Shown piece by piece: positions 1 to 64,000 of a stretch of 64,000 bases of DNA (its first letter is position 1; every line of letters begins with the position of its first letter). Origin of the DNA: Fluviicola sp. XM-24bin1 (GTDB lineage: Bacteria; Bacteroidota; Bacteroidia; Flavobacteriales_D; Crocinitomicaceae). Location of the stretch: the NCBI GenBank assembly GCA_003149635.1, contig QCWI01000008.1, positions 1-64,000 of the forward strand. The letters run 5' to 3'. The position numbers were made by a program, and so were the translations under genes. The notes beneath the pieces were generated by a model, which saw only the letters and a program-made list of their open reading frames with translations, was not told where the DNA came from and made no database searches.

Positions 1-2
1 AG

Positions 3-113
3 CGTATCATCCGTAAGGTGATTGCTTTAGTGAAAAGTCAAGTACGCTATTCTAAAGCTCCTGGAGCAACGATTCAAACATTAACGTACACCGTGAACTT
101 CAAATCGTTGTAA
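3..113 (+). CDS. C-terminal end of a probable TonB-family energy transducer (partial)
   Basis: Only the last 36 codons lie in the window, ending at a TAA three bases before folC begins. The peptide has the shape of a TonB C-terminal domain: a helix, RIIRKVIALVKSQ, then a short spacer with a proline-glycine turn (KAPGA), then an alternating strand ending TVNFKSL. Established knowledge: exbB-exbD-tonB lies just upstream of folC in many Flavobacteriia, which supports the guess. The family call is inference, because the diagnostic upstream part is missing. The very short gap suggests transcription together with folC. Confidence 0.45.
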   Translation, partial: RIIRKVIALVKSQVRYSKAPGATIQTLTYTVNFKSL

Positions 114-116
114 TCG

Positions 117-1313
117 ATGGAAGCCCTTGATTGGCTCTTTCAACAATTTCCTTCGTATCAGAAAATTGGCTCGAAAGCTTTCAAGCCTACCTTGGAGAAC
201 TCGCGTAAAATTCTTGCGTATCTAGACCATCCTGAAAAGGACTTGAAGTTCGTACATGTTGCCGGAAGCAATGGCAAGGGTTCGGTCTCTTCCTATCTTG
301 CATCCATTTTAACGGAATCAGGATTACGAGTAGGGTTGTTTACCTCTCCGCACATCGTTCATTTTTCAGAGCGCATTCGAGTAAATGGAGATCCCATATC
401 AGATCAAGCAGTAGAATCCTTCGTGAAGGATGTTCGAACTAATGATCTCGGCTTCTCCCCATCTTTCTTTGAAATTACCTTTGGAATGGCGTTGCAGCAT
501 TTTCAGAAAGAAGTATGCGACATCTGCATCATTGAAACTGGTCTTGGCGGTCGATTGGATGCAACCAACGTAATCACGCCAGAGTTGAGCATTATCACTT
601 CAATAAGCCTCGAACACACCGACATGCTCGGAAATACATTGGAAGCCATTGCGGGAGAAAAAGCCGGAATCATTAAAGATCGTGTTCCTGTAATTCTTGG
701 AAAAGGATGCGCTGAAGTGTATCCTGTTTTTGAAGCGAAGTCAGGTGAAACACAATCGAAGATCACCAAAGCGGGGGCACATTCACCATTCGATCAGCAT
801 TTCAAAGCTCCATATCAACGAGAGAACTTTGCTTGTGTTATGGAAGCGCTGAACCAACTCCCCTATTCCGTTTCGGAAGTACAAATCACTCAAGGGATTC
901 TAAACGTATCGAAAAACTCGGGATTCGCAGGACGCTTACAAGTGATGCAAACAAACCCCACGGTAATTTTTGATGTCGCGCACAACCCGGATGGAATCCA
1001 CGGCACTATGGACGTAATCAACCGTGATTTAAAAGGACAATTGCACATTGTTTATGGCTCCAGCAAGGATAAAGACGTAAAAAAAATTGCGGGTGTTTTC
1101 CCTTCAATTGCTATGGTTTATGCCACAGAATTCAGCAATTCAAGGAGTATGACAACGGAAGATTTGAAATCAGCTTTTGATGGAACTAATTTGAAATCAA
1201 TTGCTTATTATTCCAATGCAAATGAAGCGTTGAAGACTGCGAAACAGCAAGCTGATCCAGAGGATACCATCGTAGCATTGGGTAGCTTTTTCCTATTGAG
1301 TGATTTTTTCTAA
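117..1313 (+). CDS. folC: Bifunctional folylpolyglutamate synthase / dihydrofolate synthase
   Basis: Cytoplasmic Mur-ligase-family enzyme that adds glutamate to dihydropteroate and to folates using ATP. The 398 residues match the family length. The ATP-binding loop GSNGKGS is at residues 50-56, followed by the folate-binding stretch TSPHIVHFSERIRVNG. An ETGLGGRLDATN motif and the C-terminal Mur ligase domain, with DVAHNPDG, are all present. The ATG sits three bases after the stop of the upstream tonB-like gene, so the two are probably cotranscribed. No lesion is seen. Confidence 0.96.
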   Translation: MEALDWLFQQFPSYQKIGSKAFKPTLENSRKILAYLDHPEKDLKFVHVAGSNGKGSVSSYLASILTESGLRVGLFTSPHIVHFSERIRVNGDPISDQAVESFVKDVRTNDLGFSPSFFEITFGMALQHFQKEVCDICIIETGLGGRLDATNVITPELSIITSISLEHTDMLGNTLEAIAGEKAGIIKDRVPVILGKGCAEVYPVFEAKSGETQSKITKAGAHSPFDQHFKAPYQRENFACVMEALNQLPYSVSEVQITQGILNVSKNSGFAGRLQVMQTNPTVIFDVAHNPDGIHGTMDVINRDLKGQLHIVYGSSKDKDVKKIAGVFPSIAMVYATEFSNSRSMTTEDLKSAFDGTNLKSIAYYSNANEALKTAKQQADPEDTIVALGSFFLLSDFF

Positions 1314-1331
1314 AATTTTTCACTTTTTTGC

Positions 1332-1361
1332 TTGTCAGTACGAAAAACACACGTATATTTG
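1332..1361 (+). promoter_or_regulatory. Bacteroidota-type promoter of tRNA-Val
   Basis: TTG at 1332-1334, a 19-base spacer, and TATATTTG at 1354-1361 match the primary sigma consensus of this phylum (TTG-N17..23-TAnnTTTG). The tRNA begins 32 bases after the box. This is the cleanest promoter in the window. Confidence 0.75.
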
Positions 1362-1393
1362 CCCACCCAATCACAACGGTGAAGGGATACAAT

Positions 1394-1468
1394 GGGAGCT
1401 TAGCTCAGTTGGTTTAGAGCACCTGCCTTACAAGCAGGGGGTCACTGGTTCGAATCCAGTAGTTCCCA
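1394..1468 (+). tRNA. tRNA-Val (anticodon TAC)
   Basis: A full cloverleaf can be folded by eye. The acceptor stem is GGGAGCT / AGTTCCC with one G-T pair. The D arm contains AGCTCAGTTGGTTTAGAGC. The anticodon stem is CCTGC/GCAGG around loop CTTACAA, with anticodon TAC at 1429-1431. The T arm is ACTGG-TTCGAAT-CCAGT, and the discriminator base is A at 1468. No CCA is encoded, so it must be added enzymatically. The gene has its own promoter and terminator and stands alone. Confidence 0.97.
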
Positions 1469-1470
1469 CA

Positions 1471-1504
1471 AAAAAAAGCACTATCGGAAGATGGTGCTTT
1501 TTTC
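1471..1504 (+). terminator. Rho-independent terminator after tRNA-Val
   Basis: Stem GCACTATC (1478-1485) pairs with GATGGTGC (1490-1497) around GGAA, preceded by an A run and followed by a run of T. Confidence 0.8.
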
Positions 1505-1551
1505 GTTTATAACGTTGAAGTTTTACCTTCAACGGATCAAATAACCTAGAA

Positions 1552-2175
1552 ATGACCAAGAGACAAGTCCGTAAAGCCGCACATACATCTATTTACAAAG
1601 AAGGGAAATCGCACAATACAACTTTCAATGAACTGCGCGGGAAGGCAAAAATGGACGGAAACGCACTTGCCGAAATTATCAGTGGAATTGTTTCTAGAGA
1701 GAAATACGAGCAGACTAAACCCATTTGGATGGCCTACCTTGGTGTCCTTGGTGTAATTATCCTTCTTCGTTTGTTCTACGTGTACCTTGTTTTTAGTCAA
1801 CTTCAAGCAGCTGGTTCCGTTCAACCGATAGTAATGCTATTGGTGGTAGTATTCAGCATTGGAGTTCCCGCCTTCGGAGTTTATAGCATTCTTACGGCAA
1901 GTCGATCATCGCTGTACCCTGTTGCCGCATTTTTAGTCTTAGGCGTTCTCCGAAGTATGCGCTATACGAGCCTTTCGTTGAGTTGGGATTCCCTCATTGT
2001 TTATGGACTCATCGCTGTACTTATCGTTCTCACAATTCTGTTATGGATGAAATGGAAAACACCCTATTCCAAGCAAGTTGAAGTCGTTTCTACAGAAGAT
2101 GGCGACAAAAAGCGATTGCAATACACCTTTGAGGAATCGTCTGGGAGCGATGAACTTTTGGATGATTTGTCTTAG
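1552..2175 (+). CDS. Hypothetical integral membrane protein
   Basis: A 207-residue protein I do not recognise. The N-terminal 55 residues are charged and cytoplasmic-looking (MTKRQVRKAAHTSIYKEGKS) and include a KSHNTTFNEL stretch. About four hydrophobic segments then lie between residues 60 and 165. A charged tail of about 40 residues, rich in Asp, Glu and Ser, ends the protein. A second ATG at 1651 would start MDGNALAEIISG, but the upstream codons also look like real coding sequence, so 1552 is preferred. The gene follows the tRNA terminator and is convergent with the WD40 gene. Function unknown. Confidence 0.7.
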   Translation: MTKRQVRKAAHTSIYKEGKSHNTTFNELRGKAKMDGNALAEIISGIVSREKYEQTKPIWMAYLGVLGVIILLRLFYVYLVFSQLQAAGSVQPIVMLLVVVFSIGVPAFGVYSILTASRSSLYPVAAFLVLGVLRSMRYTSLSLSWDSLIVYGLIAVLIVLTILLWMKWKTPYSKQVEVVSTEDGDKKRLQYTFEESSGSDELLDDLS

Positions 2176-2209
2176 TACACGAAACTCTGCGACTTTCTTT
2201 ATAAAGAGC

Positions 2210-3082
2210 CTATTTCGTCCAGATAATCATCTTAGAATCGTCACCACATGTAACAAATCGATTTTCGTCGATCATGAACGCATCATTTACGGAATGCTTG
2301 TGTCCGCCTTCCTTGTGATCTAGGCGTTGGATGAATTGGAGGTCGTTAGAGAAGATTTTAACCGTCTTGTCGCGACTTGCAGTAATGATAGTATTACCGA
2401 CCTGAAGGATTTTATAAATGGCGAAGTTGTGCGCTGGAATTTCTTTCAATCTAGCACCAGAAGGAAGATCCCACAGACGAAGCATGGCGTCTTTACCACC
2501 TGTAATTAATAGATCGTTACTGGAACCGTCGAAAGTTGCCGCTGTGGCTCCGTACTTGTGCGCATTGATCGTGAAGATTTCGTTAAAATTCTCCGTATCG
2601 AAAATCCGAACGTATCCGTCTTGACCGCAGACTGCAATTCTAGAACCGTCCTCAGAAACTGCAATTTCTCTAATCTTACCGCAATCCAGCGGGAGATAAA
2701 GTAGCAATTCCCAATCTTCAGTATTCCATACGCTCACGTTCCCATCAGAATCCGCTACATAACAATGACCTTTCGCTTGGTTTATAGAGATGCTGAAAAT
2801 TGCCTTCGTATGCTGAGTGTAGTATTTTATTTCGGTACGCGTCTCGGTATTAAAAACGTGAAATCCTCCATCTGATCTTCCAACTAGAAGGAAAGGTGAT
2901 ATGTATTCTACAGCATATATAGAATGTTCGAACTTAATGGTAAACTTGTCTTGAATGCCCTCTTCGGGAATCCAGCGTGCTACAAATTTGTCGGCACTAC
3001 CAGAATAAATGTATTGACCATCAAAAGTACAGGAGTAGATAGCGCCGGCATGGCCACTAATTTCTCTCTCTTTACGAAACAT
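2210..3082 (-). CDS. WD40 repeat protein
   Basis: 290 residues made almost wholly of about seven WD40 blades, with recurring units of the form GHxxxIYSCxFDGxxIYSGSADKxVxxW. Examples are the first blade at residues 10-40, GQDGYVRIFD, GGKDAMLRLWD and a final CGDDSKMIIW. There is no signal peptide, so it is probably a cytoplasmic seven-bladed propeller and interaction scaffold. It is the last gene of a three-gene operon: its ATG begins one base after the stop of the ComA-like gene, which suggests translational coupling. What it binds cannot be read from the sequence. Confidence 0.88.
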   Translation of the reverse strand: MFRKEREISGHAGAIYSCTFDGQYIYSGSADKFVARWIPEEGIQDKFTIKFEHSIYAVEYISPFLLVGRSDGGFHVFNTETRTEIKYYTQHTKAIFSISINQAKGHCYVADSDGNVSVWNTEDWELLLYLPLDCGKIREIAVSEDGSRIAVCGQDGYVRIFDTENFNEIFTINAHKYGATAATFDGSSNDLLITGGKDAMLRLWDLPSGARLKEIPAHNFAIYKILQVGNTIITASRDKTVKIFSNDLQFIQRLDHKEGGHKHSVNDAFMIDENRFVTCGDDSKMIIWTK

Positions 3083-3083
3083 T

Positions 3084-3905
3084 TTATGCTTCTTCGATGT
3101 CTTCTTCTTCTTCGGTGTTCACCTGCTTCAAGCGCTCAGCATAATCATCAGGCAAGAACTCAAAGAATGTATCTCCACGCAAACCTAGACGCAGACATTC
3201 TAGAGGAATCATCTCGTGAGGAGCAATGTTACCAAGGTTTACGTTGGCACCGAACAATTTGATGAACCAAACTTGTTGGTTCTTTTGTGGTGCTTCCCAC
3301 AGAATATCCTCTGGATTCACTTTCGCAATAATTCGATTGATCAACATGGTATGTGCTGTTCCGTTCGGACGGAAAACTCCAACATTTCCAGATTCACGCC
3401 CTTCAGCGATCACTTTCCACGATCCAGCTTCCAACTCCGTAGACATCATCTTGATCCACTTTGCCGGTGAAATCAAGATTCCAGAATCTTTCGACCCGAC
3501 TTCACTCAGGACGGTCCGATCTTTGGCCATTTTCTGAATCAATTCACACTTCTCATCATGATCGATGATAATGGAACCGTCGGAAATCTCTGCAAGATCC
3601 AAGTTGTATTTGTCACAGACGCGCAAATAATTTTCGAACTCTCCGCGTGCATAGAACACTTCGAACAAAGTACCACCAAAATACGGGCGAATGCCAGCAT
3701 CTTGATACAACTTGATTTTCTCTTCTAAGTTTTGAGTCACGAACGAAGTTCCAAATCCAAACTTTACAATATCAGTAAGGTGTGCATTTGCTTCGATAAA
3801 GTTTTCGGTTTCCCGAAGGCTGAGGCCTTTGTCCATCATCATGGTAACGCCTGCGTTTCTTGGTTTCGCGGTGCGTTCTGGTATGAATGGAAGTTCGAAA
3901 TTCAT
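3084..3905 (-). CDS. Phosphosulfolactate synthase-like protein (ComA family)
   Basis: 273 residues, close to the ComA family length. In archaea and some bacteria ComA joins sulfite to phosphoenolpyruvate to give 2-phospho-3-sulfolactate, the first step of coenzyme M synthesis. Family-like stretches include DIVKFGFGTSFV, GIRPYFGGTLFEVF, AEISDGSIII and LSEVGSKDSG, in the order expected of this TIM-barrel enzyme. A Glu-rich tail (TEEEEDIEEA) is extra. Bacteroidota do not make coenzyme M. Inference: the product may feed sulfonate or sulfonolipid metabolism, but no other gene of such a pathway is nearby. It is cotranscribed with the TPR and WD40 genes (gaps of 7 and 1 bases). Confidence 0.85.
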   Translation of the reverse strand: MNFELPFIPERTAKPRNAGVTMMMDKGLSLRETENFIEANAHLTDIVKFGFGTSFVTQNLEEKIKLYQDAGIRPYFGGTLFEVFYARGEFENYLRVCDKYNLDLAEISDGSIIIDHDEKCELIQKMAKDRTVLSEVGSKDSGILISPAKWIKMMSTELEAGSWKVIAEGRESGNVGVFRPNGTAHTMLINRIIAKVNPEDILWEAPQKNQQVWFIKLFGANVNLGNIAPHEMIPLECLRLGLRGDTFFEFLPDDYAERLKQVNTEEEEDIEEA

Positions 3906-3912
3906 AGGTCTT

Positions 3913-5313
3913 TTATTGATCGCCCAAAATTAAGAATTCCTGAACGTTTTTCAACGTTGGGTCTAGATCAAATATCTGCAATGCCGTTTCGCGGTCTTCC
4001 GTAAGACATTTTTTATACAAACTAAGGGACTCTGCGGTGCGGCCTAACTTCCATAACAAACTGACCTTCAAGACTCCAGTCAGCCGATTGTTATTGTCCT
4101 CTTCAAATTTTTCTAGGAAATCAAGCGTATCCTGAACGGAACTTTCTACTAACAATTCCACATAATTTAAGAGGCAATCTTCATCCGACGGCTCTAAATC
4201 AAGGGCCAATTGATAATTCTGAAGGGCATTTTCGGTATCCTCCAGCTTTTCGTACGCTCCTGCCAAAACATGGTAAATGCTGGCATTCTCTGGATCCAAT
4301 TCGGCTGCTTTCTGAATCAAAACGATTCCTTCACGCGTTCTGCCTTCCAAATCCTCTACAATTCCCAATCCTAACCAAGCATCGGGAAGCATCGGAGCCA
4401 ATTCCAATGATTTCTTATAGAACTCTTTTGCGCGATCCAATTCTCCTAACTGCTCATAGCATTCACCAATGTAACTTAGCGCCAATGGATCATCGCCGTC
4501 CAATTCCATGCATTTCTCAAAGTTGGAAATCGCCGTAGTATAGCGTTCTAAAGTCAAGTAGGTATGTCCTAGATTGAAATACGCAGGGCCAAATCCATCA
4601 TTGATGAGCAAACAATAATCGTATGCCCATGCGGCTTTCTCCAAATCCTCATTTTTTGCATAAGCATTTCCGAGATTGTACCATGCCGTAAAGGAATAGG
4701 GATTGTTATCTATGAAATCGGAATAACATTGTACGGAGGCCTGAAAATCTCCCTTTTGATCGTAGCAGAAGGCCAATTCGTAGATCGCTCCTTCGTTCGA
4801 AGGGTTCTTACTGATCGCTTCGCGCAACACATTGATAGCACGTTGCAATTTGCCCGCGTTCTGGTATTCCATTGCCAAATCCAAGTAAATCTCATCTTGA
4901 TCCTCTGGAGCGGCAGCGGCTAATGCATCCTTAAAATAGCGGATGGCATTCTTTGTATCCTTCAATTGACTGAAAACAGAAGCCTTCGTTAATAGGACTT
5001 CCATATTTAGAACACCCTCGCGTTCCAAATCGGTTAAAATTCCAATCGCTTCTTTCAGACTTCCCATAGCGGAAGATGCTTGCGCTTTTCGGAGGCGTAA
5101 GGTGGTATTGTACGAGAATTGAGTTAAAGCCTCATCGACGCATTTCAATGCTTTCGCATATTGACCGGATATTAAAAAATGATCGATCATTGCTTCCCAG
5201 CGATCACTATCTAAGAAACCAATAAATTCTCCTTGTAAGTGCTTTTCGAAGCGTTCCAGGTCAGCTCTCAACTCACCATCTTCGAAGCCTTCGTGGTCAT
5301 CATCATCAAACAT
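3913..5313 (-). CDS. Tetratricopeptide (TPR) repeat protein
   Basis: 466 residues from the ATG at 5313; a TTG two codons earlier is the only upstream alternative. The protein begins with an acidic MFDDDDHEGFEDGE segment and then carries about ten TPR units, seen as repeated A-x-x-x-[YF]-x-x-A-L and NPxxxxAWYNLGNAY patterns from residue 50 to 430. It has no signal peptide or membrane segment, so it is a cytoplasmic scaffold. It is the first gene of the operon with the ComA-like enzyme and the WD40 protein. A near-consensus -7 box (TATCTTTA, 5343-5336) lies about 22 bases upstream. A role in assembling the other two products is inference. Confidence 0.88.
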   Translation of the reverse strand: MFDDDDHEGFEDGELRADLERFEKHLQGEFIGFLDSDRWEAMIDHFLISGQYAKALKCVDEALTQFSYNTTLRLRKAQASSAMGSLKEAIGILTDLEREGVLNMEVLLTKASVFSQLKDTKNAIRYFKDALAAAAPEDQDEIYLDLAMEYQNAGKLQRAINVLREAISKNPSNEGAIYELAFCYDQKGDFQASVQCYSDFIDNNPYSFTAWYNLGNAYAKNEDLEKAAWAYDYCLLINDGFGPAYFNLGHTYLTLERYTTAISNFEKCMELDGDDPLALSYIGECYEQLGELDRAKEFYKKSLELAPMLPDAWLGLGIVEDLEGRTREGIVLIQKAAELDPENASIYHVLAGAYEKLEDTENALQNYQLALDLEPSDEDCLLNYVELLVESSVQDTLDFLEKFEEDNNNRLTGVLKVSLLWKLGRTAESLSLYKKCLTEDRETALQIFDLDPTLKNVQEFLILGDQ

Positions 5314-5427
5314 AGGCAACGTTGTTTGTTCCTATTAAAGATACGCAAATTTGGGGCCATTCTCAAGCGCTTAACATTTGTTATCAACAGAGTATTAACA
5401 GTGTGAGGAGGGAGTGAGGAGTGTGGA

Positions 5428-5560
5428 ATTATGAATTATGAATTGCGTAAGTGGAGGTACTAGAATGATAAATCATGAATAAGGAATATTGAATAACGGA
5501 CGCTGAGGCTCTCGCCGTGCCTGCGGCAGGCAGGAAATGGCAGTTATGAGTTATGCGTTA
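5428..5560 (+). repeat. Composite intergenic repeat, copy 1
   Basis: Starts with ATTATGAATTATGAATT-type units. It then has a stretch of about 56 bases (5451-5507) almost identical to 8009-8063. It ends with the palindrome TGCCTGCGGCAGGCA (5518-5532) and more TTATGAGTTATG units. The second copy lies in the same orientation beyond hemE. Confidence 0.75.
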
Positions 5561-5663
5561 TAAGCATAGAGCTTAGTCGAAAGGTGATTCGATAAGGTAA
5601 AGTTTGTGGAAGATGTACCCTTCGACTGCGCTCAGGGTGCCTCAAAGTGCCATTTTAAAACAA

Positions 5664-5696
5664 AAAACCCTGACGATCTTGCGATGTCAGGGTTTT
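5664..5696 (-). terminator. Terminator of the OmpA-like gene
   Basis: Perfect stem AAAACCCTGAC (5664-5674) / GTCAGGGTTTT (5686-5696) around an 11-base loop, with an A run on the plus strand that is a T run for the minus-strand transcript. Confidence 0.8.
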
Positions 5697-5714
5697 GATA
5701 TTCTTAGATGAATT

Positions 5715-6926
5715 CTAGCGGATTTTGAATGTCACGCGTCGACTCATTGCTTGGATCATTTCTTCGTCTGTGACGCCTTCTACGGCTTCGTGAGGCTCAC
5801 CCGTTCCTTTCTGAGAGGAAAGCATGTTTGCCGCCGGGATCCCTTGATCAACGAGATACTGCATTACTGCTGCAATTCGCTTCGAATCCATATTCGCGTA
5901 CTTTTCTTTTTCCTCACCTACAACGTCTTCTTCTTCGTTGTTGTGACCTTGAACTTCCAATCGCATTTCAGGATTTGCCTTTAGCTTCGTAGCGATAAAA
6001 TCCAAAGATTCTTTTGCTTGCGGCCCAAGAACAGTACGTCCGAACGCGAAGAATACTTCGTGCTCTTCGATTTGCTCCTCGTCCGTCATATCCTCTGTGA
6101 TATTGAAAGACTCTTGATATACCAAAGTAGAGTAAGAATCACCTGCTTCTTCTACAGCACAATCACATTTCTCTCCGTTTTCTTCATCGATAAGGGTTAC
6201 TGTGATGTCATCGATGTAGTAATACGCCGCTACGATAATTTTTGCTTTTGAAGAAGGATCTTTCTTCATGCGCTCGTACTTCGTATCCTCATCAGACAGG
6301 AAGTTACCCAACGTAATGTATTTCTCTCCTCCCTGAGCTGTATATACTCCACAGATCTCAGACCAGTTATAGCGTGCAGATTGAATCGATAATTCATTGT
6401 CAAAGTGCATTACCAACTCATCCGTGTCCTTTGTAATCATTGGCACTTTCGCCTCTGTATTATATGGTTTATTGGTGAAACGTGCTCCGATGTTGTTTGC
6501 CGCGTATTTTGACGCTTCCGCCAATGACACATTAAACTTAACGCAGTATTTCAGTCCTTTTTTCATAGGCGCCTCCAACTTCGTCATAGCGTAACTTCTT
6601 GGCATTTTGTTACCGTAAGAAAATGTTGTTAATCCGATGTAGTTGCTTCCTTCCTTAGCATCTTCAGAACCATAAATGTTGTCTGGAGAACCGATATCCG
6701 GCACTTTCGATGGTGTGAAATAATCGGCACGAACACCTGTTGGCGACGACCATCCTTTGGCATTGGCAATAGATCCAAGACGTTTTGGCGATTTCTCTTT
6801 TGACTCAAAACTTCCGTTTGGTACCAAGTTTTCTCCTTCCTCATCTTGTCCGAAGCTGAAGAAGCTAACTGCGACAAAGGAAAATGATACAATTGCTTTC
6901 CAGTTCATGTTAGTGTTGAATTTCAT
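5715..6926 (-). CDS. OmpA-family outer-membrane protein with signal peptide
   Basis: 403 residues. A signal peptide precedes a cleavage site near [11 protein letters not shown]. The middle part (residues 35-245, starting [10 protein letters not shown]) looks like a carbohydrate-binding-type beta sandwich. From about 285 comes an OmpA C-terminal peptidoglycan-binding domain: [31 protein letters not shown], then [13 protein letters not shown] and RRVTFKIR. The canonical motif reads GHTDxxG, so the Asp is not conserved here (HNNEEE). The ATG at 6926 overlaps the hemE stop, and an alternative ATG at 6908 gives a tidier signal peptide ([11 protein letters not shown]). It is probably cotranscribed with hemE and may link the outer membrane to peptidoglycan. 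Confidence 0.85.
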
Positions 6927-7947
6927 AGCTTTTTACTGTTTGTATAAATGTTTTCACCTTTTCAGGATCAACGTCCGGATAAACACCGTGGCCTAAATTA
7001 ACAATATGTCTTTGACTTTTAAAAGAATCCAGCATATTATTCGTTCGTTGCTCCACCTCTGAATGCGACGCGTAAAGTGCACAAGGATCAAGATTCCCCT
7101 GAAGGGTTCTTGTTTCTCCTACGGCATTTCGAATGGTTTGCATATCCATATTCCAATCAAGCCCTACTGTATTACAAGGTAAAGCAGCCAAGGCCTCCAT
7201 AGCAGCATAAGCTCCCTTTGAGAACAATGTTACTGGCACCTCGTCTATCTGACTGGCAATCATTTCGATATATTTCAAACCGAATTCGGCGTATTGTTCT
7301 GTACCCAGAATTCCAGCCCATGAGTCAAAAACCTGAACCATGTGTGCACCGGCTGCAATCTGTGCCTTCAAATACTGAACGGTTACATCCGTAATTCTAG
7401 TTAGCAACTCGTGTGCCAAAGTCGGATTTGTGTACAATACTTTTCGTGATTCAGAGAAGGTCTTCGAACCCTGACCTTCGGTCATGTAACAGAAAATCGT
7501 CCAAGGGGCACCGGCGAATCCAATCAATGGAACGCGGCCGTTCAATTCTTTGTTAGTAATCTTAATGGCTTCCGTAACGTAACTCAATCGATCCACGATA
7601 TCAATGTTGTCATCTAACAAGGCCATTTGCTCTTTTGATCGAATTGTCTTCTCAAACCAAGGCCCCTTCTTTTCAACCATCTGATATTCTAATCCCATAG
7701 CTTCGGGAACTACCAAAATATCTGAGAAAATGATGGCTGCATCTACCCCTAACAAATCAACGGGTTGAATGGTTACCTCAGCTGCTCTTTCGGGCGTTTC
7801 AACCAATTCTTTAAAGCCTGATAAAGAAGCGCGTACCGCTCTATATTCTGGAAGGATTCTTCCGGCTTGACGCATCAACCATACGGGATATCTTTCAATA
7901 GACTCACCGCGTGCAGCGCGTAGGATCAAGTCGTTCTGTAAATTCAT
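6910..7947 (-). CDS. hemE: Uroporphyrinogen decarboxylase
   Basis: 345 residues, the normal length. The enzyme decarboxylates the four acetate groups of uroporphyrinogen III to give coproporphyrinogen III in heme synthesis. The signature [10 protein letters not shown] is at residues 21-30 and places the substrate-binding arginines. [35 protein letters not shown] and NLGHGVYPD are also present. A TATCTTTG box ends only four bases before the ATG, suggesting a leaderless mRNA. The OmpA-like gene follows with an overlap. No other heme gene is nearby. Confidence 0.97.
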
Positions 7948-7951
7948 GCCG

Positions 7952-7959
7952 CAAAGATA
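7952..7959 (-). promoter_or_regulatory. -7 box of the hemE promoter, four bases from the ATG
   Basis: Minus-strand TATCTTTG (7959-7952) matches TAnnTTTG exactly and is separated from the hemE ATG by CGGC only. If used, the transcript would have almost no leader. No TTG at the usual upstream spacing is evident. Confidence 0.55.
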
Positions 7960-7965
7960 AGGTAT

Positions 7966-8135
7966 TAGAATTATGAGTTATGAATTCTGAGTTATGAATT
8001 GTGAAGGAGGAGGTGCTATAATGATGAATCATGAATAAGGAATATTGAATAACGGATGCTGAACTTGCCGATGTATCTCGAAGCATGAGTTATGAACACT
8101 GAGCGCAGCAGCCTTGCCTGCGGCAGGCAGGAGGT
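7966..8135 (+). repeat. Composite intergenic repeat, copy 2
   Basis: Shares with copy 1 the TTATGAATT-type units, the 56-base core (8009-8063), and the TGCCTGCGGCAGGCA palindrome (8115-8129). It has a longer segment between core and palindrome. It lies in the same orientation as copy 1. Confidence 0.75.
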
Positions 8136-8166
8136 GCGTATTAAGTAATGAGGAGTTTTGAATTTA

Positions 8167-8838
8167 CTACCACTCAATCGGCTTCAAACCGTTTTGTTCC
8201 AAGTAAGTGTTGCATTGAGAGAAATGCTTTGAGCCGAAGAAACCGCGGTGCGCAGATAACGGCGATGGATGCGGAGCACGCAATATCAAATTATTTTTCG
8301 AATCTACATTCTCAGCTTTTCGTTGTGCTTTGCTTCCCCACAAGAGGTACACCACATTTGATTTCTGTTCGTTGAGGGTTTGAATTACAGCATCGGTGAA
8401 TAATTCCCAGCCTTTACCAGCATGACTTTCAGGTTGACCTTCTCGTACTGTCAGCGAAGCATTCAAGAGAAAAACGCCCTGTTCCGCCCATCGATTGAGA
8501 TCACCATCTTCAGGAATTTCAATTCCCAAATCACTCTGCAGCTCCTTGTAAATATTTTTCAAACTTTTTGGAAGTGGTCGTACATGTGGCTCGCATGAAA
8601 AACACAACCCGTGAGCATGTCCTTTTGTCGGATAAGGATCTTGTCCCAAAATAACCACTTTCACCTCATCTAACGGACAGGCATCAAAAGCGCGAAAGAT
8701 TTGATTGCCCTTCGGAAAAACACTTTCTGGGTGTTTACTATACTCCGATTTCACGAAGTCCACGAGACTTTCAAAATAGGGTTTCGAAAACTCATTTCCC
8801 AGCGCTTTTTTCCAACTCGGTTCAATCGTTACCTGCAT
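8167..8838 (-). CDS. ung: Uracil-DNA glycosylase, family 1
   Basis: 223 residues from the ATG at 8838, which begins MQVTIEPSWKKALG like other Ung proteins. The ATG eight codons upstream would add an unlikely MNCVTFVF. The water-activating motif GQDPYP is at 65-70 (catalytic Asp67). The Leu-loop HPSPLSA is at 190-196, and VFLLNASLTVREG lies between. The enzyme removes uracil from DNA for base excision repair. The gene is divergent from the lipoprotein gene at 8885, with 46 bases between starts. Confidence 0.97.
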   Translation of the reverse strand: MQVTIEPSWKKALGNEFSKPYFESLVDFVKSEYSKHPESVFPKGNQIFRAFDACPLDEVKVVILGQDPYPTKGHAHGLCFSCEPHVRPLPKSLKNIYKELQSDLGIEIPEDGDLNRWAEQGVFLLNASLTVREGQPESHAGKGWELFTDAVIQTLNEQKSNVVYLLWGSKAQRKAENVDSKNNLILRAPHPSPLSAHRGFFGSKHFSQCNTYLEQNGLKPIEW

Positions 8839-8871
8839 AAAAACGAAGGTAACACAATTCACTCAAAGCGC

Positions 8872-8879
8872 TATCTTTG
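8872..8879 (+). promoter_or_regulatory. -7 box, five bases before the lipoprotein ATG
   Basis: TATCTTTG, an exact TAnnTTTG match, is followed by ATTCT and then the ATG at 8885. No clear TTG at -33. It implies a nearly leaderless mRNA. Confidence 0.55.
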
Positions 8880-8884
8880 ATTCT

Positions 8885-9655
8885 ATGAAGTACTGGTTGA
8901 TTTTAACAGGATTGATTTTTTTGACGGCTTGCGAAAGTGAAAATGCAGAAGTAACCGCTCCGAAACCCAAGGAAAACAAGGTGGTCGAGGCGACCGATCT
9001 TGAAACGAAAGTGGCTATGCATATCAAAGGTCAGCTGAAAATTACAGCGGCGGATAAATTTGATTCAACTTGGTTTCGTGTGGATTTGAACGCTGATGGC
9101 CAGAATGACTATCTCATTACAGTAAATCAATTAGACCGCGCACTCAATGAAGCGATAGAGGAAGACAAGGTCGAAAAGATGCGTGAAATTGGGTATATGG
9201 GTTACTTCAATCACTTCTTTTTTGTGGATGGTGCTACGGAAGAAATCGCCGACGGAATTGTGGTTCCCTCCTCCCCCATGTTTCCACTAGAAGTTCGCTT
9301 CGAAAAGATCTTAGGAACCGATCAAATGGATTTTTACGTGGACTATCGTGTTCGTAATATGCAGCGTCGAAAGTTCTACACAATTTCTCAAGGCAATCCA
9401 AGAGAGGTATGTCAGGCAGTAATTTTCGATCGTTTTGGAACGGAAGATACGGAAGCTTATGATGTTCGTTTAGAACAGGGAACGCTCAACGATTTCAATG
9501 ACATCGTGGAGTACCAAGCACGTCTGGAACCTATGATAATCCGAAATCTGGACTCAACTTATTATTACAAGCCGACCATCATTCCTTTTAATAATGAGGT
9601 GCGCAGATGGCATTATTCTCCAAGTGCGCGGAAGTACTACATGGTTAAGAATTAA
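8885..9655 (+). CDS. Hypothetical lipoprotein
   Basis: 256 residues with a clear lipoprotein signal (MKYWLILTGLIFLTAC, lipobox LTAC, Cys16), so it is probably anchored in a membrane facing the periplasm or surface. After a Lys/Glu-rich linker comes a single globular domain containing FRVDLNADGQNDYLITVNQ, which resembles a calcium-binding DxNxDGxxD loop of the dockerin/EF-hand kind. I do not recognise the family. It stands between ung and the TonB-dependent receptor and is convergent with the receptor. Confidence 0.75.
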   Translation: MKYWLILTGLIFLTACESENAEVTAPKPKENKVVEATDLETKVAMHIKGQLKITAADKFDSTWFRVDLNADGQNDYLITVNQLDRALNEAIEEDKVEKMREIGYMGYFNHFFFVDGATEEIADGIVVPSSPMFPLEVRFEKILGTDQMDFYVDYRVRNMQRRKFYTISQGNPREVCQAVIFDRFGTEDTEAYDVRLEQGTLNDFNDIVEYQARLEPMIIRNLDSTYYYKPTIIPFNNEVRRWHYSPSARKYYMVKN

Positions 9656-9692
9656 CAGTGCTGAGTGAGAAGTGTGAGTGTGAGAGCTCAAT

Positions 9693-12101
9693 TTAAAACA
9701 TCACTTTAACCGATCCGACGAAGGTTATTCCAGCGGCGGAAATTCCAGAGCCGAAGGTTCTATAGAGTTGATTCGTGATGTTCTCTACCCCAACTGTAAT
9801 CGATAAATGTTTGTTGAAGAAGTACGATGCTTTTGCATTCACGGTATTCCATGCCGGTGTGTACACAAGACCTTGCTCATCCAAAGCATAGATTAATTCG
9901 TTTCTTTCGGTCAAAGGGAATCGCTCGTGACTCACTTCACCGTTATACACCCAATAAACTTCTGCGCGTAATTGCCGCGTTTTATATCGTAGGGAAACCC
10001 TTCCAAACATCGGAGCTACTTGTGCTTTTGGGAAATATGCGGAGCTATCCTCAAGGAAATCAAATCCGCGTTGGTAGCTGAAAGTAGATGCCAAAGTCAG
10101 TCCTTTAACAATCGCCCAATCAAGACTTGCTTGCGCGCCGTAGGTATATGCATGACTTTCGTTCTGGATCGCCAGCACCTGACTTGGAACGCCTTCGTAA
10201 ACGATGGAATCTTGCCCGTTAAATTGAAAAGGTTCACGCACCATCGCATTCTGCAAGTACGTTCCATAAACAGCGATGTCCATCTTCAATTTAGCACCGA
10301 ACACTTTTACCAAGCCCGTTTCTCCTGAAAAAACATGCTCCGCTGTCAGATTTGGATTCGGTACGACAACTGTTCCAGATTCGGAATCAAACACTTTCCC
10401 TAGATCGTCGATGTTCGGGGCACGAAATCCTGTAGATACATTGAAATACCATTTGGTCTTTGCTGAAGGGCCGTAAACAATTCCAATTCCGCCACTTGGC
10501 GCTATTTTCAATAAGCTGGTTTCCGTTACTGGATAAGCGAATAAAGTAGTGTCAAATTGCGCGTTGGCACTGAACATGGCCAATCGCAAGCCTGCATTAG
10601 CAATCCAATTTTCATTCAAGTGATGTTTGATATTGGCGTAAACTCCATGCGTTTGCCATAAAGAACCGTCTGGGTAACGTGGATTAATAGTTGTTCTGGT
10701 GCCATCATCGAACTCGCGATATGCATTCGAACCAACGCTGTTTACTACAGATTCTAGCCCGTAAAAGAAGTCTGTTCGTTTTCCAAGCTCCTTTTCGACA
10801 TCCCAGTTCAAAGAAAACGCATCTACTCGTTCAAATTGTCTACGGATGTTATCACTCCCACTTCTTCTATCGTGGCGACTCTCTTTAAAGAGCTGATATG
10901 CACCAACAATGCGCATTTTATCGAATAACTTTCTTTTGATGGAATTTTTATATGCCACGCGATGCATCATCCATTCTTGAGGGCCGTAGTACCATTCCTC
11001 GAAATCCAAGATTCCATCTTCATCTGCATCTTCAATCAATCGATCATATCGCGGAACATCTTGAAAATTGGTCGAATACAAAATTCCGTACTCCCAATCG
11101 ATGCCGTCCTTTGGCCGAAAACTGAATTTCTGCAAAGCATTGAACTGATCGTATCCCGAATTGATTTGTTCCCTTGGATTTGGGTTGATCAGTGTTTGAT
11201 CTCCCATTTGATAGGTCGGTCGCAGGAATGCGCTGTCTCCATTGGCTCCCGCCGTGAGATCACCGAACAAAGAATACGTAACTGCAGTTGTCGCTGCAAA
11301 ACGATGATTTCCATAGGAAAAATCGGCATGTCCAGTCATTTCGTTGCTGGCAGAATTGAATCGAGAGAACAGATTCGTTCGGATAAATTCTCGCGTTGAA
11401 TCAGGCGCATGTCGCGCTTTTTTCGTGTCGAATTCCATGACCCCGCCAATCGCATCGCTACCAAACATTACCGATCCCGGCCCGAAAATCACTTCTACAT
11501 CGCTTAAGGAAAGCGGATCGATAACAATGACCTTTTGCAGGTTCCCTGAGCGGAAAATTGCGTTGTTCATTCGCACTCCGTCCACCACCAGCATTACTCG
11601 GTTGGTACCATAACCACGGAGTTGAGGAGAACCACCTCCAAATTGACTTTTCTGTACGTACACCATCCCACTTGAAGCCAAGAGATCGGCCGTAGTTTGC
11701 GGATTTTCCAGCGTCACGTTTTTGACATCGATGGGCGTAATTCTGTTCGGAATCTCTCTGGCATCGTATTCCCAGCGATAAGCCGATACTTCGATTCCAT
11801 CAACATTCAACTGCACTTCTTCTAATTCAATGGTGACAATATTTCGAAGATCGATGTATGAATACTCGGCTACGACATAATTTGGATAAATGATCTGAAG
11901 CGTGTCGCATCCTTTAAATGGCTCCAAACGAAATCGCCCTTCTGAGTTGGCAATCAACTTTTGATCGGACGACTTACAAAAGATTTTAACTCCGGGAATT
12001 CTTTCTTGCGTTAAACGATCAACTACTGTAATCTCCTGACTATGAGACCAACCGGATACCATCAACAGAAAAATAAGTAATATGTAATGTTTAAAAAGCA
12101 C
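9693..12101 (-). CDS. TonB-dependent outer-membrane receptor, heme/hemoglobin-receptor-like
   Basis: 802 residues from a GTG start. A signal peptide ends near GWSHSQ. A carboxypeptidase-like regulatory domain (residues about 22-95: ITVVDRLTQERIPGVKIFC) is followed by a plug domain (QTTADLLASSGMVYVQKSQ, GGGSPQLRGYGTNRVMLVVDGVRMNN) and a beta barrel ending in Phe. FRAP at 559-562 and NPNL at 582-585 match the two boxes known from heme and hemoglobin receptors. The histidine that lies between those boxes in characterised heme receptors is absent, so the ligand is uncertain. Energy would come from a TonB system such as the one whose tail opens the window. Confidence 0.9.
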   Translation of the reverse strand: MLFKHYILLIFLLMVSGWSHSQEITVVDRLTQERIPGVKIFCKSSDQKLIANSEGRFRLEPFKGCDTLQIIYPNYVVAEYSYIDLRNIVTIELEEVQLNVDGIEVSAYRWEYDAREIPNRITPIDVKNVTLENPQTTADLLASSGMVYVQKSQFGGGSPQLRGYGTNRVMLVVDGVRMNNAIFRSGNLQKVIVIDPLSLSDVEVIFGPGSVMFGSDAIGGVMEFDTKKARHAPDSTREFIRTNLFSRFNSASNEMTGHADFSYGNHRFAATTAVTYSLFGDLTAGANGDSAFLRPTYQMGDQTLINPNPREQINSGYDQFNALQKFSFRPKDGIDWEYGILYSTNFQDVPRYDRLIEDADEDGILDFEEWYYGPQEWMMHRVAYKNSIKRKLFDKMRIVGAYQLFKESRHDRRSGSDNIRRQFERVDAFSLNWDVEKELGKRTDFFYGLESVVNSVGSNAYREFDDGTRTTINPRYPDGSLWQTHGVYANIKHHLNENWIANAGLRLAMFSANAQFDTTLFAYPVTETSLLKIAPSGGIGIVYGPSAKTKWYFNVSTGFRAPNIDDLGKVFDSESGTVVVPNPNLTAEHVFSGETGLVKVFGAKLKMDIAVYGTYLQNAMVREPFQFNGQDSIVYEGVPSQVLAIQNESHAYTYGAQASLDWAIVKGLTLASTFSYQRGFDFLEDSSAYFPKAQVAPMFGRVSLRYKTRQLRAEVYWVYNGEVSHERFPLTERNELIYALDEQGLVYTPAWNTVNAKASYFFNKHLSITVGVENITNQLYRTFGSGISAAGITFVGSVKVMF

Positions 12102-12159
12102 GTAATAACCGCGAATTCAAAGGGATTTATTTGCAATAATCGCGCCGAAAAATAAGCAT

Positions 12160-12167
12160 TATCTTTG
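12160..12167 (+). promoter_or_regulatory. -7 box, six bases before the esterase ATG
   Basis: TATCTTTG is followed by TCGTGC and the ATG at 12174. This box argues against the in-frame TTG at 12165 as a start, since that codon lies inside the box. Confidence 0.55.
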
Positions 12168-12173
12168 TCGTGC

Positions 12174-12818
12174 ATGGAACAAAAACTCATCGCCAGCAAG
12201 ACTTTTCGTTTTGAGCTTTCCTCCGAATCGCAAGAATTTGATACCGTTTTATACGTGTTGCACGGTTATGGTCAACAAGCGCAATACTTCATTAGGAAAT
12301 TCCGCCCCTTGTTTGATAAAATGCTTGTAGTAGCGCCCGAAGGCATGCATCGATTTTACTTGCAGGGATCAAGCGGACGGGTTGGAGCTTCATGGATGAC
12401 AAAGGAGGCTCGTGAGGACGACATTTCCGATAACATTCAGTGGTTGGATCAGCTTGATTCTCATATTTCAGAACGATTTCAACCGAAGCGCAAGTTGATT
12501 TTGGGATTCTCGCAAGGCGGTGCGACTGCTGCCAGATGGTATCACATGGGAATCGTGAATTTCGATGCGATGATCTTGTGGGCCTGCGTATTCCCACCGG
12601 ATTTAAAGGTCGAAGAAGAAATTAAACATGCCACCAATCAGCACTTTACAATTGGGAGCGATGATGAATTTTACGATTCCGATGCACAGGATGAATTGGT
12701 TAAATTTTACTTAAATAAGGGATTCACCACCCATCGTTTTGAAGGAAAACACGATATTGACGCGCCTACTTTGGAGGTGATTCTGAATAAAATAAATGCA
12801 GAAGTCCCCAATCCATAG
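12174..12818 (+). CDS. Alpha/beta hydrolase, phospholipase/carboxylesterase type
   Basis: 214 residues from the ATG at 12174. Features of the esterase family that includes YpfH and human acyl-protein thioesterase are an N-terminal VLHGYGQQA oxyanion-hole stretch, the nucleophile elbow GFSQGG, and a C-terminal FEGKHDIDAP bearing the catalytic His; the Asp of the triad is in the GSDDEFYD stretch. No signal peptide, so cytoplasmic. The substrate cannot be told. The gene is divergent from the TonB receptor. Confidence 0.88.
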   Translation: MEQKLIASKTFRFELSSESQEFDTVLYVLHGYGQQAQYFIRKFRPLFDKMLVVAPEGMHRFYLQGSSGRVGASWMTKEAREDDISDNIQWLDQLDSHISERFQPKRKLILGFSQGGATAARWYHMGIVNFDAMILWACVFPPDLKVEEEIKHATNQHFTIGSDDEFYDSDAQDELVKFYLNKGFTTHRFEGKHDIDAPTLEVILNKINAEVPNP

Positions 12819-12860
12819 TTTGGCACAATTTTAGATATTTGCATCAGAAAACAGAATGAA

Positions 12861-13496
12861 ATGAAATTATTACTTGCATTATTTACTCTAGTCTCATTTG
12901 CTTCGTTCGGACAGGACGCGAAGTCTCAAGCCATTCTCGATGAGCTTTCGGAAAAAATGAAATCGCATAAGTCCTTCTATGTTGAGTTTAGCGTTAACAT
13001 CAAGAATTCCAGCACTGGAACGGATGAAAATGAAACAGGAAAAGGATGGGTGAAAGGCAAGAAATTCTACGGTTCTTTCGGCGATAACACGATTATTTCG
13101 AATGGAACGAAAACGTGGACTGTGATCAAAGAAGAGAAAACGGTTTACATCACGGATGCTGACGAAGACGACGACGAGATGTTGAATCCGAAAAAATTGA
13201 TGACGCTTTGGGAAAGTGGATTCAAGAACAAATATGGAAAAGAAACGACTATTGGTTCTGAGAAGGTAGATATGATTTACCTATACCCAAAGAACGCTAG
13301 CAGCGTTGATTACCACACGATCGTGATCTATGTTTCTAAAACAAGCAAAGAATTGAAAAAGGTCATCGTAAAGATGAAAGATGGTACACGCATGACGTAC
13401 AAGCTAACAAAGTACACAGCCAACCCATCAGTTCCTGATTCTAAGTTTGTGTACAACAAAGCAAAATACCCAGGTTATACAGAAATTAGCGACTAA
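12861..13496 (+). CDS. LolA-like outer-membrane lipoprotein carrier
   Basis: 211 residues with a signal peptide (MKLLLALFTLVSFASFGQ). The mature part matches the LolA/LolB beta-sheet fold in order: an N-terminal helix (ILDELSEKMKSHKSFYVEFS), strands with GKGWVKGKKFYGSFGDN, ISNGTKTW, and an acidic insert rich in Asp and Glu (about residues 95-108). LolA chaperones lipoproteins through the periplasm. Bacteroidota carry several LolA paralogues, so which one this is stays open. Weak -7-like GATATTTG at 12834-12841. Confidence 0.82.
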   Translation: MKLLLALFTLVSFASFGQDAKSQAILDELSEKMKSHKSFYVEFSVNIKNSSTGTDENETGKGWVKGKKFYGSFGDNTIISNGTKTWTVIKEEKTVYITDADEDDDEMLNPKKLMTLWESGFKNKYGKETTIGSEKVDMIYLYPKNASSVDYHTIVIYVSKTSKELKKVIVKMKDGTRMTYKLTKYTANPSVPDSKFVYNKAKYPGYTEISD

Positions 13497-13508
13497 TTCG
13501 TTGTATTT

Positions 13509-13934
13509 ATGATAAGTAACGCCTCTCATTTACTAGGGGCGTTTTTTTGTTCACATAGACTTAGTACTGCGCTGTGTAAACCTGAAACTGTAAGGGATAC
13601 CCGCAATTTAATTCAGGTAATTGTTGCAAAAAAACGCGCACAAATTCTTCGGATTTATCGCTACCTATTGGCTACTTTCGAAAGACGCAACCACTATTCA
13701 CTGAAAATAACAGAACTTGAAATTAATTCGGACAAAAGTCCGTTGGGAATAGATATTGACAAAGTCGCCAAATACTACGGTAATCGGCGTACTGTTGTTC
13801 AAGCATTCCTAAAAGATAAGAGTCGAACTCCCAAAGTTATCACACAGAGCCAATTGAACGTATTCGAGCTCATCGAACTGCAACTGGGCTACCCTATTCC
13901 AACGAAGACTCGTAAGATCGTTCGAAATATGTAA
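13509..13934 (+). CDS. Hypothetical protein with uncertain start, possibly a gene remnant
   Basis: The open frame is 141 codons, but its first 17 codons lie over the lolA-like terminator and read like non-coding DNA, so the ATG at 13509 is doubtful. From about codon 37 (AKKRAQILRIYRYLLATFERRN) to the end the composition looks like a real small helical protein, including KVAKYYGNRRTVVQAFLKDKS, a helix-turn-helix-like stretch. No in-frame ATG exists inside; TTG at 13668 is one possibility. It is convergent with the E1 gene. It may be a 5'-truncated remnant or a gene with an unusual start. No family recognised. Confidence 0.35.
   Translation: MISNASHLLGAFFCSHRLSTALCKPETVRDTRNLIQVIVAKKRAQILRIYRYLLATFERRNHYSLKITELEINSDKSPLGIDIDKVAKYYGNRRTVVQAFLKDKSRTPKVITQSQLNVFELIELQLGYPIPTKTRKIVRNM
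13518..13550 (+). terminator. Terminator of the lolA-like gene
   Basis: Stem AACGCCTC (13518-13525) / GGGGCGTT (13536-13543) with one G-T pair, followed by a T run. Confidence 0.8.
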
Positions 13935-13938
13935 TCTG

Positions 13939-15939
13939 CTAGTAGTTGATGATAGCATCAACCGCTGCGTCCAAGCGCTCTTTTGGTAAGAACTGTTGTT
14001 CCAAGTCAGCTGCGAAAGGAACCGGAGTATCCATAGAAGCAACGCGTTTCACTGGAGCATCCAAGGCTTCAAAGCAATTTTCGGAAATCAAGGCTGCAAT
14101 CTCTCCACCAATTCCTCCTGTCATACAATCTTCGTGTAGCACGATCACTTTTCCGGTTTTTCGCACAGCAGCGTAAATTGCTTCCGTATCCAACGGCAAT
14201 AATGTTCTTAGATCCAACACTTCAATACTTTGATCGGAATGATTATCGGCATATTCATTTGCCCAATGCACTCCCAATCCATAGGTAATGATGGTCAAAT
14301 CATCTCCTTCTCTCGTTGTACGAGCCTTCCCGATTTCAACAGTGTAGTAATCATCTGGAATTTCCTCGCGAATACTTCTGTACAAGAATTTGTGTTCGAA
14401 CACCATTACTGGGTTCGGATCTTCAATTGCTGCAGCTAACAAACCTTTTGCTTCATAAGGCGTTGAAGGGAAGACGATTTTCAATCCTGGTGTATGGAAG
14501 AACCACGCTTCATTACTTTGAGAGTGGAACGGCCCTGCTGCAGCACCAGCTCCCGTAGGCATGCGTACTACAACGTCAGCATTTTGCCCCCATCGCCAGT
14601 GAATTTTGGCAAGATTGTTCACAATCTGATTGAATCCACAAGTAACGAAGTCGGCGAACTGCATTTCCACAACCGCCTTCATACCGGCGATTGAAAGTCC
14701 CAATCCGGCTCCAACGATCGCTGATTCACAAATCGGTGTATTGCGGACGCGTCCCTTTCCAAATTGATCGACAAATCCTTCTGTGATTTTAAATACACCA
14801 CCGTACTCAGCGATATCCTGCCCCATGATTACCAAATCATCGTGTCGTTCCATCGCTTGCCGCAATCCATCTTGAACGGCATCTACAAAGCGTTTTTCGG
14901 TTTTATTACCTGTCGCCTCAATTTTTACCGGTTCATACGGAGCGTACATATCGTCTAATTCATTTTCCATGTTCGGAACAATCGCTTCTTCGGCGTATGC
15001 GATTTCCAAACCGTCCTGAATTTCTTTCTTGATTTCTTTCGCTACTTCTGCTTCTAATTCGTCAGAAAGTAATCCTTCTCCTTTCAAGTATGCAGTGTAT
15101 GCGTCAATTGGATCGTAAGCTTTCCAATCGTCTTGCAATCCTTCCGGATAGTACTTCGTACCAGACGCTTCTTCGTGTCCACGCATGCGGAAGGTCATCA
15201 ATTCCAACAAAACGGGCTTTGGATCCTTGCGCATTTCCTCCGTCAATTCGCGCATAACAGAAATCACCTCCAAGATGTTGTTTCCGTTCACCTGCACAGC
15301 TTTCATTCCGTAACCGATGCCTTTATCAATGAAATGTTTACAGTTGAATTGCTCTCTGGATGGCGTAGACAATCCCCACTGGTTGTTTTCAATTCCAAAG
15401 ATTACGGGTAAATCCCAAACAGAAGCCACGTTTAATGCTTCGTGGAAATCACCTTCGCTGGCTCCACCGTCTCCGGTAAATACTAAGGTTGCTTTCTTTT
15501 GATCTCGAAGTTTAGAAGCCAGCCCTACTCCACCGGCAAGTGCCAATTGAGGCCCCAGGTGGGAAATCATTCCAACAATATTGTAGTCCTGAGTTCCAAA
15601 GTGGAAAGAGCGATCACGTCCTTTGGTAAAACCCGACATTTTTCCTTGGAATTGAGCAAACAGGCGGTTCAAAGGAATTTCACGTGTTACGAATACACCG
15701 AGGTTTCTGTGCATTGGGAAGATGTATTCTTCTTTGTCCATTGCGTAGGTGGTACCGACGGAAATTGCTTCCTGTCCCCATCCCGAGAACCATTTAGAAA
15801 TTTTTCCTTGGCGCAAAAGGATCAACATCTTCTCTTCGATGAGACGTGGCTTCATCAATTTCTTGTAGATGTCGATGAGCTCTTCATCGCTAAATCCCGT
15901 TCGATTGTATTCAATTGCTCTTTTGTCAAGAACTGCCAT
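13939..15939 (-). CDS. Fused E1 alpha-beta subunit of a 2-oxo acid dehydrogenase (branched-chain or pyruvate type)
   Basis: 666 residues holding both E1 subunits in one chain. The alpha half (about 1-335) has the thiamine diphosphate motif GDGGASEGD (156-164) with NN at 185-186. The beta half begins near 340 (NKTEKRFVDAVQDGLRQAM) with MGQDIAEYGGVFK and a C-terminal transketolase domain (IEVLDLRTLLPLD). This is the thiamine-dependent decarboxylase of an oxo acid dehydrogenase complex. Fused E1 is common in Bacteroidota, usually annotated as branched-chain or pyruvate dehydrogenase; the substrate is not decidable here. No E2 or E3 gene is adjacent. Confidence 0.93.
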   Translation of the reverse strand: MAVLDKRAIEYNRTGFSDEELIDIYKKLMKPRLIEEKMLILLRQGKISKWFSGWGQEAISVGTTYAMDKEEYIFPMHRNLGVFVTREIPLNRLFAQFQGKMSGFTKGRDRSFHFGTQDYNIVGMISHLGPQLALAGGVGLASKLRDQKKATLVFTGDGGASEGDFHEALNVASVWDLPVIFGIENNQWGLSTPSREQFNCKHFIDKGIGYGMKAVQVNGNNILEVISVMRELTEEMRKDPKPVLLELMTFRMRGHEEASGTKYYPEGLQDDWKAYDPIDAYTAYLKGEGLLSDELEAEVAKEIKKEIQDGLEIAYAEEAIVPNMENELDDMYAPYEPVKIEATGNKTEKRFVDAVQDGLRQAMERHDDLVIMGQDIAEYGGVFKITEGFVDQFGKGRVRNTPICESAIVGAGLGLSIAGMKAVVEMQFADFVTCGFNQIVNNLAKIHWRWGQNADVVVRMPTGAGAAAGPFHSQSNEAWFFHTPGLKIVFPSTPYEAKGLLAAAIEDPNPVMVFEHKFLYRSIREEIPDDYYTVEIGKARTTREGDDLTIITYGLGVHWANEYADNHSDQSIEVLDLRTLLPLDTEAIYAAVRKTGKVIVLHEDCMTGGIGGEIAALISENCFEALDAPVKRVASMDTPVPFAADLEQQFLPKERLDAAVDAIINY

Positions 15940-15956
15940 AAGTCCGTGTTTTTTAG

Positions 15957-15964
15957 CAAAGCTA
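15957..15964 (-). promoter_or_regulatory. -7 box of the E1 promoter
   Basis: Minus-strand TAGCTTTG matches TAnnTTTG and lies 17 bases before the E1 ATG. Confidence 0.5.
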
Positions 15965-16087
15965 ACAAAAGAGGCTTTATGTTGTGAAGAATTTAAAACT
16001 TGCTTGCAAGAAAACGAGGAATCCTTAACAGAATCGATTCACTTGGTTGGAAAAAGTTACCTTGGCTTGGTCTTAAGCACTAGAATT

Positions 16088-16678
16088 ATGAGAAGATATA
16101 GCGCCATGTTCCTGCCCCTTGCCATTCTATTTTTTGCTTCTTGCTCTGGAAATTCAGAGGATTCTTCTAATGAAGACAGGAGTGAAAGTTTGAATGAAAC
16201 AACATTGTCGTTTCAAGATGAGCTAAAAAAGAGTGTCCTCTTTGACGAAGAAAAATTGCTCAAACAAAGCTTACAAAGCGGCAAACCAATGCTTCTTTAT
16301 TTCACCGGTTACAGCTGTGTAAATTGTAGGAGAATTGAGGATATGACGCTATCAGACCCTGACATTATGGATTATATCGATCGTCATTTCATTACAGCTG
16401 CCTTATATGTCGACGATCGAACCAAACTTCCTTCCAACTTTAAGGCTCACAAAAAACTTAAAGCTGCAAATGGTAATAACGGGACCATGGTTCTAGAAAC
16501 TTACGGCGATTATCATTATAGCATTGAAAGGTCAAAATTCGAGCGTTCGTCACAGCCCTACTTCGTGATCTTAAACGGAGATCAAGAACTACTAATCGAC
16601 GCAGATTACCGAGATTCCGATATCGAAGACTTTAAAAAGTTTCTGAAAAGAGGTGTAATTTATTACAACTCAAATTAG
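16088..16678 (+). CDS. Thioredoxin-like lipoprotein
   Basis: 196 residues from the ATG at 16088; the longer open frame upstream overlaps the E1 gene and lacks a signal. Lipoprotein signal MRRYSAMFLPLAILFFASC with Cys19. The thioredoxin-fold domain carries CVNC at 77-80 in the setting LLYFTGYSCVNC, like the C-terminal domain of DsbD and thioredoxin_7 proteins. It probably reduces or isomerises disulfides on the periplasmic side. It is divergent from E1 and convergent with the Kelch gene. Partner unknown. Confidence 0.85.
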   Translation: MRRYSAMFLPLAILFFASCSGNSEDSSNEDRSESLNETTLSFQDELKKSVLFDEEKLLKQSLQSGKPMLLYFTGYSCVNCRRIEDMTLSDPDIMDYIDRHFITAALYVDDRTKLPSNFKAHKKLKAANGNNGTMVLETYGDYHYSIERSKFERSSQPYFVILNGDQELLIDADYRDSDIEDFKKFLKRGVIYYNSN

Positions 16679-16684
16679 GAAAAG

Positions 16685-17842
16685 CTACTCAAACACCACT
16701 CGTTCCGAAAGTATCATTTTACCATAACGAAGCACCTGATAGACGTAAGTCCCCGATTGTAGTCCATTTCGTTCGAAACGTACGGTTCCATTCTCCGTAG
16801 ACTTCTGTCCTACTTGCTTTCCGGTCATATCAAAAACGACGATTTCAAAATGTTGCACCGTTTCTGATTGAAAACTTATGTGATCTACCGCTGGCGATGG
16901 ATATGCTTTAAATTTATCGATGGTGAATTCGTCGGCACTCGCAAATTGATCAAACTCCCAGAAATCGCCGAAGTTGGTTCCGTTCGTTCCCAATCCCATA
17001 TAGCACCGATCTCCGATTTTCGCTTTTACGGCCCAGCGTCTTTTGTTAAATGGATAATCAGGCAATTGTTCCCAAAGATCCAAATTGGGGTTGTAACGCC
17101 AAACTTCCGGGTACATATCTCCCCATCCCAAATAACCTCCGATGTAATATCCGTAGCCATTTTGAGACAAACCGATATTGTTATTCGGTGCCGTTCCCGG
17201 GAAATTCGCCTTTTGCGTCCAAGAATTTAATGCTGGATCGTATTCGTAAAAAGAATACCCGCTTTTGTAATAGCCTTTTCCGTTCACTACAAAAGTTCCG
17301 TGTCTGTGACCAACATTTCCAGGCATGGCGCACATGGCAGTCCATGAATCCGTTCCGGCATCGTAGCGATACAAGGAATCGGTAGCACTCATATAACTCG
17401 GGTAGTAGCCCATTCCATCGATTACAAACGGATCGGTATTGGTAAACCAATCGCCCGGAGCGTTGTTCAATTGCGTCCAAATATTCGTTTGTGGATCGTA
17501 ACAAAAATGTGTGGCATTGCTCCATTGTCCCATTCCCACATACGCTTTACCATCTATTGCAATGGCCGTTAAATCCTGATCGCCTCCACCATTATTCCCG
17601 ATGTAATCTGCCTTTTGGGCCCAGCTATTCGTTCCCGGATCATACTCCCACCACTCGGAAAACCATTCATCAGATCCATCTCCGTTCAAGTGTCCGGTTC
17701 CAGCATACACACGATTTCCCAGCCCGATTGCAACACCACGGTGTCGACCAAAGCTTCCGAAGTCCGCTTTTTTAGTCCAATAATTTGCTTGTACGAAATG
17801 ATGCGCCCCGAAAAGGGCTGCGATGAGCAGTAGGGTTTTCAA
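16685..17842 (-). CDS. Secreted Kelch-repeat protein with T9SS type A sorting domain
   Basis: 385 residues with signal peptide (MKTLLLIAALFGAHHFVQA). At least five Kelch-type units follow, each with a paired glycine and a W/Y-containing strand (DPGTNSWAQKADYIG, DAGTDSWTAMCAMPG, DPALNSWTQKANFPG). Together they form a beta propeller. The last 75 residues (KAYPSPAVDHISF ... GLQSGTYVYQVLRYG) are a T9SS type A sorting domain, so the protein should cross the outer membrane by type IX secretion. Function otherwise unknown. Confidence 0.88.
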   Translation of the reverse strand: MKTLLLIAALFGAHHFVQANYWTKKADFGSFGRHRGVAIGLGNRVYAGTGHLNGDGSDEWFSEWWEYDPGTNSWAQKADYIGNNGGGDQDLTAIAIDGKAYVGMGQWSNATHFCYDPQTNIWTQLNNAPGDWFTNTDPFVIDGMGYYPSYMSATDSLYRYDAGTDSWTAMCAMPGNVGHRHGTFVVNGKGYYKSGYSFYEYDPALNSWTQKANFPGTAPNNNIGLSQNGYGYYIGGYLGWGDMYPEVWRYNPNLDLWEQLPDYPFNKRRWAVKAKIGDRCYMGLGTNGTNFGDFWEFDQFASADEFTIDKFKAYPSPAVDHISFQSETVQHFEIVVFDMTGKQVGQKSTENGTVRFERNGLQSGTYVYQVLRYGKMILSERVVFE

Positions 17843-17985
17843 AATATAGTGTTTGTGTTCGTTCGAGCGAAAAGGTACTCATTATGAATCGTTTGAGTAA
17901 TGCAATTAAACGAGCAATTACCAAACAACCAAATCCATTGAACATTCTGAAATGAATTGCAGCTAGAAATCTGTATCTTACTGAC

Positions 17986-18777
17986 ATGAGATTGTTGCTG
18001 GTATTCATTGGAGTTATTGCGTTTGGTTATGCCGGGCACACTCAAGAGTCTGATACCCTCAATCAAAAAGATGCGCAAGGCAGAAAGCAAGGTCATTGGA
18101 TTTATTAAGGAAAAGACCGGCCTTCATTGAATTACCCTCCCGATGGCAAAGTTGGGGAAGGAAAATATAAGGACGATCGAAAAGTAGGTGTTTGGATTAA
18201 GTATCACACCGATGGTAAGACGCCTAAATTGAAGGGAACTTATGAAAACAACAGACCGACAGGTCATTATCAGAAATTCTATAAGGATGGAACTTTGCTG
18301 GAAGAAGGATTTATTGACCTATCTCGGCCTGTAGATCGGAGTACTTTAGGTCGTGTACGGATTCAAACCAAATGTGATTTCAGATCGAAGGGAGTTACCT
18401 TCGGTAGCGGTCAGGTTTTTGACCAATACGGCAATCCGATCATTCCGCATGTTCCTGATGATACGATTACGGAAGCTGAAATTCAACCCATCTACCTTAT
18501 GGATACTACTGCTAAAACGGGAGAGGCTCAGTTTCTTATGGAAATCTATCCAGTACAAGATGATACGCTGCGACATTACATTGGAAAAGCTGGAGAAAAC
18601 AAACGCTTTTCTGGCTATCACATGATTTACGACGAAAATGATGAAATCTTTATTGAAGGAAATTTCAAAGATTGTCGATTTCTAGAAGGAAAAATCTACG
18701 AATATGATGAAGATGGGATCTTGCTTCGAATTAAAGTTTATAATAACGGGCGATATGCTCGTGAGGGCGAATTGTAA
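17986..18777 (+). pseudogene. MORN-repeat secreted protein gene interrupted by one in-frame TAA
   Basis: From the ATG at 17986 the frame encodes a signal-like segment (MRLLLVFIGVIAFGYAGHTQ) and the start of a MORN-type unit (DAQGRKQGHWIY). A TAA at 18106-18108 (codon 41) then stops it. Without a frame change the coding resumes at once (GKDRPSLNYPPDGKVGEGKY ...) and runs to 18777. The remainder has toxin-antitoxin-like MORN_2 repeats such as GTYENNRPTGHYQKFYKDGT and EGNFKDCRF. A single base substitution explains the break. It is either a recent pseudogene, a sequencing error, or stop-codon readthrough. If the second part is translated alone it lacks a secretion signal. Confidence 0.75.
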
Positions 18778-18784
18778 GACACTA

Positions 18785-18827
18785 AAAAAGCCCTGCGCTT
18801 CGAGAACCTCAGCGAACAGGGCTTTAT
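18785..18827 (-). terminator. Terminator of gdhA
   Basis: Stem AAAGCCCTG (18787-18795) / CAGGGCTTT (18817-18825) with an inner CGCT/AGCG stem. The T run is better on the minus strand, though it may also stop the MORN transcript. Confidence 0.75.
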
Positions 18828-18845
18828 ATTTCGTTCGAATGGTTC

Positions 18846-20198
18846 TTACACCAATCCTTGATCGATCATAGCATCTGCTACCTTAACGAAACCAGCAATG
18901 TTGGCTCCTTTTACGTAGTCGATTGATCCATCGTCGTTTTTACCATATTTCACACATGCTTCGTGAATGGAAACCATGATAGCGTGTAGTTTCTGATCTA
19001 CTTCTTCACGTGTCCAGTTCATACGCAATGAGTTCTGTGACATCTCCAATCCTGAAGTGGCAACACCTCCAGCGTTAGAAGCTTTTCCTGGTGAGAACAA
19101 TACTCCAGCACCCTGGAATACTGCAATTGCTTCAGGCGTACAAGGCATGTTAGCTCCTTCCGCTACCGCCATAACACCGTTGTCAACCAACATTTGTGCT
19201 TCGTCACCGTTCAATTCGTTTTGCGTTGCACATGGAAGCGCTACGTCTACTTTCTGCGACCAAGGACGATCGCCAGCGAAGAATTCAAATCCGAATTTAT
19301 CAGCCATTTCTTTCACACGTCCACGACGTACGTTTTTCAAATCCATCAAGTACGCCAAGTGCTCTGAATGGAATCCGTCAACAGCGTAAACATATCCTGA
19401 TGAATCAGAAACCGTCACTACTTTACCTCCAAGGTGGATTACTTTTTCCAATGCGTATTGCGCTACGTTTCCAGATCCTGAAATTGCAACCGTTTTTCCT
19501 TTGAAGCTGTCGTCTTTTGTTGCTAACATCTCCTGAGCGAAGTACACAGTTCCGTATCCGGTTGCTTCTGGACGAATCAAAGATCCTCCCCAGTTCAATC
19601 CTTTACCAGTCAAAACTCCTGTAAACTCATTACGAAGACGCTTGTACTGACCGAACATGTAACCGATCTCACGTCCACCAACACCAATATCACCTGCAGG
19701 TACATCTGTATCTGGGCCAATGTGACGTTGCAATTCTGTCATGAATGATTGACAGAACTTCATTACTTCGTTGTCTGATTTTCCTTTCGGATCGAAATCA
19801 GAACCTCCTTTACCACCTCCCATTGGAAGTGTAGTCAATGAGTTTTTAAAGATTTGCTCGAATCCTAGGAATTTCAAAATCGAAAGGTTCACTGAAGGGT
19901 GAAAACGCAAACCTCCTTTGTAAGGCCCAATTGCTGAGTTAAATTCAACACGGTATCCGCGGTTCACTTGAACTTCACCATTGTCATCCAACCATGGAAC
20001 ACGGAACATAATCACGCGTTCTGGCTCCACAATGCGATCCAAAATTTTCGCCTCTTTGTACTTTGGGGTTTCTTCGATCACAGGAACTACCGCCTCTGCT
20101 ACCTCGTGCACTGCCTGTAGAAATTCCGCTTCGTGACCATGAGATGCCTTTACTTTTTCCATAAAAGCATCGATCTGAGCTTGATATTTATTTGACAT
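18846..20198 (-). CDS. gdhA: NADP-type glutamate dehydrogenase
   Basis: 450 residues from the ATG at 20198 ([16 protein letters not shown]); the earlier ATG at 20234 adds a poor 12-residue leader. This is the typical length of hexameric bacterial GDH. The catalytic stretch [13 protein letters not shown] is at 125-137 (Lys130), [14 protein letters not shown] precedes it, and the Rossmann motif [13 protein letters not shown] follows at about 240. The enzyme converts 2-oxoglutarate and ammonia to glutamate. Coenzyme preference is inferred from overall likeness to the NADP-dependent E. coli type. Confidence 0.96.
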
Positions 20199-20221
20199 TA
20201 GAAATGTTTTAAGTCGAGCGA

Positions 20222-20229
20222 CAAAAGTA
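20222..20229 (-). promoter_or_regulatory. -7 box of the gdhA promoter
   Basis: Minus-strand TACTTTTG fits TAnnTTTG and lies 23 bases before the ATG at 20198. Confidence 0.45.
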
Positions 20230-20330
20230 ATCAATTTTTAAGATCAGGATTCCAATTTATAATCGATATTTGGAATGCTAAAGTCCACGGATAATGACGC
20301 CATAATTTCTGCGCTCCATAGTATATTCCA

Positions 20331-20338
20331 TATCTTTG
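20331..20338 (+). promoter_or_regulatory. -7 box upstream of the CHU_C adhesin
   Basis: TATCTTTG, exact match, about 105 bases before the ATG at 20443. This is the long-leader exception among the promoters here. No TTG at the usual spacing. Confidence 0.5.
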
Positions 20339-20442
20339 CGGCAGCTAACTAACAGATAAAATACCCTCCCCACCGAGCAACTATTTGATTGCTGCCTCGT
20401 CTAAGAGACAACAATCGACAAAAGAAATACTACAACAGCGAT

Positions 20443-23121
20443 ATGTTTCGAACAAAAAATATACTAGCTAGCCTACTTTTTACAGCTTCCTTTTCACATG
20501 TGGCAACGGCCCAAAACATCTGTTTGGGAACAGACGCGACTATTTGTGCGGGACAATCCGTAACGCTTGAGGATTGTGGTAATTACGGCGCAGGTTCAAC
20601 AGGTGTACCTTATACCTTACTACCAATCGGTTACAGCCCGGATCCATTTGGAGGTACAGGTACCGTAAACTTGTCGGATGATTCCTTTAGTGGTGTAATT
20701 CCAATTGGATTTAACTTCTGTTTTTATGGAAACACACACAATTCATTGGTAATTAGCTCCAACAACTACGTTTCGTTTGATTTAGGAAACGCGAATGGAT
20801 ATTCTCCTTGGGTTACCACTCCAATTGCAAATGCCGGAGCGAACCAAACGCACAACGCAATTATGGCGCCTTGGCAGGATATCAACCCTGGTATTGGAGG
20901 AACAATCAGTTATGCTACTTACGGAACGGCGCCCAACCGTCGATTTGTCGTGACTTGGGATAACGTACCGATGTTTAGCTGTACTGGAACTTTATACTCG
21001 AGTCAGATTAAAATCTTTGAAACAACGAATGAAATTGAAACGCACATTGTAGACAAACAAATTTGTGCGACATGGAACAGTGGAAATGCGGTTCACGGTG
21101 TACATTCACCGGGAGGAACAGATGCATTGACCGTTCCGGGACGTAACAATACTCAATGGAGCGTAGTCAACGAAGGGTATTTATGGACACCTCAATTGAG
21201 CGTTCAGTGGGTGGATTCACAAGGAAATACTTGGCCATACACTGGAACAACATTAACCGTAACTCCAACGCCTATTCCTCCATCGGATTCTGTTGGATAT
21301 TGGCTAGAAGCAATCGATAACTGTGGTACGGCCATGGGAAGTTCGGATACTACATGGATTACAGTTACCTCAACAAGTGTGACGGCCTCCATGACGCCTG
21401 ACATTTGTACATCGAACATAGGAACAGTTACGGCAACGACGACCTCAGGTACTGGGCCGTTTAACTATAACTGGCCTGGATTGGGTGGAGCGACAACTCC
21501 AACAGTCACTGGTGTTGGAGCTGGAAACTATACGGTAAACGTAACAGATGCCAACGGATGTACTGCCAGTGCGAGCATTCTGGTAACAGATACACCGGCA
21601 AGTTTCCAAGGATCAGCTACGGTAGTGACATGTGCTGGAGGAAATGACGGAACGGCGTTCGCTGAGATGGTGCCACCACTAGGAAACATTACTTATCTGT
21701 GGGATGATCCAATGGCTCAGACGACACAAACAGCGGTTGGATTAACAGCGGGACAATACACATGTACGATTACCTCTGATATCGGATGTACGGGTACCGT
21801 GGTCGTTGACGTTTTAGAAATTCCACCATTAACTGTAAATATTACATCCCAAACCGACGTAACGTGTAACAGCGGAAACGACGGTATGGTGACATTGACT
21901 GCGACGCAAGGAACTGCTCCTTACACGTATGTATGGGACAATTCAGCTTCGACGACGAACGTCGCAAATGACCTTGTTGTTGGGCCGCACCAGATTATCG
22001 TGACCGATGCCAATGGATGTTCAGTAACGGTGAATGCTGTATTGAACGAGCCGCCAGCTTTGGATATTTCGTTCATCACACCGAATACGCAAATCTGTCC
22101 AGAAGATGACATTACTTTGGAAGTAACAGGCACAGGAGGTTCATCTCCTTATACATTTACTTGGTCACAAGGTGGAAATGTGATTGGAACTGGAGATCAA
22201 ATTACGGTCGATCCAACGACAACAAACACAGAATACTGCGTGACATTGTCAGAAGCGTGTGGTTCGCCAACGGATCAGGAATGTGTGATCATCACCTTCC
22301 CGACTCCAATTGAGCCAAATGCCGTTCCAGATTTGTACGAGAAATGTGTGCCAGATGTATTCGAATTCACGAACACTTCAGTAAATGGTGCTGAAATTGC
22401 TACCGCCTACTGGGATTTCGGATTTGGCAATTACCAAGTACTTGAAAACGGTAATGATTCAACATCACTATACTTCACAGACGTTGGAACGTATGATTTG
22501 ATCATGACCGTTACTTCCATCTACGGCTGTGTGTATGAGGACACCGTATTCAACATTATTGAAGTGAAACCAGTGCCTACGGCAGATTTCAACTTTTCAA
22601 GCAATCCAGCGACGATTTTTGAGACTACTGTGACCATGCAGGATAAGTCGTCACCGGATGTTGTTCAATGGACATGGGACAGTCCATTCTCTTCGCCAAT
22701 GACTAGTTCACTAACGAATCCGACTTTCGTATTCCCTGAAGGCGAAGTAGGACAATATCCCGTTCAATTGGTTGTGGAGACAGAATTGGGTTGTACAGAT
22801 ACGGTAACCTACATCATGAACATCGTTGAAGATGTATTGTTCTACGCTCCAAATGCGTTTACACCAGATGGCGATGAATTCAACCAAACTTGGAAAGTGG
22901 AAGTTGCCGGAATTGATGAGTTCAACTTCGAGTTGATCATCTTCAATCGCTGGGGAGAAATTGTTTGGGAAACGCGTGATCCAAATGTTGGATGGGATGG
23001 AACGTATGGAAAAGACGGCCGTCCAGTTCAAGATGGAGTATATGCATGGATAGCTCGCGTAGCGGTTCCATACAACGATGATAAATTGGAATACAGCGGA
23101 ACGATCAATTTGATCCGCTAA
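20443..23121 (+). CDS. Large secreted adhesin-like protein with SprB-type repeats and gliding-motility C-terminal domain (CHU_C)
   Basis: 892 residues from the ATG at 20443 (signal peptide MFRTKNILASLLFTASFSHVATAQ). An N-terminal beta-rich domain (IPIGFNFCFYGNTHNSLVIS ... NRRFVVTWDNVP) resembles nidogen-like domains. Three or so SprB-type repeats follow (VTDANGCTASASI, TCAGGNDGTA, VTDANGCSVTV; about residues 330-545), then PKD-like domains (TAYWDFGFGNYQVL). The C-terminal 90 residues (FYAPNAFTPDGDEFN, FNRWGEIVWE, GWDGTYGKDGRPVQDGVYAW) are the CHU_C / T9SS type B domain. Expected at the cell surface; adhesion or gliding role is inference. Confidence 0.9.
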   Translation: MFRTKNILASLLFTASFSHVATAQNICLGTDATICAGQSVTLEDCGNYGAGSTGVPYTLLPIGYSPDPFGGTGTVNLSDDSFSGVIPIGFNFCFYGNTHNSLVISSNNYVSFDLGNANGYSPWVTTPIANAGANQTHNAIMAPWQDINPGIGGTISYATYGTAPNRRFVVTWDNVPMFSCTGTLYSSQIKIFETTNEIETHIVDKQICATWNSGNAVHGVHSPGGTDALTVPGRNNTQWSVVNEGYLWTPQLSVQWVDSQGNTWPYTGTTLTVTPTPIPPSDSVGYWLEAIDNCGTAMGSSDTTWITVTSTSVTASMTPDICTSNIGTVTATTTSGTGPFNYNWPGLGGATTPTVTGVGAGNYTVNVTDANGCTASASILVTDTPASFQGSATVVTCAGGNDGTAFAEMVPPLGNITYLWDDPMAQTTQTAVGLTAGQYTCTITSDIGCTGTVVVDVLEIPPLTVNITSQTDVTCNSGNDGMVTLTATQGTAPYTYVWDNSASTTNVANDLVVGPHQIIVTDANGCSVTVNAVLNEPPALDISFITPNTQICPEDDITLEVTGTGGSSPYTFTWSQGGNVIGTGDQITVDPTTTNTEYCVTLSEACGSPTDQECVIITFPTPIEPNAVPDLYEKCVPDVFEFTNTSVNGAEIATAYWDFGFGNYQVLENGNDSTSLYFTDVGTYDLIMTVTSIYGCVYEDTVFNIIEVKPVPTADFNFSSNPATIFETTVTMQDKSSPDVVQWTWDSPFSSPMTSSLTNPTFVFPEGEVGQYPVQLVVETELGCTDTVTYIMNIVEDVLFYAPNAFTPDGDEFNQTWKVEVAGIDEFNFELIIFNRWGEIVWETRDPNVGWDGTYGKDGRPVQDGVYAWIARVAVPYNDDKLEYSGTINLIR

Positions 23122-23140
23122 AGAATAAACATCTACTTTT

Positions 23141-23173
23141 TACAGCCTCGGTTTTTTGACCGGGGCTTTTTTT
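23141..23173 (+). terminator. Terminator of the CHU_C protein gene
   Basis: Stem AGCCTCGG (23144-23151) / CCGGGGCT (23160-23167) followed by a long T run. Confidence 0.8.
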
Positions 23174-23529
23174 CGCTCAAAATATCGGATGCCCAGAATA
23201 GCTTTTAACCGCACCACTTCGACGTGCTCAGTACTGCGCTCCAAACGATAATTACCGAGAGAATAGCTAAACGGCACATTGAGCGTAGTCGAAATGTGAA
23301 CTTTCAACCAGATCACCGTGTATTTGACTTCGTCGCTGCTTGACGGTCGGCTACGCTCAATGCTCTAACTTTACCTTAAAAAGATTGAAACAAGCATTTT
23401 GCCGCAATATCCCAAAGCGATAACTAGTCAAACGAATCAAATTATGGACACAGTCTTTTTTCTTTCTTCTTTCCGTCTTTTCTCTACTTTATTTCGAATT
23501 GGCATCTTCTTTGATTAATATTAGTAAGT
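23174..23529. other. Intergenic region with TTCGAC...GCTCA repeats
   Basis: Holds a cluster of short repeats of the TTCGACTACGCTCAATG kind on both strands (near 23217-23250, 23278-23300 and 23348-23366), then AT-rich DNA and the promoter of the DUF4197 gene. No gene seen. Confidence 0.65.
23215..23370. repeat. Cluster of TTCGACTACGCTCA-type repeats
   Basis: CATTGAGCGTAGTCGAAATG at 23278-23297 is the inverted form. CTTCGACGTGCTCAGTACTG near 23218 and GGCTACGCTCAATGCTC near 23349 are related units. Others occur near 5622 and 45685. The same words are common between genes in Bacteroidota. Confidence 0.6.
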
Positions 23530-23532
23530 TTG
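23499..23532 (+). promoter_or_regulatory. Promoter of the DUF4197 lipoprotein
   Basis: TTG (23499-23501), 23-base spacer, TAAGTTTG (23525-23532). The ATG at 23539 is only six bases downstream of the box. Confidence 0.55.
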
Positions 23533-23538
23533 AAAAAA

Positions 23539-24288
23539 ATGAAGATGAAAAAGCTATTAATCCCTATTACTATAGTCGCGGCGCTTGTGATCACTTCATG
23601 TGATGTTTTGGAAACTGCTGCGAATGATATTTTAACAACTGACGGCGGTTCTTCAGAACCAGCTTTGACGGAAGGTGAAGTAGCCTCCGGATTGAAAGAA
23701 GCATTGTCCGTTGGTATTACGAATGCAGTGGATGTTACGTCCGTTGTAGACGGATTCCTTGGAAACGCAGAAATTCGTTTGCCGTTCCCTCCAGACGCGA
23801 TTAAGGTTCGTGAAAAAGCCATCGAATGGGGATTACAAGGACAAGTTGATAAATTCGAGACGACATTGAATCGTGCTGCTGAAGAAGCGTGTAAAGAAGC
23901 GCTCCCTATCTTCAAAAATGCGATTACTTCTATGACAATTCAAGATGCTTTTGGCATTTTGAACGGCGGTGAAGGCGCAGCAACTAATTACTTGAAAGGA
24001 AAGACAACAAATGATTTAGTTACAGCTTTCCGTCCGAAAGTAGATGCAGCTATTGCGAAGGTGAAATTGACCGAATACTGGGATCCTATGGCGGAGAAGT
24101 ATAATACGGCGATGACCTTCACAGGAGGTGAGAAAGTAAATACGGATTTAGGAGATTACGTAACGCGTCGTGCTATTACAGGATTGTTCACGATGGTGGA
24201 AAAAGAAGAAAACAAAATTCGAATGGATCCAGTTGCCCGAGTATCTGAATTGCTTCAGAAAGTATTCGGTAGCATTACAGGAAACTAG
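23539..24288 (+). CDS. DUF4197 family lipoprotein
   Basis: 249 residues from the ATG at 23539; the TTG at 23530 lies inside the promoter box. Lipoprotein signal MKMKKLLIPITIVAALVITSC. The mature protein is all alpha and carries DUF4197 hallmarks: ASGLKEALSVGITNAVD, IRLPFPPDAIKVREK, FETTLNRAAEEACKEALPIF, and a DAFGILNGGEGAATNYLKGKT stretch with the conserved glycines. Membrane-anchored, periplasm-facing. Function of the family is unknown. Confidence 0.9.
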   Translation: MKMKKLLIPITIVAALVITSCDVLETAANDILTTDGGSSEPALTEGEVASGLKEALSVGITNAVDVTSVVDGFLGNAEIRLPFPPDAIKVREKAIEWGLQGQVDKFETTLNRAAEEACKEALPIFKNAITSMTIQDAFGILNGGEGAATNYLKGKTTNDLVTAFRPKVDAAIAKVKLTEYWDPMAEKYNTAMTFTGGEKVNTDLGDYVTRRAITGLFTMVEKEENKIRMDPVARVSELLQKVFGSITGN

Positions 24289-24309
24289 TCGATAATTATA
24301 TTAGGATGA

Positions 24310-24334
24310 AGAGGCGCTTTCGGGCGCCTTTTTT
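24310..24334 (+). terminator. Terminator of the DUF4197 gene
   Basis: Stem AGGCGC (24312-24317) / GCGCCT (24324-24329) around TTTCGG, followed by a T run. Confidence 0.85.
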
Positions 24335-24391
24335 AAATAATGAAAATTGTGTAAAATAATCACATTCCGCCTACTGTTATCGAAAACTCCT

Positions 24392-24465
24392 GAGTCCTTT
24401 CCTCTTCTCAAGGGAGTAGGGATTCTGCCCTGTCCCCTTGAGGGGACTTTAGGGGTGACGAATCA
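24392..24465. repeat. Intergenic CCCCTTGAGGGGACTTTAGGGG-type repeat
   Basis: Contains TCTTCTCAAGGGAGTAGGGA and CCCCTTGAGGGGACTTTAGG, two partly complementary arms. Such words are frequent between Bacteroidota genes. One copy in this window. Confidence 0.55.
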
Positions 24466-24531
24466 ATAATATAAGTTACTTTGTTAGTAACTATATGAGA
24501 TAATAACCGTATAGCTAAACAAATCAACAAT

Positions 24532-25395
24532 ATGCAATATCCTCCTACTGAATTGGTTCTTGATGCTCAAGGAAGAGTGTATCATCTTGGCTTGGCGCCT
24601 GAAGATATTGCCGATACCATAATATTGGTGGGAGATCAAGGCCGCGTAGACTTGGTGGCGAGCAATTTTAATAGCATTCAGCATTCGTCTCAGCACCGCG
24701 AATTTTACTGCATCACTGGGACATACAAAGGAAAGCGCATCTCAGCTTTATCTACAGGAATTGGAACGGATAACATCGATATTACGATCAATGAATTGGA
24801 TGCTTTGGCGAATATCGATCTAGAGAAACGAGAAGATAAGTCTGAGCACAAATCACTGCAATTAATTCGAATTGGAACCTGCGGGATCTTGCATCCAGAA
24901 GTTCCAGTTCATTCCTACATACTTTCAACACACGCCTTTGGAATTGATAATGTGGCGCATTTCTACGAGGTACCTTTCGATTCCGAGGAAGAAGCCCTTA
25001 ATGAAGCTATTGGTGCACATGTAGCATTTCCAGACAAGGTAAAAACCTACATTTCCAAAGCTTCGGAAGAGATTGTATCCCTATTGGATTCCGATCAAAC
25101 GGAAAATGGAATTACCGTTACTTCCAGTGGATTTTATGGGCCTCAGGGACGACAATTGCGTTTGAAGAACCGCACGAGTCATATCAACGATCGCTTGTCT
25201 TCGTTTAAACATGATGAACATCGGATTACCAATTTTGAAATGGAAAGCTCTGCCCTCTTCTCTTTGGGACGCGCGCTTGGACATCAATGCGGAACCATTT
25301 GTTTGGGAATTGCCAACCGTCCGAATAAAGAATTCTCCAGTGGTTATAAGGAAGCCATGGAAGAGTTAATTCGGTATGTTTTGGATCGGGTGTAG
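24532..25395 (+). CDS. Nucleoside phosphorylase family protein (uridine phosphorylase-like)
   Basis: 287 residues. Family features are ILVGDQGRVDLVASNF near the N-terminus (phosphate-binding GD..R), ISALSTGIGTDNIDITINEL, the IRIGTCGIL turn, and late TNFEMESSALFSLGRALGH with the ribose-binding MES. This order matches the PNP/UDP superfamily, which cleaves nucleosides with phosphate. Base specificity is not certain. No signal peptide. It stands alone, followed by GAAGGTTGAAAG repeats and the convergent NlpC-like gene. Confidence 0.9.
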   Translation: MQYPPTELVLDAQGRVYHLGLAPEDIADTIILVGDQGRVDLVASNFNSIQHSSQHREFYCITGTYKGKRISALSTGIGTDNIDITINELDALANIDLEKREDKSEHKSLQLIRIGTCGILHPEVPVHSYILSTHAFGIDNVAHFYEVPFDSEEEALNEAIGAHVAFPDKVKTYISKASEEIVSLLDSDQTENGITVTSSGFYGPQGRQLRLKNRTSHINDRLSSFKHDEHRITNFEMESSALFSLGRALGHQCGTICLGIANRPNKEFSSGYKEAMEELIRYVLDRV

Positions 25396-25480
25396 AAAGT
25401 TGGTTGAAGGTTGAAGGCTGAAAGTAGAAAACAAAAAGCTGAAGGTTGAAAGTATCTTTTCGCTTTTCACTTTTTACCAA
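25396..25480. repeat. AAAGTTGAAGG-type intergenic repeat
   Basis: Short imperfect units GTTGAAGGTTGAAGGCTGAAAG and GCTGAAGGTTGAAAG. Related words recur near 34697-34735 (GCTGAAAGCTGAAAGC). Confidence 0.5.
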
Positions 25481-25492
25481 CAAAGTACTTCC

Positions 25493-25990
25493 CTACTTTG
25501 TTTTTCCCTGCGGACGATACACCATAATCTTTCCCTTCTTCATGTCTTCGATTCGGAAAAGCGTGGTTCCTACCTTTCGGCCATGTTGACCTGTATTCTG
25601 ATGAATTAAAATGATATTTCCATCTGGCAATACTTCGTGCACAATCGCCGTGTGATGCTTCATCTCTTCTTCGAAGGTGTACTTGCCATCTTCCCAGGTG
25701 ATCTTCACATTCTTGAATTGAATGATATCTCCGGGATAAACACAATCCGTTTTGTGATTGATTATGGTACCGTACTCCTCATAGCCATCCCAATCTGCAC
25801 CTGTTTCGTCCAGCACCATTTGCGCCAAATCCCAGCATTCGCCAGTTCCCACCTTTTTGTTGAGTTCAGCGCTGGCCAATTCTACAATCCGCTCGTTCAA
25901 GGCGGGAGTTTCATCGCATCCTTCCTGCGCCGAAGCACCAAATGGAAGAAGAAAAAAGAGTATTAAGTATCGCATATCCAAATAACGCAT
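25493..25990 (-). CDS. Secreted NlpC/P60- or CHAP-like protein
   Basis: 165 residues with a signal peptide ending near GASAQ; the ATG at 25975 is an equally good start. A papain-like cysteine hydrolase core is suggested by GECWDLAQMVLDE (Cys at the start of a helix), then YPGDIIQFKN and HHTAIVHEVLPDGNIILIHQN, with histidines at the places expected for NlpC/P60 or CHAP folds. A role in cleaving cell-wall peptides or amides is inference. It begins within a few bases of the cutC stop and ends the GH20 operon. Confidence 0.65.
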   Translation of the reverse strand: MRYLDMRYLILFFLLPFGASAQEGCDETPALNERIVELASAELNKKVGTGECWDLAQMVLDETGADWDGYEEYGTIINHKTDCVYPGDIIQFKNVKITWEDGKYTFEEEMKHHTAIVHEVLPDGNIILIHQNTGQHGRKVGTTLFRIEDMKKGKIMVYRPQGKTK

Positions 25991-25996
25991 TTAGAG

Positions 25997-26707
25997 TTAA
26001 AATCTTACATCTTTCCCAAATTCCTGAAGGATGCGTGTCAGTTTCTTTTCGTTTACTGCGAGAACGCTTTCGCGGAACTTGGAATCTTCATCAATGATAT
26101 CCTTCTGAGTTGCTGAAAAGTGAATGGCGTCAGGTTTTAGTTCATTCTTGAGCTTAGAGATGTTCGAAGCATTAACACCACCTCCCGACATGATCTCAAT
26201 TCTGCCGTTGGCGTACTCCTTCATTTTAACCAAGTTATCAAATCCGAGGTCGACATTTCGAGCCAATCCTGATGTGAGAATTCGATCGAATTCCAAATCA
26301 ATTAATTTGTCCATCCCTTTCTCGAATCGAACTAAATCATCGAACGCCCGATGAAAAGTCAATTGCATTCCATCTGCGAGACGTTTCATCTTTTCGAGGG
26401 TATCCCGATCCATCCAGCCATCTTCATTGTACAGTCCAACGGCGACGCCATGTGCGCCAATCGCCTTACATTCACGAATATCGCGGAGCATGATCTCAAT
26501 TTCATCTTCATCGTAGATAAAACCTCCGGCTCTAGGACGAATCAACACGTGCGTTTCGATTCCCTTGGCCAAGGCAAATTCTATCATTCCAGGCGAAGGC
26601 GTCATTCCACCTTGTTCCAAATTCTGACACAATTCAATACGATCGAAATTGTACTTTTTTGCCAACCGAATGGCATCCAACGAAGCCGCGCAAAGCTCTA
26701 GTTTCAT
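25997..26707 (-). CDS. cutC: CutC family protein (copper homeostasis annotation)
   Basis: 236 residues, a TIM-barrel typical of CutC: KLELCAASLDAI, RIELCQNLEQGGMTPSPG, THVLIRPRAGGF, THRAFD and IMSGGGVNASNI are family hallmarks. The family was named for copper sensitivity in E. coli, but its biochemical role is not settled. The ATG overlaps the stop of the GH20 gene by four bases, so the two are translationally coupled. That context hints at carbohydrate rather than copper metabolism (inference). Confidence 0.92.
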   Translation of the reverse strand: MKLELCAASLDAIRLAKKYNFDRIELCQNLEQGGMTPSPGMIEFALAKGIETHVLIRPRAGGFIYDEDEIEIMLRDIRECKAIGAHGVAVGLYNEDGWMDRDTLEKMKRLADGMQLTFHRAFDDLVRFEKGMDKLIDLEFDRILTSGLARNVDLGFDNLVKMKEYANGRIEIMSGGGVNASNISKLKNELKPDAIHFSATQKDIIDEDSKFRESVLAVNEKKLTRILQEFGKDVRF

Positions 26708-28965
26708 CTGGTGAATATTTGAATTTCGTCAATAAACGTCCAAGGTGTATAACCTGCTCCTACGTTTCCTTCAGGTATTTTCTCAAGCGGAATGACTTCA
26801 AACTTCACGTGTTTGGCGCTTGCATTCACTGCACTTACATTCAAACCAGGGCGCACAATAAGCTTCTCTTCATCATCTAGTTCGTAGTTCAACAGCGCAG
26901 TCCACTCTTCTCCATCTTCCGAGATTTTTACGTTGAATTGTTCTGGCAAATAGATCCACGACCCATTCTGATTTAGAAAGCCGATAGTAAGCGAGTCGAT
27001 TGTTGCAACTTCTTCCAACGTGACCGTTAACTCAATTTTCTTGTCGTTAAACCCGAGCCATTCATCACCTTTCCAGCGCTTAAACCCATGAATGCCGTCC
27101 ACTAAGTTCAAACTCCCATTGTGATTGTACTTTTCATGTGGTGGCGGATTCATATATACTTCTGCGCCTAAAATATCGGAGCCTTTCGCTACATAGTTCG
27201 CGGAGTTGTCGGCGTCTAACTTTAAAAGAAATGTACTTCTATCATGCCCCCTCATAATCGGAATGGAATCTCCATTCTTCAGTTCATGCAAGGTTGTCTC
27301 AGGAGCATCGCTATATTCCCAAATTCGGAAAGTTGCAGTGGTATCGACACTGAACCATTTGTAGGAAACGCCTCCTTCCATTCTGTCGACGTGATGCTCA
27401 GGTATATGCAGTGAAATCGATCGGTTTACACCTCGAACACTTAAATTGTCTTCGTGATAATTCAAATACACCTTCAAAAATTCCGAATAAGACGGTTTGT
27501 TCTGGCACCATAAGCCTTGCATTAGGGCCAATGCCCTAGGATACGTCATATACTCTACTAAATAGTATTCGGGAATATATTCTGTCCATACATTTGCCTG
27601 TCCACCAAGAATGAATTTGGCTTCTTCTTCGGATAAATCTTCTGGAATGGGATTATACTGATACACTTTTTCCAAAGGCAGAAAACCACCAATTGCCAAT
27701 GGTTCGGAATCATGGCTGCTTTGATAATAATCGAAGTAGCAGTAGGAAGTAGGAGACATCACTACGAAATGACCTTGCTTTGCCGCTTCTATTCCACCCG
27801 CTTCGCCACGCCACGACATCACGGCTGCATTTGGAGAAAGTCCACCTTCCAAAATTTCATCCCATCCGATTAATTTTCGACCTTTCTCAGTGAGGAACTG
27901 ATCCATTCTTTTGATGAAGTAACTCTGAAGCTCGTGCGAATCATGGAGATCATTTTCCTTAATCACTTTCTGACACTGCGAACATTCGTTCCAGCGTGTT
28001 TTTGGCGCTTCATCACCTCCAATATGAATGTATTCGGATGGAAATAATTCCAACACTTCACCCAGAACATCTTGCAAGAAGACGATGGATTCCTCCTTCG
28101 AACAGTAGATGTCGTCAAAGATTCCCCAAAGTCCCGGTACGCCTTGCTGCTCTCCAGTGCATGATAATTCAGGATAGGCCGCTAATGCAGCACGACTATG
28201 TCCCGGCATTTCGATTTCCGGAACTACATTGATGTGCATTTCCTTGGCAAATGCTACGACTTCTTTGATGTCTTCCTGGGTGTAAAATCCACCGTAATTG
28301 TTTTGATCGTACTTACGTGGCGAATCGTTGTAATGACCGATTACCGTACTATCCCGAAAGCCACCTATTTTGGTAAGTTTCGGATACTTTTTGATTTCAA
28401 TGCGCCATCCTTGATCATCCGTTAAGTGCCAATGGAAGGTATTAAACTTGTACGTGGCCATGGTTTCGATGAAGCTTTTCACCTCATCTACTGAAAAGAA
28501 ATGACGACTCACATCAAGGTGCAATCCGCGCCACTCGAACTTTGGTGCGTCTTCAATTCTTCCCTTTGGAAAACAATTTTTCTTGGCATCTGCAGAATAA
28601 TCAATCAATTGGATCAGGCTGATCATCCCGTAAAATTGACCGACATCCGTGTTATGAGCAATCTCAATTTTGTCGCCAATTTCAATACCGTACGCTTCAG
28701 GTAATAAGTGTTTGCGATACGAGAATGAAACCATAGGATCGGAATCGGTTTCCTCCAGCACTACCCTAACAGCCTTGTAGTATGCTTCCAAAACGGCGAA
28801 CTGTTCCCTTGTGAAAACGTGAGTCGGAATTGTCACCCTATGCTCCTCCAATATAAATTCTTCATTCGTTAACTCAACAAATGAGGGAGTTGGTAAAATA
28901 TTGGTTTGACAGAAGCTCGCAACCGTCAATAAGCAGCTTAGTGCTCCAAGCAGAAACTTGTTCAT
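26704..28965 (-). CDS. Beta-N-acetylhexosaminidase, glycoside hydrolase family 20
   Basis: 753 residues with signal peptide (MNKFLLGALSCLLTVASFCQ). An N-terminal GH20b domain is followed by the catalytic barrel with FHWHLTDDQGWRIEI, PEIEMPGHSRAALAAYP and HIGGDEAPKTRW, whose Asp318-Glu319 pair is the catalytic dyad. NVWTEYI comes later. The C-terminal 150 residues have beta-rich Fn3-like and F5/8-type modules. It removes terminal GlcNAc or GalNAc from chitin, peptidoglycan or glycans, probably in the periplasm; no T9SS domain is seen. It overlaps the upstream foldase gene by four bases. Confidence 0.95.
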   Translation of the reverse strand: MNKFLLGALSCLLTVASFCQTNILPTPSFVELTNEEFILEEHRVTIPTHVFTREQFAVLEAYYKAVRVVLEETDSDPMVSFSYRKHLLPEAYGIEIGDKIEIAHNTDVGQFYGMISLIQLIDYSADAKKNCFPKGRIEDAPKFEWRGLHLDVSRHFFSVDEVKSFIETMATYKFNTFHWHLTDDQGWRIEIKKYPKLTKIGGFRDSTVIGHYNDSPRKYDQNNYGGFYTQEDIKEVVAFAKEMHINVVPEIEMPGHSRAALAAYPELSCTGEQQGVPGLWGIFDDIYCSKEESIVFLQDVLGEVLELFPSEYIHIGGDEAPKTRWNECSQCQKVIKENDLHDSHELQSYFIKRMDQFLTEKGRKLIGWDEILEGGLSPNAAVMSWRGEAGGIEAAKQGHFVVMSPTSYCYFDYYQSSHDSEPLAIGGFLPLEKVYQYNPIPEDLSEEEAKFILGGQANVWTEYIPEYYLVEYMTYPRALALMQGLWCQNKPSYSEFLKVYLNYHEDNLSVRGVNRSISLHIPEHHVDRMEGGVSYKWFSVDTTATFRIWEYSDAPETTLHELKNGDSIPIMRGHDRSTFLLKLDADNSANYVAKGSDILGAEVYMNPPPHEKYNHNGSLNLVDGIHGFKRWKGDEWLGFNDKKIELTVTLEEVATIDSLTIGFLNQNGSWIYLPEQFNVKISEDGEEWTALLNYELDDEEKLIVRPGLNVSAVNASAKHVKFEVIPLEKIPEGNVGAGYTPWTFIDEIQIFTR

Positions 28966-30152
28966 TTATCAGTGAGTTTGGGATAGGAAATGACCAATAT
29001 GGATTCCAGTTGTTTGGGTTTTTCCAAAGGTACGCCGAGGAAGTAAGATTGTCCTACGCGCGCTACGAATAGTTGCCCAACCGTCGTTGATTTTACCTTC
29101 TCAACGAGATCATCCGCCAACAGTCCCGATTCAATATTGCGCAGAATACTCATGCCGTTGTGATCTGGCCAATACTGTTCTACGATAGAATCGAAAGGTA
29201 CATTGGCGTAAAACTGATCGTAAATATCATGGATGGATTCGGTGCGCTCCTCTCTGGTCATTTTTGATCCGTCCAAATAGACATATTGAAAGGAGAAAAG
29301 TTGAACGGTCGTGTCAATGACAAATTTGTACGATCGATAATCCGATGAAATGATGTCATCCGTTTTTTTATTGCCCTCGGCACGTAGACGTTTCATTTCT
29401 TCGAACAATTCGGGATTGGAAGCCTTATTTAGGATTTCCAATTGAACATCTCCAGGGTATTTTTCCGCAAAAGCCCGAAGATCCTCAGTAGATTTTAATT
29501 TCGAAATGCTCTTTTCGTGATCGATGGAATCGAAATAGGAAGTTGGACTGGTATTCGGGATCAACAAAACGAAGTGCCCCTTCATTTTCGTGGGATTGTG
29601 CGTCATGTCAACAATGTTGTACCATCCTATTTGATCATCTCCAGCGACGAATTGCTCGCCCTTTTTCTTCCCTCGCACCGCGTCCTGAAAGCTATCCACG
29701 AAATAATCCAAATCTACCCAGCCAACATCGCCATAAACTTCTTTATCCGGGCCACTGTTCTGTGCGTATTTCGTGAACAATTCTTCGTACTCCGCTCCTG
29801 CTTCTAATTCCTGATAAATGCGATTGATCTGTCCTCTTGCCCCCGGTGTATTCTGAGCACTCATGGTTAACAAACGGAATCGATAAATTTCTTTTGATCC
29901 TTTATCGATTGTTACCACATGATACGAACCTGATTCGAAAGAATCTCCCGGTTTCAATTTGTCCTTGCGTGATTGATAATCTTCATTGACCATTTTATCA
30001 TGCAGGAAGCCCAAAACAACTTGAGGAAGACTGTCTGCAAAGGCTTGTGCTTGTTCAATATCACGAATTTGTTTCGCCTCGGAAAGATAATCTTGACCAA
30101 AAGACGCTTTCGCAAGTAATACGAATAGGATATGTACAATGAAAAGACGCAT
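28962..30152 (-). CDS. PpiC-type (parvulin) peptidyl-prolyl isomerase
   Basis: 396 residues with a signal peptide (MRLFIVHILFVLLAKASFGQ). A parvulin domain lies at about residues 70-185 with YRFRLLTMSAQNTPGARGQINRIY, AEYEELFTKYAQNSG, GDVGWVDLDYFVDSFQDAV and GYYNIVDMTHNP-like sequence. The second half is a partner region with no clear family. It probably assists folding of exported proteins in the periplasm. Its stop overlaps the GH20 start by four bases, so both are one operon. Confidence 0.82.
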   Translation of the reverse strand: MRLFIVHILFVLLAKASFGQDYLSEAKQIRDIEQAQAFADSLPQVVLGFLHDKMVNEDYQSRKDKLKPGDSFESGSYHVVTIDKGSKEIYRFRLLTMSAQNTPGARGQINRIYQELEAGAEYEELFTKYAQNSGPDKEVYGDVGWVDLDYFVDSFQDAVRGKKKGEQFVAGDDQIGWYNIVDMTHNPTKMKGHFVLLIPNTSPTSYFDSIDHEKSISKLKSTEDLRAFAEKYPGDVQLEILNKASNPELFEEMKRLRAEGNKKTDDIISSDYRSYKFVIDTTVQLFSFQYVYLDGSKMTREERTESIHDIYDQFYANVPFDSIVEQYWPDHNGMSILRNIESGLLADDLVEKVKSTTVGQLFVARVGQSYFLGVPLEKPKQLESILVISYPKLTDK

Positions 30153-30202
30153 CTGGAACGAAGCTACAAAATTAACGCCAATCGCGTCAACGAATGGAAT
30201 TT

Positions 30203-30814
30203 CTAGAACCCTGCGCTATTCGCGTCACGGTATGAAAGGGTAAAGAACCCTGGAACATCATGCGGTTCCTTCTCTATGATTACGAGTCCCATACTGTCGC
30301 CATTCTTCCATTGATGGTATGTCCCTGCGACCATTTGGTTGATAGGAATGACGTAATCCTTGGCAACCTCCTCCGCTATTTTCGGGGAACTTGAGTATTT
30401 CGCTGAAGTATGTTGGAATCGCTTTCGGACATCCCAATAAGAGCTTCCTCCGTCCAATAACTTTTTCATCTGACCGACTAAAATCTCAGCAGTCTCAGGT
30501 GACACATCTTTAAAATCCAGCGTAATGATTTGGACTTTCACTACATTAAACATGGAGTCTTGAATCAACTTTGTTCTAAGCCCAAACTGTGGATGCATGG
30601 TTCCATTGTAGGAATCCATGTTGCTTGTATCAATTTTATCGAAGAAGAAGACATCTTTTTCAAGATGAAGAATTCCTGTAAAGACCTCACGAAATCCTTT
30701 GGCATACTCTTCTGCTTCTTCAACAGTATTAATTGCCGCAAAATTTTCCTCGTGATTTTGACCCCAAGAAATTGTAGTAATACATAGTGCAAAAACAGCA
30801 CAGAGCTTTAGCAT
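30203..30814 (-). CDS. Secreted parvulin-related protein, shorter paralogue
   Basis: 203 residues from the ATG at 30814 (signal peptide MLKLCAVFALCITTISWGQ). The upstream ATG at 30871 adds an unlikely leader. The body resembles the N-terminal half of the next gene: AAINTVEEAEEYAKGF, a VQIITLDFKDVSPETAEIL strand-helix, WDVRKRFQHTSAKYSS and a final WKNGDSMGLVIIEKEPH. A reduced parvulin domain without its full active site is the likely reading, so it may have arisen by duplication. First gene of the operon. Confidence 0.65.
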   Translation of the reverse strand: MLKLCAVFALCITTISWGQNHEENFAAINTVEEAEEYAKGFREVFTGILHLEKDVFFFDKIDTSNMDSYNGTMHPQFGLRTKLIQDSMFNVVKVQIITLDFKDVSPETAEILVGQMKKLLDGGSSYWDVRKRFQHTSAKYSSSPKIAEEVAKDYVIPINQMVAGTYHQWKNGDSMGLVIIEKEPHDVPGFFTLSYRDANSAGF

Positions 30815-31123
30815 GTGTTTGTAGTTTAGGCGGTTAAAGTAACAATACGTCCACAATAAATCAATTATCATTCCGCTTTTTTGCCAACGACATTTTCGAT
30901 GTTATTCACAATGCATGCATAACTTCTACTCTGCACTGAATATCAAACTGTTACCAACTTGATTTCTTGCCTAGCAACGCGATTTAACGGATACATTACA
31001 TCTTTCGATTCAATTGTCTAATGGAAGGTACTTTTCCAAAATGACATTGAAAAGTTCAAAATCCAAATACAAAACCCTGACTTCCAAAAAGGGCGCCAGG
31101 GTTAAAGAGTTTGTATGTTTGAA
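30815..31123. other. Intergenic region between the foldase operon and icmF
   Basis: Holds the promoter region of the minus-strand operon (no exact TAnnTTTG box found), AT-rich DNA, and the terminator of icmF at 31073-31103. No gene seen. Confidence 0.55.
31070..31106 (-). terminator. Terminator of icmF
   Basis: Stem AACCCTG (31073-31079) / CAGGGTT (31097-31103), with TTTTG following on the minus strand. Confidence 0.65.
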
Positions 31124-34100
31124 TTACATGTTTCGGCGGTATTGACCTCCTACTTCAAATAATGCGCTGGTAATCTGTCCGAGAGAAGCATATTTACAGG
31201 TTTCCATGAGCTGCTCAAACATGTTTTCGTTTTGAATGGCAGCACGCTGCACTTTACGAATTCCGTCTTGCGCTTCGTCGCTGTAAGACTCATGCAACGC
31301 GTTCAACATGTTGATCTGGAATTGCTTTTCATCTTCCGTTGCACGAATTACCTCCTTCGGAAGAATGGTTGGTGACCCTTTCGAGCTCAGGAAGGTATTT
31401 ACTCCAATAATTGGGAATTCACCCGTATGCTTCAATGTTTCGTAGTACAATGATTCTTCTTGAATTTTCGAACGTTGGTACATCGTTTCCATAGCTCCAA
31501 GCACGCCACCACGCTCTGTAATGCGATCGAATTCAGAAAGTACTGCCTCTTCTACCAAATCGGTCAATTCCTCAATGATGAATGAACCTTGCAACGGATT
31601 TTCGTTTTTCGCCAATCCCAACTCACGGTTGATGATCAACTGAATCGCCATCGCGCGTCGTACAGATTCTTCTGTAGGCGTGGTAATCGCTTCGTCGTAG
31701 GCATTGGTATGCAAACTGTTACAGTTATCGTAGATCGCGTACAAAGCTTGCAAGGTTGTACGAATATCGTTGAAATCGATTTCCTGCGCGTGCAACGAAC
31801 GACCAGAAGTCTGAATGTGATATTTCAACATCTGCGCGCGGGCATTAGCTCCGTATTTCTTTGCAAGTGCTTTCGCCCAAATTCTTCTAGCAACACGTCC
31901 AATAACTGCGTATTCTGGATCGATACCATTCGAAAAGAAGAACGATAAGTTCGGCCCGAATGCGTTAATATCCATACCTCGGCTCAAGTAGTATTCTACG
32001 TAAGTAAATCCGTTCGCCAAAGTGAAGGCCAATTGCGTAATAGGATTGGCTCCGGCCTCAGCAATGTGATATCCTGAAATGGAAACCGAATAGAAATTTC
32101 GAACACCATTATTGATAAAGTACTCTTGCACATCTCCCATCAATCGCAACGCGAATTCGGTTGAGAAAATACAGGTATTCTGCGCTTGATCTTCCTTCAA
32201 AATATCGGCTTGAACCGTTCCGCGAACTGCTTTCAGAGTATCCGCTTTGATTTGGGCGTAGACTTTCGCATCCAACACCTGATCTCCGGTTACACCTAAG
32301 AGCATCAATCCCAATCCGTCGTTTCCTTCAGGAAGATCGCCGTTGTAACGAGGACGTTCTGTTCCTTTCTTTTTATAGATCTCAGCAATTTTGGCTTCTA
32401 CTTCCGCCTCCATGCCGTTTTCTTTGATGTATTTCTCACAGTTTTGATCGATCGCTGCGTTCATGAAGAACCCAAGAAGCATTGGCGCCGGGCCATTGAT
32501 CGTCATGGAAACTGAAGTCTTAGGATCGGAAAGATCGAACCCTGAGTACAATTTCTTCGCATCGTCTAAGCAGCAAATTGATACACCTGAGTTTCCAATT
32601 TTACCGTAGATATCTGGACGCAAATCTGGATCGTTTCCGTACAAAGTAACCGAGTCAAAGGCTGTTGAAAGTCGCTTAGCCGGCATCCCTAAACTTACGT
32701 AGTGGAAACGCTTGTTCGTACGTTCTGGCCCTCCTTCACCTGCAAACATTCGCGTTGGATCTTCTCCTTCACGTTTGAATGGGAAAAGTCCTGATGTATA
32801 TGGGAATTCTCCCGGAACGTTCTCTTGTAACGACCAACGAAGAATATCGCCCCATCCTGAATATTTTGGTGTTGCCACCTTAGGAATTTGCGAATGAGAC
32901 AATGATTCTGTGTGCGTTTGAATGGAAAGTTCTTTATCGCGCACTTTAAATTTGAACAACTCGTTTTTGTACTTCTGACGCTTTTCTTCCCAGCTTTCGA
33001 TGATCGCCATGTTACGAGGATCGAAGTTGAGCTTTTCCATCTCGTATGCCTCTTGCAATCCTTTCACCAAACGATCTTTATCTTCTAGCGTCGAATTCTT
33101 CATGGATTCAATGGAGGTATGCAATCCGTACAACTTATTCGCCACGGCCACTTGCTCTTCTACCCATTTGTCATACGAGCGATTGTTTTCCGAAATCTCA
33201 GAAAGGTAACGCGTACGATCTGGCGGAATCACGAAGATCTTCTCCGACATCTCATCCGTAATCTCGAAGGTAGAATCAAGTTTTGCGCCTGTTTTCTCCA
33301 CCAATTTATCCATGATCACCTTGTACAAAGTGTTCATTCCTGGATCGTTAAATTGAGACGCGATGGTCCCATATACTGGCATGGAATCTACATCTGCCTC
33401 CCACATTTGGTGGTTGCGCTGGTATTGTTTTCTAACATCACGAAGTGCGTCCAAGGCACCGCGTTTGTCGAATTTATTAAGAGCGATCACGTCGGCAAAA
33501 TCCAACATGTCGATTTTCTCTAGTTGTGTTGCCGCCCCATATTCAGGCGTCATTACGTACAAGGACATATCCGAGTGATCCAAAATTTCGGTATCACTTT
33601 GTCCGATTCCCGAAGTCTCAAGGATGATTAAATCGTACTCGGCTGCTTTCAATACGTTGATAGCCTCCGCTACGTGTTTTGATAGTGCCAAATTGGATTG
33701 ACGTGTCGCTAACGAGCGCATATAAACACGATCGTTTTTGATGGAGTTCATTCGGATTCGATCTCCTAACAATGCACCTCCTGTCTTACGTTTCGAAGGA
33801 TCTACGGAAACTACCGCAATTGATTTATCGCTAAAATCGATTAGGAAACGACGCACTAACTCGTCCACCAATGATGATTTTCCAGCCCCTCCAGTTCCAG
33901 TGATACCCAATACTGGAATTTGAACGTCGTCGGCCATTTTATGAACGGCATCCAAAATTCCTTGAGATTCATCTGCAAAGTTCTCAGCCGCGGAAATGAT
34001 GCGAGCAATATTTGGAGCACTTTTCTCCTTAATGTGATTGATTTCACCATTCAAATCCTTTCCAACAGGATAATCCGATCGTTCTACCAAATCGTTGATC

Positions 34101-34504
34101 ATTCCTTGCAATCCCATGGCGCGGCCATCGTCTGGGTGGTAAATGCGTTCAATTCCGTACTCCTGCAACTCTGCAATCTCAGAAGGAAGTATGGTTCCTC
34201 CACCTCCACCAAAAATCTTGATGTGTCCGGCTCCTTTTTCCTGCAATAAGTCGTACATGTACTTGAAGTACTCGTTATGTCCTCCTTGGTAGGAAGTCAT
34301 TGCGATGGCTTGTGCATCTTCCTGGATAGCACAGTTAACCACTTCTTCTACAGATCTATCGTGTCCTAAGTGAATTACTTCACAACCGGTAGATTGAATG
34401 ATACGACGCATGATATTGATGGCTGCATCGTGCCCATCGAATAGGGACGCAGCAGTTACAATACGCACTTTATTTTGAGGAATATAAGGGGCGATTTTTT
34501 CCAT
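31124..34504 (-). CDS. icmF: Fused isobutyryl-CoA (methylmalonyl-CoA-type) mutase, IcmF
   Basis: 1126 residues in the order known for IcmF. First is a B12-binding domain (LFDGHDAA at 21-28, cobalt-ligand His25; GGGGG near 99-103). Next is a MeaB-like GTPase with P-loop GTGGAGKSS at 203-211. A linker leads to the acyl-CoA mutase barrel from about residue 555. In the barrel, TSGLFPFKR replaces the TMY found in methylmalonyl-CoA mutases, which fits the isobutyryl/n-butyryl type. It rearranges carbon skeletons of acyl-CoA with adenosylcobalamin, and its own GTPase guards cofactor loading. No lesion is seen. It stands alone, with repeats upstream. Confidence 0.93.
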
Positions 34505-34527
34505 AAATTGAGGCTTTTAAAGCGCCA

Positions 34528-34535
34528 CAAAAATA
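34528..34535 (-). promoter_or_regulatory. -7 box of the icmF promoter
   Basis: Minus-strand TATTTTTG fits TAnnTTTG and lies 23 bases before the ATG. Confidence 0.45.
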
Positions 34536-34559
34536 ATGAAAATCCCGTGAAACTTAGGC

Positions 34560-34740
34560 AGACAGTACCCTTTCTTAATAATGAATATTGAATTATGAAT
34601 AAGAAAAAGCGAGAGCTTTTGAAGACTGAGGCAGAACCAGGCGGGCGAGAAAGCCGAGGGATATTATGAATGAGGAATGAAGTGCTGAGTAGGTAAAATG
34701 CTGAAAGCTGAAAGCTAAAGATGGAAGGTAGAAAGAATCC
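34560..34740. repeat. ATGAATATTGAATTATGAATAAG / GCTGAAAGCTGAAAG repeat block
   Basis: Begins with ATGAATATTGAATTATGAAT units like those at 5428 and 7966. It continues through a GGCGGGCGAGAAAGCCGAGG stretch and ends with GCTGAAAGCTGAAAGCT units like those near 25396. No coding seen. Confidence 0.6.
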
Positions 34741-34807
34741 TTTCACTTATTGCTTTCACCTTGTACCTGCGTTCTAAATTCCAATCAAATCATACCAAAC
34801 CACTGAA

Positions 34808-35194
34808 TTACCCTTGCCCTCCTTCCTTATTTTTCATTGTCTTGTAGCAATCTTGAATTTTGTTCATCAGTTCCTGAAACACGACTGGTTTTGATACCAC
34901 GCAGGATTTCTCAATGTCTTCAATTTCTTCCAAAGATTTTAATCGCGAATTGCCTGTTGTGAAAATGACGGGAGTAAAATCACCCGATTCCCTTAGCTTA
35001 TTGACTAGGTCAATGCCGTTTCCCCCATTTTTAAGAGTGACATCCATTAAAATTACATCGGGATCTTTCGAGAGCGAATCTTTGAATCCTTTTTCATCAG
35101 TCGCCATACCGATCACTGTGAACCCTTGCCCCTCCAAATGCAATTTGGAAGCATGAGCAATGAGCAATTCGTCCTCTACAATAAGGATTTTCAT
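34808..35194 (-). CDS. Single-domain response regulator (CheY-like)
   Basis: 128 residues, a receiver domain only. Acidic pocket Glu7-Asp8 (VEDE), phosphoacceptor Asp51 in VILMDVTLKNG, Thr79/Thr80 in VIFTTGN, and Lys102 in SKPVVF. No output domain, so it acts by protein contact. It is divergent from the histidine kinase gene with a shared 120-base region, making a two-component pair likely. Confidence 0.93.
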   Translation of the reverse strand: MKILIVEDELLIAHASKLHLEGQGFTVIGMATDEKGFKDSLSKDPDVILMDVTLKNGGNGIDLVNKLRESGDFTPVIFTTGNSRLKSLEEIEDIEKSCVVSKPVVFQELMNKIQDCYKTMKNKEGGQG

Positions 35195-35253
35195 GAGTAC
35201 AGCGTGTTTGTTTCGTTATAACAAAATAGAAATAAATTTGTTCAAAAACGAAC

Positions 35254-35284
35254 TTGTCTTTCACAGTTCTCGTCTGTATATTTG
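35254..35284 (+). promoter_or_regulatory. Promoter of the histidine kinase
   Basis: TTG (35254-35256), 20-base spacer, TATATTTG (35277-35284), both matching the phylum consensus. The ATG at 35315 is 31 bases downstream. Confidence 0.7.
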
Positions 35285-35314
35285 AACGAATCAATCAATA
35301 CTACTTCGAACTCT

Positions 35315-36553
35315 ATGGTTCCTGAAGAATCTATTGAATCAATCAAAAGAAAGGCCTATTCTTTGGAGGTCATTAACTCTTTTGCTTCCGCGTTAATGGA
35401 AGCGAATACCGAACACGATATTGTTTGGTGTATTGTGCGCCATGCCGTGGCCAAGTTGGGTTATGACGATTGTGTGATCTACATGGTGGAATCAGGTAAC
35501 GAAACGATTCGTCAGCGTGCTGCACTTGGCCCTGAGAAGAATCCAACGGAGGACATGATTATAAACCCGATTGTTCTGAACGTTGGAGAAGGAATTTGCG
35601 GTGCCGTGGTTGAAACAGGAAAGGCTGAAATTATCAGTGATACTCAAAACGATCCGAGGTATGTAATTGACGACGCTGCGCGTTTATCTGAAATTGTTGT
35701 TCCTATTATTGATCACAATGGAACTGTCATTGGAGTTATCGATTCCGAGCATCCTAAAAAGAATTTCTACAGCGAAGCAGATCTTGAGATTTTATCCACA
35801 GTAGCCAAAATGGCGGCCACACGTATCGGACAAGCAAGGGCCATTGAGCAGCTCAGATCGAATAAAGATCGATTGCAGCAAAAGGTTGATCGTAACACGC
35901 TTGATTTGCTGAGCATGATCGAAGAGCTTCAGAAATCGAATAAGGAGATTGAACGTAGGGATCACGAAAAAGAAACCTTGCTCAAAGAGATTCACCATCG
36001 TGTAAAAAATAACCTTCAGATTGTATCTAGTATCTTGAGTTTACAGGCGGCCAAATCTAGTGATCACATGTCTACGGATATTTTCATCGATTGCCAGAAC
36101 CGCATTAAGTCTATGGCGATCATCCACGAACAACTTTATGATCAGGGAGATTTGGCACGAATTGCTGCTGATGAATACGTAATTGGAATTGCGGAATCAC
36201 TGCAAGATACTTATCGAATGCAATGCGATGCCATAATGGATTATCAATTGGATCGCGTCTTCCTGACAATTGAAAAATCTGTTCCATTCGGATTGATACT
36301 GAATGAGATTCTCGTGAATTGCTTCAAACACGCATTAATTGATGGCCAAGGAATGATTGGGATCAAATTAAAACATGCGAATAATGAAGTTCAACTGATT
36401 GTGAAGGATACTGGCAATGGCTTTGATCCTCTCCATACGAAAGAATCTATGGGGATTGGTCTCGTGCGCACTTTAACCGAACAACTAGAAGGCGTCATCA
36501 CGTTCGATCCGAATTCTAGCGGTACGAAAGTCTCTCTTATCTTTCCCGCGTAA
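35315..36553 (+). CDS. GAF-domain sensor histidine kinase, HisKA_2 type
   Basis: 412 residues from the ATG at 35315; the earlier TTG falls in the promoter box. A GAF domain covers residues about 15-175 (INPIVLNVGEGICGAVVETGKAE). A coiled coil follows, then the HisKA_2 motif LLKEIHHRVKNN with phosphorylatable His227, and a HATPase_c domain with N-box LNEILVNCFKHA and G-box IGLVRTL. No membrane segment, so it is cytoplasmic and senses a small molecule or redox state through GAF. Paired with the divergent single-domain regulator. Confidence 0.92.
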   Translation: MVPEESIESIKRKAYSLEVINSFASALMEANTEHDIVWCIVRHAVAKLGYDDCVIYMVESGNETIRQRAALGPEKNPTEDMIINPIVLNVGEGICGAVVETGKAEIISDTQNDPRYVIDDAARLSEIVVPIIDHNGTVIGVIDSEHPKKNFYSEADLEILSTVAKMAATRIGQARAIEQLRSNKDRLQQKVDRNTLDLLSMIEELQKSNKEIERRDHEKETLLKEIHHRVKNNLQIVSSILSLQAAKSSDHMSTDIFIDCQNRIKSMAIIHEQLYDQGDLARIAADEYVIGIAESLQDTYRMQCDAIMDYQLDRVFLTIEKSVPFGLILNEILVNCFKHALIDGQGMIGIKLKHANNEVQLIVKDTGNGFDPLHTKESMGIGLVRTLTEQLEGVITFDPNSSGTKVSLIFPA

Positions 36554-36557
36554 CTGT

Positions 36558-36589
36558 TTGACTCATACTTGCTAAATGTTGTACATTTG
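36558..36589 (+). promoter_or_regulatory. Promoter of the S15 hydrolase
   Basis: TTG (36558-36560), 21-base spacer, TACATTTG (36582-36589), with the ATG 17 bases downstream at 36607. Confidence 0.65.
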
Positions 36590-36606
36590 AAGTACAGACT
36601 ATACCC

Positions 36607-38460
36607 ATGAGATTACTACTTCTGTCCGCTGCGCTCATCATTAGCGCATCCTCTTTTGCCCAGCTTACCCCCACTTTTGACAATATTTCCATTCCAATGC
36701 GGGATGGCGAAGTCCTTTCTGCGGATGTGTACATTCCTGCTGGGGCCGATTCGTGCGAAGTGATTTTAATCCAAACGCCTTATAACAAGAATTTGTACGA
36801 AGTAGGAATGCCCATGGGAATTGGATTGAATTTGGATTCTCAGCCCTACGCATTCGTGATTGTTGACTGGCGAGGGTTCTATGGTTCCAGTGGAGCAAAT
36901 ACATCGAATTTTGAACGTGGTGAGGATGGCTATGACATCATTGATTGGATCGTTCAGCAGCCTTGGCACAGAGACCGTGTGGGAACTTGGGGGCCATCAG
37001 CCTTGGGAGGTGTACAATATCAAACTGCTCGAGAACAACATCCAAATCACACGTGCGCCGTGCCAGTAGTTGCACATCCAGAACAAGCGTACGATACCTA
37101 TTTTTACGGTGGATGCTTGGAAGAAGCACGCCTTAATCAATTGGATGCACTTGGATACGGCTTATCTCCTGTTATTTTAGCCAATCCGTATTTCAATTCT
37201 ATTTGGCAATTCTCCGCAAGTGGAAGTTGGTACCCTCAGGATATTCACATTCCAACTTTGCAAATTGGCGGATGGTACGATCACAACATCAGTCGCATGA
37301 TGGATTGGTATGAAGCATGTCGAAATTCGGCATTGCCTTCTGTTCAGGATGAGCAATGGTTGCTCGTTGGGCCTTGGGTGCATGGCGGAACTGGAATCGC
37401 TTTTGTAGGAAGTTCCATCCAAGGAGAATTGACCTATCCAAACGCTGAATACGTCAATAACGATATGTCATTGGATTTCTTCGATTATTACCTCTTGGAT
37501 GCCGTAAACGGATGGGATGCCACGGATAAAATCACGTATTACAACATGGGGGATGATAATTGGCTCAGTTCTAATAATGCGACAATTGATCATCCATTGA
37601 ACGATGTCCTCTTCCTAAATGATGCGGGGATTCTTGGCACAAATGACACCGGAGTGAGCTCTACCACTTTCGTTTCTGATCCAGCAAATCCGTCACCAAC
37701 CATTGGAGGAGCGACTTTATCTGCTGGGTTGGATCAAGGCCCGTATGATCAAGTTTCTCTGGATGCGCGGAATGATGTTATTACGTTTGAATCTGGAGTT
37801 TTGTACGCCGATGCGACGATCTCTGGAAAAGCAATTGCCCGATTGAACATTTCATCCGACCAACCGGATTGTGATATCATAGTTCGTATGGTTGATGTCT
37901 ATCCCGACAATCGTAGCATGTTGATTAATGACGGAATCCAACGCGTTCGATTTAGAAATGGCTATTCGCAAGGCGACGAAGAATTCATGACTCCCGGACA
38001 AGTTTATACGATTGATGTTGAATTACCCTTTACGCATTACACTTGGAAAGCAGGACATCGGGTTAAAATCTATATCTCAGGAAACAGTTCTATTCGTTGG
38101 AACGTGAACTTGCAAGATGGAGGAACGATGTATCAACCCGGAACTGGAAACGTGGCAAACATTACCGTTCACCACGATCAAACCTATCCTTCTTACATTC
38201 ATTTACCGGGATCGAATAGCTCTTTGGGCATTGCCAATGCAAACGAAGCTATTGTGTCGGTTTATCCGAACCCCTCAGAAAATCAATTGTTTATCGACGG
38301 TATCAAACAAGCCAATTACACTTTAGTAAACGCCCAAGGTCAAATTATCCTTCAAGGAACGGGAAATAAGATTGAAACTTCAAGCATTGCTACAGGCTGG
38401 TATTTGTTGAATGTTTCAGGTGAAGGAACTGAAAAACAATTTCCTGTCATTATCAAATAA
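36607..38460 (+). CDS. Secreted CocE/NonD (peptidase S15) family hydrolase with T9SS sorting domain
   Basis: 617 residues: signal peptide (MRLLLLSAALIISASSFAQ), then an X-Pro dipeptidyl-peptidase/CocE alpha/beta hydrolase. Visible are MRDGEVLSADVYIP, VIVDWRGFYGSSG (oxyanion region), nucleophile Ser131 in GPSALGG, then a jelly-roll beta domain typical of S15 (residues about 360-520). The C-terminal 75 residues (VYPNPSENQLFIDG ... GWYLLNVSG) are a T9SS type A domain. The enzyme should be on or outside the cell; substrate (proline dipeptides or esters) is not decidable. The stop overlaps the next ATG by one base. Confidence 0.92.
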   Translation: MRLLLLSAALIISASSFAQLTPTFDNISIPMRDGEVLSADVYIPAGADSCEVILIQTPYNKNLYEVGMPMGIGLNLDSQPYAFVIVDWRGFYGSSGANTSNFERGEDGYDIIDWIVQQPWHRDRVGTWGPSALGGVQYQTAREQHPNHTCAVPVVAHPEQAYDTYFYGGCLEEARLNQLDALGYGLSPVILANPYFNSIWQFSASGSWYPQDIHIPTLQIGGWYDHNISRMMDWYEACRNSALPSVQDEQWLLVGPWVHGGTGIAFVGSSIQGELTYPNAEYVNNDMSLDFFDYYLLDAVNGWDATDKITYYNMGDDNWLSSNNATIDHPLNDVLFLNDAGILGTNDTGVSSTTFVSDPANPSPTIGGATLSAGLDQGPYDQVSLDARNDVITFESGVLYADATISGKAIARLNISSDQPDCDIIVRMVDVYPDNRSMLINDGIQRVRFRNGYSQGDEEFMTPGQVYTIDVELPFTHYTWKAGHRVKIYISGNSSIRWNVNLQDGGTMYQPGTGNVANITVHHDQTYPSYIHLPGSNSSLGIANANEAIVSVYPNPSENQLFIDGIKQANYTLVNAQGQIILQGTGNKIETSSIATGWYLLNVSGEGTEKQFPVIIK

Positions 38461-38954
38461 TGGATTATACAATCAGAGAAATTCAACCGGAAGACAACGA
38501 AACCATCGCAAAGGTCATTCGATCCATTCTGGAAGAACATGGCATGAACAAGCCGGGTACGGTTTACACCGACCCCACTACAGATCAATTGTACGAACTG
38601 TTCCAAACACCCGACTCAGTTTACTACGTAGTAGAAGTTGAAGATGAAATCGTTGGTGGTTGTGGTGTATATCCAACAGATGGATTGCCCGAAGGATGCG
38701 CCGAGTTGGTCAAATTGTACCTCTTGAAAAGCTCGCGCGGATTGGGCATAGGAAAAACGCTCTTGGGTTTATGTGCCGATTCTGCACTAAAGATGGGCTA
38801 TCAACAATTGTATCTGGAATCGATGCCGGAATTGAGCAAAGCCGTTGGATTGTATGAATCGGTTGGATACAAAAAGATTGAATCTCCGATGGGAAACTCG
38901 GGACATTTCGCTTGTGATCTCTGGATGATTAAAAGTCTGACCCCAGCCATCTAA
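38460..38954 (+). CDS. GNAT family N-acetyltransferase
   Basis: 164 residues. The acetyl-CoA-binding motif appears as KLYLLKSSRGLGIGKTLLGLCAD, followed by QQLYLESMPELSKAVGLYESVGYKKI, standard for GNAT motifs A and B. No membrane segment or signal, so cytoplasmic. Its ATG overlaps the TAA of the S15 hydrolase (TAATG), which suggests coupled translation although the partner is secreted. Substrate unknown. Confidence 0.92.
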   Translation: MDYTIREIQPEDNETIAKVIRSILEEHGMNKPGTVYTDPTTDQLYELFQTPDSVYYVVEVEDEIVGGCGVYPTDGLPEGCAELVKLYLLKSSRGLGIGKTLLGLCADSALKMGYQQLYLESMPELSKAVGLYESVGYKKIESPMGNSGHFACDLWMIKSLTPAI

Positions 38955-38994
38955 AGTTCTAGGCGTGCTTCATGTTCGGTGTGAGTTCTTATTG

Positions 38995-41172
38995 TTACAA
39001 CCGGAAACCTATCACACAGACGTCATCGATTTGTTCGCCATCTCCAATCCAATTAGAATAAGCCGTTGAAAGATTCTCTTTCTGAGCATCCATAGATTTG
39101 TCCGCACTCTCTAGCAGTAATCTTTTGAGGGCGACATATTTGAATTTCTTACCGTTTGGCCCACCAAATTGATCCGCGTATCCATCCGACATCAAATAGA
39201 GTTGATCGTTTTCTTTCAACTGAATTTCGCAGTCTTGGAAGGGTTTCATGTCGTCGAACTTTCCAATAGGCTGCTTGTCCCCTTTCCATTCAAGAAGGAC
39301 ATGCTTTTCCCCTTCAAGTACACGGACATCTTCTGGGACAGCATCGTTTTTATCGGATTCTCGGATCAACCATAGTCCATTGTGCGCGCCGCCGAAAACA
39401 ATTTTCTTGTCTTTCAAATGAATGACCACTAATGAGATATCCATTCCATCGGCTACTTCCTCAGTGCTTTTTGCAAAAGCGTCTAAAACTAATTCGCGGG
39501 TTTTATCCAGAATATCTTTTGGTCGACTGAGCGCAAACTCCTTCACCGATCGATTTAGCGCATTACTACACACCACACTTACCATTGCTCCCGGAACGCC
39601 ATGCCCGGTACAATCTGCCACAGCAAGAAAACACCAATCACCGCGATTTTCAAACCAATAGAAATCACCGCTTACTACATCCTTTGGCAAGAAAAACAGG
39701 AAACTATCCGGAATGAACTTATTGATTTGATCGGGTGTTGGAAGCAGTGCAGACTGCAATCTACGTGCGTAGTTTATAGAATCCGAAATGGACTTATTGT
39801 GCTCCTCAACGATCTCTTTTTGCTGTTGCACCAATTGATTGCGTTCCACCAACACGGCGTTCATTCGATTCTTTCTTCGGTTGGAACTCACGTAATAAAT
39901 CAATGAGGAGATCAGTAATATAAATCCGATAACGCTGAGATAAACGATGTTTTGAATTTCCGCGATATCCTCAAGATACGCCGTTCTTTCCGTGGCAAAA
40001 TTGTTTACTTGCTGGAGGCTGTCCTGCTCGAATTGCGCTTGCAACTTATAGCGAATTCCACCAGCGATGACGTCTTGCGTGTGCCTCCGCTCGTCTGCCA
40101 CCATCTTCAATTCTAGATAATTATCCAATGCAAAATACGCTTGCTCGAAATCACCCAATCTTGAATTGTAGCGCGAATACATGCGGAAATACTCCGGATT
40201 CAGATCTTGTAAATCTTCCCTTTGGATCAACGTATAGGCATGCCGCAACATGGTGCTCAGACTATCCATCGACAGCTGATCAAAGAAGTAATCGCTGATC
40301 TTGATCAACGCTTTCACCTCATCATCGGATTTTTGCATGTAGCGTGTATTCTCCAATGCTTCGCTCGCCATTTCGGATCGTTTGTTCTGAGGAATGGAAA
40401 CGCCGCGTAAAGTTGCGTATTCAATCAAGGCTCTGGAATATTCGTCCAATTGCTCATGAAACTCCTCAATGTTGATCGCTTTTAAGAAGTAGTATTCCGC
40501 GCTATCTGGCTTATTCCAATCCTTGTACATCGTTCCAATCGTCGTGTAGGATATCGCACGATCTTTCGGACTTCCGTATTTGAGATCGAATTCTAAACTT
40601 TCATACAAGTAGTCATCTGCTTGCTCGAAAAGCCCAATTTCTAAGTACAAATCTCCAGTATTGTGAAGTCCGATAGAACGTCCTTGCAGCGCCTCATCCT
40701 TCGCTTTCCCCGTCGGATTTTTATCTAGAATTTTCTGGTAGTACTCCAGCGAAAGCAACTGCATTTCCAAGCATTTCGTAAGATCATTCAATGCATAGTA
40801 TGCGTTCCCGAGGTTCCCATAAGCATCGCCGATCCCTTGATCGTTCTTCGCTTTTTTCATGTAGCTCAACGACTTGTAATAGTAATCAAGCGCCGGTTTG
40901 AACTTGGATTTCGTTTCCTCGTACCACCCTTTCACCTGATACGCGGTACCAACATAATCCTCTCTTTTTGATTTCTTCGCCCAGAACAAGCAGGAATCTG
41001 CATATACTTTTGCCAACGGCGGATCAGAAAATTCTACGTTTTGATACTCTTGAAAATAATAGAGGAAATAATATTCTTCTTCAGAATACTTCTTTTTACC
41101 CTGACCGAACACCGCTTGCGTAAAGGCAAGGAAACCAAGCAATAGGAAGATGTTTTTCAAGAATGTAGGCAT
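38995..41172 (-). CDS. TPR-containing membrane protein with C-terminal SpoIIE/PP2C phosphatase
   Basis: 725 residues from the ATG at 41172 (MPTFLKNIFLLLGFLAFTQAVFGQ). Several TPR units fill residues about 40-390. One membrane segment (IVYLSVIGFILLISSLIYYV) leads to a coiled coil and then a PP2C-type Ser/Thr phosphatase: GDFYWFENRGDWCFLAVADCTGHG with metal-binding Asp, then VSVVCSNALNR and the closing DDVCVIGFRL. A signal-transduction protein that senses outside the cytoplasm through TPRs and acts inside as a phosphatase; partners are not known. A second ATG two codons upstream at 41178 is possible. Confidence 0.9.
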   Translation of the reverse strand: MPTFLKNIFLLLGFLAFTQAVFGQGKKKYSEEEYYFLYYFQEYQNVEFSDPPLAKVYADSCLFWAKKSKREDYVGTAYQVKGWYEETKSKFKPALDYYYKSLSYMKKAKNDQGIGDAYGNLGNAYYALNDLTKCLEMQLLSLEYYQKILDKNPTGKAKDEALQGRSIGLHNTGDLYLEIGLFEQADDYLYESLEFDLKYGSPKDRAISYTTIGTMYKDWNKPDSAEYYFLKAINIEEFHEQLDEYSRALIEYATLRGVSIPQNKRSEMASEALENTRYMQKSDDEVKALIKISDYFFDQLSMDSLSTMLRHAYTLIQREDLQDLNPEYFRMYSRYNSRLGDFEQAYFALDNYLELKMVADERRHTQDVIAGGIRYKLQAQFEQDSLQQVNNFATERTAYLEDIAEIQNIVYLSVIGFILLISSLIYYVSSNRRKNRMNAVLVERNQLVQQQKEIVEEHNKSISDSINYARRLQSALLPTPDQINKFIPDSFLFFLPKDVVSGDFYWFENRGDWCFLAVADCTGHGVPGAMVSVVCSNALNRSVKEFALSRPKDILDKTRELVLDAFAKSTEEVADGMDISLVVIHLKDKKIVFGGAHNGLWLIRESDKNDAVPEDVRVLEGEKHVLLEWKGDKQPIGKFDDMKPFQDCEIQLKENDQLYLMSDGYADQFGGPNGKKFKYVALKRLLLESADKSMDAQKENLSTAYSNWIGDGEQIDDVCVIGFRL

Positions 41173-41244
41173 ACACAAATGTACATATTTCAGAATTGAT
41201 ACTCACGACCTGACCTAGGTCATATTTTGAACAACCCTACCGCG

Positions 41245-41252
41245 TATCTTTG
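41245..41252 (+). promoter_or_regulatory. -7 box of the zinc-ribbon gene promoter
   Basis: TATCTTTG, exact match, 19 bases before the ATG at 41272. Confidence 0.5.
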
Positions 41253-41271
41253 TTACAGCAATCTAAAAATT

Positions 41272-41562
41272 ATGGCGACAGAACGAAAGTGTCCGAAGTG
41301 CCAGACTTGGAATAAAGACGAAGACTATTGCGTCAATTGTGGCGAAGTATTGTCTCCCAAGATCATTGAAGAAAAACGAGAAGAAGCACGTGAGAAACGT
41401 CGTTACCGACCACCAACAAAATTTGATAAGTTCATTGAAAAGTGGCAGAATTCACCCTATTGGATTTTGCGCGCCCTTTATCGTGTTTTGTACACGATAG
41501 GCGTGATTTTCTTTGCTATTGCATCCTTCTTCGCCTGGCTGGCCGCATCACCCAATGGTTAA
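41272..41562 (+). CDS. Small zinc-ribbon membrane protein
   Basis: 96 residues from the ATG at 41272 (MATERKCPKCQTW); upstream codons of the open frame include the promoter box. Two CxxC pairs (CPKC and CVNC) form a zinc ribbon at the N-terminus. A basic helix (EEKREEAREKRRYR) and one hydrophobic segment (VLYTIGVIFFAIASFFAWLA) end it. Probably sits on the inner membrane with the zinc ribbon in the cytoplasm. Its stop overlaps the ATG of the next gene. Confidence 0.8.
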   Translation: MATERKCPKCQTWNKDEDYCVNCGEVLSPKIIEEKREEAREKRRYRPPTKFDKFIEKWQNSPYWILRALYRVLYTIGVIFFAIASFFAWLAASPNG

Positions 41563-41902
41563 ACACAGAGACATATCGGTATTTGCAGCGATTATGGCCC
41601 TGTACTTTCTGGTACGATGGGTGCTGATCTTCGGTTCCACAGGAGTTCTGCGTTGGTATTTAACCGACTTGCTTTTTGTCCCTGCAATGTGCTTGTTCGG
41701 CTTGATCTTGATCCGGCGGTTGAAAAACGATCGGGAGATATTAATTCCATGGTACAGTGTCCTGCTTCAAGTTCTCTTAGTTTCCCTCTATTTCGAATGG
41801 TATCTACCGAACCAAAACGTACAATATACCAGTGATCCCCTCGACATTCTCATGTATTTCGCTGGAGGCATTGCCTTTTTGCTTTTTCAAAGACGTCTGT
41901 AA
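41555..41902 (+). CDS. Hypothetical small membrane protein
   Basis: 115 residues from the ATG at 41555, which overlaps the last codons of the zinc-ribbon gene. About four hydrophobic segments (ISVFAAIMALYFLVRWVLI, LLFVPAMCLFGLILI, VLLQVLLVSLYF, ILMYFAGGIAFLLF) make it an integral membrane protein. It probably works with the zinc-ribbon protein, given the overlap. Family unknown. Confidence 0.75.
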   Translation: MVKHRDISVFAAIMALYFLVRWVLIFGSTGVLRWYLTDLLFVPAMCLFGLILIRRLKNDREILIPWYSVLLQVLLVSLYFEWYLPNQNVQYTSDPLDILMYFAGGIAFLLFQRRL

Positions 41903-41972
41903 TTGAATTGTTATTTTGCGTTGTTAACAATACTTGGCACGATTGTTTCCAGTATTGGGGTAGATTTGAACT

Positions 41973-43928
41973 ATGATGTATAAACGTTTCCTTTTCATTG
42001 CAATAACTGTATTATCAGCACAACTTTCATTGGCGAATGCCATTCCAGAGCGCGAATTTGTCCGCCGGAATTTCCCAAGCTTTGAGGAAGTCTTTACACA
42101 CATCATGATGTCTTTGGACGCGTATTGTGATGAATGCTATTACGGAATTGCGAAGAAACCGGAAGGATATTATCTCAGTGCCACTCCGTTCGAAGGAGAC
42201 GGCCCGACAAAGTTCGTTAAAGTATGGGATCGAAAAAGTGCCGATTTTGTTGCTTTCGATATTTCTGAATTTGCCAGTGAAAGACGTTTGGGTCACGAAC
42301 CCCCAGAAGAATTTAAAACGAACTATCAACAAGCGGATTTCTACGATTTCAATCTCTATTACGGATACAACGGATGGGTGGAAGATACACGTGCTTTATT
42401 ACATCAGTACCCTGAAAAAACGGCAGAAGATTTAGAAATTCTTGCGCGAAGTTATTCGTACGAAGCGACAGAGGCCGCACATCCGGGAGTAGCGCAAAAC
42501 TACATCGATCTCTCTGGACTATTTGAAGATAAAGGGTACGCAAAAGTTGGAACGACGCAGCAAAACTTCTTCGGTGAGGCCGCCAATAAAGCTCTGGAAA
42601 ACTGGCAATTGTTGGCACGACAGTATCCAGAGTACATCGGAGTCACAGGAGACAACGTGGAATTCATGCGTAGCAACGAGTACATGCATGTGTGGTTGTT
42701 GGCAAAATCTATTAAAGCGACAACGTTAGAAGCTTTGTACGAGAAGAATTTGTACTACTCCGAGGCTTGGCGCCAATTTGCATTTAACAACCTGAATGCT
42801 TGCGATGGCGGTGGATTGCTTTTCACTTCTACAAGTCAAGATACCTACCCATTGCTTTATGAACAGATCAAGTTTGGCACAAGAGGCGACGTCGTGGTCA
42901 TAAATACAACTTTACTGAACGCGTCGTGGTATTGGGAAATGTTGCGAGAAACTACCGATGATTTGCGCACGACGATTAAAACCAAGGAATTTGAATTTCT
43001 ATCGGACAAACCTATATTTGTAGATCGTGATCGTGAAGCCGAACCGTATAAACAATGGCTATCTGAGCTACTGAAAGAAGATTCGGATGCTTCGTATCGA
43101 TTGGCACCACGAGATTTTTACCTCAACTATCAAGGTGCGAATCTGGATATCGAACTGAAAACGCCAACTCTGTATATGAGCGACATCATCCAATTTGATT
43201 TGCTGGTGAATAATCCGGATCGAAAAGGATATACGAATGCTCCCTATGGACTGGTAAGTATTGGACTGTACGATCACCTTGCTCCTACTGGAAGATCATT
43301 TGCGCTCGTCGCGGATAAAAAAGCAACAATGGAGGATTTGTGGTCGCTGGAAAGTGTGGAAGAATTGGTTCGATACACCACCATGGATTACCTATCGGCG
43401 CTGGGAACGGCTGCTGAGAAAGAGCTTTCGACGCTATCGTATTTGATTATCAATGTATCGCCAGTCTTCATGGAACGACGCGAGGATATCGTCGACCGAG
43501 TTTACCGTCAAATTCCGGTGAAGGACATTGTAAAAACGGAAGATTTCGCGCTCTTGGATGCCCTGAACGCATTTTACGAAGTCGTTCGTCCAGAGGTTTG
43601 TCTAGAGCTTCAATCAGAATTGAAACCTGTTGTTGAGGACAAAATTCTGAACATCACCGCCATGAATAAGGATTTGAATTCAGATGTCGAAACCATGGAA
43701 CGCATTTTTAGTATTTACGCCCACTTCCGTGTATTTGATATTCCTGAGCGCTCCATTCGAATGACAGAAGAACTCACCGAACTTACCGAAATGGAACTAG
43801 CAGTTCTAAAGCAATTGCAAGAAAAGGCGGTCGCTCTGTTTGAAAGTCCAGTAGTACGTCAGCGCGACCTCACGCGTCGTAAAGTATATCGATTGCTACG
43901 AGGACTAGAAGCTTTGGGTCTCGAATAA
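41973..43928 (+). CDS. Secreted protein with DUF2723-like C-terminal part
   Basis: 651 residues with signal peptide (MMYKRFLFIAITVLSAQLSLANA). The N-terminal 230 residues are unlike anything I know. Around residues 270-320, LLFTSTSQDTYPLLYEQIKFGTR followed by VVVINTTLLNASWYW closely matches the segment after the membrane part of DUF2723 proteins (LFTNGDNDTFPLWYAQ, then VRVVNLSLLNTDWY). DUF2723 proteins are polytopic glycosyltransferase-like enzymes; this one has no membrane helices beyond the signal, so only the soluble part is present. The match is from memory, and function is unknown. The aminotransferase follows 22 bases downstream. Confidence 0.65.
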   Translation: MMYKRFLFIAITVLSAQLSLANAIPEREFVRRNFPSFEEVFTHIMMSLDAYCDECYYGIAKKPEGYYLSATPFEGDGPTKFVKVWDRKSADFVAFDISEFASERRLGHEPPEEFKTNYQQADFYDFNLYYGYNGWVEDTRALLHQYPEKTAEDLEILARSYSYEATEAAHPGVAQNYIDLSGLFEDKGYAKVGTTQQNFFGEAANKALENWQLLARQYPEYIGVTGDNVEFMRSNEYMHVWLLAKSIKATTLEALYEKNLYYSEAWRQFAFNNLNACDGGGLLFTSTSQDTYPLLYEQIKFGTRGDVVVINTTLLNASWYWEMLRETTDDLRTTIKTKEFEFLSDKPIFVDRDREAEPYKQWLSELLKEDSDASYRLAPRDFYLNYQGANLDIELKTPTLYMSDIIQFDLLVNNPDRKGYTNAPYGLVSIGLYDHLAPTGRSFALVADKKATMEDLWSLESVEELVRYTTMDYLSALGTAAEKELSTLSYLIINVSPVFMERREDIVDRVYRQIPVKDIVKTEDFALLDALNAFYEVVRPEVCLELQSELKPVVEDKILNITAMNKDLNSDVETMERIFSIYAHFRVFDIPERSIRMTEELTELTEMELAVLKQLQEKAVALFESPVVRQRDLTRRKVYRLLRGLEALGLE

Positions 43929-43950
43929 AGAAAATCCTTATTTTGTCGTC

Positions 43951-45114
43951 ATGGCAAACTTGAAAGATTTATTCCTCCTTAATCCAGATTACAGACATCT
44001 TAATCACGGTTCTTTTGGCGCGTGTCCCAAGCCGATTTTTGAAGATTACCAGCGTTGGCAATTAGCACTGGAACGTGATCCCGTCGATTTCTTCGTAAAC
44101 AAGGGAAACGAGCAATTACAGCGATCGAAAGAGGCATTAGCCAAGTACATCAATTGCAATGCGGATGACCTGGTTTATACCACAAATCCAACGTACGCCA
44201 TAAATATCATCGCTAAAAGTCTGGACTTGAAAGAAGGAGATGAAGTCCTTGCCACAGATCAAGAATACGGCGCCTTAGATCGCACTTGGAAGTACTATTG
44301 CGAGAAAGCCGGAGCCAAATACGTCCAACAGAAAATTCAATTGCCAGTCACTTCAAAAGAACAGATGATTGAGGATTTCTTTGCCGGTTATTCGGACAAA
44401 ACAAAGGCCATTTTCATCAGTCAGATTACGAGCATGACTGCGCTAATCTTCCCGGTAAAGGAAATCTGTGAGCGCGCAAAATCACTTGGATTACTAACTA
44501 TCGTGGACGGTGCGCATGTGCCTGGACATATTCCTTTGGACCTAGCCGAACTAGAAGCAGACATCTACACGGGAGCTTGCCATAAATGGATGATGACTCC
44601 GAAAGGATCTTCCTTTTTATATGCAAAACCTGAAGTTCAAAATGATTTCGACCCTGTGATCATCAGTTGGGGCTACGATGCGGAGTTCCCCGGAAAATCG
44701 AAGTTTCTGGATTACCATCAGCTACAAGGAACGAGAGACTACTCTGCTTTTTTGACCATTCCTGCTTCGATTGCATTTATGGAACAACACGACTGGTGGG
44801 AAGTTTCGAACCAAGCGAAAGGGTTGTTGCGTAAGAATTATCCGGTTTTGTGTGATCTTTTCGATGCGACTCCCCTCTGCCCTATTTCGGATGAATTCCT
44901 TGGTCAAATTGCCAGCGTTCCTTTGCCTTTTGATGATCCAATGCCTTTGAAAAAAGAGATTTTTGAAAAATACAAGATCGAAATTCCTGTTTTCAAATTA
45001 CGCGATCAGGTGTATTTGCGTTTGTCGACTCAGGCTTATGTGAGTCAAGAAGATGTGGATGCATTGATTGAAGCTTTGAAGGAGATTAAGGCGAATACGG
45101 ATATTTTTGGGTGA
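43951..45114 (+). CDS. Class V aminotransferase (isopenicillin-N epimerase-like)
   Basis: 387 residues. Features are the opening YRHLNHGSFGACP, the pyridoxal phosphate-binding region TIVDGAHVPGHIPLDL, and the Schiff-base Lys212 in GACHKWMMTPKGSSF. The C-terminal domain ends VYLRLSTQAYVSQEDVDALIEAL. This fold covers isopenicillin-N epimerase-like enzymes and cysteine desulfurases; nothing here points to beta-lactam synthesis. Cytoplasmic. It may be cotranscribed with the secreted gene upstream (22-base gap). Confidence 0.9.
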   Translation: MANLKDLFLLNPDYRHLNHGSFGACPKPIFEDYQRWQLALERDPVDFFVNKGNEQLQRSKEALAKYINCNADDLVYTTNPTYAINIIAKSLDLKEGDEVLATDQEYGALDRTWKYYCEKAGAKYVQQKIQLPVTSKEQMIEDFFAGYSDKTKAIFISQITSMTALIFPVKEICERAKSLGLLTIVDGAHVPGHIPLDLAELEADIYTGACHKWMMTPKGSSFLYAKPEVQNDFDPVIISWGYDAEFPGKSKFLDYHQLQGTRDYSAFLTIPASIAFMEQHDWWEVSNQAKGLLRKNYPVLCDLFDATPLCPISDEFLGQIASVPLPFDDPMPLKKEIFEKYKIEIPVFKLRDQVYLRLSTQAYVSQEDVDALIEALKEIKANTDIFG

Positions 45115-45239
45115 TCATTTATCCAAATAATTAAATCTTCTGACGCGTTTCGTATTTGCACCTTGTTGGCCAATTCGCGAACTCGCAGATTGGCGAACTC
45201 TTGGGGAAGTCTGTTAAAATCAGTCTCTTCTTTCTACCA

Positions 45240-45272
45240 AAAACCCCAACACTTCTCAGCATCGGGGTTCCA
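45240..45272 (-). terminator. Terminator of the small secreted protein gene
   Basis: Stem AACCCC (45242-45247) / GGGGTT (45264-45269), T run on the minus strand. Confidence 0.7.
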
Positions 45273-45297
45273 TCTATATAGATTGTTGTTGATTTTT

Positions 45298-45606
45298 CTA
45301 TTTCTTCACTTCAAACCGATCGATCATCGCTTTTCCGTCCGTTCTTTCATAAATCATGAAATACATTCCTGGTGCTAAAACGCCCAAATCTGCTGAATCT
45401 CCCAGTCCTTTTTGAATGATTTCCTTCTTATCATTCATCAACTTAAAAGATGAGGTAACTGGAAACGTATAGGTCAAGGCTTCCTGACCGTCATTCATCC
45501 CATTCGTTCGCGCATTGCAGTTATCCTGAACGGTTAATTGAGCAAAAGCTGACGAGCTTCCCAAAAGAAGCGTCATGAATGCTAAATATTTCAAATTCAA
45601 TTTCAT
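45298..45606 (-). CDS. Small secreted protein
   Basis: 102 residues from the ATG at 45606 (MKLNLKYLAFMTLLLGSSSAFAQ signal peptide); two codons upstream another ATG exists. The mature part of about 79 residues has an Fn3-like or T9SS-tail-like pattern (SADLGVLAPGMYFMIYE then IDRFEVKK), as in T9SS C-terminal domains, but it stands alone without a cargo. Perhaps a free sorting-domain-like protein. Unknown role. Confidence 0.65.
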   Translation of the reverse strand: MKLNLKYLAFMTLLLGSSSAFAQLTVQDNCNARTNGMNDGQEALTYTFPVTSSFKLMNDKKEIIQKGLGDSADLGVLAPGMYFMIYERTDGKAMIDRFEVKK

Positions 45607-45664
45607 AGACATGGTTTTATATAGTTATAATTAGATTGGATCAATTGGTTACAAGTTCATTTTT

Positions 45665-45730
45665 GTAATTCTATAGCGCATTTCGACTTCCTTCGACAGG
45701 CTCAGGACAACGCCGCTCAATGTGCTTTAA
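45665..45730. repeat. TTCGACAGGCTCA / GCTCAATGTGC repeat
   Basis: TTCCTTCGACAGGCTCAGG and GCCGCTCAATGTGC belong to the same repeat family as those near 5622 and 23215-23370. Confidence 0.5.
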
Positions 45731-45741
45731 TTCGAAAATCG

Positions 45742-45776
45742 AAAAAGCCCTCAACTCCGGTGCTGAAGGCCTTTTC
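45742..45776 (-). terminator. Terminator of the hypothetical lipoprotein gene
   Basis: AAAAAGCCCTCAACTCCGG pairs imperfectly with TGCTGAAGGCCTTTT, giving a T run on the minus strand. Confidence 0.55.
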
Positions 45777-45787
45777 TTTGATCCTGA

Positions 45788-46465
45788 TTAGTTGCTGATG
45801 TTGATGAACAATCGTCGACTCTTGTACATAGTTGTCATACGTCCTCCTGACATATTCGACGAACTTAGATTCGAGAACGATTCGCGTTCTATTTGAATCG
45901 TACCGCTACCTGGAGTTAATCCAGCAAGTTGGTTCTGATCCAAAATGATGTGTGTTGCTCCCACAATTGAAGTACTAAACGTTCGTGTTGTTCCTGCACT
46001 AATTCGAACTCGGATAGTTTCTCCAGCTTGCAACGCCGGCCCGTCCCATGGAAGGAAGAAATTTCCGCTCTGACTAATGCTTGTGATTCCGAATGGCAAT
46101 TCTGTAGGAGTTAATGATGCCACTTCATTGGTGTACGTGTTGTCATCCAAATCGTGGTAATTGAATCTGCCTCCATTCACCATTCCGTTAATCGTTAGTT
46201 GGTAAGAACCAAGGGCGCCTCTCCATGCCAAACCTTCGCCGTTGAAATCCACTCGAGCTGGATAGCTCAATTCGATTTTACGACCACCGCTGTTGTCCAT
46301 ACGGAAAACGGCTGTCATGGTTGATCGGTTGTTATCCGCATTGTACTCGTAAGTATAGTTCGAATAAATTCTGTTCTGATCAATGTTGATCGATTCCTCT
46401 CTTTTACACGCCGTAAAGAAAAGAACGGCCATCACTGCAATTCCTAGTGTAGTTGTTCTCTTCAT
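45788..46465 (-). CDS. Hypothetical lipoprotein
   Basis: 225 residues with lipoprotein signal MKRTTTLGIAVMAVLFFTAC. The mature part is beta-rich, with repeated strands such as TMTAVFRMDNSGGRKIELSYP and LPWDGPALQAGETIRVRIS, and looks like a single sandwich domain. I do not recognise the family. It is separated from the VCBS gene by about 100 bases. Confidence 0.75.
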   Translation of the reverse strand: MKRTTTLGIAVMAVLFFTACKREESINIDQNRIYSNYTYEYNADNNRSTMTAVFRMDNSGGRKIELSYPARVDFNGEGLAWRGALGSYQLTINGMVNGGRFNYHDLDDNTYTNEVASLTPTELPFGITSISQSGNFFLPWDGPALQAGETIRVRISAGTTRTFSTSIVGATHIILDQNQLAGLTPGSGTIQIERESFSNLSSSNMSGGRMTTMYKSRRLFINISN

Positions 46466-46562
46466 AATTCTTGGTTTTAAAATTCACGAAGAGTATTTCA
46501 AAGGGTGTGCCAGAGATCGGGCGTTAAGAAATAAATAACATTTAAAGACTTGGGGCAATTGA

Positions 46563-48977
46563 TCACTGAATCCAGACTGCAACAGTCTTCTGGAAGTTTT
46601 CGAAGGTAAGAACGATTCGATATATTCCGGTGGCGAGTTCATCGATTCTATGAATCGAACTTTGCGAATGCGCATCAAACTCCCACGATTCGTGGCCCAA
46701 AATTTTCGCTCCCATCTTATCGAATAATTCTATTCGTTGCACGTCCTCCATGTTTGGAGATGCAACACGAATTTGTCCGTTCTGAACATTGACCAAAACG
46801 GACGTTTCATCTAATGATGATATATGGGCCGTAGAGGTATTTTCAATGGTGAAGGAAACCGTATCTGTGCATCCACTCGCATCGATGATCAACATGTCAT
46901 AATTGCCTGGAGCCAGACCACCAACTGGAACGGAAACGGTGTCGCCATCCAAAACAAAAGTATAAGGATCAACACCGCCCCACATGAAGAAGTCAGCGGT
47001 TCCCATAGCAGTAACAGAATACGGTTGCGTCATTACTTGAGTGGTGAAAACTGGAGTATTCTGAAGTGAAATCGATCCGCTGTAAGTGCAGGATAAATTG
47101 GTAGTTACGGTATAGGAGTACGTACCCGCAGGAAGTCCGTTAATATTCTGTCCTGAATCGCCATTCGACCAGCTCACGTTATCAACTATTTGCACAGGCG
47201 TGAGGATCAAATCAATGGTACCATCACTCGCTTGACCGCATCCTGGATCTGTTGCTCCTTCAACGATACTCAATTGCCACTCGTAATTATAAAAAACGGG
47301 ATTTGAAACGAACAATGTATCCATTTCGAGATTGGTGGCTTCGAAGGAATACCAACCACTATTCTGCACAACAATCATTGAATCTTGACTTCCCGTATTC
47401 CACTCATAATTGTACAATCCGGGAATGCCAATCGTAAATTCATCGCCCGGACAGGCATATACCGTATCGACACCTTGGTTCATATCGATGTAATCCGTAA
47501 CCTGCTCGTAAATCACGTAGTTGGAATCCGCTGGTAGGTTGTAATTCTTAATGATCAGACCACTCGAAAAAGATACAATAACGGAATCGGCCTGCGTGGC
47601 CGTACCCAAACCGAAGATTTTATGTTGCGAATTTTGCATGCACAGTCCACTTCCGCAAAAAACGGTTTGCGTTTGATGTTCACCATTGGCATACACCTCA
47701 ATTTTAGATCCAATAGCCTGAATATTCGAGAAGTTTCCTACTAAATCAATTTTGATGTAATGATTCCCGTTGCCACTGTTGAGCAAAATATTTGGATCGG
47801 CCATTTCATTCAGAATAACGATGTCGTAAAATCCATCATTATTTAGATCTCCTTTCACAGGACTGTAGGCTGTATGTACCATGTTTGCGGTGATCGAATC
47901 ATTCATCAACGTAAAGCTGGCACCTACATTATTTTTATATAATAAGGTCTCTGTTCCCGATCCGAGTGCCGTAGCAATCATTAAATCTTCAAAACAATCA
48001 TTGTCATAATCGACCCATAGTGCGCCCCAAGCAAAAATATTGGTGTCCAAACCTGTACCTTGCGCGATATCAGTAAATCCTGTTCCGCCATCGTTACGAT
48101 ACAATTTGTGGTCTAATGGAACTCCGTTGATCGGTGTATCACTTCCGACATCGGTTTTGAATACATCTTGATATCCATCATTGTTGTAATCGGCTACCGA
48201 CAAGGACATCGGATTGTGTCCATCGTTCTCAAACCCTAAAAAGTAGGTAGTATCTTCGTACGCGCCATTATTGTTATGGTAGAATGCATCCGCCCAATAT
48301 TCTTTATCGTTGATGATGGCTAGATCTAAATCGTTGTCGTTGTCGTAATCGAACCAAGCGGGCATAAACGATGGCTGATACCCGTTATCAATTCCGAGTT
48401 GCTGCCCTTTCTCCTCGAAAGTTCCATTCCCTTGATTTTCGTAATACAAGTTGGGCATTGGAGCTAAAAAGACACCCGGAATTTCGTGAGAAGCAACGTA
48501 CAAATCCAAATCACCGTCGGAATCGGGATCAGAAAAAGTAAATCCGTAGGCTTGAAAGGGCTGTGTTGTTAATCCTGCACTTGCCGTGATATCTGTAAAG
48601 TTGAAGCTCCCGTCGTTTTGATGCAACTGAATTCCCATATCGTGATACGAAATGCACACGTCCAAGTCGCCGTCATTATCGTAATCCACCCAAACAATCT
48701 CTCGGATACTTCCAATTGAGACAATGAACGCATCCATCAACTGCAATGATCCATTATAGTTGCGATACATGAGAATGGAATCGGAATTTGTTGGAAAGGT
48801 CAAATCATCCCAGCCGTCCTGATTAAAATCATAAAACGACATTCCTGAAGCATAGGTCTGAGCCATACTTTGAATGAAACTCACATTTTGCGCAGTAGCA
48901 ACATCTGTAAAGGTTTGAGAAAAACCATTTAGCACAAAAAAGTAGGTAGAAATCAGTACAAATATGTTGAATCGCAT
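46563..48977 (-). CDS. Secreted VCBS/FG-GAP and ASPIC-UnbV protein with T9SS C-terminus
   Basis: 804 residues, signal peptide (MRFNIFVLISTYFFVLNGFSQ). From residue 35 to about 400 there are at least seven FG-GAP/VCBS units with calcium-type DxDxDGxxD sequences (VDYDNDGDLDVC, DPDSDGDLDLYVA, DYNNDGYQDVF). An ASPIC/UnbV domain follows at about 420-490 (IQAIGSKIEVYANG), as in CRTAC1. Two SprB-like stretches come next (GTYSYTVTTNLSC, VDPYTFVLDGDTV), and the T9SS type A sorting domain closes (IELFDKMGAK ... GIYRIVLTFENF). Probably a calcium-stabilised extracellular propeller. No ligand predicted. Confidence 0.9.
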   Translation of the reverse strand: MRFNIFVLISTYFFVLNGFSQTFTDVATAQNVSFIQSMAQTYASGMSFYDFNQDGWDDLTFPTNSDSILMYRNYNGSLQLMDAFIVSIGSIREIVWVDYDNDGDLDVCISYHDMGIQLHQNDGSFNFTDITASAGLTTQPFQAYGFTFSDPDSDGDLDLYVASHEIPGVFLAPMPNLYYENQGNGTFEEKGQQLGIDNGYQPSFMPAWFDYDNDNDLDLAIINDKEYWADAFYHNNNGAYEDTTYFLGFENDGHNPMSLSVADYNNDGYQDVFKTDVGSDTPINGVPLDHKLYRNDGGTGFTDIAQGTGLDTNIFAWGALWVDYDNDCFEDLMIATALGSGTETLLYKNNVGASFTLMNDSITANMVHTAYSPVKGDLNNDGFYDIVILNEMADPNILLNSGNGNHYIKIDLVGNFSNIQAIGSKIEVYANGEHQTQTVFCGSGLCMQNSQHKIFGLGTATQADSVIVSFSSGLIIKNYNLPADSNYVIYEQVTDYIDMNQGVDTVYACPGDEFTIGIPGLYNYEWNTGSQDSMIVVQNSGWYSFEATNLEMDTLFVSNPVFYNYEWQLSIVEGATDPGCGQASDGTIDLILTPVQIVDNVSWSNGDSGQNINGLPAGTYSYTVTTNLSCTYSGSISLQNTPVFTTQVMTQPYSVTAMGTADFFMWGGVDPYTFVLDGDTVSVPVGGLAPGNYDMLIIDASGCTDTVSFTIENTSTAHISSLDETSVLVNVQNGQIRVASPNMEDVQRIELFDKMGAKILGHESWEFDAHSQSSIHRIDELATGIYRIVLTFENFQKTVAVWIQ

Positions 48978-49136
48978 GCGCGTTTCGATAGAAGTTTATC
49001 CAAAGCTAATTTATCGAAGAAGCCCATTTTTGCCCACAAAATTACGCCCACTTTATCATTTACAACCGCCCAACGAACATTTTTACACGGAGTGTTACGT
49101 AATTAACAAATGATGAGTTCAATGTTGAAGTTTTGC

Positions 49137-51065
49137 TTAAAATTCTACTCGAAAAGCACCTCTCGAAAGACTGTAATGATCCGGCCTACCCTCTAGATAC
49201 GGCATGTCAATTATTACATCGGAACTTTTCTCCGGTAGTCGATATCCCATTCGGACAAACCAGGACTTTCGCTTGTATTTGAGATGAATTCCTCTTTCCG
49301 TCTTCTCGATCCGCATTTGGTCACCTCCTAATTGAACTGTTGTCACTCCCATACTCAACGAATCAAGCGTATAATCTCCTGGCATCACCTTAGAATACGC
49401 ATTTACAAGACGATCCGCCTTATCTTTCCGACCGATATAAAACCCACGGATCTCTCCGCCATGCTTGCAAACAATGACGGGGGCATTACTATTAAATACG
49501 ACGACTTCGCTTTCTTCCTTAGCACTGAAACGATCCCATTGCCAACTTCCAACCATGAGCACCAACAATCCTATGGAGGCATAACGCAGTGTCTTTCTAC
49601 GATAAAACGTGAGCAAAAGAACCATCACCGCTACGAATAAAATGACTTCATAGGACGATAGGACGAAACCGCGCGCCACGCCATACGGCAAAGAATCCAC
49701 CCAAGAGACGAAATAAATCAGCGCAAACAAGGCCCATCCGAGCAGCATCGCCAAGAATACGTTTACATATGGAATGAAATGTGTCGCGAAGAAAACAAGA
49801 CCTGACGCCAGGATAATTCCTGCCAAGCACATTATTCCGAGGTTTGTTAGCCAGAAATAATTAGGAAACTGGTGAAAATGATACAGAACAATGGGAATCG
49901 TGAACATTTGTGCTGCAATGCCTAGTGCCGTTCCTTCCCACGCTTTTTTCAGTAAATAATTTCTCACTTTCACGAGCTCCTGGATTCGATCGAAAAACAT
50001 GAAAATTCCGAGCATGGCAGCGTACGAAAGCTGGAAACCAATATTGAAAAGCAATAACGGGTCGATCAAAAGGAGTATGAAACCGCTAAAGAACAAGGTA
50101 TTTAGTGGATTTCCGGATCGTGACCATTGCTGTCCAATCAAGAGCAAACTAAACATCAGCGTAGCGCGCAATACTGAAGGACTCCACCCCGTGACACCAG
50201 CGAAAACCCATAAAAATGAAAGCGTAACGATAATTGCTACGCGTCTCGAAATCCAACGATGTGCCCGCTTCAGCAGGAAGAATAGCAAGTACATGATGAT
50301 TCCGACGTGCAATCCAGAAATGGCCAAAACGTGCATCGCTCCTGCATTTCCAAATGATTCCCTAGTTTCTCCAGATAATTTGCTCTTATCTCCAAGGATC
50401 AATGCCCTCGCTAAAGAAGCTTCCTTTTCTGGAAGAGAATTGCTGATTAATTCGGACAGATAATTGCGTGTATCATCAAAAACGGTCGTCCACCACGCTG
50501 GCTCCTTGTAATCGATGATTGTGAAATCTTCCAGCCCCATGAATCCCATCTTTGAAATGTTTTGCGCATTCCAATACCCTTTCGCATCAAACTCTCCCGG
50601 ATTTCCTGAATTAGTAATATTTTCCAACTCCGAACGAAAAAGCACTACATCACCTTTGCGCAGTCGATGCTGACAGTACACTACTACCTCCTGATCAATC
50701 GGACCCCAAGTATCATCCTCAGGATGCCGTTCGCTTTCAACTCGGAGAATGTGCTTTTTCCAAACTTTGTCGCCTGAATCCACCTCTTCCACCACAGCCA
50801 CTCTAGAATTCGTCCCTAAAGAAATCTCGCTATCGGTATGTCTATCAAACTGAATCAATGTTGATCCTAGCAAGGTGATTGTCATTCCAAAAACGATCAA
50901 CGAAACAACTTTCTCCTTTAGGAAAAATCCAATGACCAGAGTAAGAAGAACAAAAGCAACGAAAAATCCGCTCAGTGAAAAGGAAACCAATTCACCAATT
51001 AATACACCCAAAATGAATAGCGGCGTTAAGAACAGGAAAGGAGATTTATAGAACCTCAATTGCAC
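49137..51065 (-). CDS. comEC: ComEC/Rec2-family membrane protein
   Basis: 642 residues with about ten membrane segments. An N-terminal DUF4131-like region (residues 1-200) precedes the Competence domain with HVLAISGLHVGIIMYLLFFLLK and GWSPSVLRATLMFSLLLIG. The metallo-beta-lactamase-like domain carried by longer ComEC proteins is missing; the tail after residue 530 is only about 110 residues. ComEC is the inner-membrane channel for DNA uptake. Shorter forms without the MBL domain are common in Bacteroidota (established knowledge, from memory). No other competence gene is near. Confidence 0.88.
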   Translation of the reverse strand: MQLRFYKSPFLFLTPLFILGVLIGELVSFSLSGFFVAFVLLTLVIGFFLKEKVVSLIVFGMTITLLGSTLIQFDRHTDSEISLGTNSRVAVVEEVDSGDKVWKKHILRVESERHPEDDTWGPIDQEVVVYCQHRLRKGDVVLFRSELENITNSGNPGEFDAKGYWNAQNISKMGFMGLEDFTIIDYKEPAWWTTVFDDTRNYLSELISNSLPEKEASLARALILGDKSKLSGETRESFGNAGAMHVLAISGLHVGIIMYLLFFLLKRAHRWISRRVAIIVTLSFLWVFAGVTGWSPSVLRATLMFSLLLIGQQWSRSGNPLNTLFFSGFILLLIDPLLLFNIGFQLSYAAMLGIFMFFDRIQELVKVRNYLLKKAWEGTALGIAAQMFTIPIVLYHFHQFPNYFWLTNLGIMCLAGIILASGLVFFATHFIPYVNVFLAMLLGWALFALIYFVSWVDSLPYGVARGFVLSSYEVILFVAVMVLLLTFYRRKTLRYASIGLLVLMVGSWQWDRFSAKEESEVVVFNSNAPVIVCKHGGEIRGFYIGRKDKADRLVNAYSKVMPGDYTLDSLSMGVTTVQLGGDQMRIEKTERGIHLKYKRKSWFVRMGYRLPEKSSDVIIDMPYLEGRPDHYSLSRGAFRVEF

Positions 51066-51231
51066 AGTTTTAGCGCTGGAAAATTACAAATCAATAGCAC
51101 TGAAGACCGTCACAGAACTGAGCAAGTTTTTGCAACAATTACCTATTCTTTCCAATTTAAAATAACATCTCATTAACAATTTGTGGCACGGTATTGCTAT
51201 GCACGCATATAAACATGTAAAACTGTACATT

Positions 51232-52239
51232 ATGAAAAATCTTACGCTTTTAATTGCCGCATTGTTGATCAGTATGGCCGCCACAGCGGGAGGTTGGACA
51301 TACAACCGATTGAACAGACTCTATGAAATGGATCAATGGAGATGTGTGAACGTATCGAAAAGAATCATGAAACGCGCTCCTGAGAAACCATCGCCCTTCT
51401 ACTTCGTAGCTGCCGTGTACAACGAGAAACAAAAGACGCATCCGACTATCAAAACGCGATACATGATGATGAGCAAGTCGTTGCGTTACGCCACAAAATT
51501 TGAAGAATTGGGTGATCTGGATATGATGAGTGAAGTGAATTGGGGAGCTTACGTACTTCAATTACGCGATGATACGGATGCCATTATGCGCGATTTGGAT
51601 TCTCATAATTTGAGCTATTTGGCTGACAAACTGGATCGTAAATGCGATAACTTGTTATTGCTGCACAAGAAGATTCTTATTGTCGAAGATCCAGATGAAG
51701 GATTGGCTTCCACTACAATAGAAATCGATCCTAACGAGGAAATTCAAAACGAAACTCCTTCCAATCACGAAGGAGCAGGTTACTTCGGATTGGCGAGTGG
51801 AAACGAAGTTGCTCCATCAGCGAATAAAATCCAGGAGCAAAAACTTCTTGAGATGATCAACGAAGAGCGCCGTGCCTTGTTCATGAAGGAATTGAAATGG
51901 AACAACGATTTGGCTCGAGCTGCGAGATACCATGCATACGACATGGCCGGTCAGGAGTACACAATGAATGACAGTTACGATCGCATTAATGGTGAATTGA
52001 TCTTCGTTGCTGACGCTCAGGAACGCATTTCACAATTCCAAAAGAAGAAGAATGTGTATCAGCAAGATATTTCTGTTGGAACGACGTCGGCGTTGAACAC
52101 TTTCAAGAAATGGATGTCTTCTGATCAAGCCAATGAAATGCTCTTGAATGAATATAATCGTTCGGTTGGAATTGGATTGGTGCATGATGAGAACAGTCCT
52201 TACGGATACTACTGGGTGATTGTACTTGGTGAAAAGTAG
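51232..52239 (+). CDS. Secreted CAP/SCP-like domain protein
   Basis: 335 residues from the ATG at 51232 (signal peptide MKNLTLLIAALLISMAATAGG). Residues 20-150 are helical, with no family recognised. From about residue 200 it has a CAP-type pattern: EQKLLEMINEERR, LKWNNDLARAARYHAYDMA and late GIGLVHDENSPYGYYWVIVLG. CAP proteins are secreted and of diverse function. The first half may be a helical partner domain. It stands alone. Confidence 0.78.
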   Translation: MKNLTLLIAALLISMAATAGGWTYNRLNRLYEMDQWRCVNVSKRIMKRAPEKPSPFYFVAAVYNEKQKTHPTIKTRYMMMSKSLRYATKFEELGDLDMMSEVNWGAYVLQLRDDTDAIMRDLDSHNLSYLADKLDRKCDNLLLLHKKILIVEDPDEGLASTTIEIDPNEEIQNETPSNHEGAGYFGLASGNEVAPSANKIQEQKLLEMINEERRALFMKELKWNNDLARAARYHAYDMAGQEYTMNDSYDRINGELIFVADAQERISQFQKKKNVYQQDISVGTTSALNTFKKWMSSDQANEMLLNEYNRSVGIGLVHDENSPYGYYWVIVLGEK

Positions 52240-52376
52240 GATAAAAATTCAAACAGGTCAGTATAGGACAAGCGAACTGGTGAAGATTGAGTGTATGTTG
52301 CGTTTGAAAGCTTGAAAATGCGGTCAAGGTTATGAGAGACGACTTGGCCAAACCAAATGCTGAACCTGTTATACTT

Positions 52377-52406
52377 AAAGCGGAATTCGAAAGGATTTCG
52401 CTTTTT
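52377..52406 (+). terminator. Hairpin, probable terminator downstream of the CAP gene
   Basis: AAAGCGGAATTC, GAAA loop, GGATTTCGCTTT followed by a T run. Confidence 0.6.
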
Positions 52407-52468
52407 TCGTGACTGTAAAAAATCCTGAATTGAATTGAGAGATGCTAGAAAAAAGTGAAGTTTTAAAT

Positions 52469-52524
52469 CGGAATATTCCGATATAGCAATATTTGAATAT
52501 TCCAATAAATCTATATCGCAATAT
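52469..52524. repeat. ATATCGCAATAT-type repeats with a perfect palindrome
   Basis: CGGAATATTCCG (52469-52480) is a perfect 12-base palindrome. GATATAGCAATAT (52480-52492) and TATATCGCAATAT (52512-52524) are near repeats 32 bases apart. Such units recur in many Flavobacteriales intergenic regions, in my recollection. Confidence 0.55.
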
Positions 52525-52619
52525 GGCTTTATTACCATACTTGAGGAGATAGAATTCGATCCAATAATCTTCCTTCTCTACGCTCTTATCTTTCAACCTA
52601 AAAAAAGCCTCCTCACCCC

Positions 52620-52648
52620 TTGTCTGGAAGCGGAAATCACTATCTTTG
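52620..52648 (+). promoter_or_regulatory. Promoter of the thrS-infC-rpmI-rplT operon
   Basis: TTG (52620-52622), 18-base spacer, TATCTTTG (52641-52648); the ATG of thrS is 31 bases downstream. Confidence 0.7.
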
Positions 52649-52678
52649 GCGCTTGATTAAAACCAATTTTTAGAATTA

Positions 52679-54628
52679 ATGATCAACATCACTTTACCCG
52701 ATGGTTCAGTTCGGGAAGTCGAAAAAGGAACTTCAGCTATGGATATTGCAAGAAGTATTTCCGAAGGACTTGCCCGCAACGTTCTCGCCGCGAAAGTAGA
52801 CGGCGAAGTTAGAGATGCACAACGTCCGATTGAATCGGATGCCACCTTGCAGTTGCTAACCTGGAACGATACCGAAGGTAAATCAACCATGTGGCACTCA
52901 AGCGCACACCTTATGGCGGAAGCGATTGAGTTCTACTACCCGGGAGTAAAATTGGCAATCGGGCCTCCGATTAAAAACGGATTTTACTACGATGTTGACT
53001 TCATGGATTACACCATTGCCGAGGAAGATCTAGCGAAGATTGAGCAGAAAATGAAGGAATTGGCAAAGCAAAAAAACGAATATATCCGAAAGGAAATTTC
53101 GAAGGCCGATGCCATTGCATACTTCGAAGATAAAGGCGATGAGTACAAATTGGAATTGTTAGAAGGCTTGAATGATGGCGACATCACATTCTACACACAA
53201 GGAGAATTTACAGATCTCTGTCGTGGGCCGCATATTCCACACACAGGACATATCAAAGCGGTGAAATTGACTTCCATTGCTGGTGCTTACTGGCGTGGAG
53301 ATGAGAACCGTAAGCAATTGACGCGTATCTATGGAGTTGCGTTCCCGAAAAATGCTGAGCTCAACGAGTACTTGGAAAAATTGGAATTGGCGAAAGCTCG
53401 TGACCACCGAAAACTGGGGAAAGAATTGGATTTGTTCACCTTCTCTCAGCGTGTGGGTCAAGGATTGCCATTGTGGCTTCCAAAAGGAGCAGCATTGCGC
53501 GAACGATTGGAAAATTTCTTAAAGAAAGCACAGCGCGAAGCTGGATATGAGCAAGTAATCACTCCGCATATTGGATCGAAGGAATTGTATGTTTGTTCGG
53601 GACACTACGCGAAATATGGGAAGGATTCTTTCCAACCGATTAATACTCCAGATGAGGACGAAGAGTTCTTATTGAAACCCATGAACTGTCCGCATCACTG
53701 TGAGATTTTCAAATCGCGACCACGATCGTACAAAGATCTTCCAGTTCGTTTTGCAGAATTCGGAACGGTATATCGTTACGAGCAAAGTGGAGAGCTGCAC
53801 GGATTGACTCGTGTTCGTGGATTTACGCAAGATGACGCCCACTTGTTCTGTACGGCAGATCAGGTGAAAGACGAGTTCAAGAAGGTAATCGATTTGGTAT
53901 TGTACATCTTCAAAACATTGGATTTCGAAAACTTCAAAGCGCAGGTTTCTTTGCGTGATCCTGAGAATCCAGACAAGTACATCGGAAGCGATGAAAACTG
54001 GGAGAAAGCGGAGCGTGCCATCCAAGAAGCTGTTGAGGAAAAAGGACTTCCATCTGTATTAGAATACGGTGAAGCAGCCTTCTACGGGCCGAAATTGGAC
54101 TTCATGGTAGAAGACGCATTGGGTCGTGAATGGCAGTTGGGAACCATCCAGGTAGATTACAACCTACCGGAGCGTTTCGAGCTAGAATACACGGGGTCTG
54201 ACAACCAAAAACACCGCCCAGTTATGATTCACCGAGCGCCGTTCGGATCTATGGAACGTTTCGTGGCGGTATTGTTGGAACACTGTGCAGGTGACTTCCC
54301 ATTATGGCTAACTACCGAACAAGTGGCGATTTTACCGGTTTCAGAGAAATACAATGAATACGCGGAAAATATTTTAAAACTCTTAAATAATTACGATATT
54401 CGCGGATTCGTTGACGATCGTAACGAAAAGGTAGGTAAGAAGATACGCGAATCGGAACTAGGGAAAATTCCGTTCATGCTCATCGTTGGAGAGAGAGATT
54501 TTGAAGCAAATCAAGTCTCAGTTCGCCAGAGAGGAGTTGAAAATGGAAACCTTGGAGCCATGAGCGTTGAAGCATTCGCAGACCTGTTGAATCAAGCGAT
54601 TGAAAAGGAATTAACACATAACGTTTAA
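52679..54628 (+). CDS. thrS: Threonine-tRNA ligase
   Basis: 649 residues, standard length. N-terminal TGS domain ([17 protein letters not shown]). The editing domain contains HSSAH at 73-77. The class II catalytic core has motif 2-type sequence [21 protein letters not shown] (split: [12 protein letters not shown] then [14 protein letters not shown]) and zinc-binding Cys337 in KPMNCPHHC. An anticodon-binding domain is at the C-terminus. Charges tRNA-Thr and edits mis-acylated Ser. First gene of a conserved translation operon. Confidence 0.98.
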
Positions 54629-54636
54629 AGAATTTA

Positions 54637-55185
54637 ATGAGAAGACCTAGAAAGAAGAACTTTCAGAAGCGAGAAGAGAAAATCCTTCACCGCATTAACG
54701 ACAAAATCACAGTACGTGAGGTACGTTTGGTACGCGAAGGACAAGAACCACAAGTAATGGATACCCGAGATGCTTTGCGTGAAGCGGAAGCAGAAGGATT
54801 GGATCTTGTGGAAATTTCTCCGAAAGCGGATCCACCGGTTTGTAAAATTCTAGACTACAAGAAGTTCCTTTACAATCAGAAGAAGAAACAAAAAGAGCTA
54901 AAAGCTAAGCAAAGTAAGGTCGTTTTGAAAGAGATTCGTTTTGGTCCTAACACGGACGATCACGATTTCAACTTCAAATTGGCGCACGCGAAGAAGTTCT
55001 TGGAAGAAGGAAGTAAATTGAAAGCTTACGTATTCTTCCGCGGTCGAACGATTGTATTTAAAGACAGAGGTGAGATCTTGTTGTTGAAACTTGCTCAGGA
55101 ATTGGCAGACTACGGAGTGGTGGAACAAATGCCAAAACTAGAGGGTAAGCGCATGACGATGATGATCAACCCGAAAAAGAAGTAA
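54637..55185 (+). CDS. infC: Translation initiation factor IF-3
   Basis: 182 residues with both IF-3 domains: [13 protein letters not shown] (N-domain), [21 protein letters not shown], then [25 protein letters not shown] (C-domain) and [11 protein letters not shown]. An Arg/Lys-rich N-terminal extension precedes them. The ATG start is ordinary, not the AUU of E. coli. It binds the 30S subunit and checks start codons. Nine bases after thrS. Confidence 0.98.
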
Positions 55186-55187
55186 AA

Positions 55188-55262
55188 TTATGAGTGATGA
55201 ATTATGAGTTATGAATTGCTTCGCTCTCTCTAACTCACACTCATCACTGAAGATGCTATACA
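55188..55262 (+). repeat. Intergenic repeat between infC and rpmI
   Basis: TTATGAGTGATGAATTATG and AGTTATGAATTGCTTCGC-type units, as at 5428 and 7966, followed by CTCACACTCATCACTGA. It separates the two ribosomal-related genes by about 100 bases. Confidence 0.65.
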
Positions 55263-55288
55263 GAGCGCATAACTTAAATTGAATAGAG

Positions 55289-55486
55289 ATGCCAAAAATG
55301 AAAACTAAATCCAGTGCTAAGAAGAGATTCACAGTTACTGGAAGCGGTAAATTAAAAAGAAAGCACGCTTTTAAAAGTCACATCTTGACAAAGAAGACGA
55401 AAAAACAAAAGCGTAACTTGACACACTCTGGTTTGGTTCACAAAGCAGACGAGTCGAACATCAAACAACAAATGTGTATGAAGTAA
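55289..55486 (+). CDS. rpmI: 50S ribosomal protein L35
   Basis: 65 residues, typical length: [20 protein letters not shown] and [20 protein letters not shown] are the L35 signature. Extremely basic. Part of the large ribosomal subunit. Confidence 0.98.
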
Positions 55487-55499
55487 TCCTTCGGGATTA
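55484..55499 (+). other. UUCG stem-loop at the rpmI stop codon
   Basis: TAATCC, TTCG, GGATTA form a perfect 6-bp stem with a UUCG loop that contains the rpmI stop codon. It has no T run, so it may stabilise the mRNA or act in attenuation rather than end transcription. Confidence 0.5.
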
Positions 55500-55591
55500 T
55501 TGTCTACACGGTTTTATTATTAGTTAACCCGGTACCGAGTATCAAAGCTGGTTGAAATAGCACCACACTTCTTACCAAAAAACAGAAAATT

Positions 55592-55939
55592 ATGCCAAGA
55601 TCAGTTAATCATGTTGCTTCAAGAGCACGTCGTAAAGAGGTGATGAAGCATGCCAAAGGATACTTTGGTCGCAGAAAAAACGTTTGGACTGTAGCGAAAA
55701 ACGCCGTTGAAAAAGGATGGTTGTACGCTTACGAAGGACGTAAACAAAAGAAAAGAAACTTCCGTTCATTGTGGATTACGCGTATTAACGCAGGTGCACG
55801 TCAGCACGGAATGAGCTATTCTCAATTCATGGGACTCGTTAACAAAAGCGATATGGAGTTGAACCGTAAAGTTCTTGCAGACCTTGCAATGAACCACCCG
55901 GAAGCCTTCAAAGCTGTTGTTGACGCAGTTAAGAAGTAA
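55592..55939 (+). CDS. rplT: 50S ribosomal protein L20
   Basis: 115 residues, family length: [27 protein letters not shown]-like opening (kept within two parts: [16 protein letters not shown] and [13 protein letters not shown]) and [20 protein letters not shown]. Part of the large subunit; in other bacteria it represses its own operon, which the 105-base gap before it might serve. Confidence 0.98.
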
Positions 55940-55962
55940 ACATTAAAGCACTCTGTATAGAG

Positions 55963-55992
55963 CCCTGGCATCGTTAGATGTCAGGGTTTTTT
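55963..55992 (+). terminator. Terminator of the thrS-rplT operon
   Basis: Perfect-looking stem CCCTGGCATC (55963-55972) / GATGTCAGGG (55977-55986), one G-T pair, then a T run. Confidence 0.85.
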
Positions 55993-56165
55993 GTTGTATT
56001 TAAACTGCAATCAAGTCTATCATCACAATTGGATACCCCAACTCCCAACAAATCCTAAAAAACGCCGCATCTGTAACTTTAGCTCCTGGTTAATTGTCCC
56101 ACTTACAAGCAACCGACCTCAGATGCATCCGAAGTAATTGCTTCATTTTTCAATTTCAAACAAAT

Positions 56166-56321
56166 ATGAAAATTATGAAGAAGCTACTTTTTCTAGGCTT
56201 GATTGGCCTAAGCACCCTGACTACCTCTTGCGACAAACACAAACAACACTACGGGACGTATGCCTCACCAGAAACACGGACGTACGACGGTGTTGTGCTA
56301 CTTCAACTAAACTTGAACTAG
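56166..56321 (+). pseudogene. Small lipoprotein gene truncated by an IS element
   Basis: ATG at 56166 encodes a lipoprotein signal (MKIMKKLLFLGLIGLSTLTTSC) and a short mature part (DKHKQHYGTYASPETRTYDG). At that point host DNA gives way to the left inverted repeat of the IS. The last nine codons (VVLLQLNLN) and the stop are IS sequence. If the IS and one copy of a possible ACGG duplication are removed, the frame continues for 23 more codons after the Gly at codon 42 (LNNHNREARVSSLRTVIANV...) to a TGA at 57371-57373, giving 65 residues. Family not recognised. Confidence 0.6.
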
Positions 56322-57293
56322 ATTCTTAATTTTTTAAGTGACGCATCAACTCTTCATACGGTGTTTTCCCCTTGAAGGCTCCATGTGGTCTGTTGAAGTT
56401 ATAAAATTCTTCCCATTGTCTTAGCTTTTTGCTTAAATCTATATCATCTTTATAGCTTAGGAGTTGGTAAAATTCCCTTTTGTCTGTTAAATGAGATCTT
56501 TCTACTTTTCCATTATGTTGTGGTTTTCCAGGCTTTATGTAGCGATGATTCATCCCTTTATCTTGAACATGCCAGTTGAACTTAGATTGAAACTCATGTC
56601 CATTATCAGTTTGAATTGTGTGTATTCTGAAAGGGAATTTGTCTACGACGTAATCTAAGAAGTCTATTGCATTTTTCTGATTATGCTTCTCATAAACTTT
56701 CATGGCTCTTATGCGCGTGCAATCATCAATAGCTGTGTATTGAAAACGCTTAATCTTCCCTTCATCAGTGTTAAAAATCAAGAACTTAACATCGACCTGA
56801 ACATGATGTCCTGGCGTCTCTTTTGAGTAGCGTTTTGGTCCCATAGCCTTTCTAGTTGTGGTACGGTCTAGTGCTTTGACATTGTTTCTTTTAAGTGTTC
56901 GATATACCGATGATTCAGAAACTTTTATATCATGATAACGTTCAAGGTACCACTTGATCCTCCATGTGCCCAATTTGTATTCCTTACGCAGCTTTAAGAT
57001 TAGATCAACCGTATTCTTATCGATACAATTTCCATACGACCCTGGATCTCTTTTCTTCCTGCATTAGCCTTTTTCACCTTGCTCCTCGTATTTTTTCTTC
57101 CAATTGTAATACGTTGTTTTACTAATCCCGAATACTTCACAAGCATATTTGCTACCTAAGTCTTCTCCTAATCTTAAAGCTCTTATCTTCTTCTGAAACT
57201 TTAAATATCTTTTAATCTCGTCTGTCTTTTCCATACTAAAAGTGTATACTAATTATTCTTCCGAATAGTTCACTTTTAGTTGACGTAGTCACA
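56294..57293 (-). mobile_element. IS481-family insertion sequence, about 1.0 kb, inactivated
   Basis: Inverted repeats are visible: left TGTGCTACTTCAACTAAACT (from 56294) and right, read inward, TGTGACTACGTCAACTAAAA (from 57293), both continuing with TGAACTA. They share most positions with one single-base gap. Length and a DDE transposase fit the IS481 family. A 4-bp target duplication ACGG (56287-56290 and 57297-57300) would put the ends three bases further out on each side; this is weak. The transposase gene inside carries a stop. Confidence 0.75.
56326..57234 (-). pseudogene. IS481-family transposase interrupted by one in-frame TAA
   Basis: The frame from the ATG at 57234 codes for a helix-turn-helix domain (MEKTDEIKRYLKFQ ... 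ACEVFGISKTTYYNWKKKY). It meets TAA at codon 57 (57066-57064) just after EEQGEKG, and continues in the same frame (CRKKRDPGSYGNCIDKN ... GTWRIKWYLERYHD). The DDE core follows: VQVDVKFL, IDDCTR, TDNGHEF and the final Glu in KVERSH. One base change from TTA or similar explains the stop. The downstream part alone (from a TTG at 56973) lacks the DNA-binding domain, so the element is probably immobile on its own. Confidence 0.8.
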
Positions 57294-57391
57294 GCCACGG
57301 GCTGAACAACCACAACCGAGAAGCCCGCGTTTCCTCGTTGAGAACCGTTATAGCCAATGTAACCCACAATTGAAATTGCGTTATTCCAACT

Positions 57392-58336
57392 ATGAAATTC
57401 TTAATTCTTCTTTTTCCTTTTATCCTTGCATTTGGAGGCAATTTAAATTCAGTCAACAATAAACACCTTGATTGTAACTATATCAAAGATTACTACCCTT
57501 ATGTTCACTCAGGAATGCTTGAATATGAAAGGGGGAATTATCAAGAATCTTACGAGTACTTTTCTAAAGCATTTGACAAATGCCCTCCTAAAAACACGCT
57601 TGAGTACTATGAGCTTGATAAAATGGGAGAATTATGCGTACGTCTTCAGAATTTTAAGGAGGCGCAAAAATACATTCGAGAATCTTGCTTACAAGGCAGG
57701 AATTTAGATTACATCATTGACGATTCGTTATACCTTGACTTTTTTGACTCTAAACATGGTAGAGACCTTATCAAGAACTATACAAGTTATAGAGAAGAAT
57801 ATTTGAGTAGCATAAATTTGGAGCTGAGGAATGAATTGATATTAATGAAATCAGAGGATCAAAAATATCGTCAATCTGGACATCAGTTCTTTAAAGACAA
57901 TTTTGAAAAAGCAAAAACAATTGATAGCCTTAATTCAAATAGATTAATTCAAATATTCGATTCAATTGGTTATCCCAACAGTAATATTATCGGAAATCAT
58001 ACCTTAGATGGCGGGCATATAAGACTCAATATTGTTTTACTTCACACTGAAGACTCTATCAGACTAAACTATTTCGCCCCAAAGATTAATGAATTTGTAA
58101 GATCAGGAAAATGCGACCCTGAATTGCTTGGAAACTTAATGGATCAGTTTTATTTATATAACAAAGAGCCACAGATATATGGTACATATTCAGGTATGAA
58201 CTCCCCATACGCTCATATGATTCACCGAGATAGTGTAAATCTTAACAGACTTTCAATTGGGTTGCCAACTTTAGAACAGAAAGAAGAATTGGACAGTCTT
58301 AAAAGAGTTAATTATCCTTGGCTTTATGGACAATAG
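57392..58336 (+). CDS. DUF6624-like protein with signal and TPR-like half
   Basis: 314 residues, signal-like start (MKFLILLFPFILAFGG). Residues 35-105 hold a TPR-like helix pair (YERGNYQESYEYFSKAFDKC). The second half has LMKSEDQKYRQSG, FDSIGYPNSNIIG and IYGTYSGM, a pattern I associate with DUF6624 proteins (from memory). Base composition is clearly more AT-rich than the housekeeping genes nearby, with frequent AAA/TTA codons, suggesting transfer. It lies just right of the IS. Confidence 0.6.
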   Translation: MKFLILLFPFILAFGGNLNSVNNKHLDCNYIKDYYPYVHSGMLEYERGNYQESYEYFSKAFDKCPPKNTLEYYELDKMGELCVRLQNFKEAQKYIRESCLQGRNLDYIIDDSLYLDFFDSKHGRDLIKNYTSYREEYLSSINLELRNELILMKSEDQKYRQSGHQFFKDNFEKAKTIDSLNSNRLIQIFDSIGYPNSNIIGNHTLDGGHIRLNIVLLHTEDSIRLNYFAPKINEFVRSGKCDPELLGNLMDQFYLYNKEPQIYGTYSGMNSPYAHMIHRDSVNLNRLSIGLPTLEQKEELDSLKRVNYPWLYGQ

Positions 58337-58429
58337 AATGGCTACAACATCAAATAAACAAAAGCGCCAAAACGATTATATTTGAGAAGGCGCCTTTGCC
58401 TATTTGCAAACCGTCGTGTTTAATTGAAC

Positions 58430-59857
58430 ATGAAAATACTTCTCACCGGTGCAACTGGTTACATAGGAAAAAGATTATTGCCCGTCTTAGTTGAAGCAGG
58501 GCATAAGGTAATTTGCTGTGTTCGTGATAAGCGCAGATTTACCGTTCCCCCATCCATTAGAGAACAAATTTCAATTATCGAAATTGACTTAGTCGATACA
58601 GAATCGTTAGAAAAAATCCCTGAAGACATAGATGGAGCGTACTACCTCGTCCATTCCATGTCTGCATCAAAGAATTATCAAGAACTTGAAAAATTATCTG
58701 CCATTAATTTCAGAAACGCATTGAATAAAACCAATGTTAAACAGGTAATTTACTTAAGTGGTATAGTAAATGAGCAACAGCTTTCTAAACATCTAAACTC
58801 TCGAAAAGATGTTGAAGAAGAACTTAATAAAGGCAGGTACAGTCTAACCACGCTTCGAGCAGGAATCATTATCGGATCAGGCAGTGCGTCTTTTGAAATA
58901 ATCAGAGACTTGGTAGAGAAGCTCCCAATAATGATTACCCCAAAATGGTTAAAAACTAAATGCCAGCCTATCGGGATTGCTGACGTCATTCAGTTTTTGA
59001 ATAAATCACTTTTCAACACCAAAACCTACAATGAAAATTTTGATATTGGAGGACCCGATGTGTTGTCTTATAAACAAATGCTTTTAGGTTTTGCTGAATG
59101 CAGAGGTTTAAAACGCTCAATCTTTACAGTTCCCGTCATGACGCCAAGATTGTCTTCATACTGGCTCTACTTTGTTACCTCTACATCTTATAAATTAGCT
59201 GTATCACTTGTAAACAGTATGAAGGTCGAAGTCGTGTGCCGCGACAATAGACTTAATGAAATTTTAAAAATTAGTCCTTATAGCTACCAACAGGCACTTC
59301 AAAAAGCTTTTAGTAAAATAAAGAGTAACGAAATAATCTCCAGTTGGAAAGATTCTTACACAAGTAGTGGGATAAATTTTAATGTTTCTGATTTCATAGA
59401 AGTTCCGACATTTGGTTGTTTTACTGATAAACGGATAAATCGATTTGATGATCGTGATTTATGCATTCAAAAAGTCTGGAATATTGGTGGTAAAACTGGT
59501 TGGTACTATGGCAACTGGCTCTGGAAATTTAGAGGTTTTTTAGACAAGCTAGTAGGTGGTGTGGGATTAAGAAGAGGAAGAACGAATCCCTCTTATCTAA
59601 ACGTAGGAGATTCATTAGACTTCTGGAGGGTCATATATGCAAATAAAGATGAAGGGCATTTACTTTTGTTTGCTGAAATGAAACTTCCAGGTGAAGCATG
59701 GCTAGAATTTAAAGTTGTTGGTGACCAATTACAGCAAACAGCCACCTTCAGACCGCTAGGTCTATTAGGGAGGCTCTATTGGTATTCTGTTCTGCCCTTT
59801 CACGGCATAATTTTTAAGGGAATGCTAAAAAATATAACTAAACACAACAAAACCTAA
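58430..59857 (+). CDS. SDR-type NAD(P)-binding oxidoreductase with DUF2867 C-terminus
   Basis: 475 residues from the ATG at 58430; an ATG two codons earlier at 58424 is also possible. N-terminal extended/atypical SDR fold with GATGYIGKRLLPVL (dinucleotide-binding GxxGxxG) and VIYLSGIVNEQQ. The second half (about residues 330-475: FTDKRINRFDDRDLCIQKVWNI, WYYGNWLWKFRGFLDKLVGG, PFHGIIFKGM) is a DUF2867 domain. Cytoplasmic enzyme of unknown substrate. AT-rich like its neighbour; the two may have arrived together. Confidence 0.85.
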   Translation: MKILLTGATGYIGKRLLPVLVEAGHKVICCVRDKRRFTVPPSIREQISIIEIDLVDTESLEKIPEDIDGAYYLVHSMSASKNYQELEKLSAINFRNALNKTNVKQVIYLSGIVNEQQLSKHLNSRKDVEEELNKGRYSLTTLRAGIIIGSGSASFEIIRDLVEKLPIMITPKWLKTKCQPIGIADVIQFLNKSLFNTKTYNENFDIGGPDVLSYKQMLLGFAECRGLKRSIFTVPVMTPRLSSYWLYFVTSTSYKLAVSLVNSMKVEVVCRDNRLNEILKISPYSYQQALQKAFSKIKSNEIISSWKDSYTSSGINFNVSDFIEVPTFGCFTDKRINRFDDRDLCIQKVWNIGGKTGWYYGNWLWKFRGFLDKLVGGVGLRRGRTNPSYLNVGDSLDFWRVIYANKDEGHLLLFAEMKLPGEAWLEFKVVGDQLQQTATFRPLGLLGRLYWYSVLPFHGIIFKGMLKNITKHNKT

Positions 59858-59946
59858 ACTTCATTAAAACGGAGTTTAGCCAAACCGTTATCTAGTAGCT
59901 CCTTCAAAGTGTTACCTGCTTACCCCCGGGTTATGTTATTTCTCAC

Positions 59947-59977
59947 AAAAAAAGGCACCCCTTCCGAAGTGCCCTTT
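59947..59977 (-). terminator. Terminator of the cytochrome-like pseudogene
   Basis: GGCACCCCTTCCGAAGTGCC hairpin with a long A run on the plus strand (T run for the minus-strand transcript). Confidence 0.75.
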
Positions 59978-59996
59978 CATTATTGATTAGGTGATA

Positions 59997-61444
59997 TTAT
60001 TTTCCAGCGGTCATTTTCTCGTGCTTGAGTTTCAATGCCTCAATTTCAGCAGGCGTTTTACCCATTTGCTGGTGGAGGTAACCGTCGAATACGTGACTGA
60101 TATAAATCGGTGACGTATGATTGTTAAATCCTTGTGCAGCGTGACAAGAGAAACAGTTAGCAATGTTGTTGATATTGATATCCGCGTTCGTTTTCTGGAA
60201 CGTTTGCGTAAATGTTTCCATCGTGATGTTTGCGTTTCCTAAACTACCACGCGCATACGAGCCTTGCGTCGCTTTACCAAGATTGTAGCCTTCGCTTACT
60301 AGCATTTGCGCTTGTCCTTCAGGACTCATACCATCCGTATTGGCCCAAATTGAACCTTGATAATGATAGTTGGCCCAAACATCGTCAAGGTGCGAGTGCA
60401 CACATTCATTAATCCCCATGATGTTTTTAAGGTTCAGTGGTTCTTGCTGTGCCGTGTTGCGCATTGGATTGTTGTTCACATCTGTAGGAACTCCGTACGC
60501 GAACAAATCGAAGACTTTATGCGGATCTTTACCGAGTTTCGTGCTTTTGTTGTACAAGATTCCGTTAATGTCTGCTGTCGCACCTTTAGCAAAAAGTAAC
60601 ATGTCTTCACTTGAAGTCGCACTGTTTGAGGCACGGTTAAAATCTGGTCCGAGATCATTGTGCTCGAACGTAGCCCAGATGAATTCCGGATGGTTCTCTA
60701 CCACGCCTAAAACGTGCATTCCAAGTAACGCCTTTCTGTCGGGTTGTATGTTTTACCGCCATCTGTGGAAAGCGACGCAGTGGTAGTGAAATAACTGCCG
60801 CGTTTGTCCTTCTTGATCGCATCAATGCTGATCCAAGAAGCCTTCAATTCGAAAGACCCCACCGGGAAAGTCGATAGATTGTTAGAATCCAGACTTCCAT
60901 TAATGATGTCTGCCGCGAATTTTACCCCTGCATCGTGCATGATCGGGTTCATGTGAATGGAGTAATATACTGTATGCGATTGTACATCCTCAGCATAAGC
61001 GGGGTTTGATTGCAAAATGGATTCATCAAGTCCCGCTTGCTCAGTATCCACCAAAGCTACCGTTGTATTCGCGGCCGGAGTGATTTTGTTCATGTTCGCA
61101 TCCACCTGATGTACTTTGGCTTGATTCAAGAACAAAGGTGTAGCTCCATCGGGCTTTGTCAACCATAGGAATTTCTGCCACGACCATTGATGGAAAATTT
61201 GATTCGTTGTTGAGCTAACATCGAAAGGACTTCCTTTTCCTTCTTTTGGCGCTGGAGTTTGAGAATGCGGAAACCAGCTTGGATCCGTGATGCATAATTT
61301 CGTTGGATCATCGTCTGATCCTCAACCGCCGTATTCAGCAGCATCTTCTTGAGTTTCTTCCGCTTCGTTTCCTGAGCAGGCATTAAATAAGACGCTAAGG
61401 CACAAAAAGGCCAACACGCCAAGTATAAGATTTCGGGTTTTCAT
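59997..61444 (-). pseudogene. Cytochrome c-like lipoprotein gene with an in-frame TGA and a frameshift
   Basis: From the ATG at 61444 the frame gives a lipoprotein signal (MKTRNLILGVLAFLCLSVLF, lipobox FNAC) and then TGA at codon 41 (61324-61322), after YGG and before GSDDDPTKLC in the same frame. The frame continues to about 60734, where reading shifts: PTERR runs into a stop, while the other frame picks up LLGMHVLGVVENHPEF. Adding one G in the AAAGG run (60730-60735) would give a smooth PTERALLGMHVLG. Near the end is a single heme motif CFSCH (60156-60142). About 480 residues if repaired. Probably a decaying periplasmic cytochrome-like lipoprotein. Confidence 0.78.
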
Positions 61445-61631
61445 TTGTAGTGAATTTTGGTTGTAGGCAATATAGCAAGAGTGAATGGAATACTGCTTCG
61501 TACTTGTGCGCAAAATGCACCGTATTTATACGTATTCAAAGGCAACAGTGTGTCAAATGTATCCTTTTCTCAGTTCCTGAGTCGAAAAATCTGTATCTTT
61601 AATCTTTGTAATTGTCAATTTGACACAAAGA

Positions 61632-63062
61632 ATGCAATTCGCGGCTACTAAATATCTTTTACTCTTAGCGTTGATGATTTCGACTCTAGTTGTCAATGCT
61701 CAACCGGTAGCACACCCCGTAAATAATGAAGTATTTCTCCAAGATGAAGTTGCGGAGGTTCATATTACTATCGATCCGAACGATTTGAACACTTTATTAG
61801 GCGATAGCTTATACAGTGATTTTCATTTTCCAGCAGTATTCTCCTACCATACCACTACCCTTTCCGACACCATAAACGAAGTTGGCTTTCGTGTAAGAGG
61901 AAATACCTCTAGAGATGCTGGTAAGAAATCGTTCAAAGTATCCTTTAATGAATATATCATTGGGCAGAAATTCTACGGAATTGAAAAAATGAATCTGGTA
62001 GGGCAACACAACGATCCATCCTTGCTGCGATACTGGCTCAGTTTGAAGACGCTGCGCGATAACGGATTGATTTCCTCAAGAGTAAGCTTCGTAAAGCTCT
62101 ACATCAACACAGAATACCGAGGGCTTTACCTCAACGTCGAGCATATTGATGATGAATTTCTCCAGAAGCGTTTCTTATTTGATGATCAGGGTAATCTCTA
62201 CAAATGTCATTGGGGAGCGAACCTGAAATACTGGGGCAACAATCCGGTGACATATGCAGGCAGCTACGAATTGAAAACGAACAAACTAGAAAACGATTAT
62301 TCAGGATTAATGAACTTCTTGGATACCTTGAACAATATCAGTGATGAGGAATTCCCCTGTTTCATAGAGCGCAGTTTTGACGTGGAGTTCTATCTGAAAA
62401 CATATGCCGCTGAGATTCTGATTGGCCATTGGGATGGGTACGCAATGAATAACAACAACTTCTATTTGTATCAGCGCGCTTCGAACAGAAAATTTGTATT
62501 TATCGAATACGATATGGACAATACTTTCGGTATCGATTGGTTCAATATCGATTGGTCAACGCGTCATGTGAATTACTGGCAAAGCTCAAACCGTCCGCTC
62601 ATTGAACGTTTGCTTTCGGTTCCTTACTACAAGGATCAATTCAATGCATATTTGGAGGAAGTCCTGAATTACCTCAATGCAACGGATTGGTACGGAGCAC
62701 TTCGGCAAAAACAGGCTGATTTAAGCGCCGCAGTTCAGACTGACATCTACTACAACATGGATTACGGATTCCAATATTATCATTTCTTGAATGCCCTAGA
62801 CAGCGATTTCGGCGCTCATGTAAAACAAGGCATTGCCGAGTATTTGAACCAACGAATCGATAGCGCCATGAATCAGCTTGAGTTTGATGGAAATGAAGAG
62901 CATCCTTGTCCTCCGCCACCATCAGTCGAAGAAGAAAATGAAACAAAAGAAGTCATTAAAATTGTTGACTTATTGGGCCGCGAAACGAAGTTCCAACCCA
63001 ATATCCCGTTAATTTACATCTACAGTGATGGAACTACTGAACGCGTACTAAAGTTCGAGTAA
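61632..63062 (+). CDS. Secreted CotH-like protein with T9SS-type C-terminus
   Basis: 476 residues from the ATG at 61632 (signal peptide ending LVVNAQ). CotH-kinase pattern: VGFRVRGNTSRDAGKKSFKVS, GIEKMNLVGQHNDPSLLR, LYINTEYRGLYLNVEHIDDEFL and FIEYDMDNTFGIDW, matching the secreted CotH family (protein kinase-like fold). The last 40 residues (IKIVDLLGRETKFQPN, YIYSDGTTERVLKFE) resemble a T9SS C-terminal tail. CotH kinases phosphorylate spore coat proteins in Bacillus; the role in Bacteroidota is unknown. Near-consensus TATCTTTA at 61594-61601. Confidence 0.88.
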   Translation: MQFAATKYLLLLALMISTLVVNAQPVAHPVNNEVFLQDEVAEVHITIDPNDLNTLLGDSLYSDFHFPAVFSYHTTTLSDTINEVGFRVRGNTSRDAGKKSFKVSFNEYIIGQKFYGIEKMNLVGQHNDPSLLRYWLSLKTLRDNGLISSRVSFVKLYINTEYRGLYLNVEHIDDEFLQKRFLFDDQGNLYKCHWGANLKYWGNNPVTYAGSYELKTNKLENDYSGLMNFLDTLNNISDEEFPCFIERSFDVEFYLKTYAAEILIGHWDGYAMNNNNFYLYQRASNRKFVFIEYDMDNTFGIDWFNIDWSTRHVNYWQSSNRPLIERLLSVPYYKDQFNAYLEEVLNYLNATDWYGALRQKQADLSAAVQTDIYYNMDYGFQYYHFLNALDSDFGAHVKQGIAEYLNQRIDSAMNQLEFDGNEEHPCPPPPSVEEENETKEVIKIVDLLGRETKFQPNIPLIYIYSDGTTERVLKFE

Positions 63063-63319
63063 TAAACTTCATTATACTTATTAGTATATCTCAGGGTAAA
63101 TAATGCAAATAAAATATTCATTGGTTAAGTACTAATACTCATTAAAAACAGCAATACGGTAAACCAATTTTCGCTCAAAACGGGTTAAACACTTGTAAAT
63201 CAACAACTAAACCGTTTTACTAAACCTTTTAGTACGGACAACCTTGGAAAAATTGTCCCCGTTGATGAAGTACCGCCCCTTACCTGCAACGAGGCCCAAA
63301 AACCAAATAAACTTAAACT

Positions 63320-64000
63320 ATGCGAAAACTAATTACTATGTCCCTTATGGGGATCGCCTGCCTATTTATTTCAGGCCAATCATTAGCTCAACTTACTACA
63401 GTAGACGCCGGAGTTTGCACTGGATGTGAATCTTACGTAACTGCCACCTTCGATGGCTGCGACGATTGTGTCGATGTTACCAGCTGTAAAGAATTATCAA
63501 ACGTTGTATTACTCCTTTGCGACAGCACTGAGTACAAATTTGACGGATTGAATGGATACTCTGGAACTTTCTGTTCACCGGATGGACAAGACATTTTGGG
63601 AGTATGGATCAAATCAGGATGTTACCAGTCAGGTGATGGCCCAGGATACGGTTACTACCTCGAAGGGCCGTGTGGAAGTGGGAGCGGATCTTCTTCTGTG
63701 ATTCCGACAGAAACTGTAACAGAAGGAACATGTGCCGGATGTGAGTCTGAAGTAGACGTCACTTTCGAAGGATGTTCAGATTGTGTAGACATTTCAAGCT
63801 GTAAAGAACTGTCGAATGTTGTATTGAAATTGTGTGACGGTACAGAATACAAATACGACGATTTGAGCGGTTATACAGGGACATTCTGTTCTCCGGATGG
63901 ACAAAACATCGTGGGTGTTTGGGTGAAGTCTGGATGTTACCAGTCAGGTGACGGACCAGGTTATGGCTACTGGGTAGAAGGACCATGTGGCGAAGGCGCA
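63320..64000 (+). CDS. Secreted cysteine-rich tandem-repeat protein (partial, runs off the window)
   Basis: 227 codons are visible from the ATG at 63320, without a stop. A signal peptide (MRKLITMSLMGIACLFISGQ) precedes two tandem repeats of about 90 residues (roughly 33-123 and 137-227). Each carries CxGCES near its start, then a DCVD CxxC-like site, CKELSNVVL, LCD, YKxDxLxGYxGTFCSPDG and KSGCYQSGDGPGYGY, with eight or nine cysteines each. The two repeats share well over half their residues. High cysteine content suggests disulfide-rich, surface or extracellular modules. Family not recognised with confidence. Confidence 0.85.
   Translation, partial: MRKLITMSLMGIACLFISGQSLAQLTTVDAGVCTGCESYVTATFDGCDDCVDVTSCKELSNVVLLLCDSTEYKFDGLNGYSGTFCSPDGQDILGVWIKSGCYQSGDGPGYGYYLEGPCGSGSGSSSVIPTETVTEGTCAGCESEVDVTFEGCSDCVDISSCKELSNVVLKLCDGTEYKYDDLSGYTGTFCSPDGQNIVGVWVKSGCYQSGDGPGYGYWVEGPCGEGA

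Follow-up and report, generated by a model that had tools for sequence, protein, structure and literature searches.

An apparently undescribed Ig-like module in a predicted secreted two-module protein of Fluviicola sp. XM-24bin1

The right edge of a 64,000-nucleotide stretch of the Fluviicola sp. XM-24bin1 genome (the window; positions 1 to 64,000 of contig QCWI01000008.1, here C8) raises the question of what the cysteine-rich repeat encoded there is, and what the protein that carries it might do. A sequence-only reading of the window had described a secreted, cysteine-rich tandem-repeat protein, a description that fits both the repeats and a signal peptide recognized by eye.

The gene and its two repeats

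The assembly was extended past the window, and the gene of the two-module protein was found to occupy C8 63320-64300 on the plus strand (ATG at 63320, stop at C8 64300). It codes for 326 amino acids, 227 of which lie within the window. More repeats had been envisaged beyond the edge, but extension to the stop at 64300 yields exactly two units. The features of the locus are as follows:

61620..63062 (+), gene of a CotH-family protein, the upstream neighbour (Pfam)
63320..64000 (+), gene of the predicted secreted two-module protein; codons 1-227 in the window, running on to 64300
63320..63388 (+), signal peptide, residues 1-23, type I by eye
63398..63673 (+), module copy 1, residues 27-118, nine cysteines (repeat alignment)
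63617..63652 (+), conserved loop of copy 1, GCYQSGDGPGYG, residues 100-111 (conservation and model)
63713..63988 (+), module copy 2, residues 132-223, nine cysteines (repeat alignment)
63932..63967 (+), conserved loop of copy 2, GCYQSGDGPGYG, residues 205-216 (conservation and model)
63989..64000 (+), start of the linker after copy 2; the remainder lies beyond the window
C8 64001-64297, rest of the linker (Cys228, Cys236), then a tail resembling a type A C-terminal domain (CTD); beyond the window

The signal-peptide Cys14 does not lie in a lipobox (by eye), and the N-terminal layout of the protein is common to its orthologues. The two repeats of about 90 residues with shared, fixed cysteines that had been read from the sequence are borne out by alignment. 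Aligned with each other, units 1 and 2 have the same residue at 73 of 100 positions, with a score of 438 where the best of 500 shuffles reached 62, and each of the nine cysteines of unit 1 (33, 36, 47, 50, 56, 67, 85, 101 and 118) recurs in unit 2 at a single offset of +105. Since only 43 of 100 third codon positions are identical between the units, compared with 78 first and 85 second positions, the duplication is old and the units are constrained at the protein level. No DNA-level tandem array with a score of at least 50 was reported by Tandem Repeats Finder, and a second gene of this kind was not found in the same genome. The first copies of three orthologues form one clade (support 100/100), and the duplication is therefore older than the split of the orthologues.

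The modules are under strong purifying selection. Among the three orthologues they differ at 8-18 of 186 residues, with a dN of 0.03-0.06 and a dS that is 1.4-1.8 or not computable. The tail has changed faster, with a dN of 0.20-0.43; within each pair this exceeds the module dN by a factor of 3 to 13.

Mobile elements lie near the two-module gene both in the window and at the orthologous locus L008: in the former an integrase-core transposase-like ORF (by eye; 56326-56973, minus strand) between rplT and the gene, and in the latter a tyrosine-recombinase gene (6020-6886; Phage_integrase, E 1e-44) after the orthologue. The L008 orthologue directly follows thrS-infC-rplT, genes whose end in the window lies some 7.4 kb upstream of the two-module gene. 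The second orthologue, in L009, is located near a relative of the window's gene at 60003-61444 (minus strand), which is broken across reading frames; the intact ORF of 481 amino acids in L009 (384-1829) matches it in two pieces in different frames, with 72% and 77% identity.

The C-terminal tail and export

The T9SS tail that the sequence-only reading had proposed to look for emerged in part. Residues ~244-326 (about 83 residues, after the linker with Cys228 and Cys236) align by profile with type A CTDs (TIGR04183/PF18962), but their score stays below the curated TIGR04183 cut-off of 23 bits, at 18.2 bits for the isolated tail and 13.9 for the whole protein. When 28 type A tails of the same genome were compared with the three orthologous tails, hhalign gave 95%, and 89% in the reverse direction, against at most 5% in 50 column shuffles; the orthologous side of this test had three rows only, and the same-genome profile represents 28 of 30 loci, L091 and L100 being left out because their longest frame is not the tail protein. 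The tail differs from the genome's other tails in that it does not have their PNP-type start, and of the seven strands that make up the Ig-like sandwich of a type A CTD, a full-length model assigned it three, in a low-confidence region.

Type A CTDs have been described as folds of the Ig-like type that share little identity with one another and are handled by PorV (PMC12618676), and a lysine near the CTD end as almost invariant (PMC10994853). A lysine near the C terminus is present in the source protein (P0001) and in the L009 orthologue, while L008 has an asparagine. The genome contains SprA (2339 bits), and 150 of its 208 candidate tails were scored, all 150 over the cut-off; the two-module gene is not among them. 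We regard the tail as a divergent form of the type A domain, without counting it as a certified member, and consider T9SS export of the two-module protein to be moderately supported by these comparisons.

An Ig-like module family and its distribution

The sequence-only reading had left the domain unnamed and had held that a match to a well-described domain of known function would refute it. Searches of Pfam, NCBIfam and the PDB produced no such match. No Pfam or NCBIfam model exceeded its cut-off on the two-module protein or its repeat; the lowest E for the protein, 0.00087, came from NCBIfam FosG, whose 19.3 bits fall far short of its cut-off of 240. When 55 family members were scanned singly against both libraries, only single-member matches were obtained (E 0.003-0.01). 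Likewise, no description of the module was found in the literature by the motif GDGPGYGE or by DUF7467. The module is thus a real family that the libraries searched do not name, Ig-like and apparently undescribed.

When GTDB genome contigs were scanned with a profile, 96 pattern matches were obtained, from which 42 module loci were confirmed. According to the record titles, these comprise 13 Bacteroidota, 11 Planctomycetota, six Myxococcota/Deltaproteobacteria, three Verrucomicrobiota and two Gammaproteobacteria, that is, five named phyla, with seven loci whose titles carry no phylum label. Single taxon labels may be wrong, as all titles except Blastopirellula marina DSM 3645 (L037) refer to metagenome bins. 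In L019, titled Chitinophaga pinensis, a protein of 1770 amino acids shares 94% identity along its length with its counterpart in L022, titled Flavobacteriia, and the bin label of L019 may therefore be wrong. The distribution of the module is sparse: with the source genome counted each time, it is present in 5 of 60 relatives, in 23 of 399 genomes sampled from the order and, in a phylum-wide sample, in one (first profile) or two (second profile) of 395 genomes, the extra match being weak and partial. A phage or plasmid origin was considered and is without support: phages and plasmids gave no module match with unit 2 as the only query (E 0.001), and none of 59 pattern matches in viral contigs was confirmed as a module.

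The family alignment holds 55 of 57 reference stretches, which were drawn from 61 plus-strand stretches. Stretches of L006, L022 (two) and L041 had been left out earlier as duplicates, a near copy or a fragment, and L031:1772-1987 and L047:2041-2298 were further omitted; minus-strand copies in L004 and L005 match those in L008 and L009. The signature of the module reads S-K-D-L-S-N-V-V-L, then D-G-x3-K-F-D-x-L-x-G, then G-V-W-V-K-S-G-C-N-x-S-G-D-G-P-G-Y-G. In a tree of 69 different domain sequences, from which duplicates, fragments and later loci were omitted, the source units branch with three Verrucomicrobiota copies (support 100/99), and in the midpoint-rooted drawing these copies lie around the source units without forming a group of their own. 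Module transfer between Verrucomicrobiota and Flavobacteriales would be a fair reading of this tree, in which 90 columns resolve little and the bootstrap is unsettled.

AlphaFold2, run with the 55-row alignment, predicted the 97-residue module as eight strands without a helix (pLDDT 89.8, pTM 0.81). The solved structures that match this model are Ig/FN3-like sandwiches; 31 of the 997 chains compared reached a Z of at least 5, headed by the RemA-CTD (8gl6; Z 8.0, 72 residues aligned, rmsd 2.5) and including the RemZ-CTD (8gl8; Z 6.4) and the RgpB CTD (5ag8; Z 5.8), but a structural Z of up to 8 can be background and a shared fold shows no function. Since these values are middling, only the fold class was assigned: the module is confidently predicted to be an Ig/FN3-like beta-sandwich, a match that may be merely a common arrangement. 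It shares the overall sandwich with FN3, alpha-2-macroglobulin MG and Ig-like domains (Z about 5-6), whereas the PDB sequence search gave no match below E 0.4, the best Foldseek E was 0.11 and a viral-protein fold library contained nothing below E 0.029. The full-length model is weak (pLDDT 62, with ten-residue blocks from residue 241 on at 27-72), and its structural matches span residues 35-232, leaving the tail outside them.

The fold match, together with the placement of type A tails on unit 2 by MAFFT, raised the reading that the repeat is itself a diverged T9SS CTD. This reading was rejected: the module shares the Ig-like fold of type A CTDs (RemA-CTD, RemZ-CTD, RgpB CTD) but shows no sequence relation to them (hhalign 0.1%, no better than shuffles), and it is not C-terminal in the source protein. 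Moreover, it occurs in phyla that, to our knowledge, are not known for T9SS. Identity with DUF7467 (PF24269), another short domain that by eye resembles the module in having a strand with S-C at its end, followed by a stretch that contains glycine, was likewise rejected. None of the 55 members matches PF24269 at E 0.01, and hhalign against a four-member profile gave 0.3%. L007 and L015 contain both the module and DUF7467 (below the cut-off in each), but DUF7467 occupies a separate stretch of the same proteins; among 120 genomes of the source's order, it matched in three, never over the cut-off. These two proteins share a third stretch (frame residues 553-700 of L007 and 776-918 of L015; 42% identity over 148 columns, E 2e-30) for which no Pfam match is listed, possibly another unnamed domain.

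Conservation in the module is highest in a few segments. The glycine-rich SGDGPGYG loop, which joins the last two strands (residues 76-87 in the modelled unit), averages 3.31 bits, compared with 2.41 for the whole module. Strand 35-42 (SNVVL) reaches 3.39 bits and strand 68-75 3.12 bits; conservation of the loop could be structural, given that strand 35-42 is equally conserved. Among the cysteines, alignment columns 12 and 90 (C36/C101 in unit 1, C141/C206 in unit 2) are both cysteine in 38 of 55 members and neither in 16, the one discordant row being truncated before column 12. Columns 27 and 71 (C155 and C190) agree in all 55, although the seven positives are near relatives, and relatedness of the rows inflates such co-occurrence figures generally. 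The co-variation across the 55 members points to C36-C101 and C141-C206 as the predicted core disulfide of each unit. The number of cysteines per unit, nine, is odd, and at least one must therefore be without an internal partner.

Protein platforms of the module and its putative role

The Pfam scan of partner domains covered 17 family proteins. In the proteins examined, the partners of the module are mostly of secreted or surface kinds. A prepilin N_methyl partner was found in L010, and a Tad partner in L018, L020 and L037, with VWA in L037 and, below the cut-off, in L020. Por_Secre_tail is present in L016, L006 and L015, accompanied by GEVED in L006 and by SprB and HYR repeats in L015. Other partners are Calx-beta (L017), PA14 (L049), fn3 (L027), collagen repeats (L044), DUF4842 and DUF4114 (L047) and cadherin-like domains (L023, L024). 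For L029 no Pfam partner is listed; by eye, this protein and its myxobacterial relatives resemble lipoproteins. In L011 and L012, contigs of one Verrucomicrobia bin, the module occurs in different proteins; judged by eye, one is pseudopilin-like and the other has a series of putative Ig-like domains.

Eight of the 11 Planctomycetota loci have a MIDAS-like DFS[GA]S motif whose start lies 55-75 residues ahead of the first module copy; in seven of these a VWA-like [ML][TS]DG motif is found further downstream, the eighth being cut by the locus end. As one motif precedes and the other follows it, the module lies inside the VWA region of these planctomycete proteins. In L020, L028 and L030 a degenerate first copy, which ends before the SGDGPGYG loop, directly precedes a complete one; in these planctomycete Tad-type proteins the degenerate copy, too, is within the VWA region. 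Pilins that carry grafted adhesion modules, and the arms on either side of the MIDAS in PilB and RrgA, are described in PMC8179133. The relatives resemble these VWA pilus adhesins (PilB being that of Streptococcus sanguinis) in that the module is joined to a pilin-like N-terminus in L010 and placed within the VWA region of Tad-type proteins. The source protein itself has no VWA or pilin part, and the likeness concerns the architecture of the relatives only (PMC8179133).

The two-module protein is an ordinary kind of surface protein made from an undescribed Ig-like module. Our preferred reading, in which we place middling confidence, is that of a T9SS-exported surface protein presenting two undescribed, putative ligand-binding or adhesion modules. 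The protein would be exported by Sec, pass through the T9SS by way of its divergent type A CTD, and be displayed on the surface (or released) with its two Ig-like modules braced by predicted disulfides. Each module would then serve as a small unit for adhesion or ligand binding, and its contact site would be formed by the SGDGPGYG loop or lie close to it. A binding role of the module seems most likely because of the surface platforms of the family, the conserved loop and the pattern of selection. More tentatively, and only as a possibility, the module may be a cross-phylum adhesion module (SKDLSNVVL strand, VWVKSGCN strand, SGDGPGYG loop) grafted on several unrelated surface platforms, namely T9SS cargo, a type IV pseudopilin, a Tad/VWA protein and a lipoprotein, with a loop that binds a ligand common to the niches and a source subfamily that moved between Verrucomicrobiota and Flavobacteriales.

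Alternatively, the modules might be stiff Ig-like spacers of a stalk or matrix, cross-linked through cysteines, in which the loop merely closes the sandwich. The Ig/FN3-like fold would suit this role, several family proteins carry two or three copies, and the cysteine without an internal partner in each unit could form cross-links. We nevertheless consider spacers rather unlikely, as one-copy proteins outnumber multi-copy ones among the family proteins compared and the long proteins scanned have other repeats beside the module, possible spacers themselves. Moreover, the loop is found throughout the family, whereas most of the extra cysteines are limited to the source subfamily and the sequences closest to it, and the three planctomycete copies that end before the loop suggest that the fold may stand without it.

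We also think it unlikely that the module is a carbohydrate-binding one whose loop binds an environmental or cell-wall polysaccharide. The beta-sandwich fold is frequent among carbohydrate-binding modules, and the family keeps company with PA14, Calx-beta and T9SS proteins. CE2_N in L014 and Glucodextran_B in L024, sandwich domains originally from carbohydrate-active enzymes, score over the cut-off on repeats adjoining the module, and BhCBM56 (5t7a) matches its model at Z 5.0, although a Z of 5 is common background. Against this, no catalytic glycoside hydrolase model is listed in the 17 proteins scanned, and the loop offers a single conserved tyrosine and is poor in polar side chains. Finally, it is highly improbable that the protein is a substrate of a CotH-type secreted kinase that controls its function by phosphorylation: the neighbouring CotH gene lies on the same strand, with its end 257 bases upstream, but no CotH relative was found in the 10.3-kb loci of the orthologues L008 and L009 (tblastn best E 6.8, positive control found), so that the linkage is not conserved at either, and a search for literature on CotH in Bacteroidetes found no paper.

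The occurrence of the module within VWA regions and on a protein resembling a pilin marks it as a candidate adhesion or ligand-binding unit that can be tested, and the source protein, compact and with two copies, lends itself to expression and structural studies. Judging from the tail of the two-module protein, the standard tail model may overlook some T9SS cargo, and a well-conserved domain of five named phyla without a passing Pfam or NCBIfam entry represents a small but real annotation gap.
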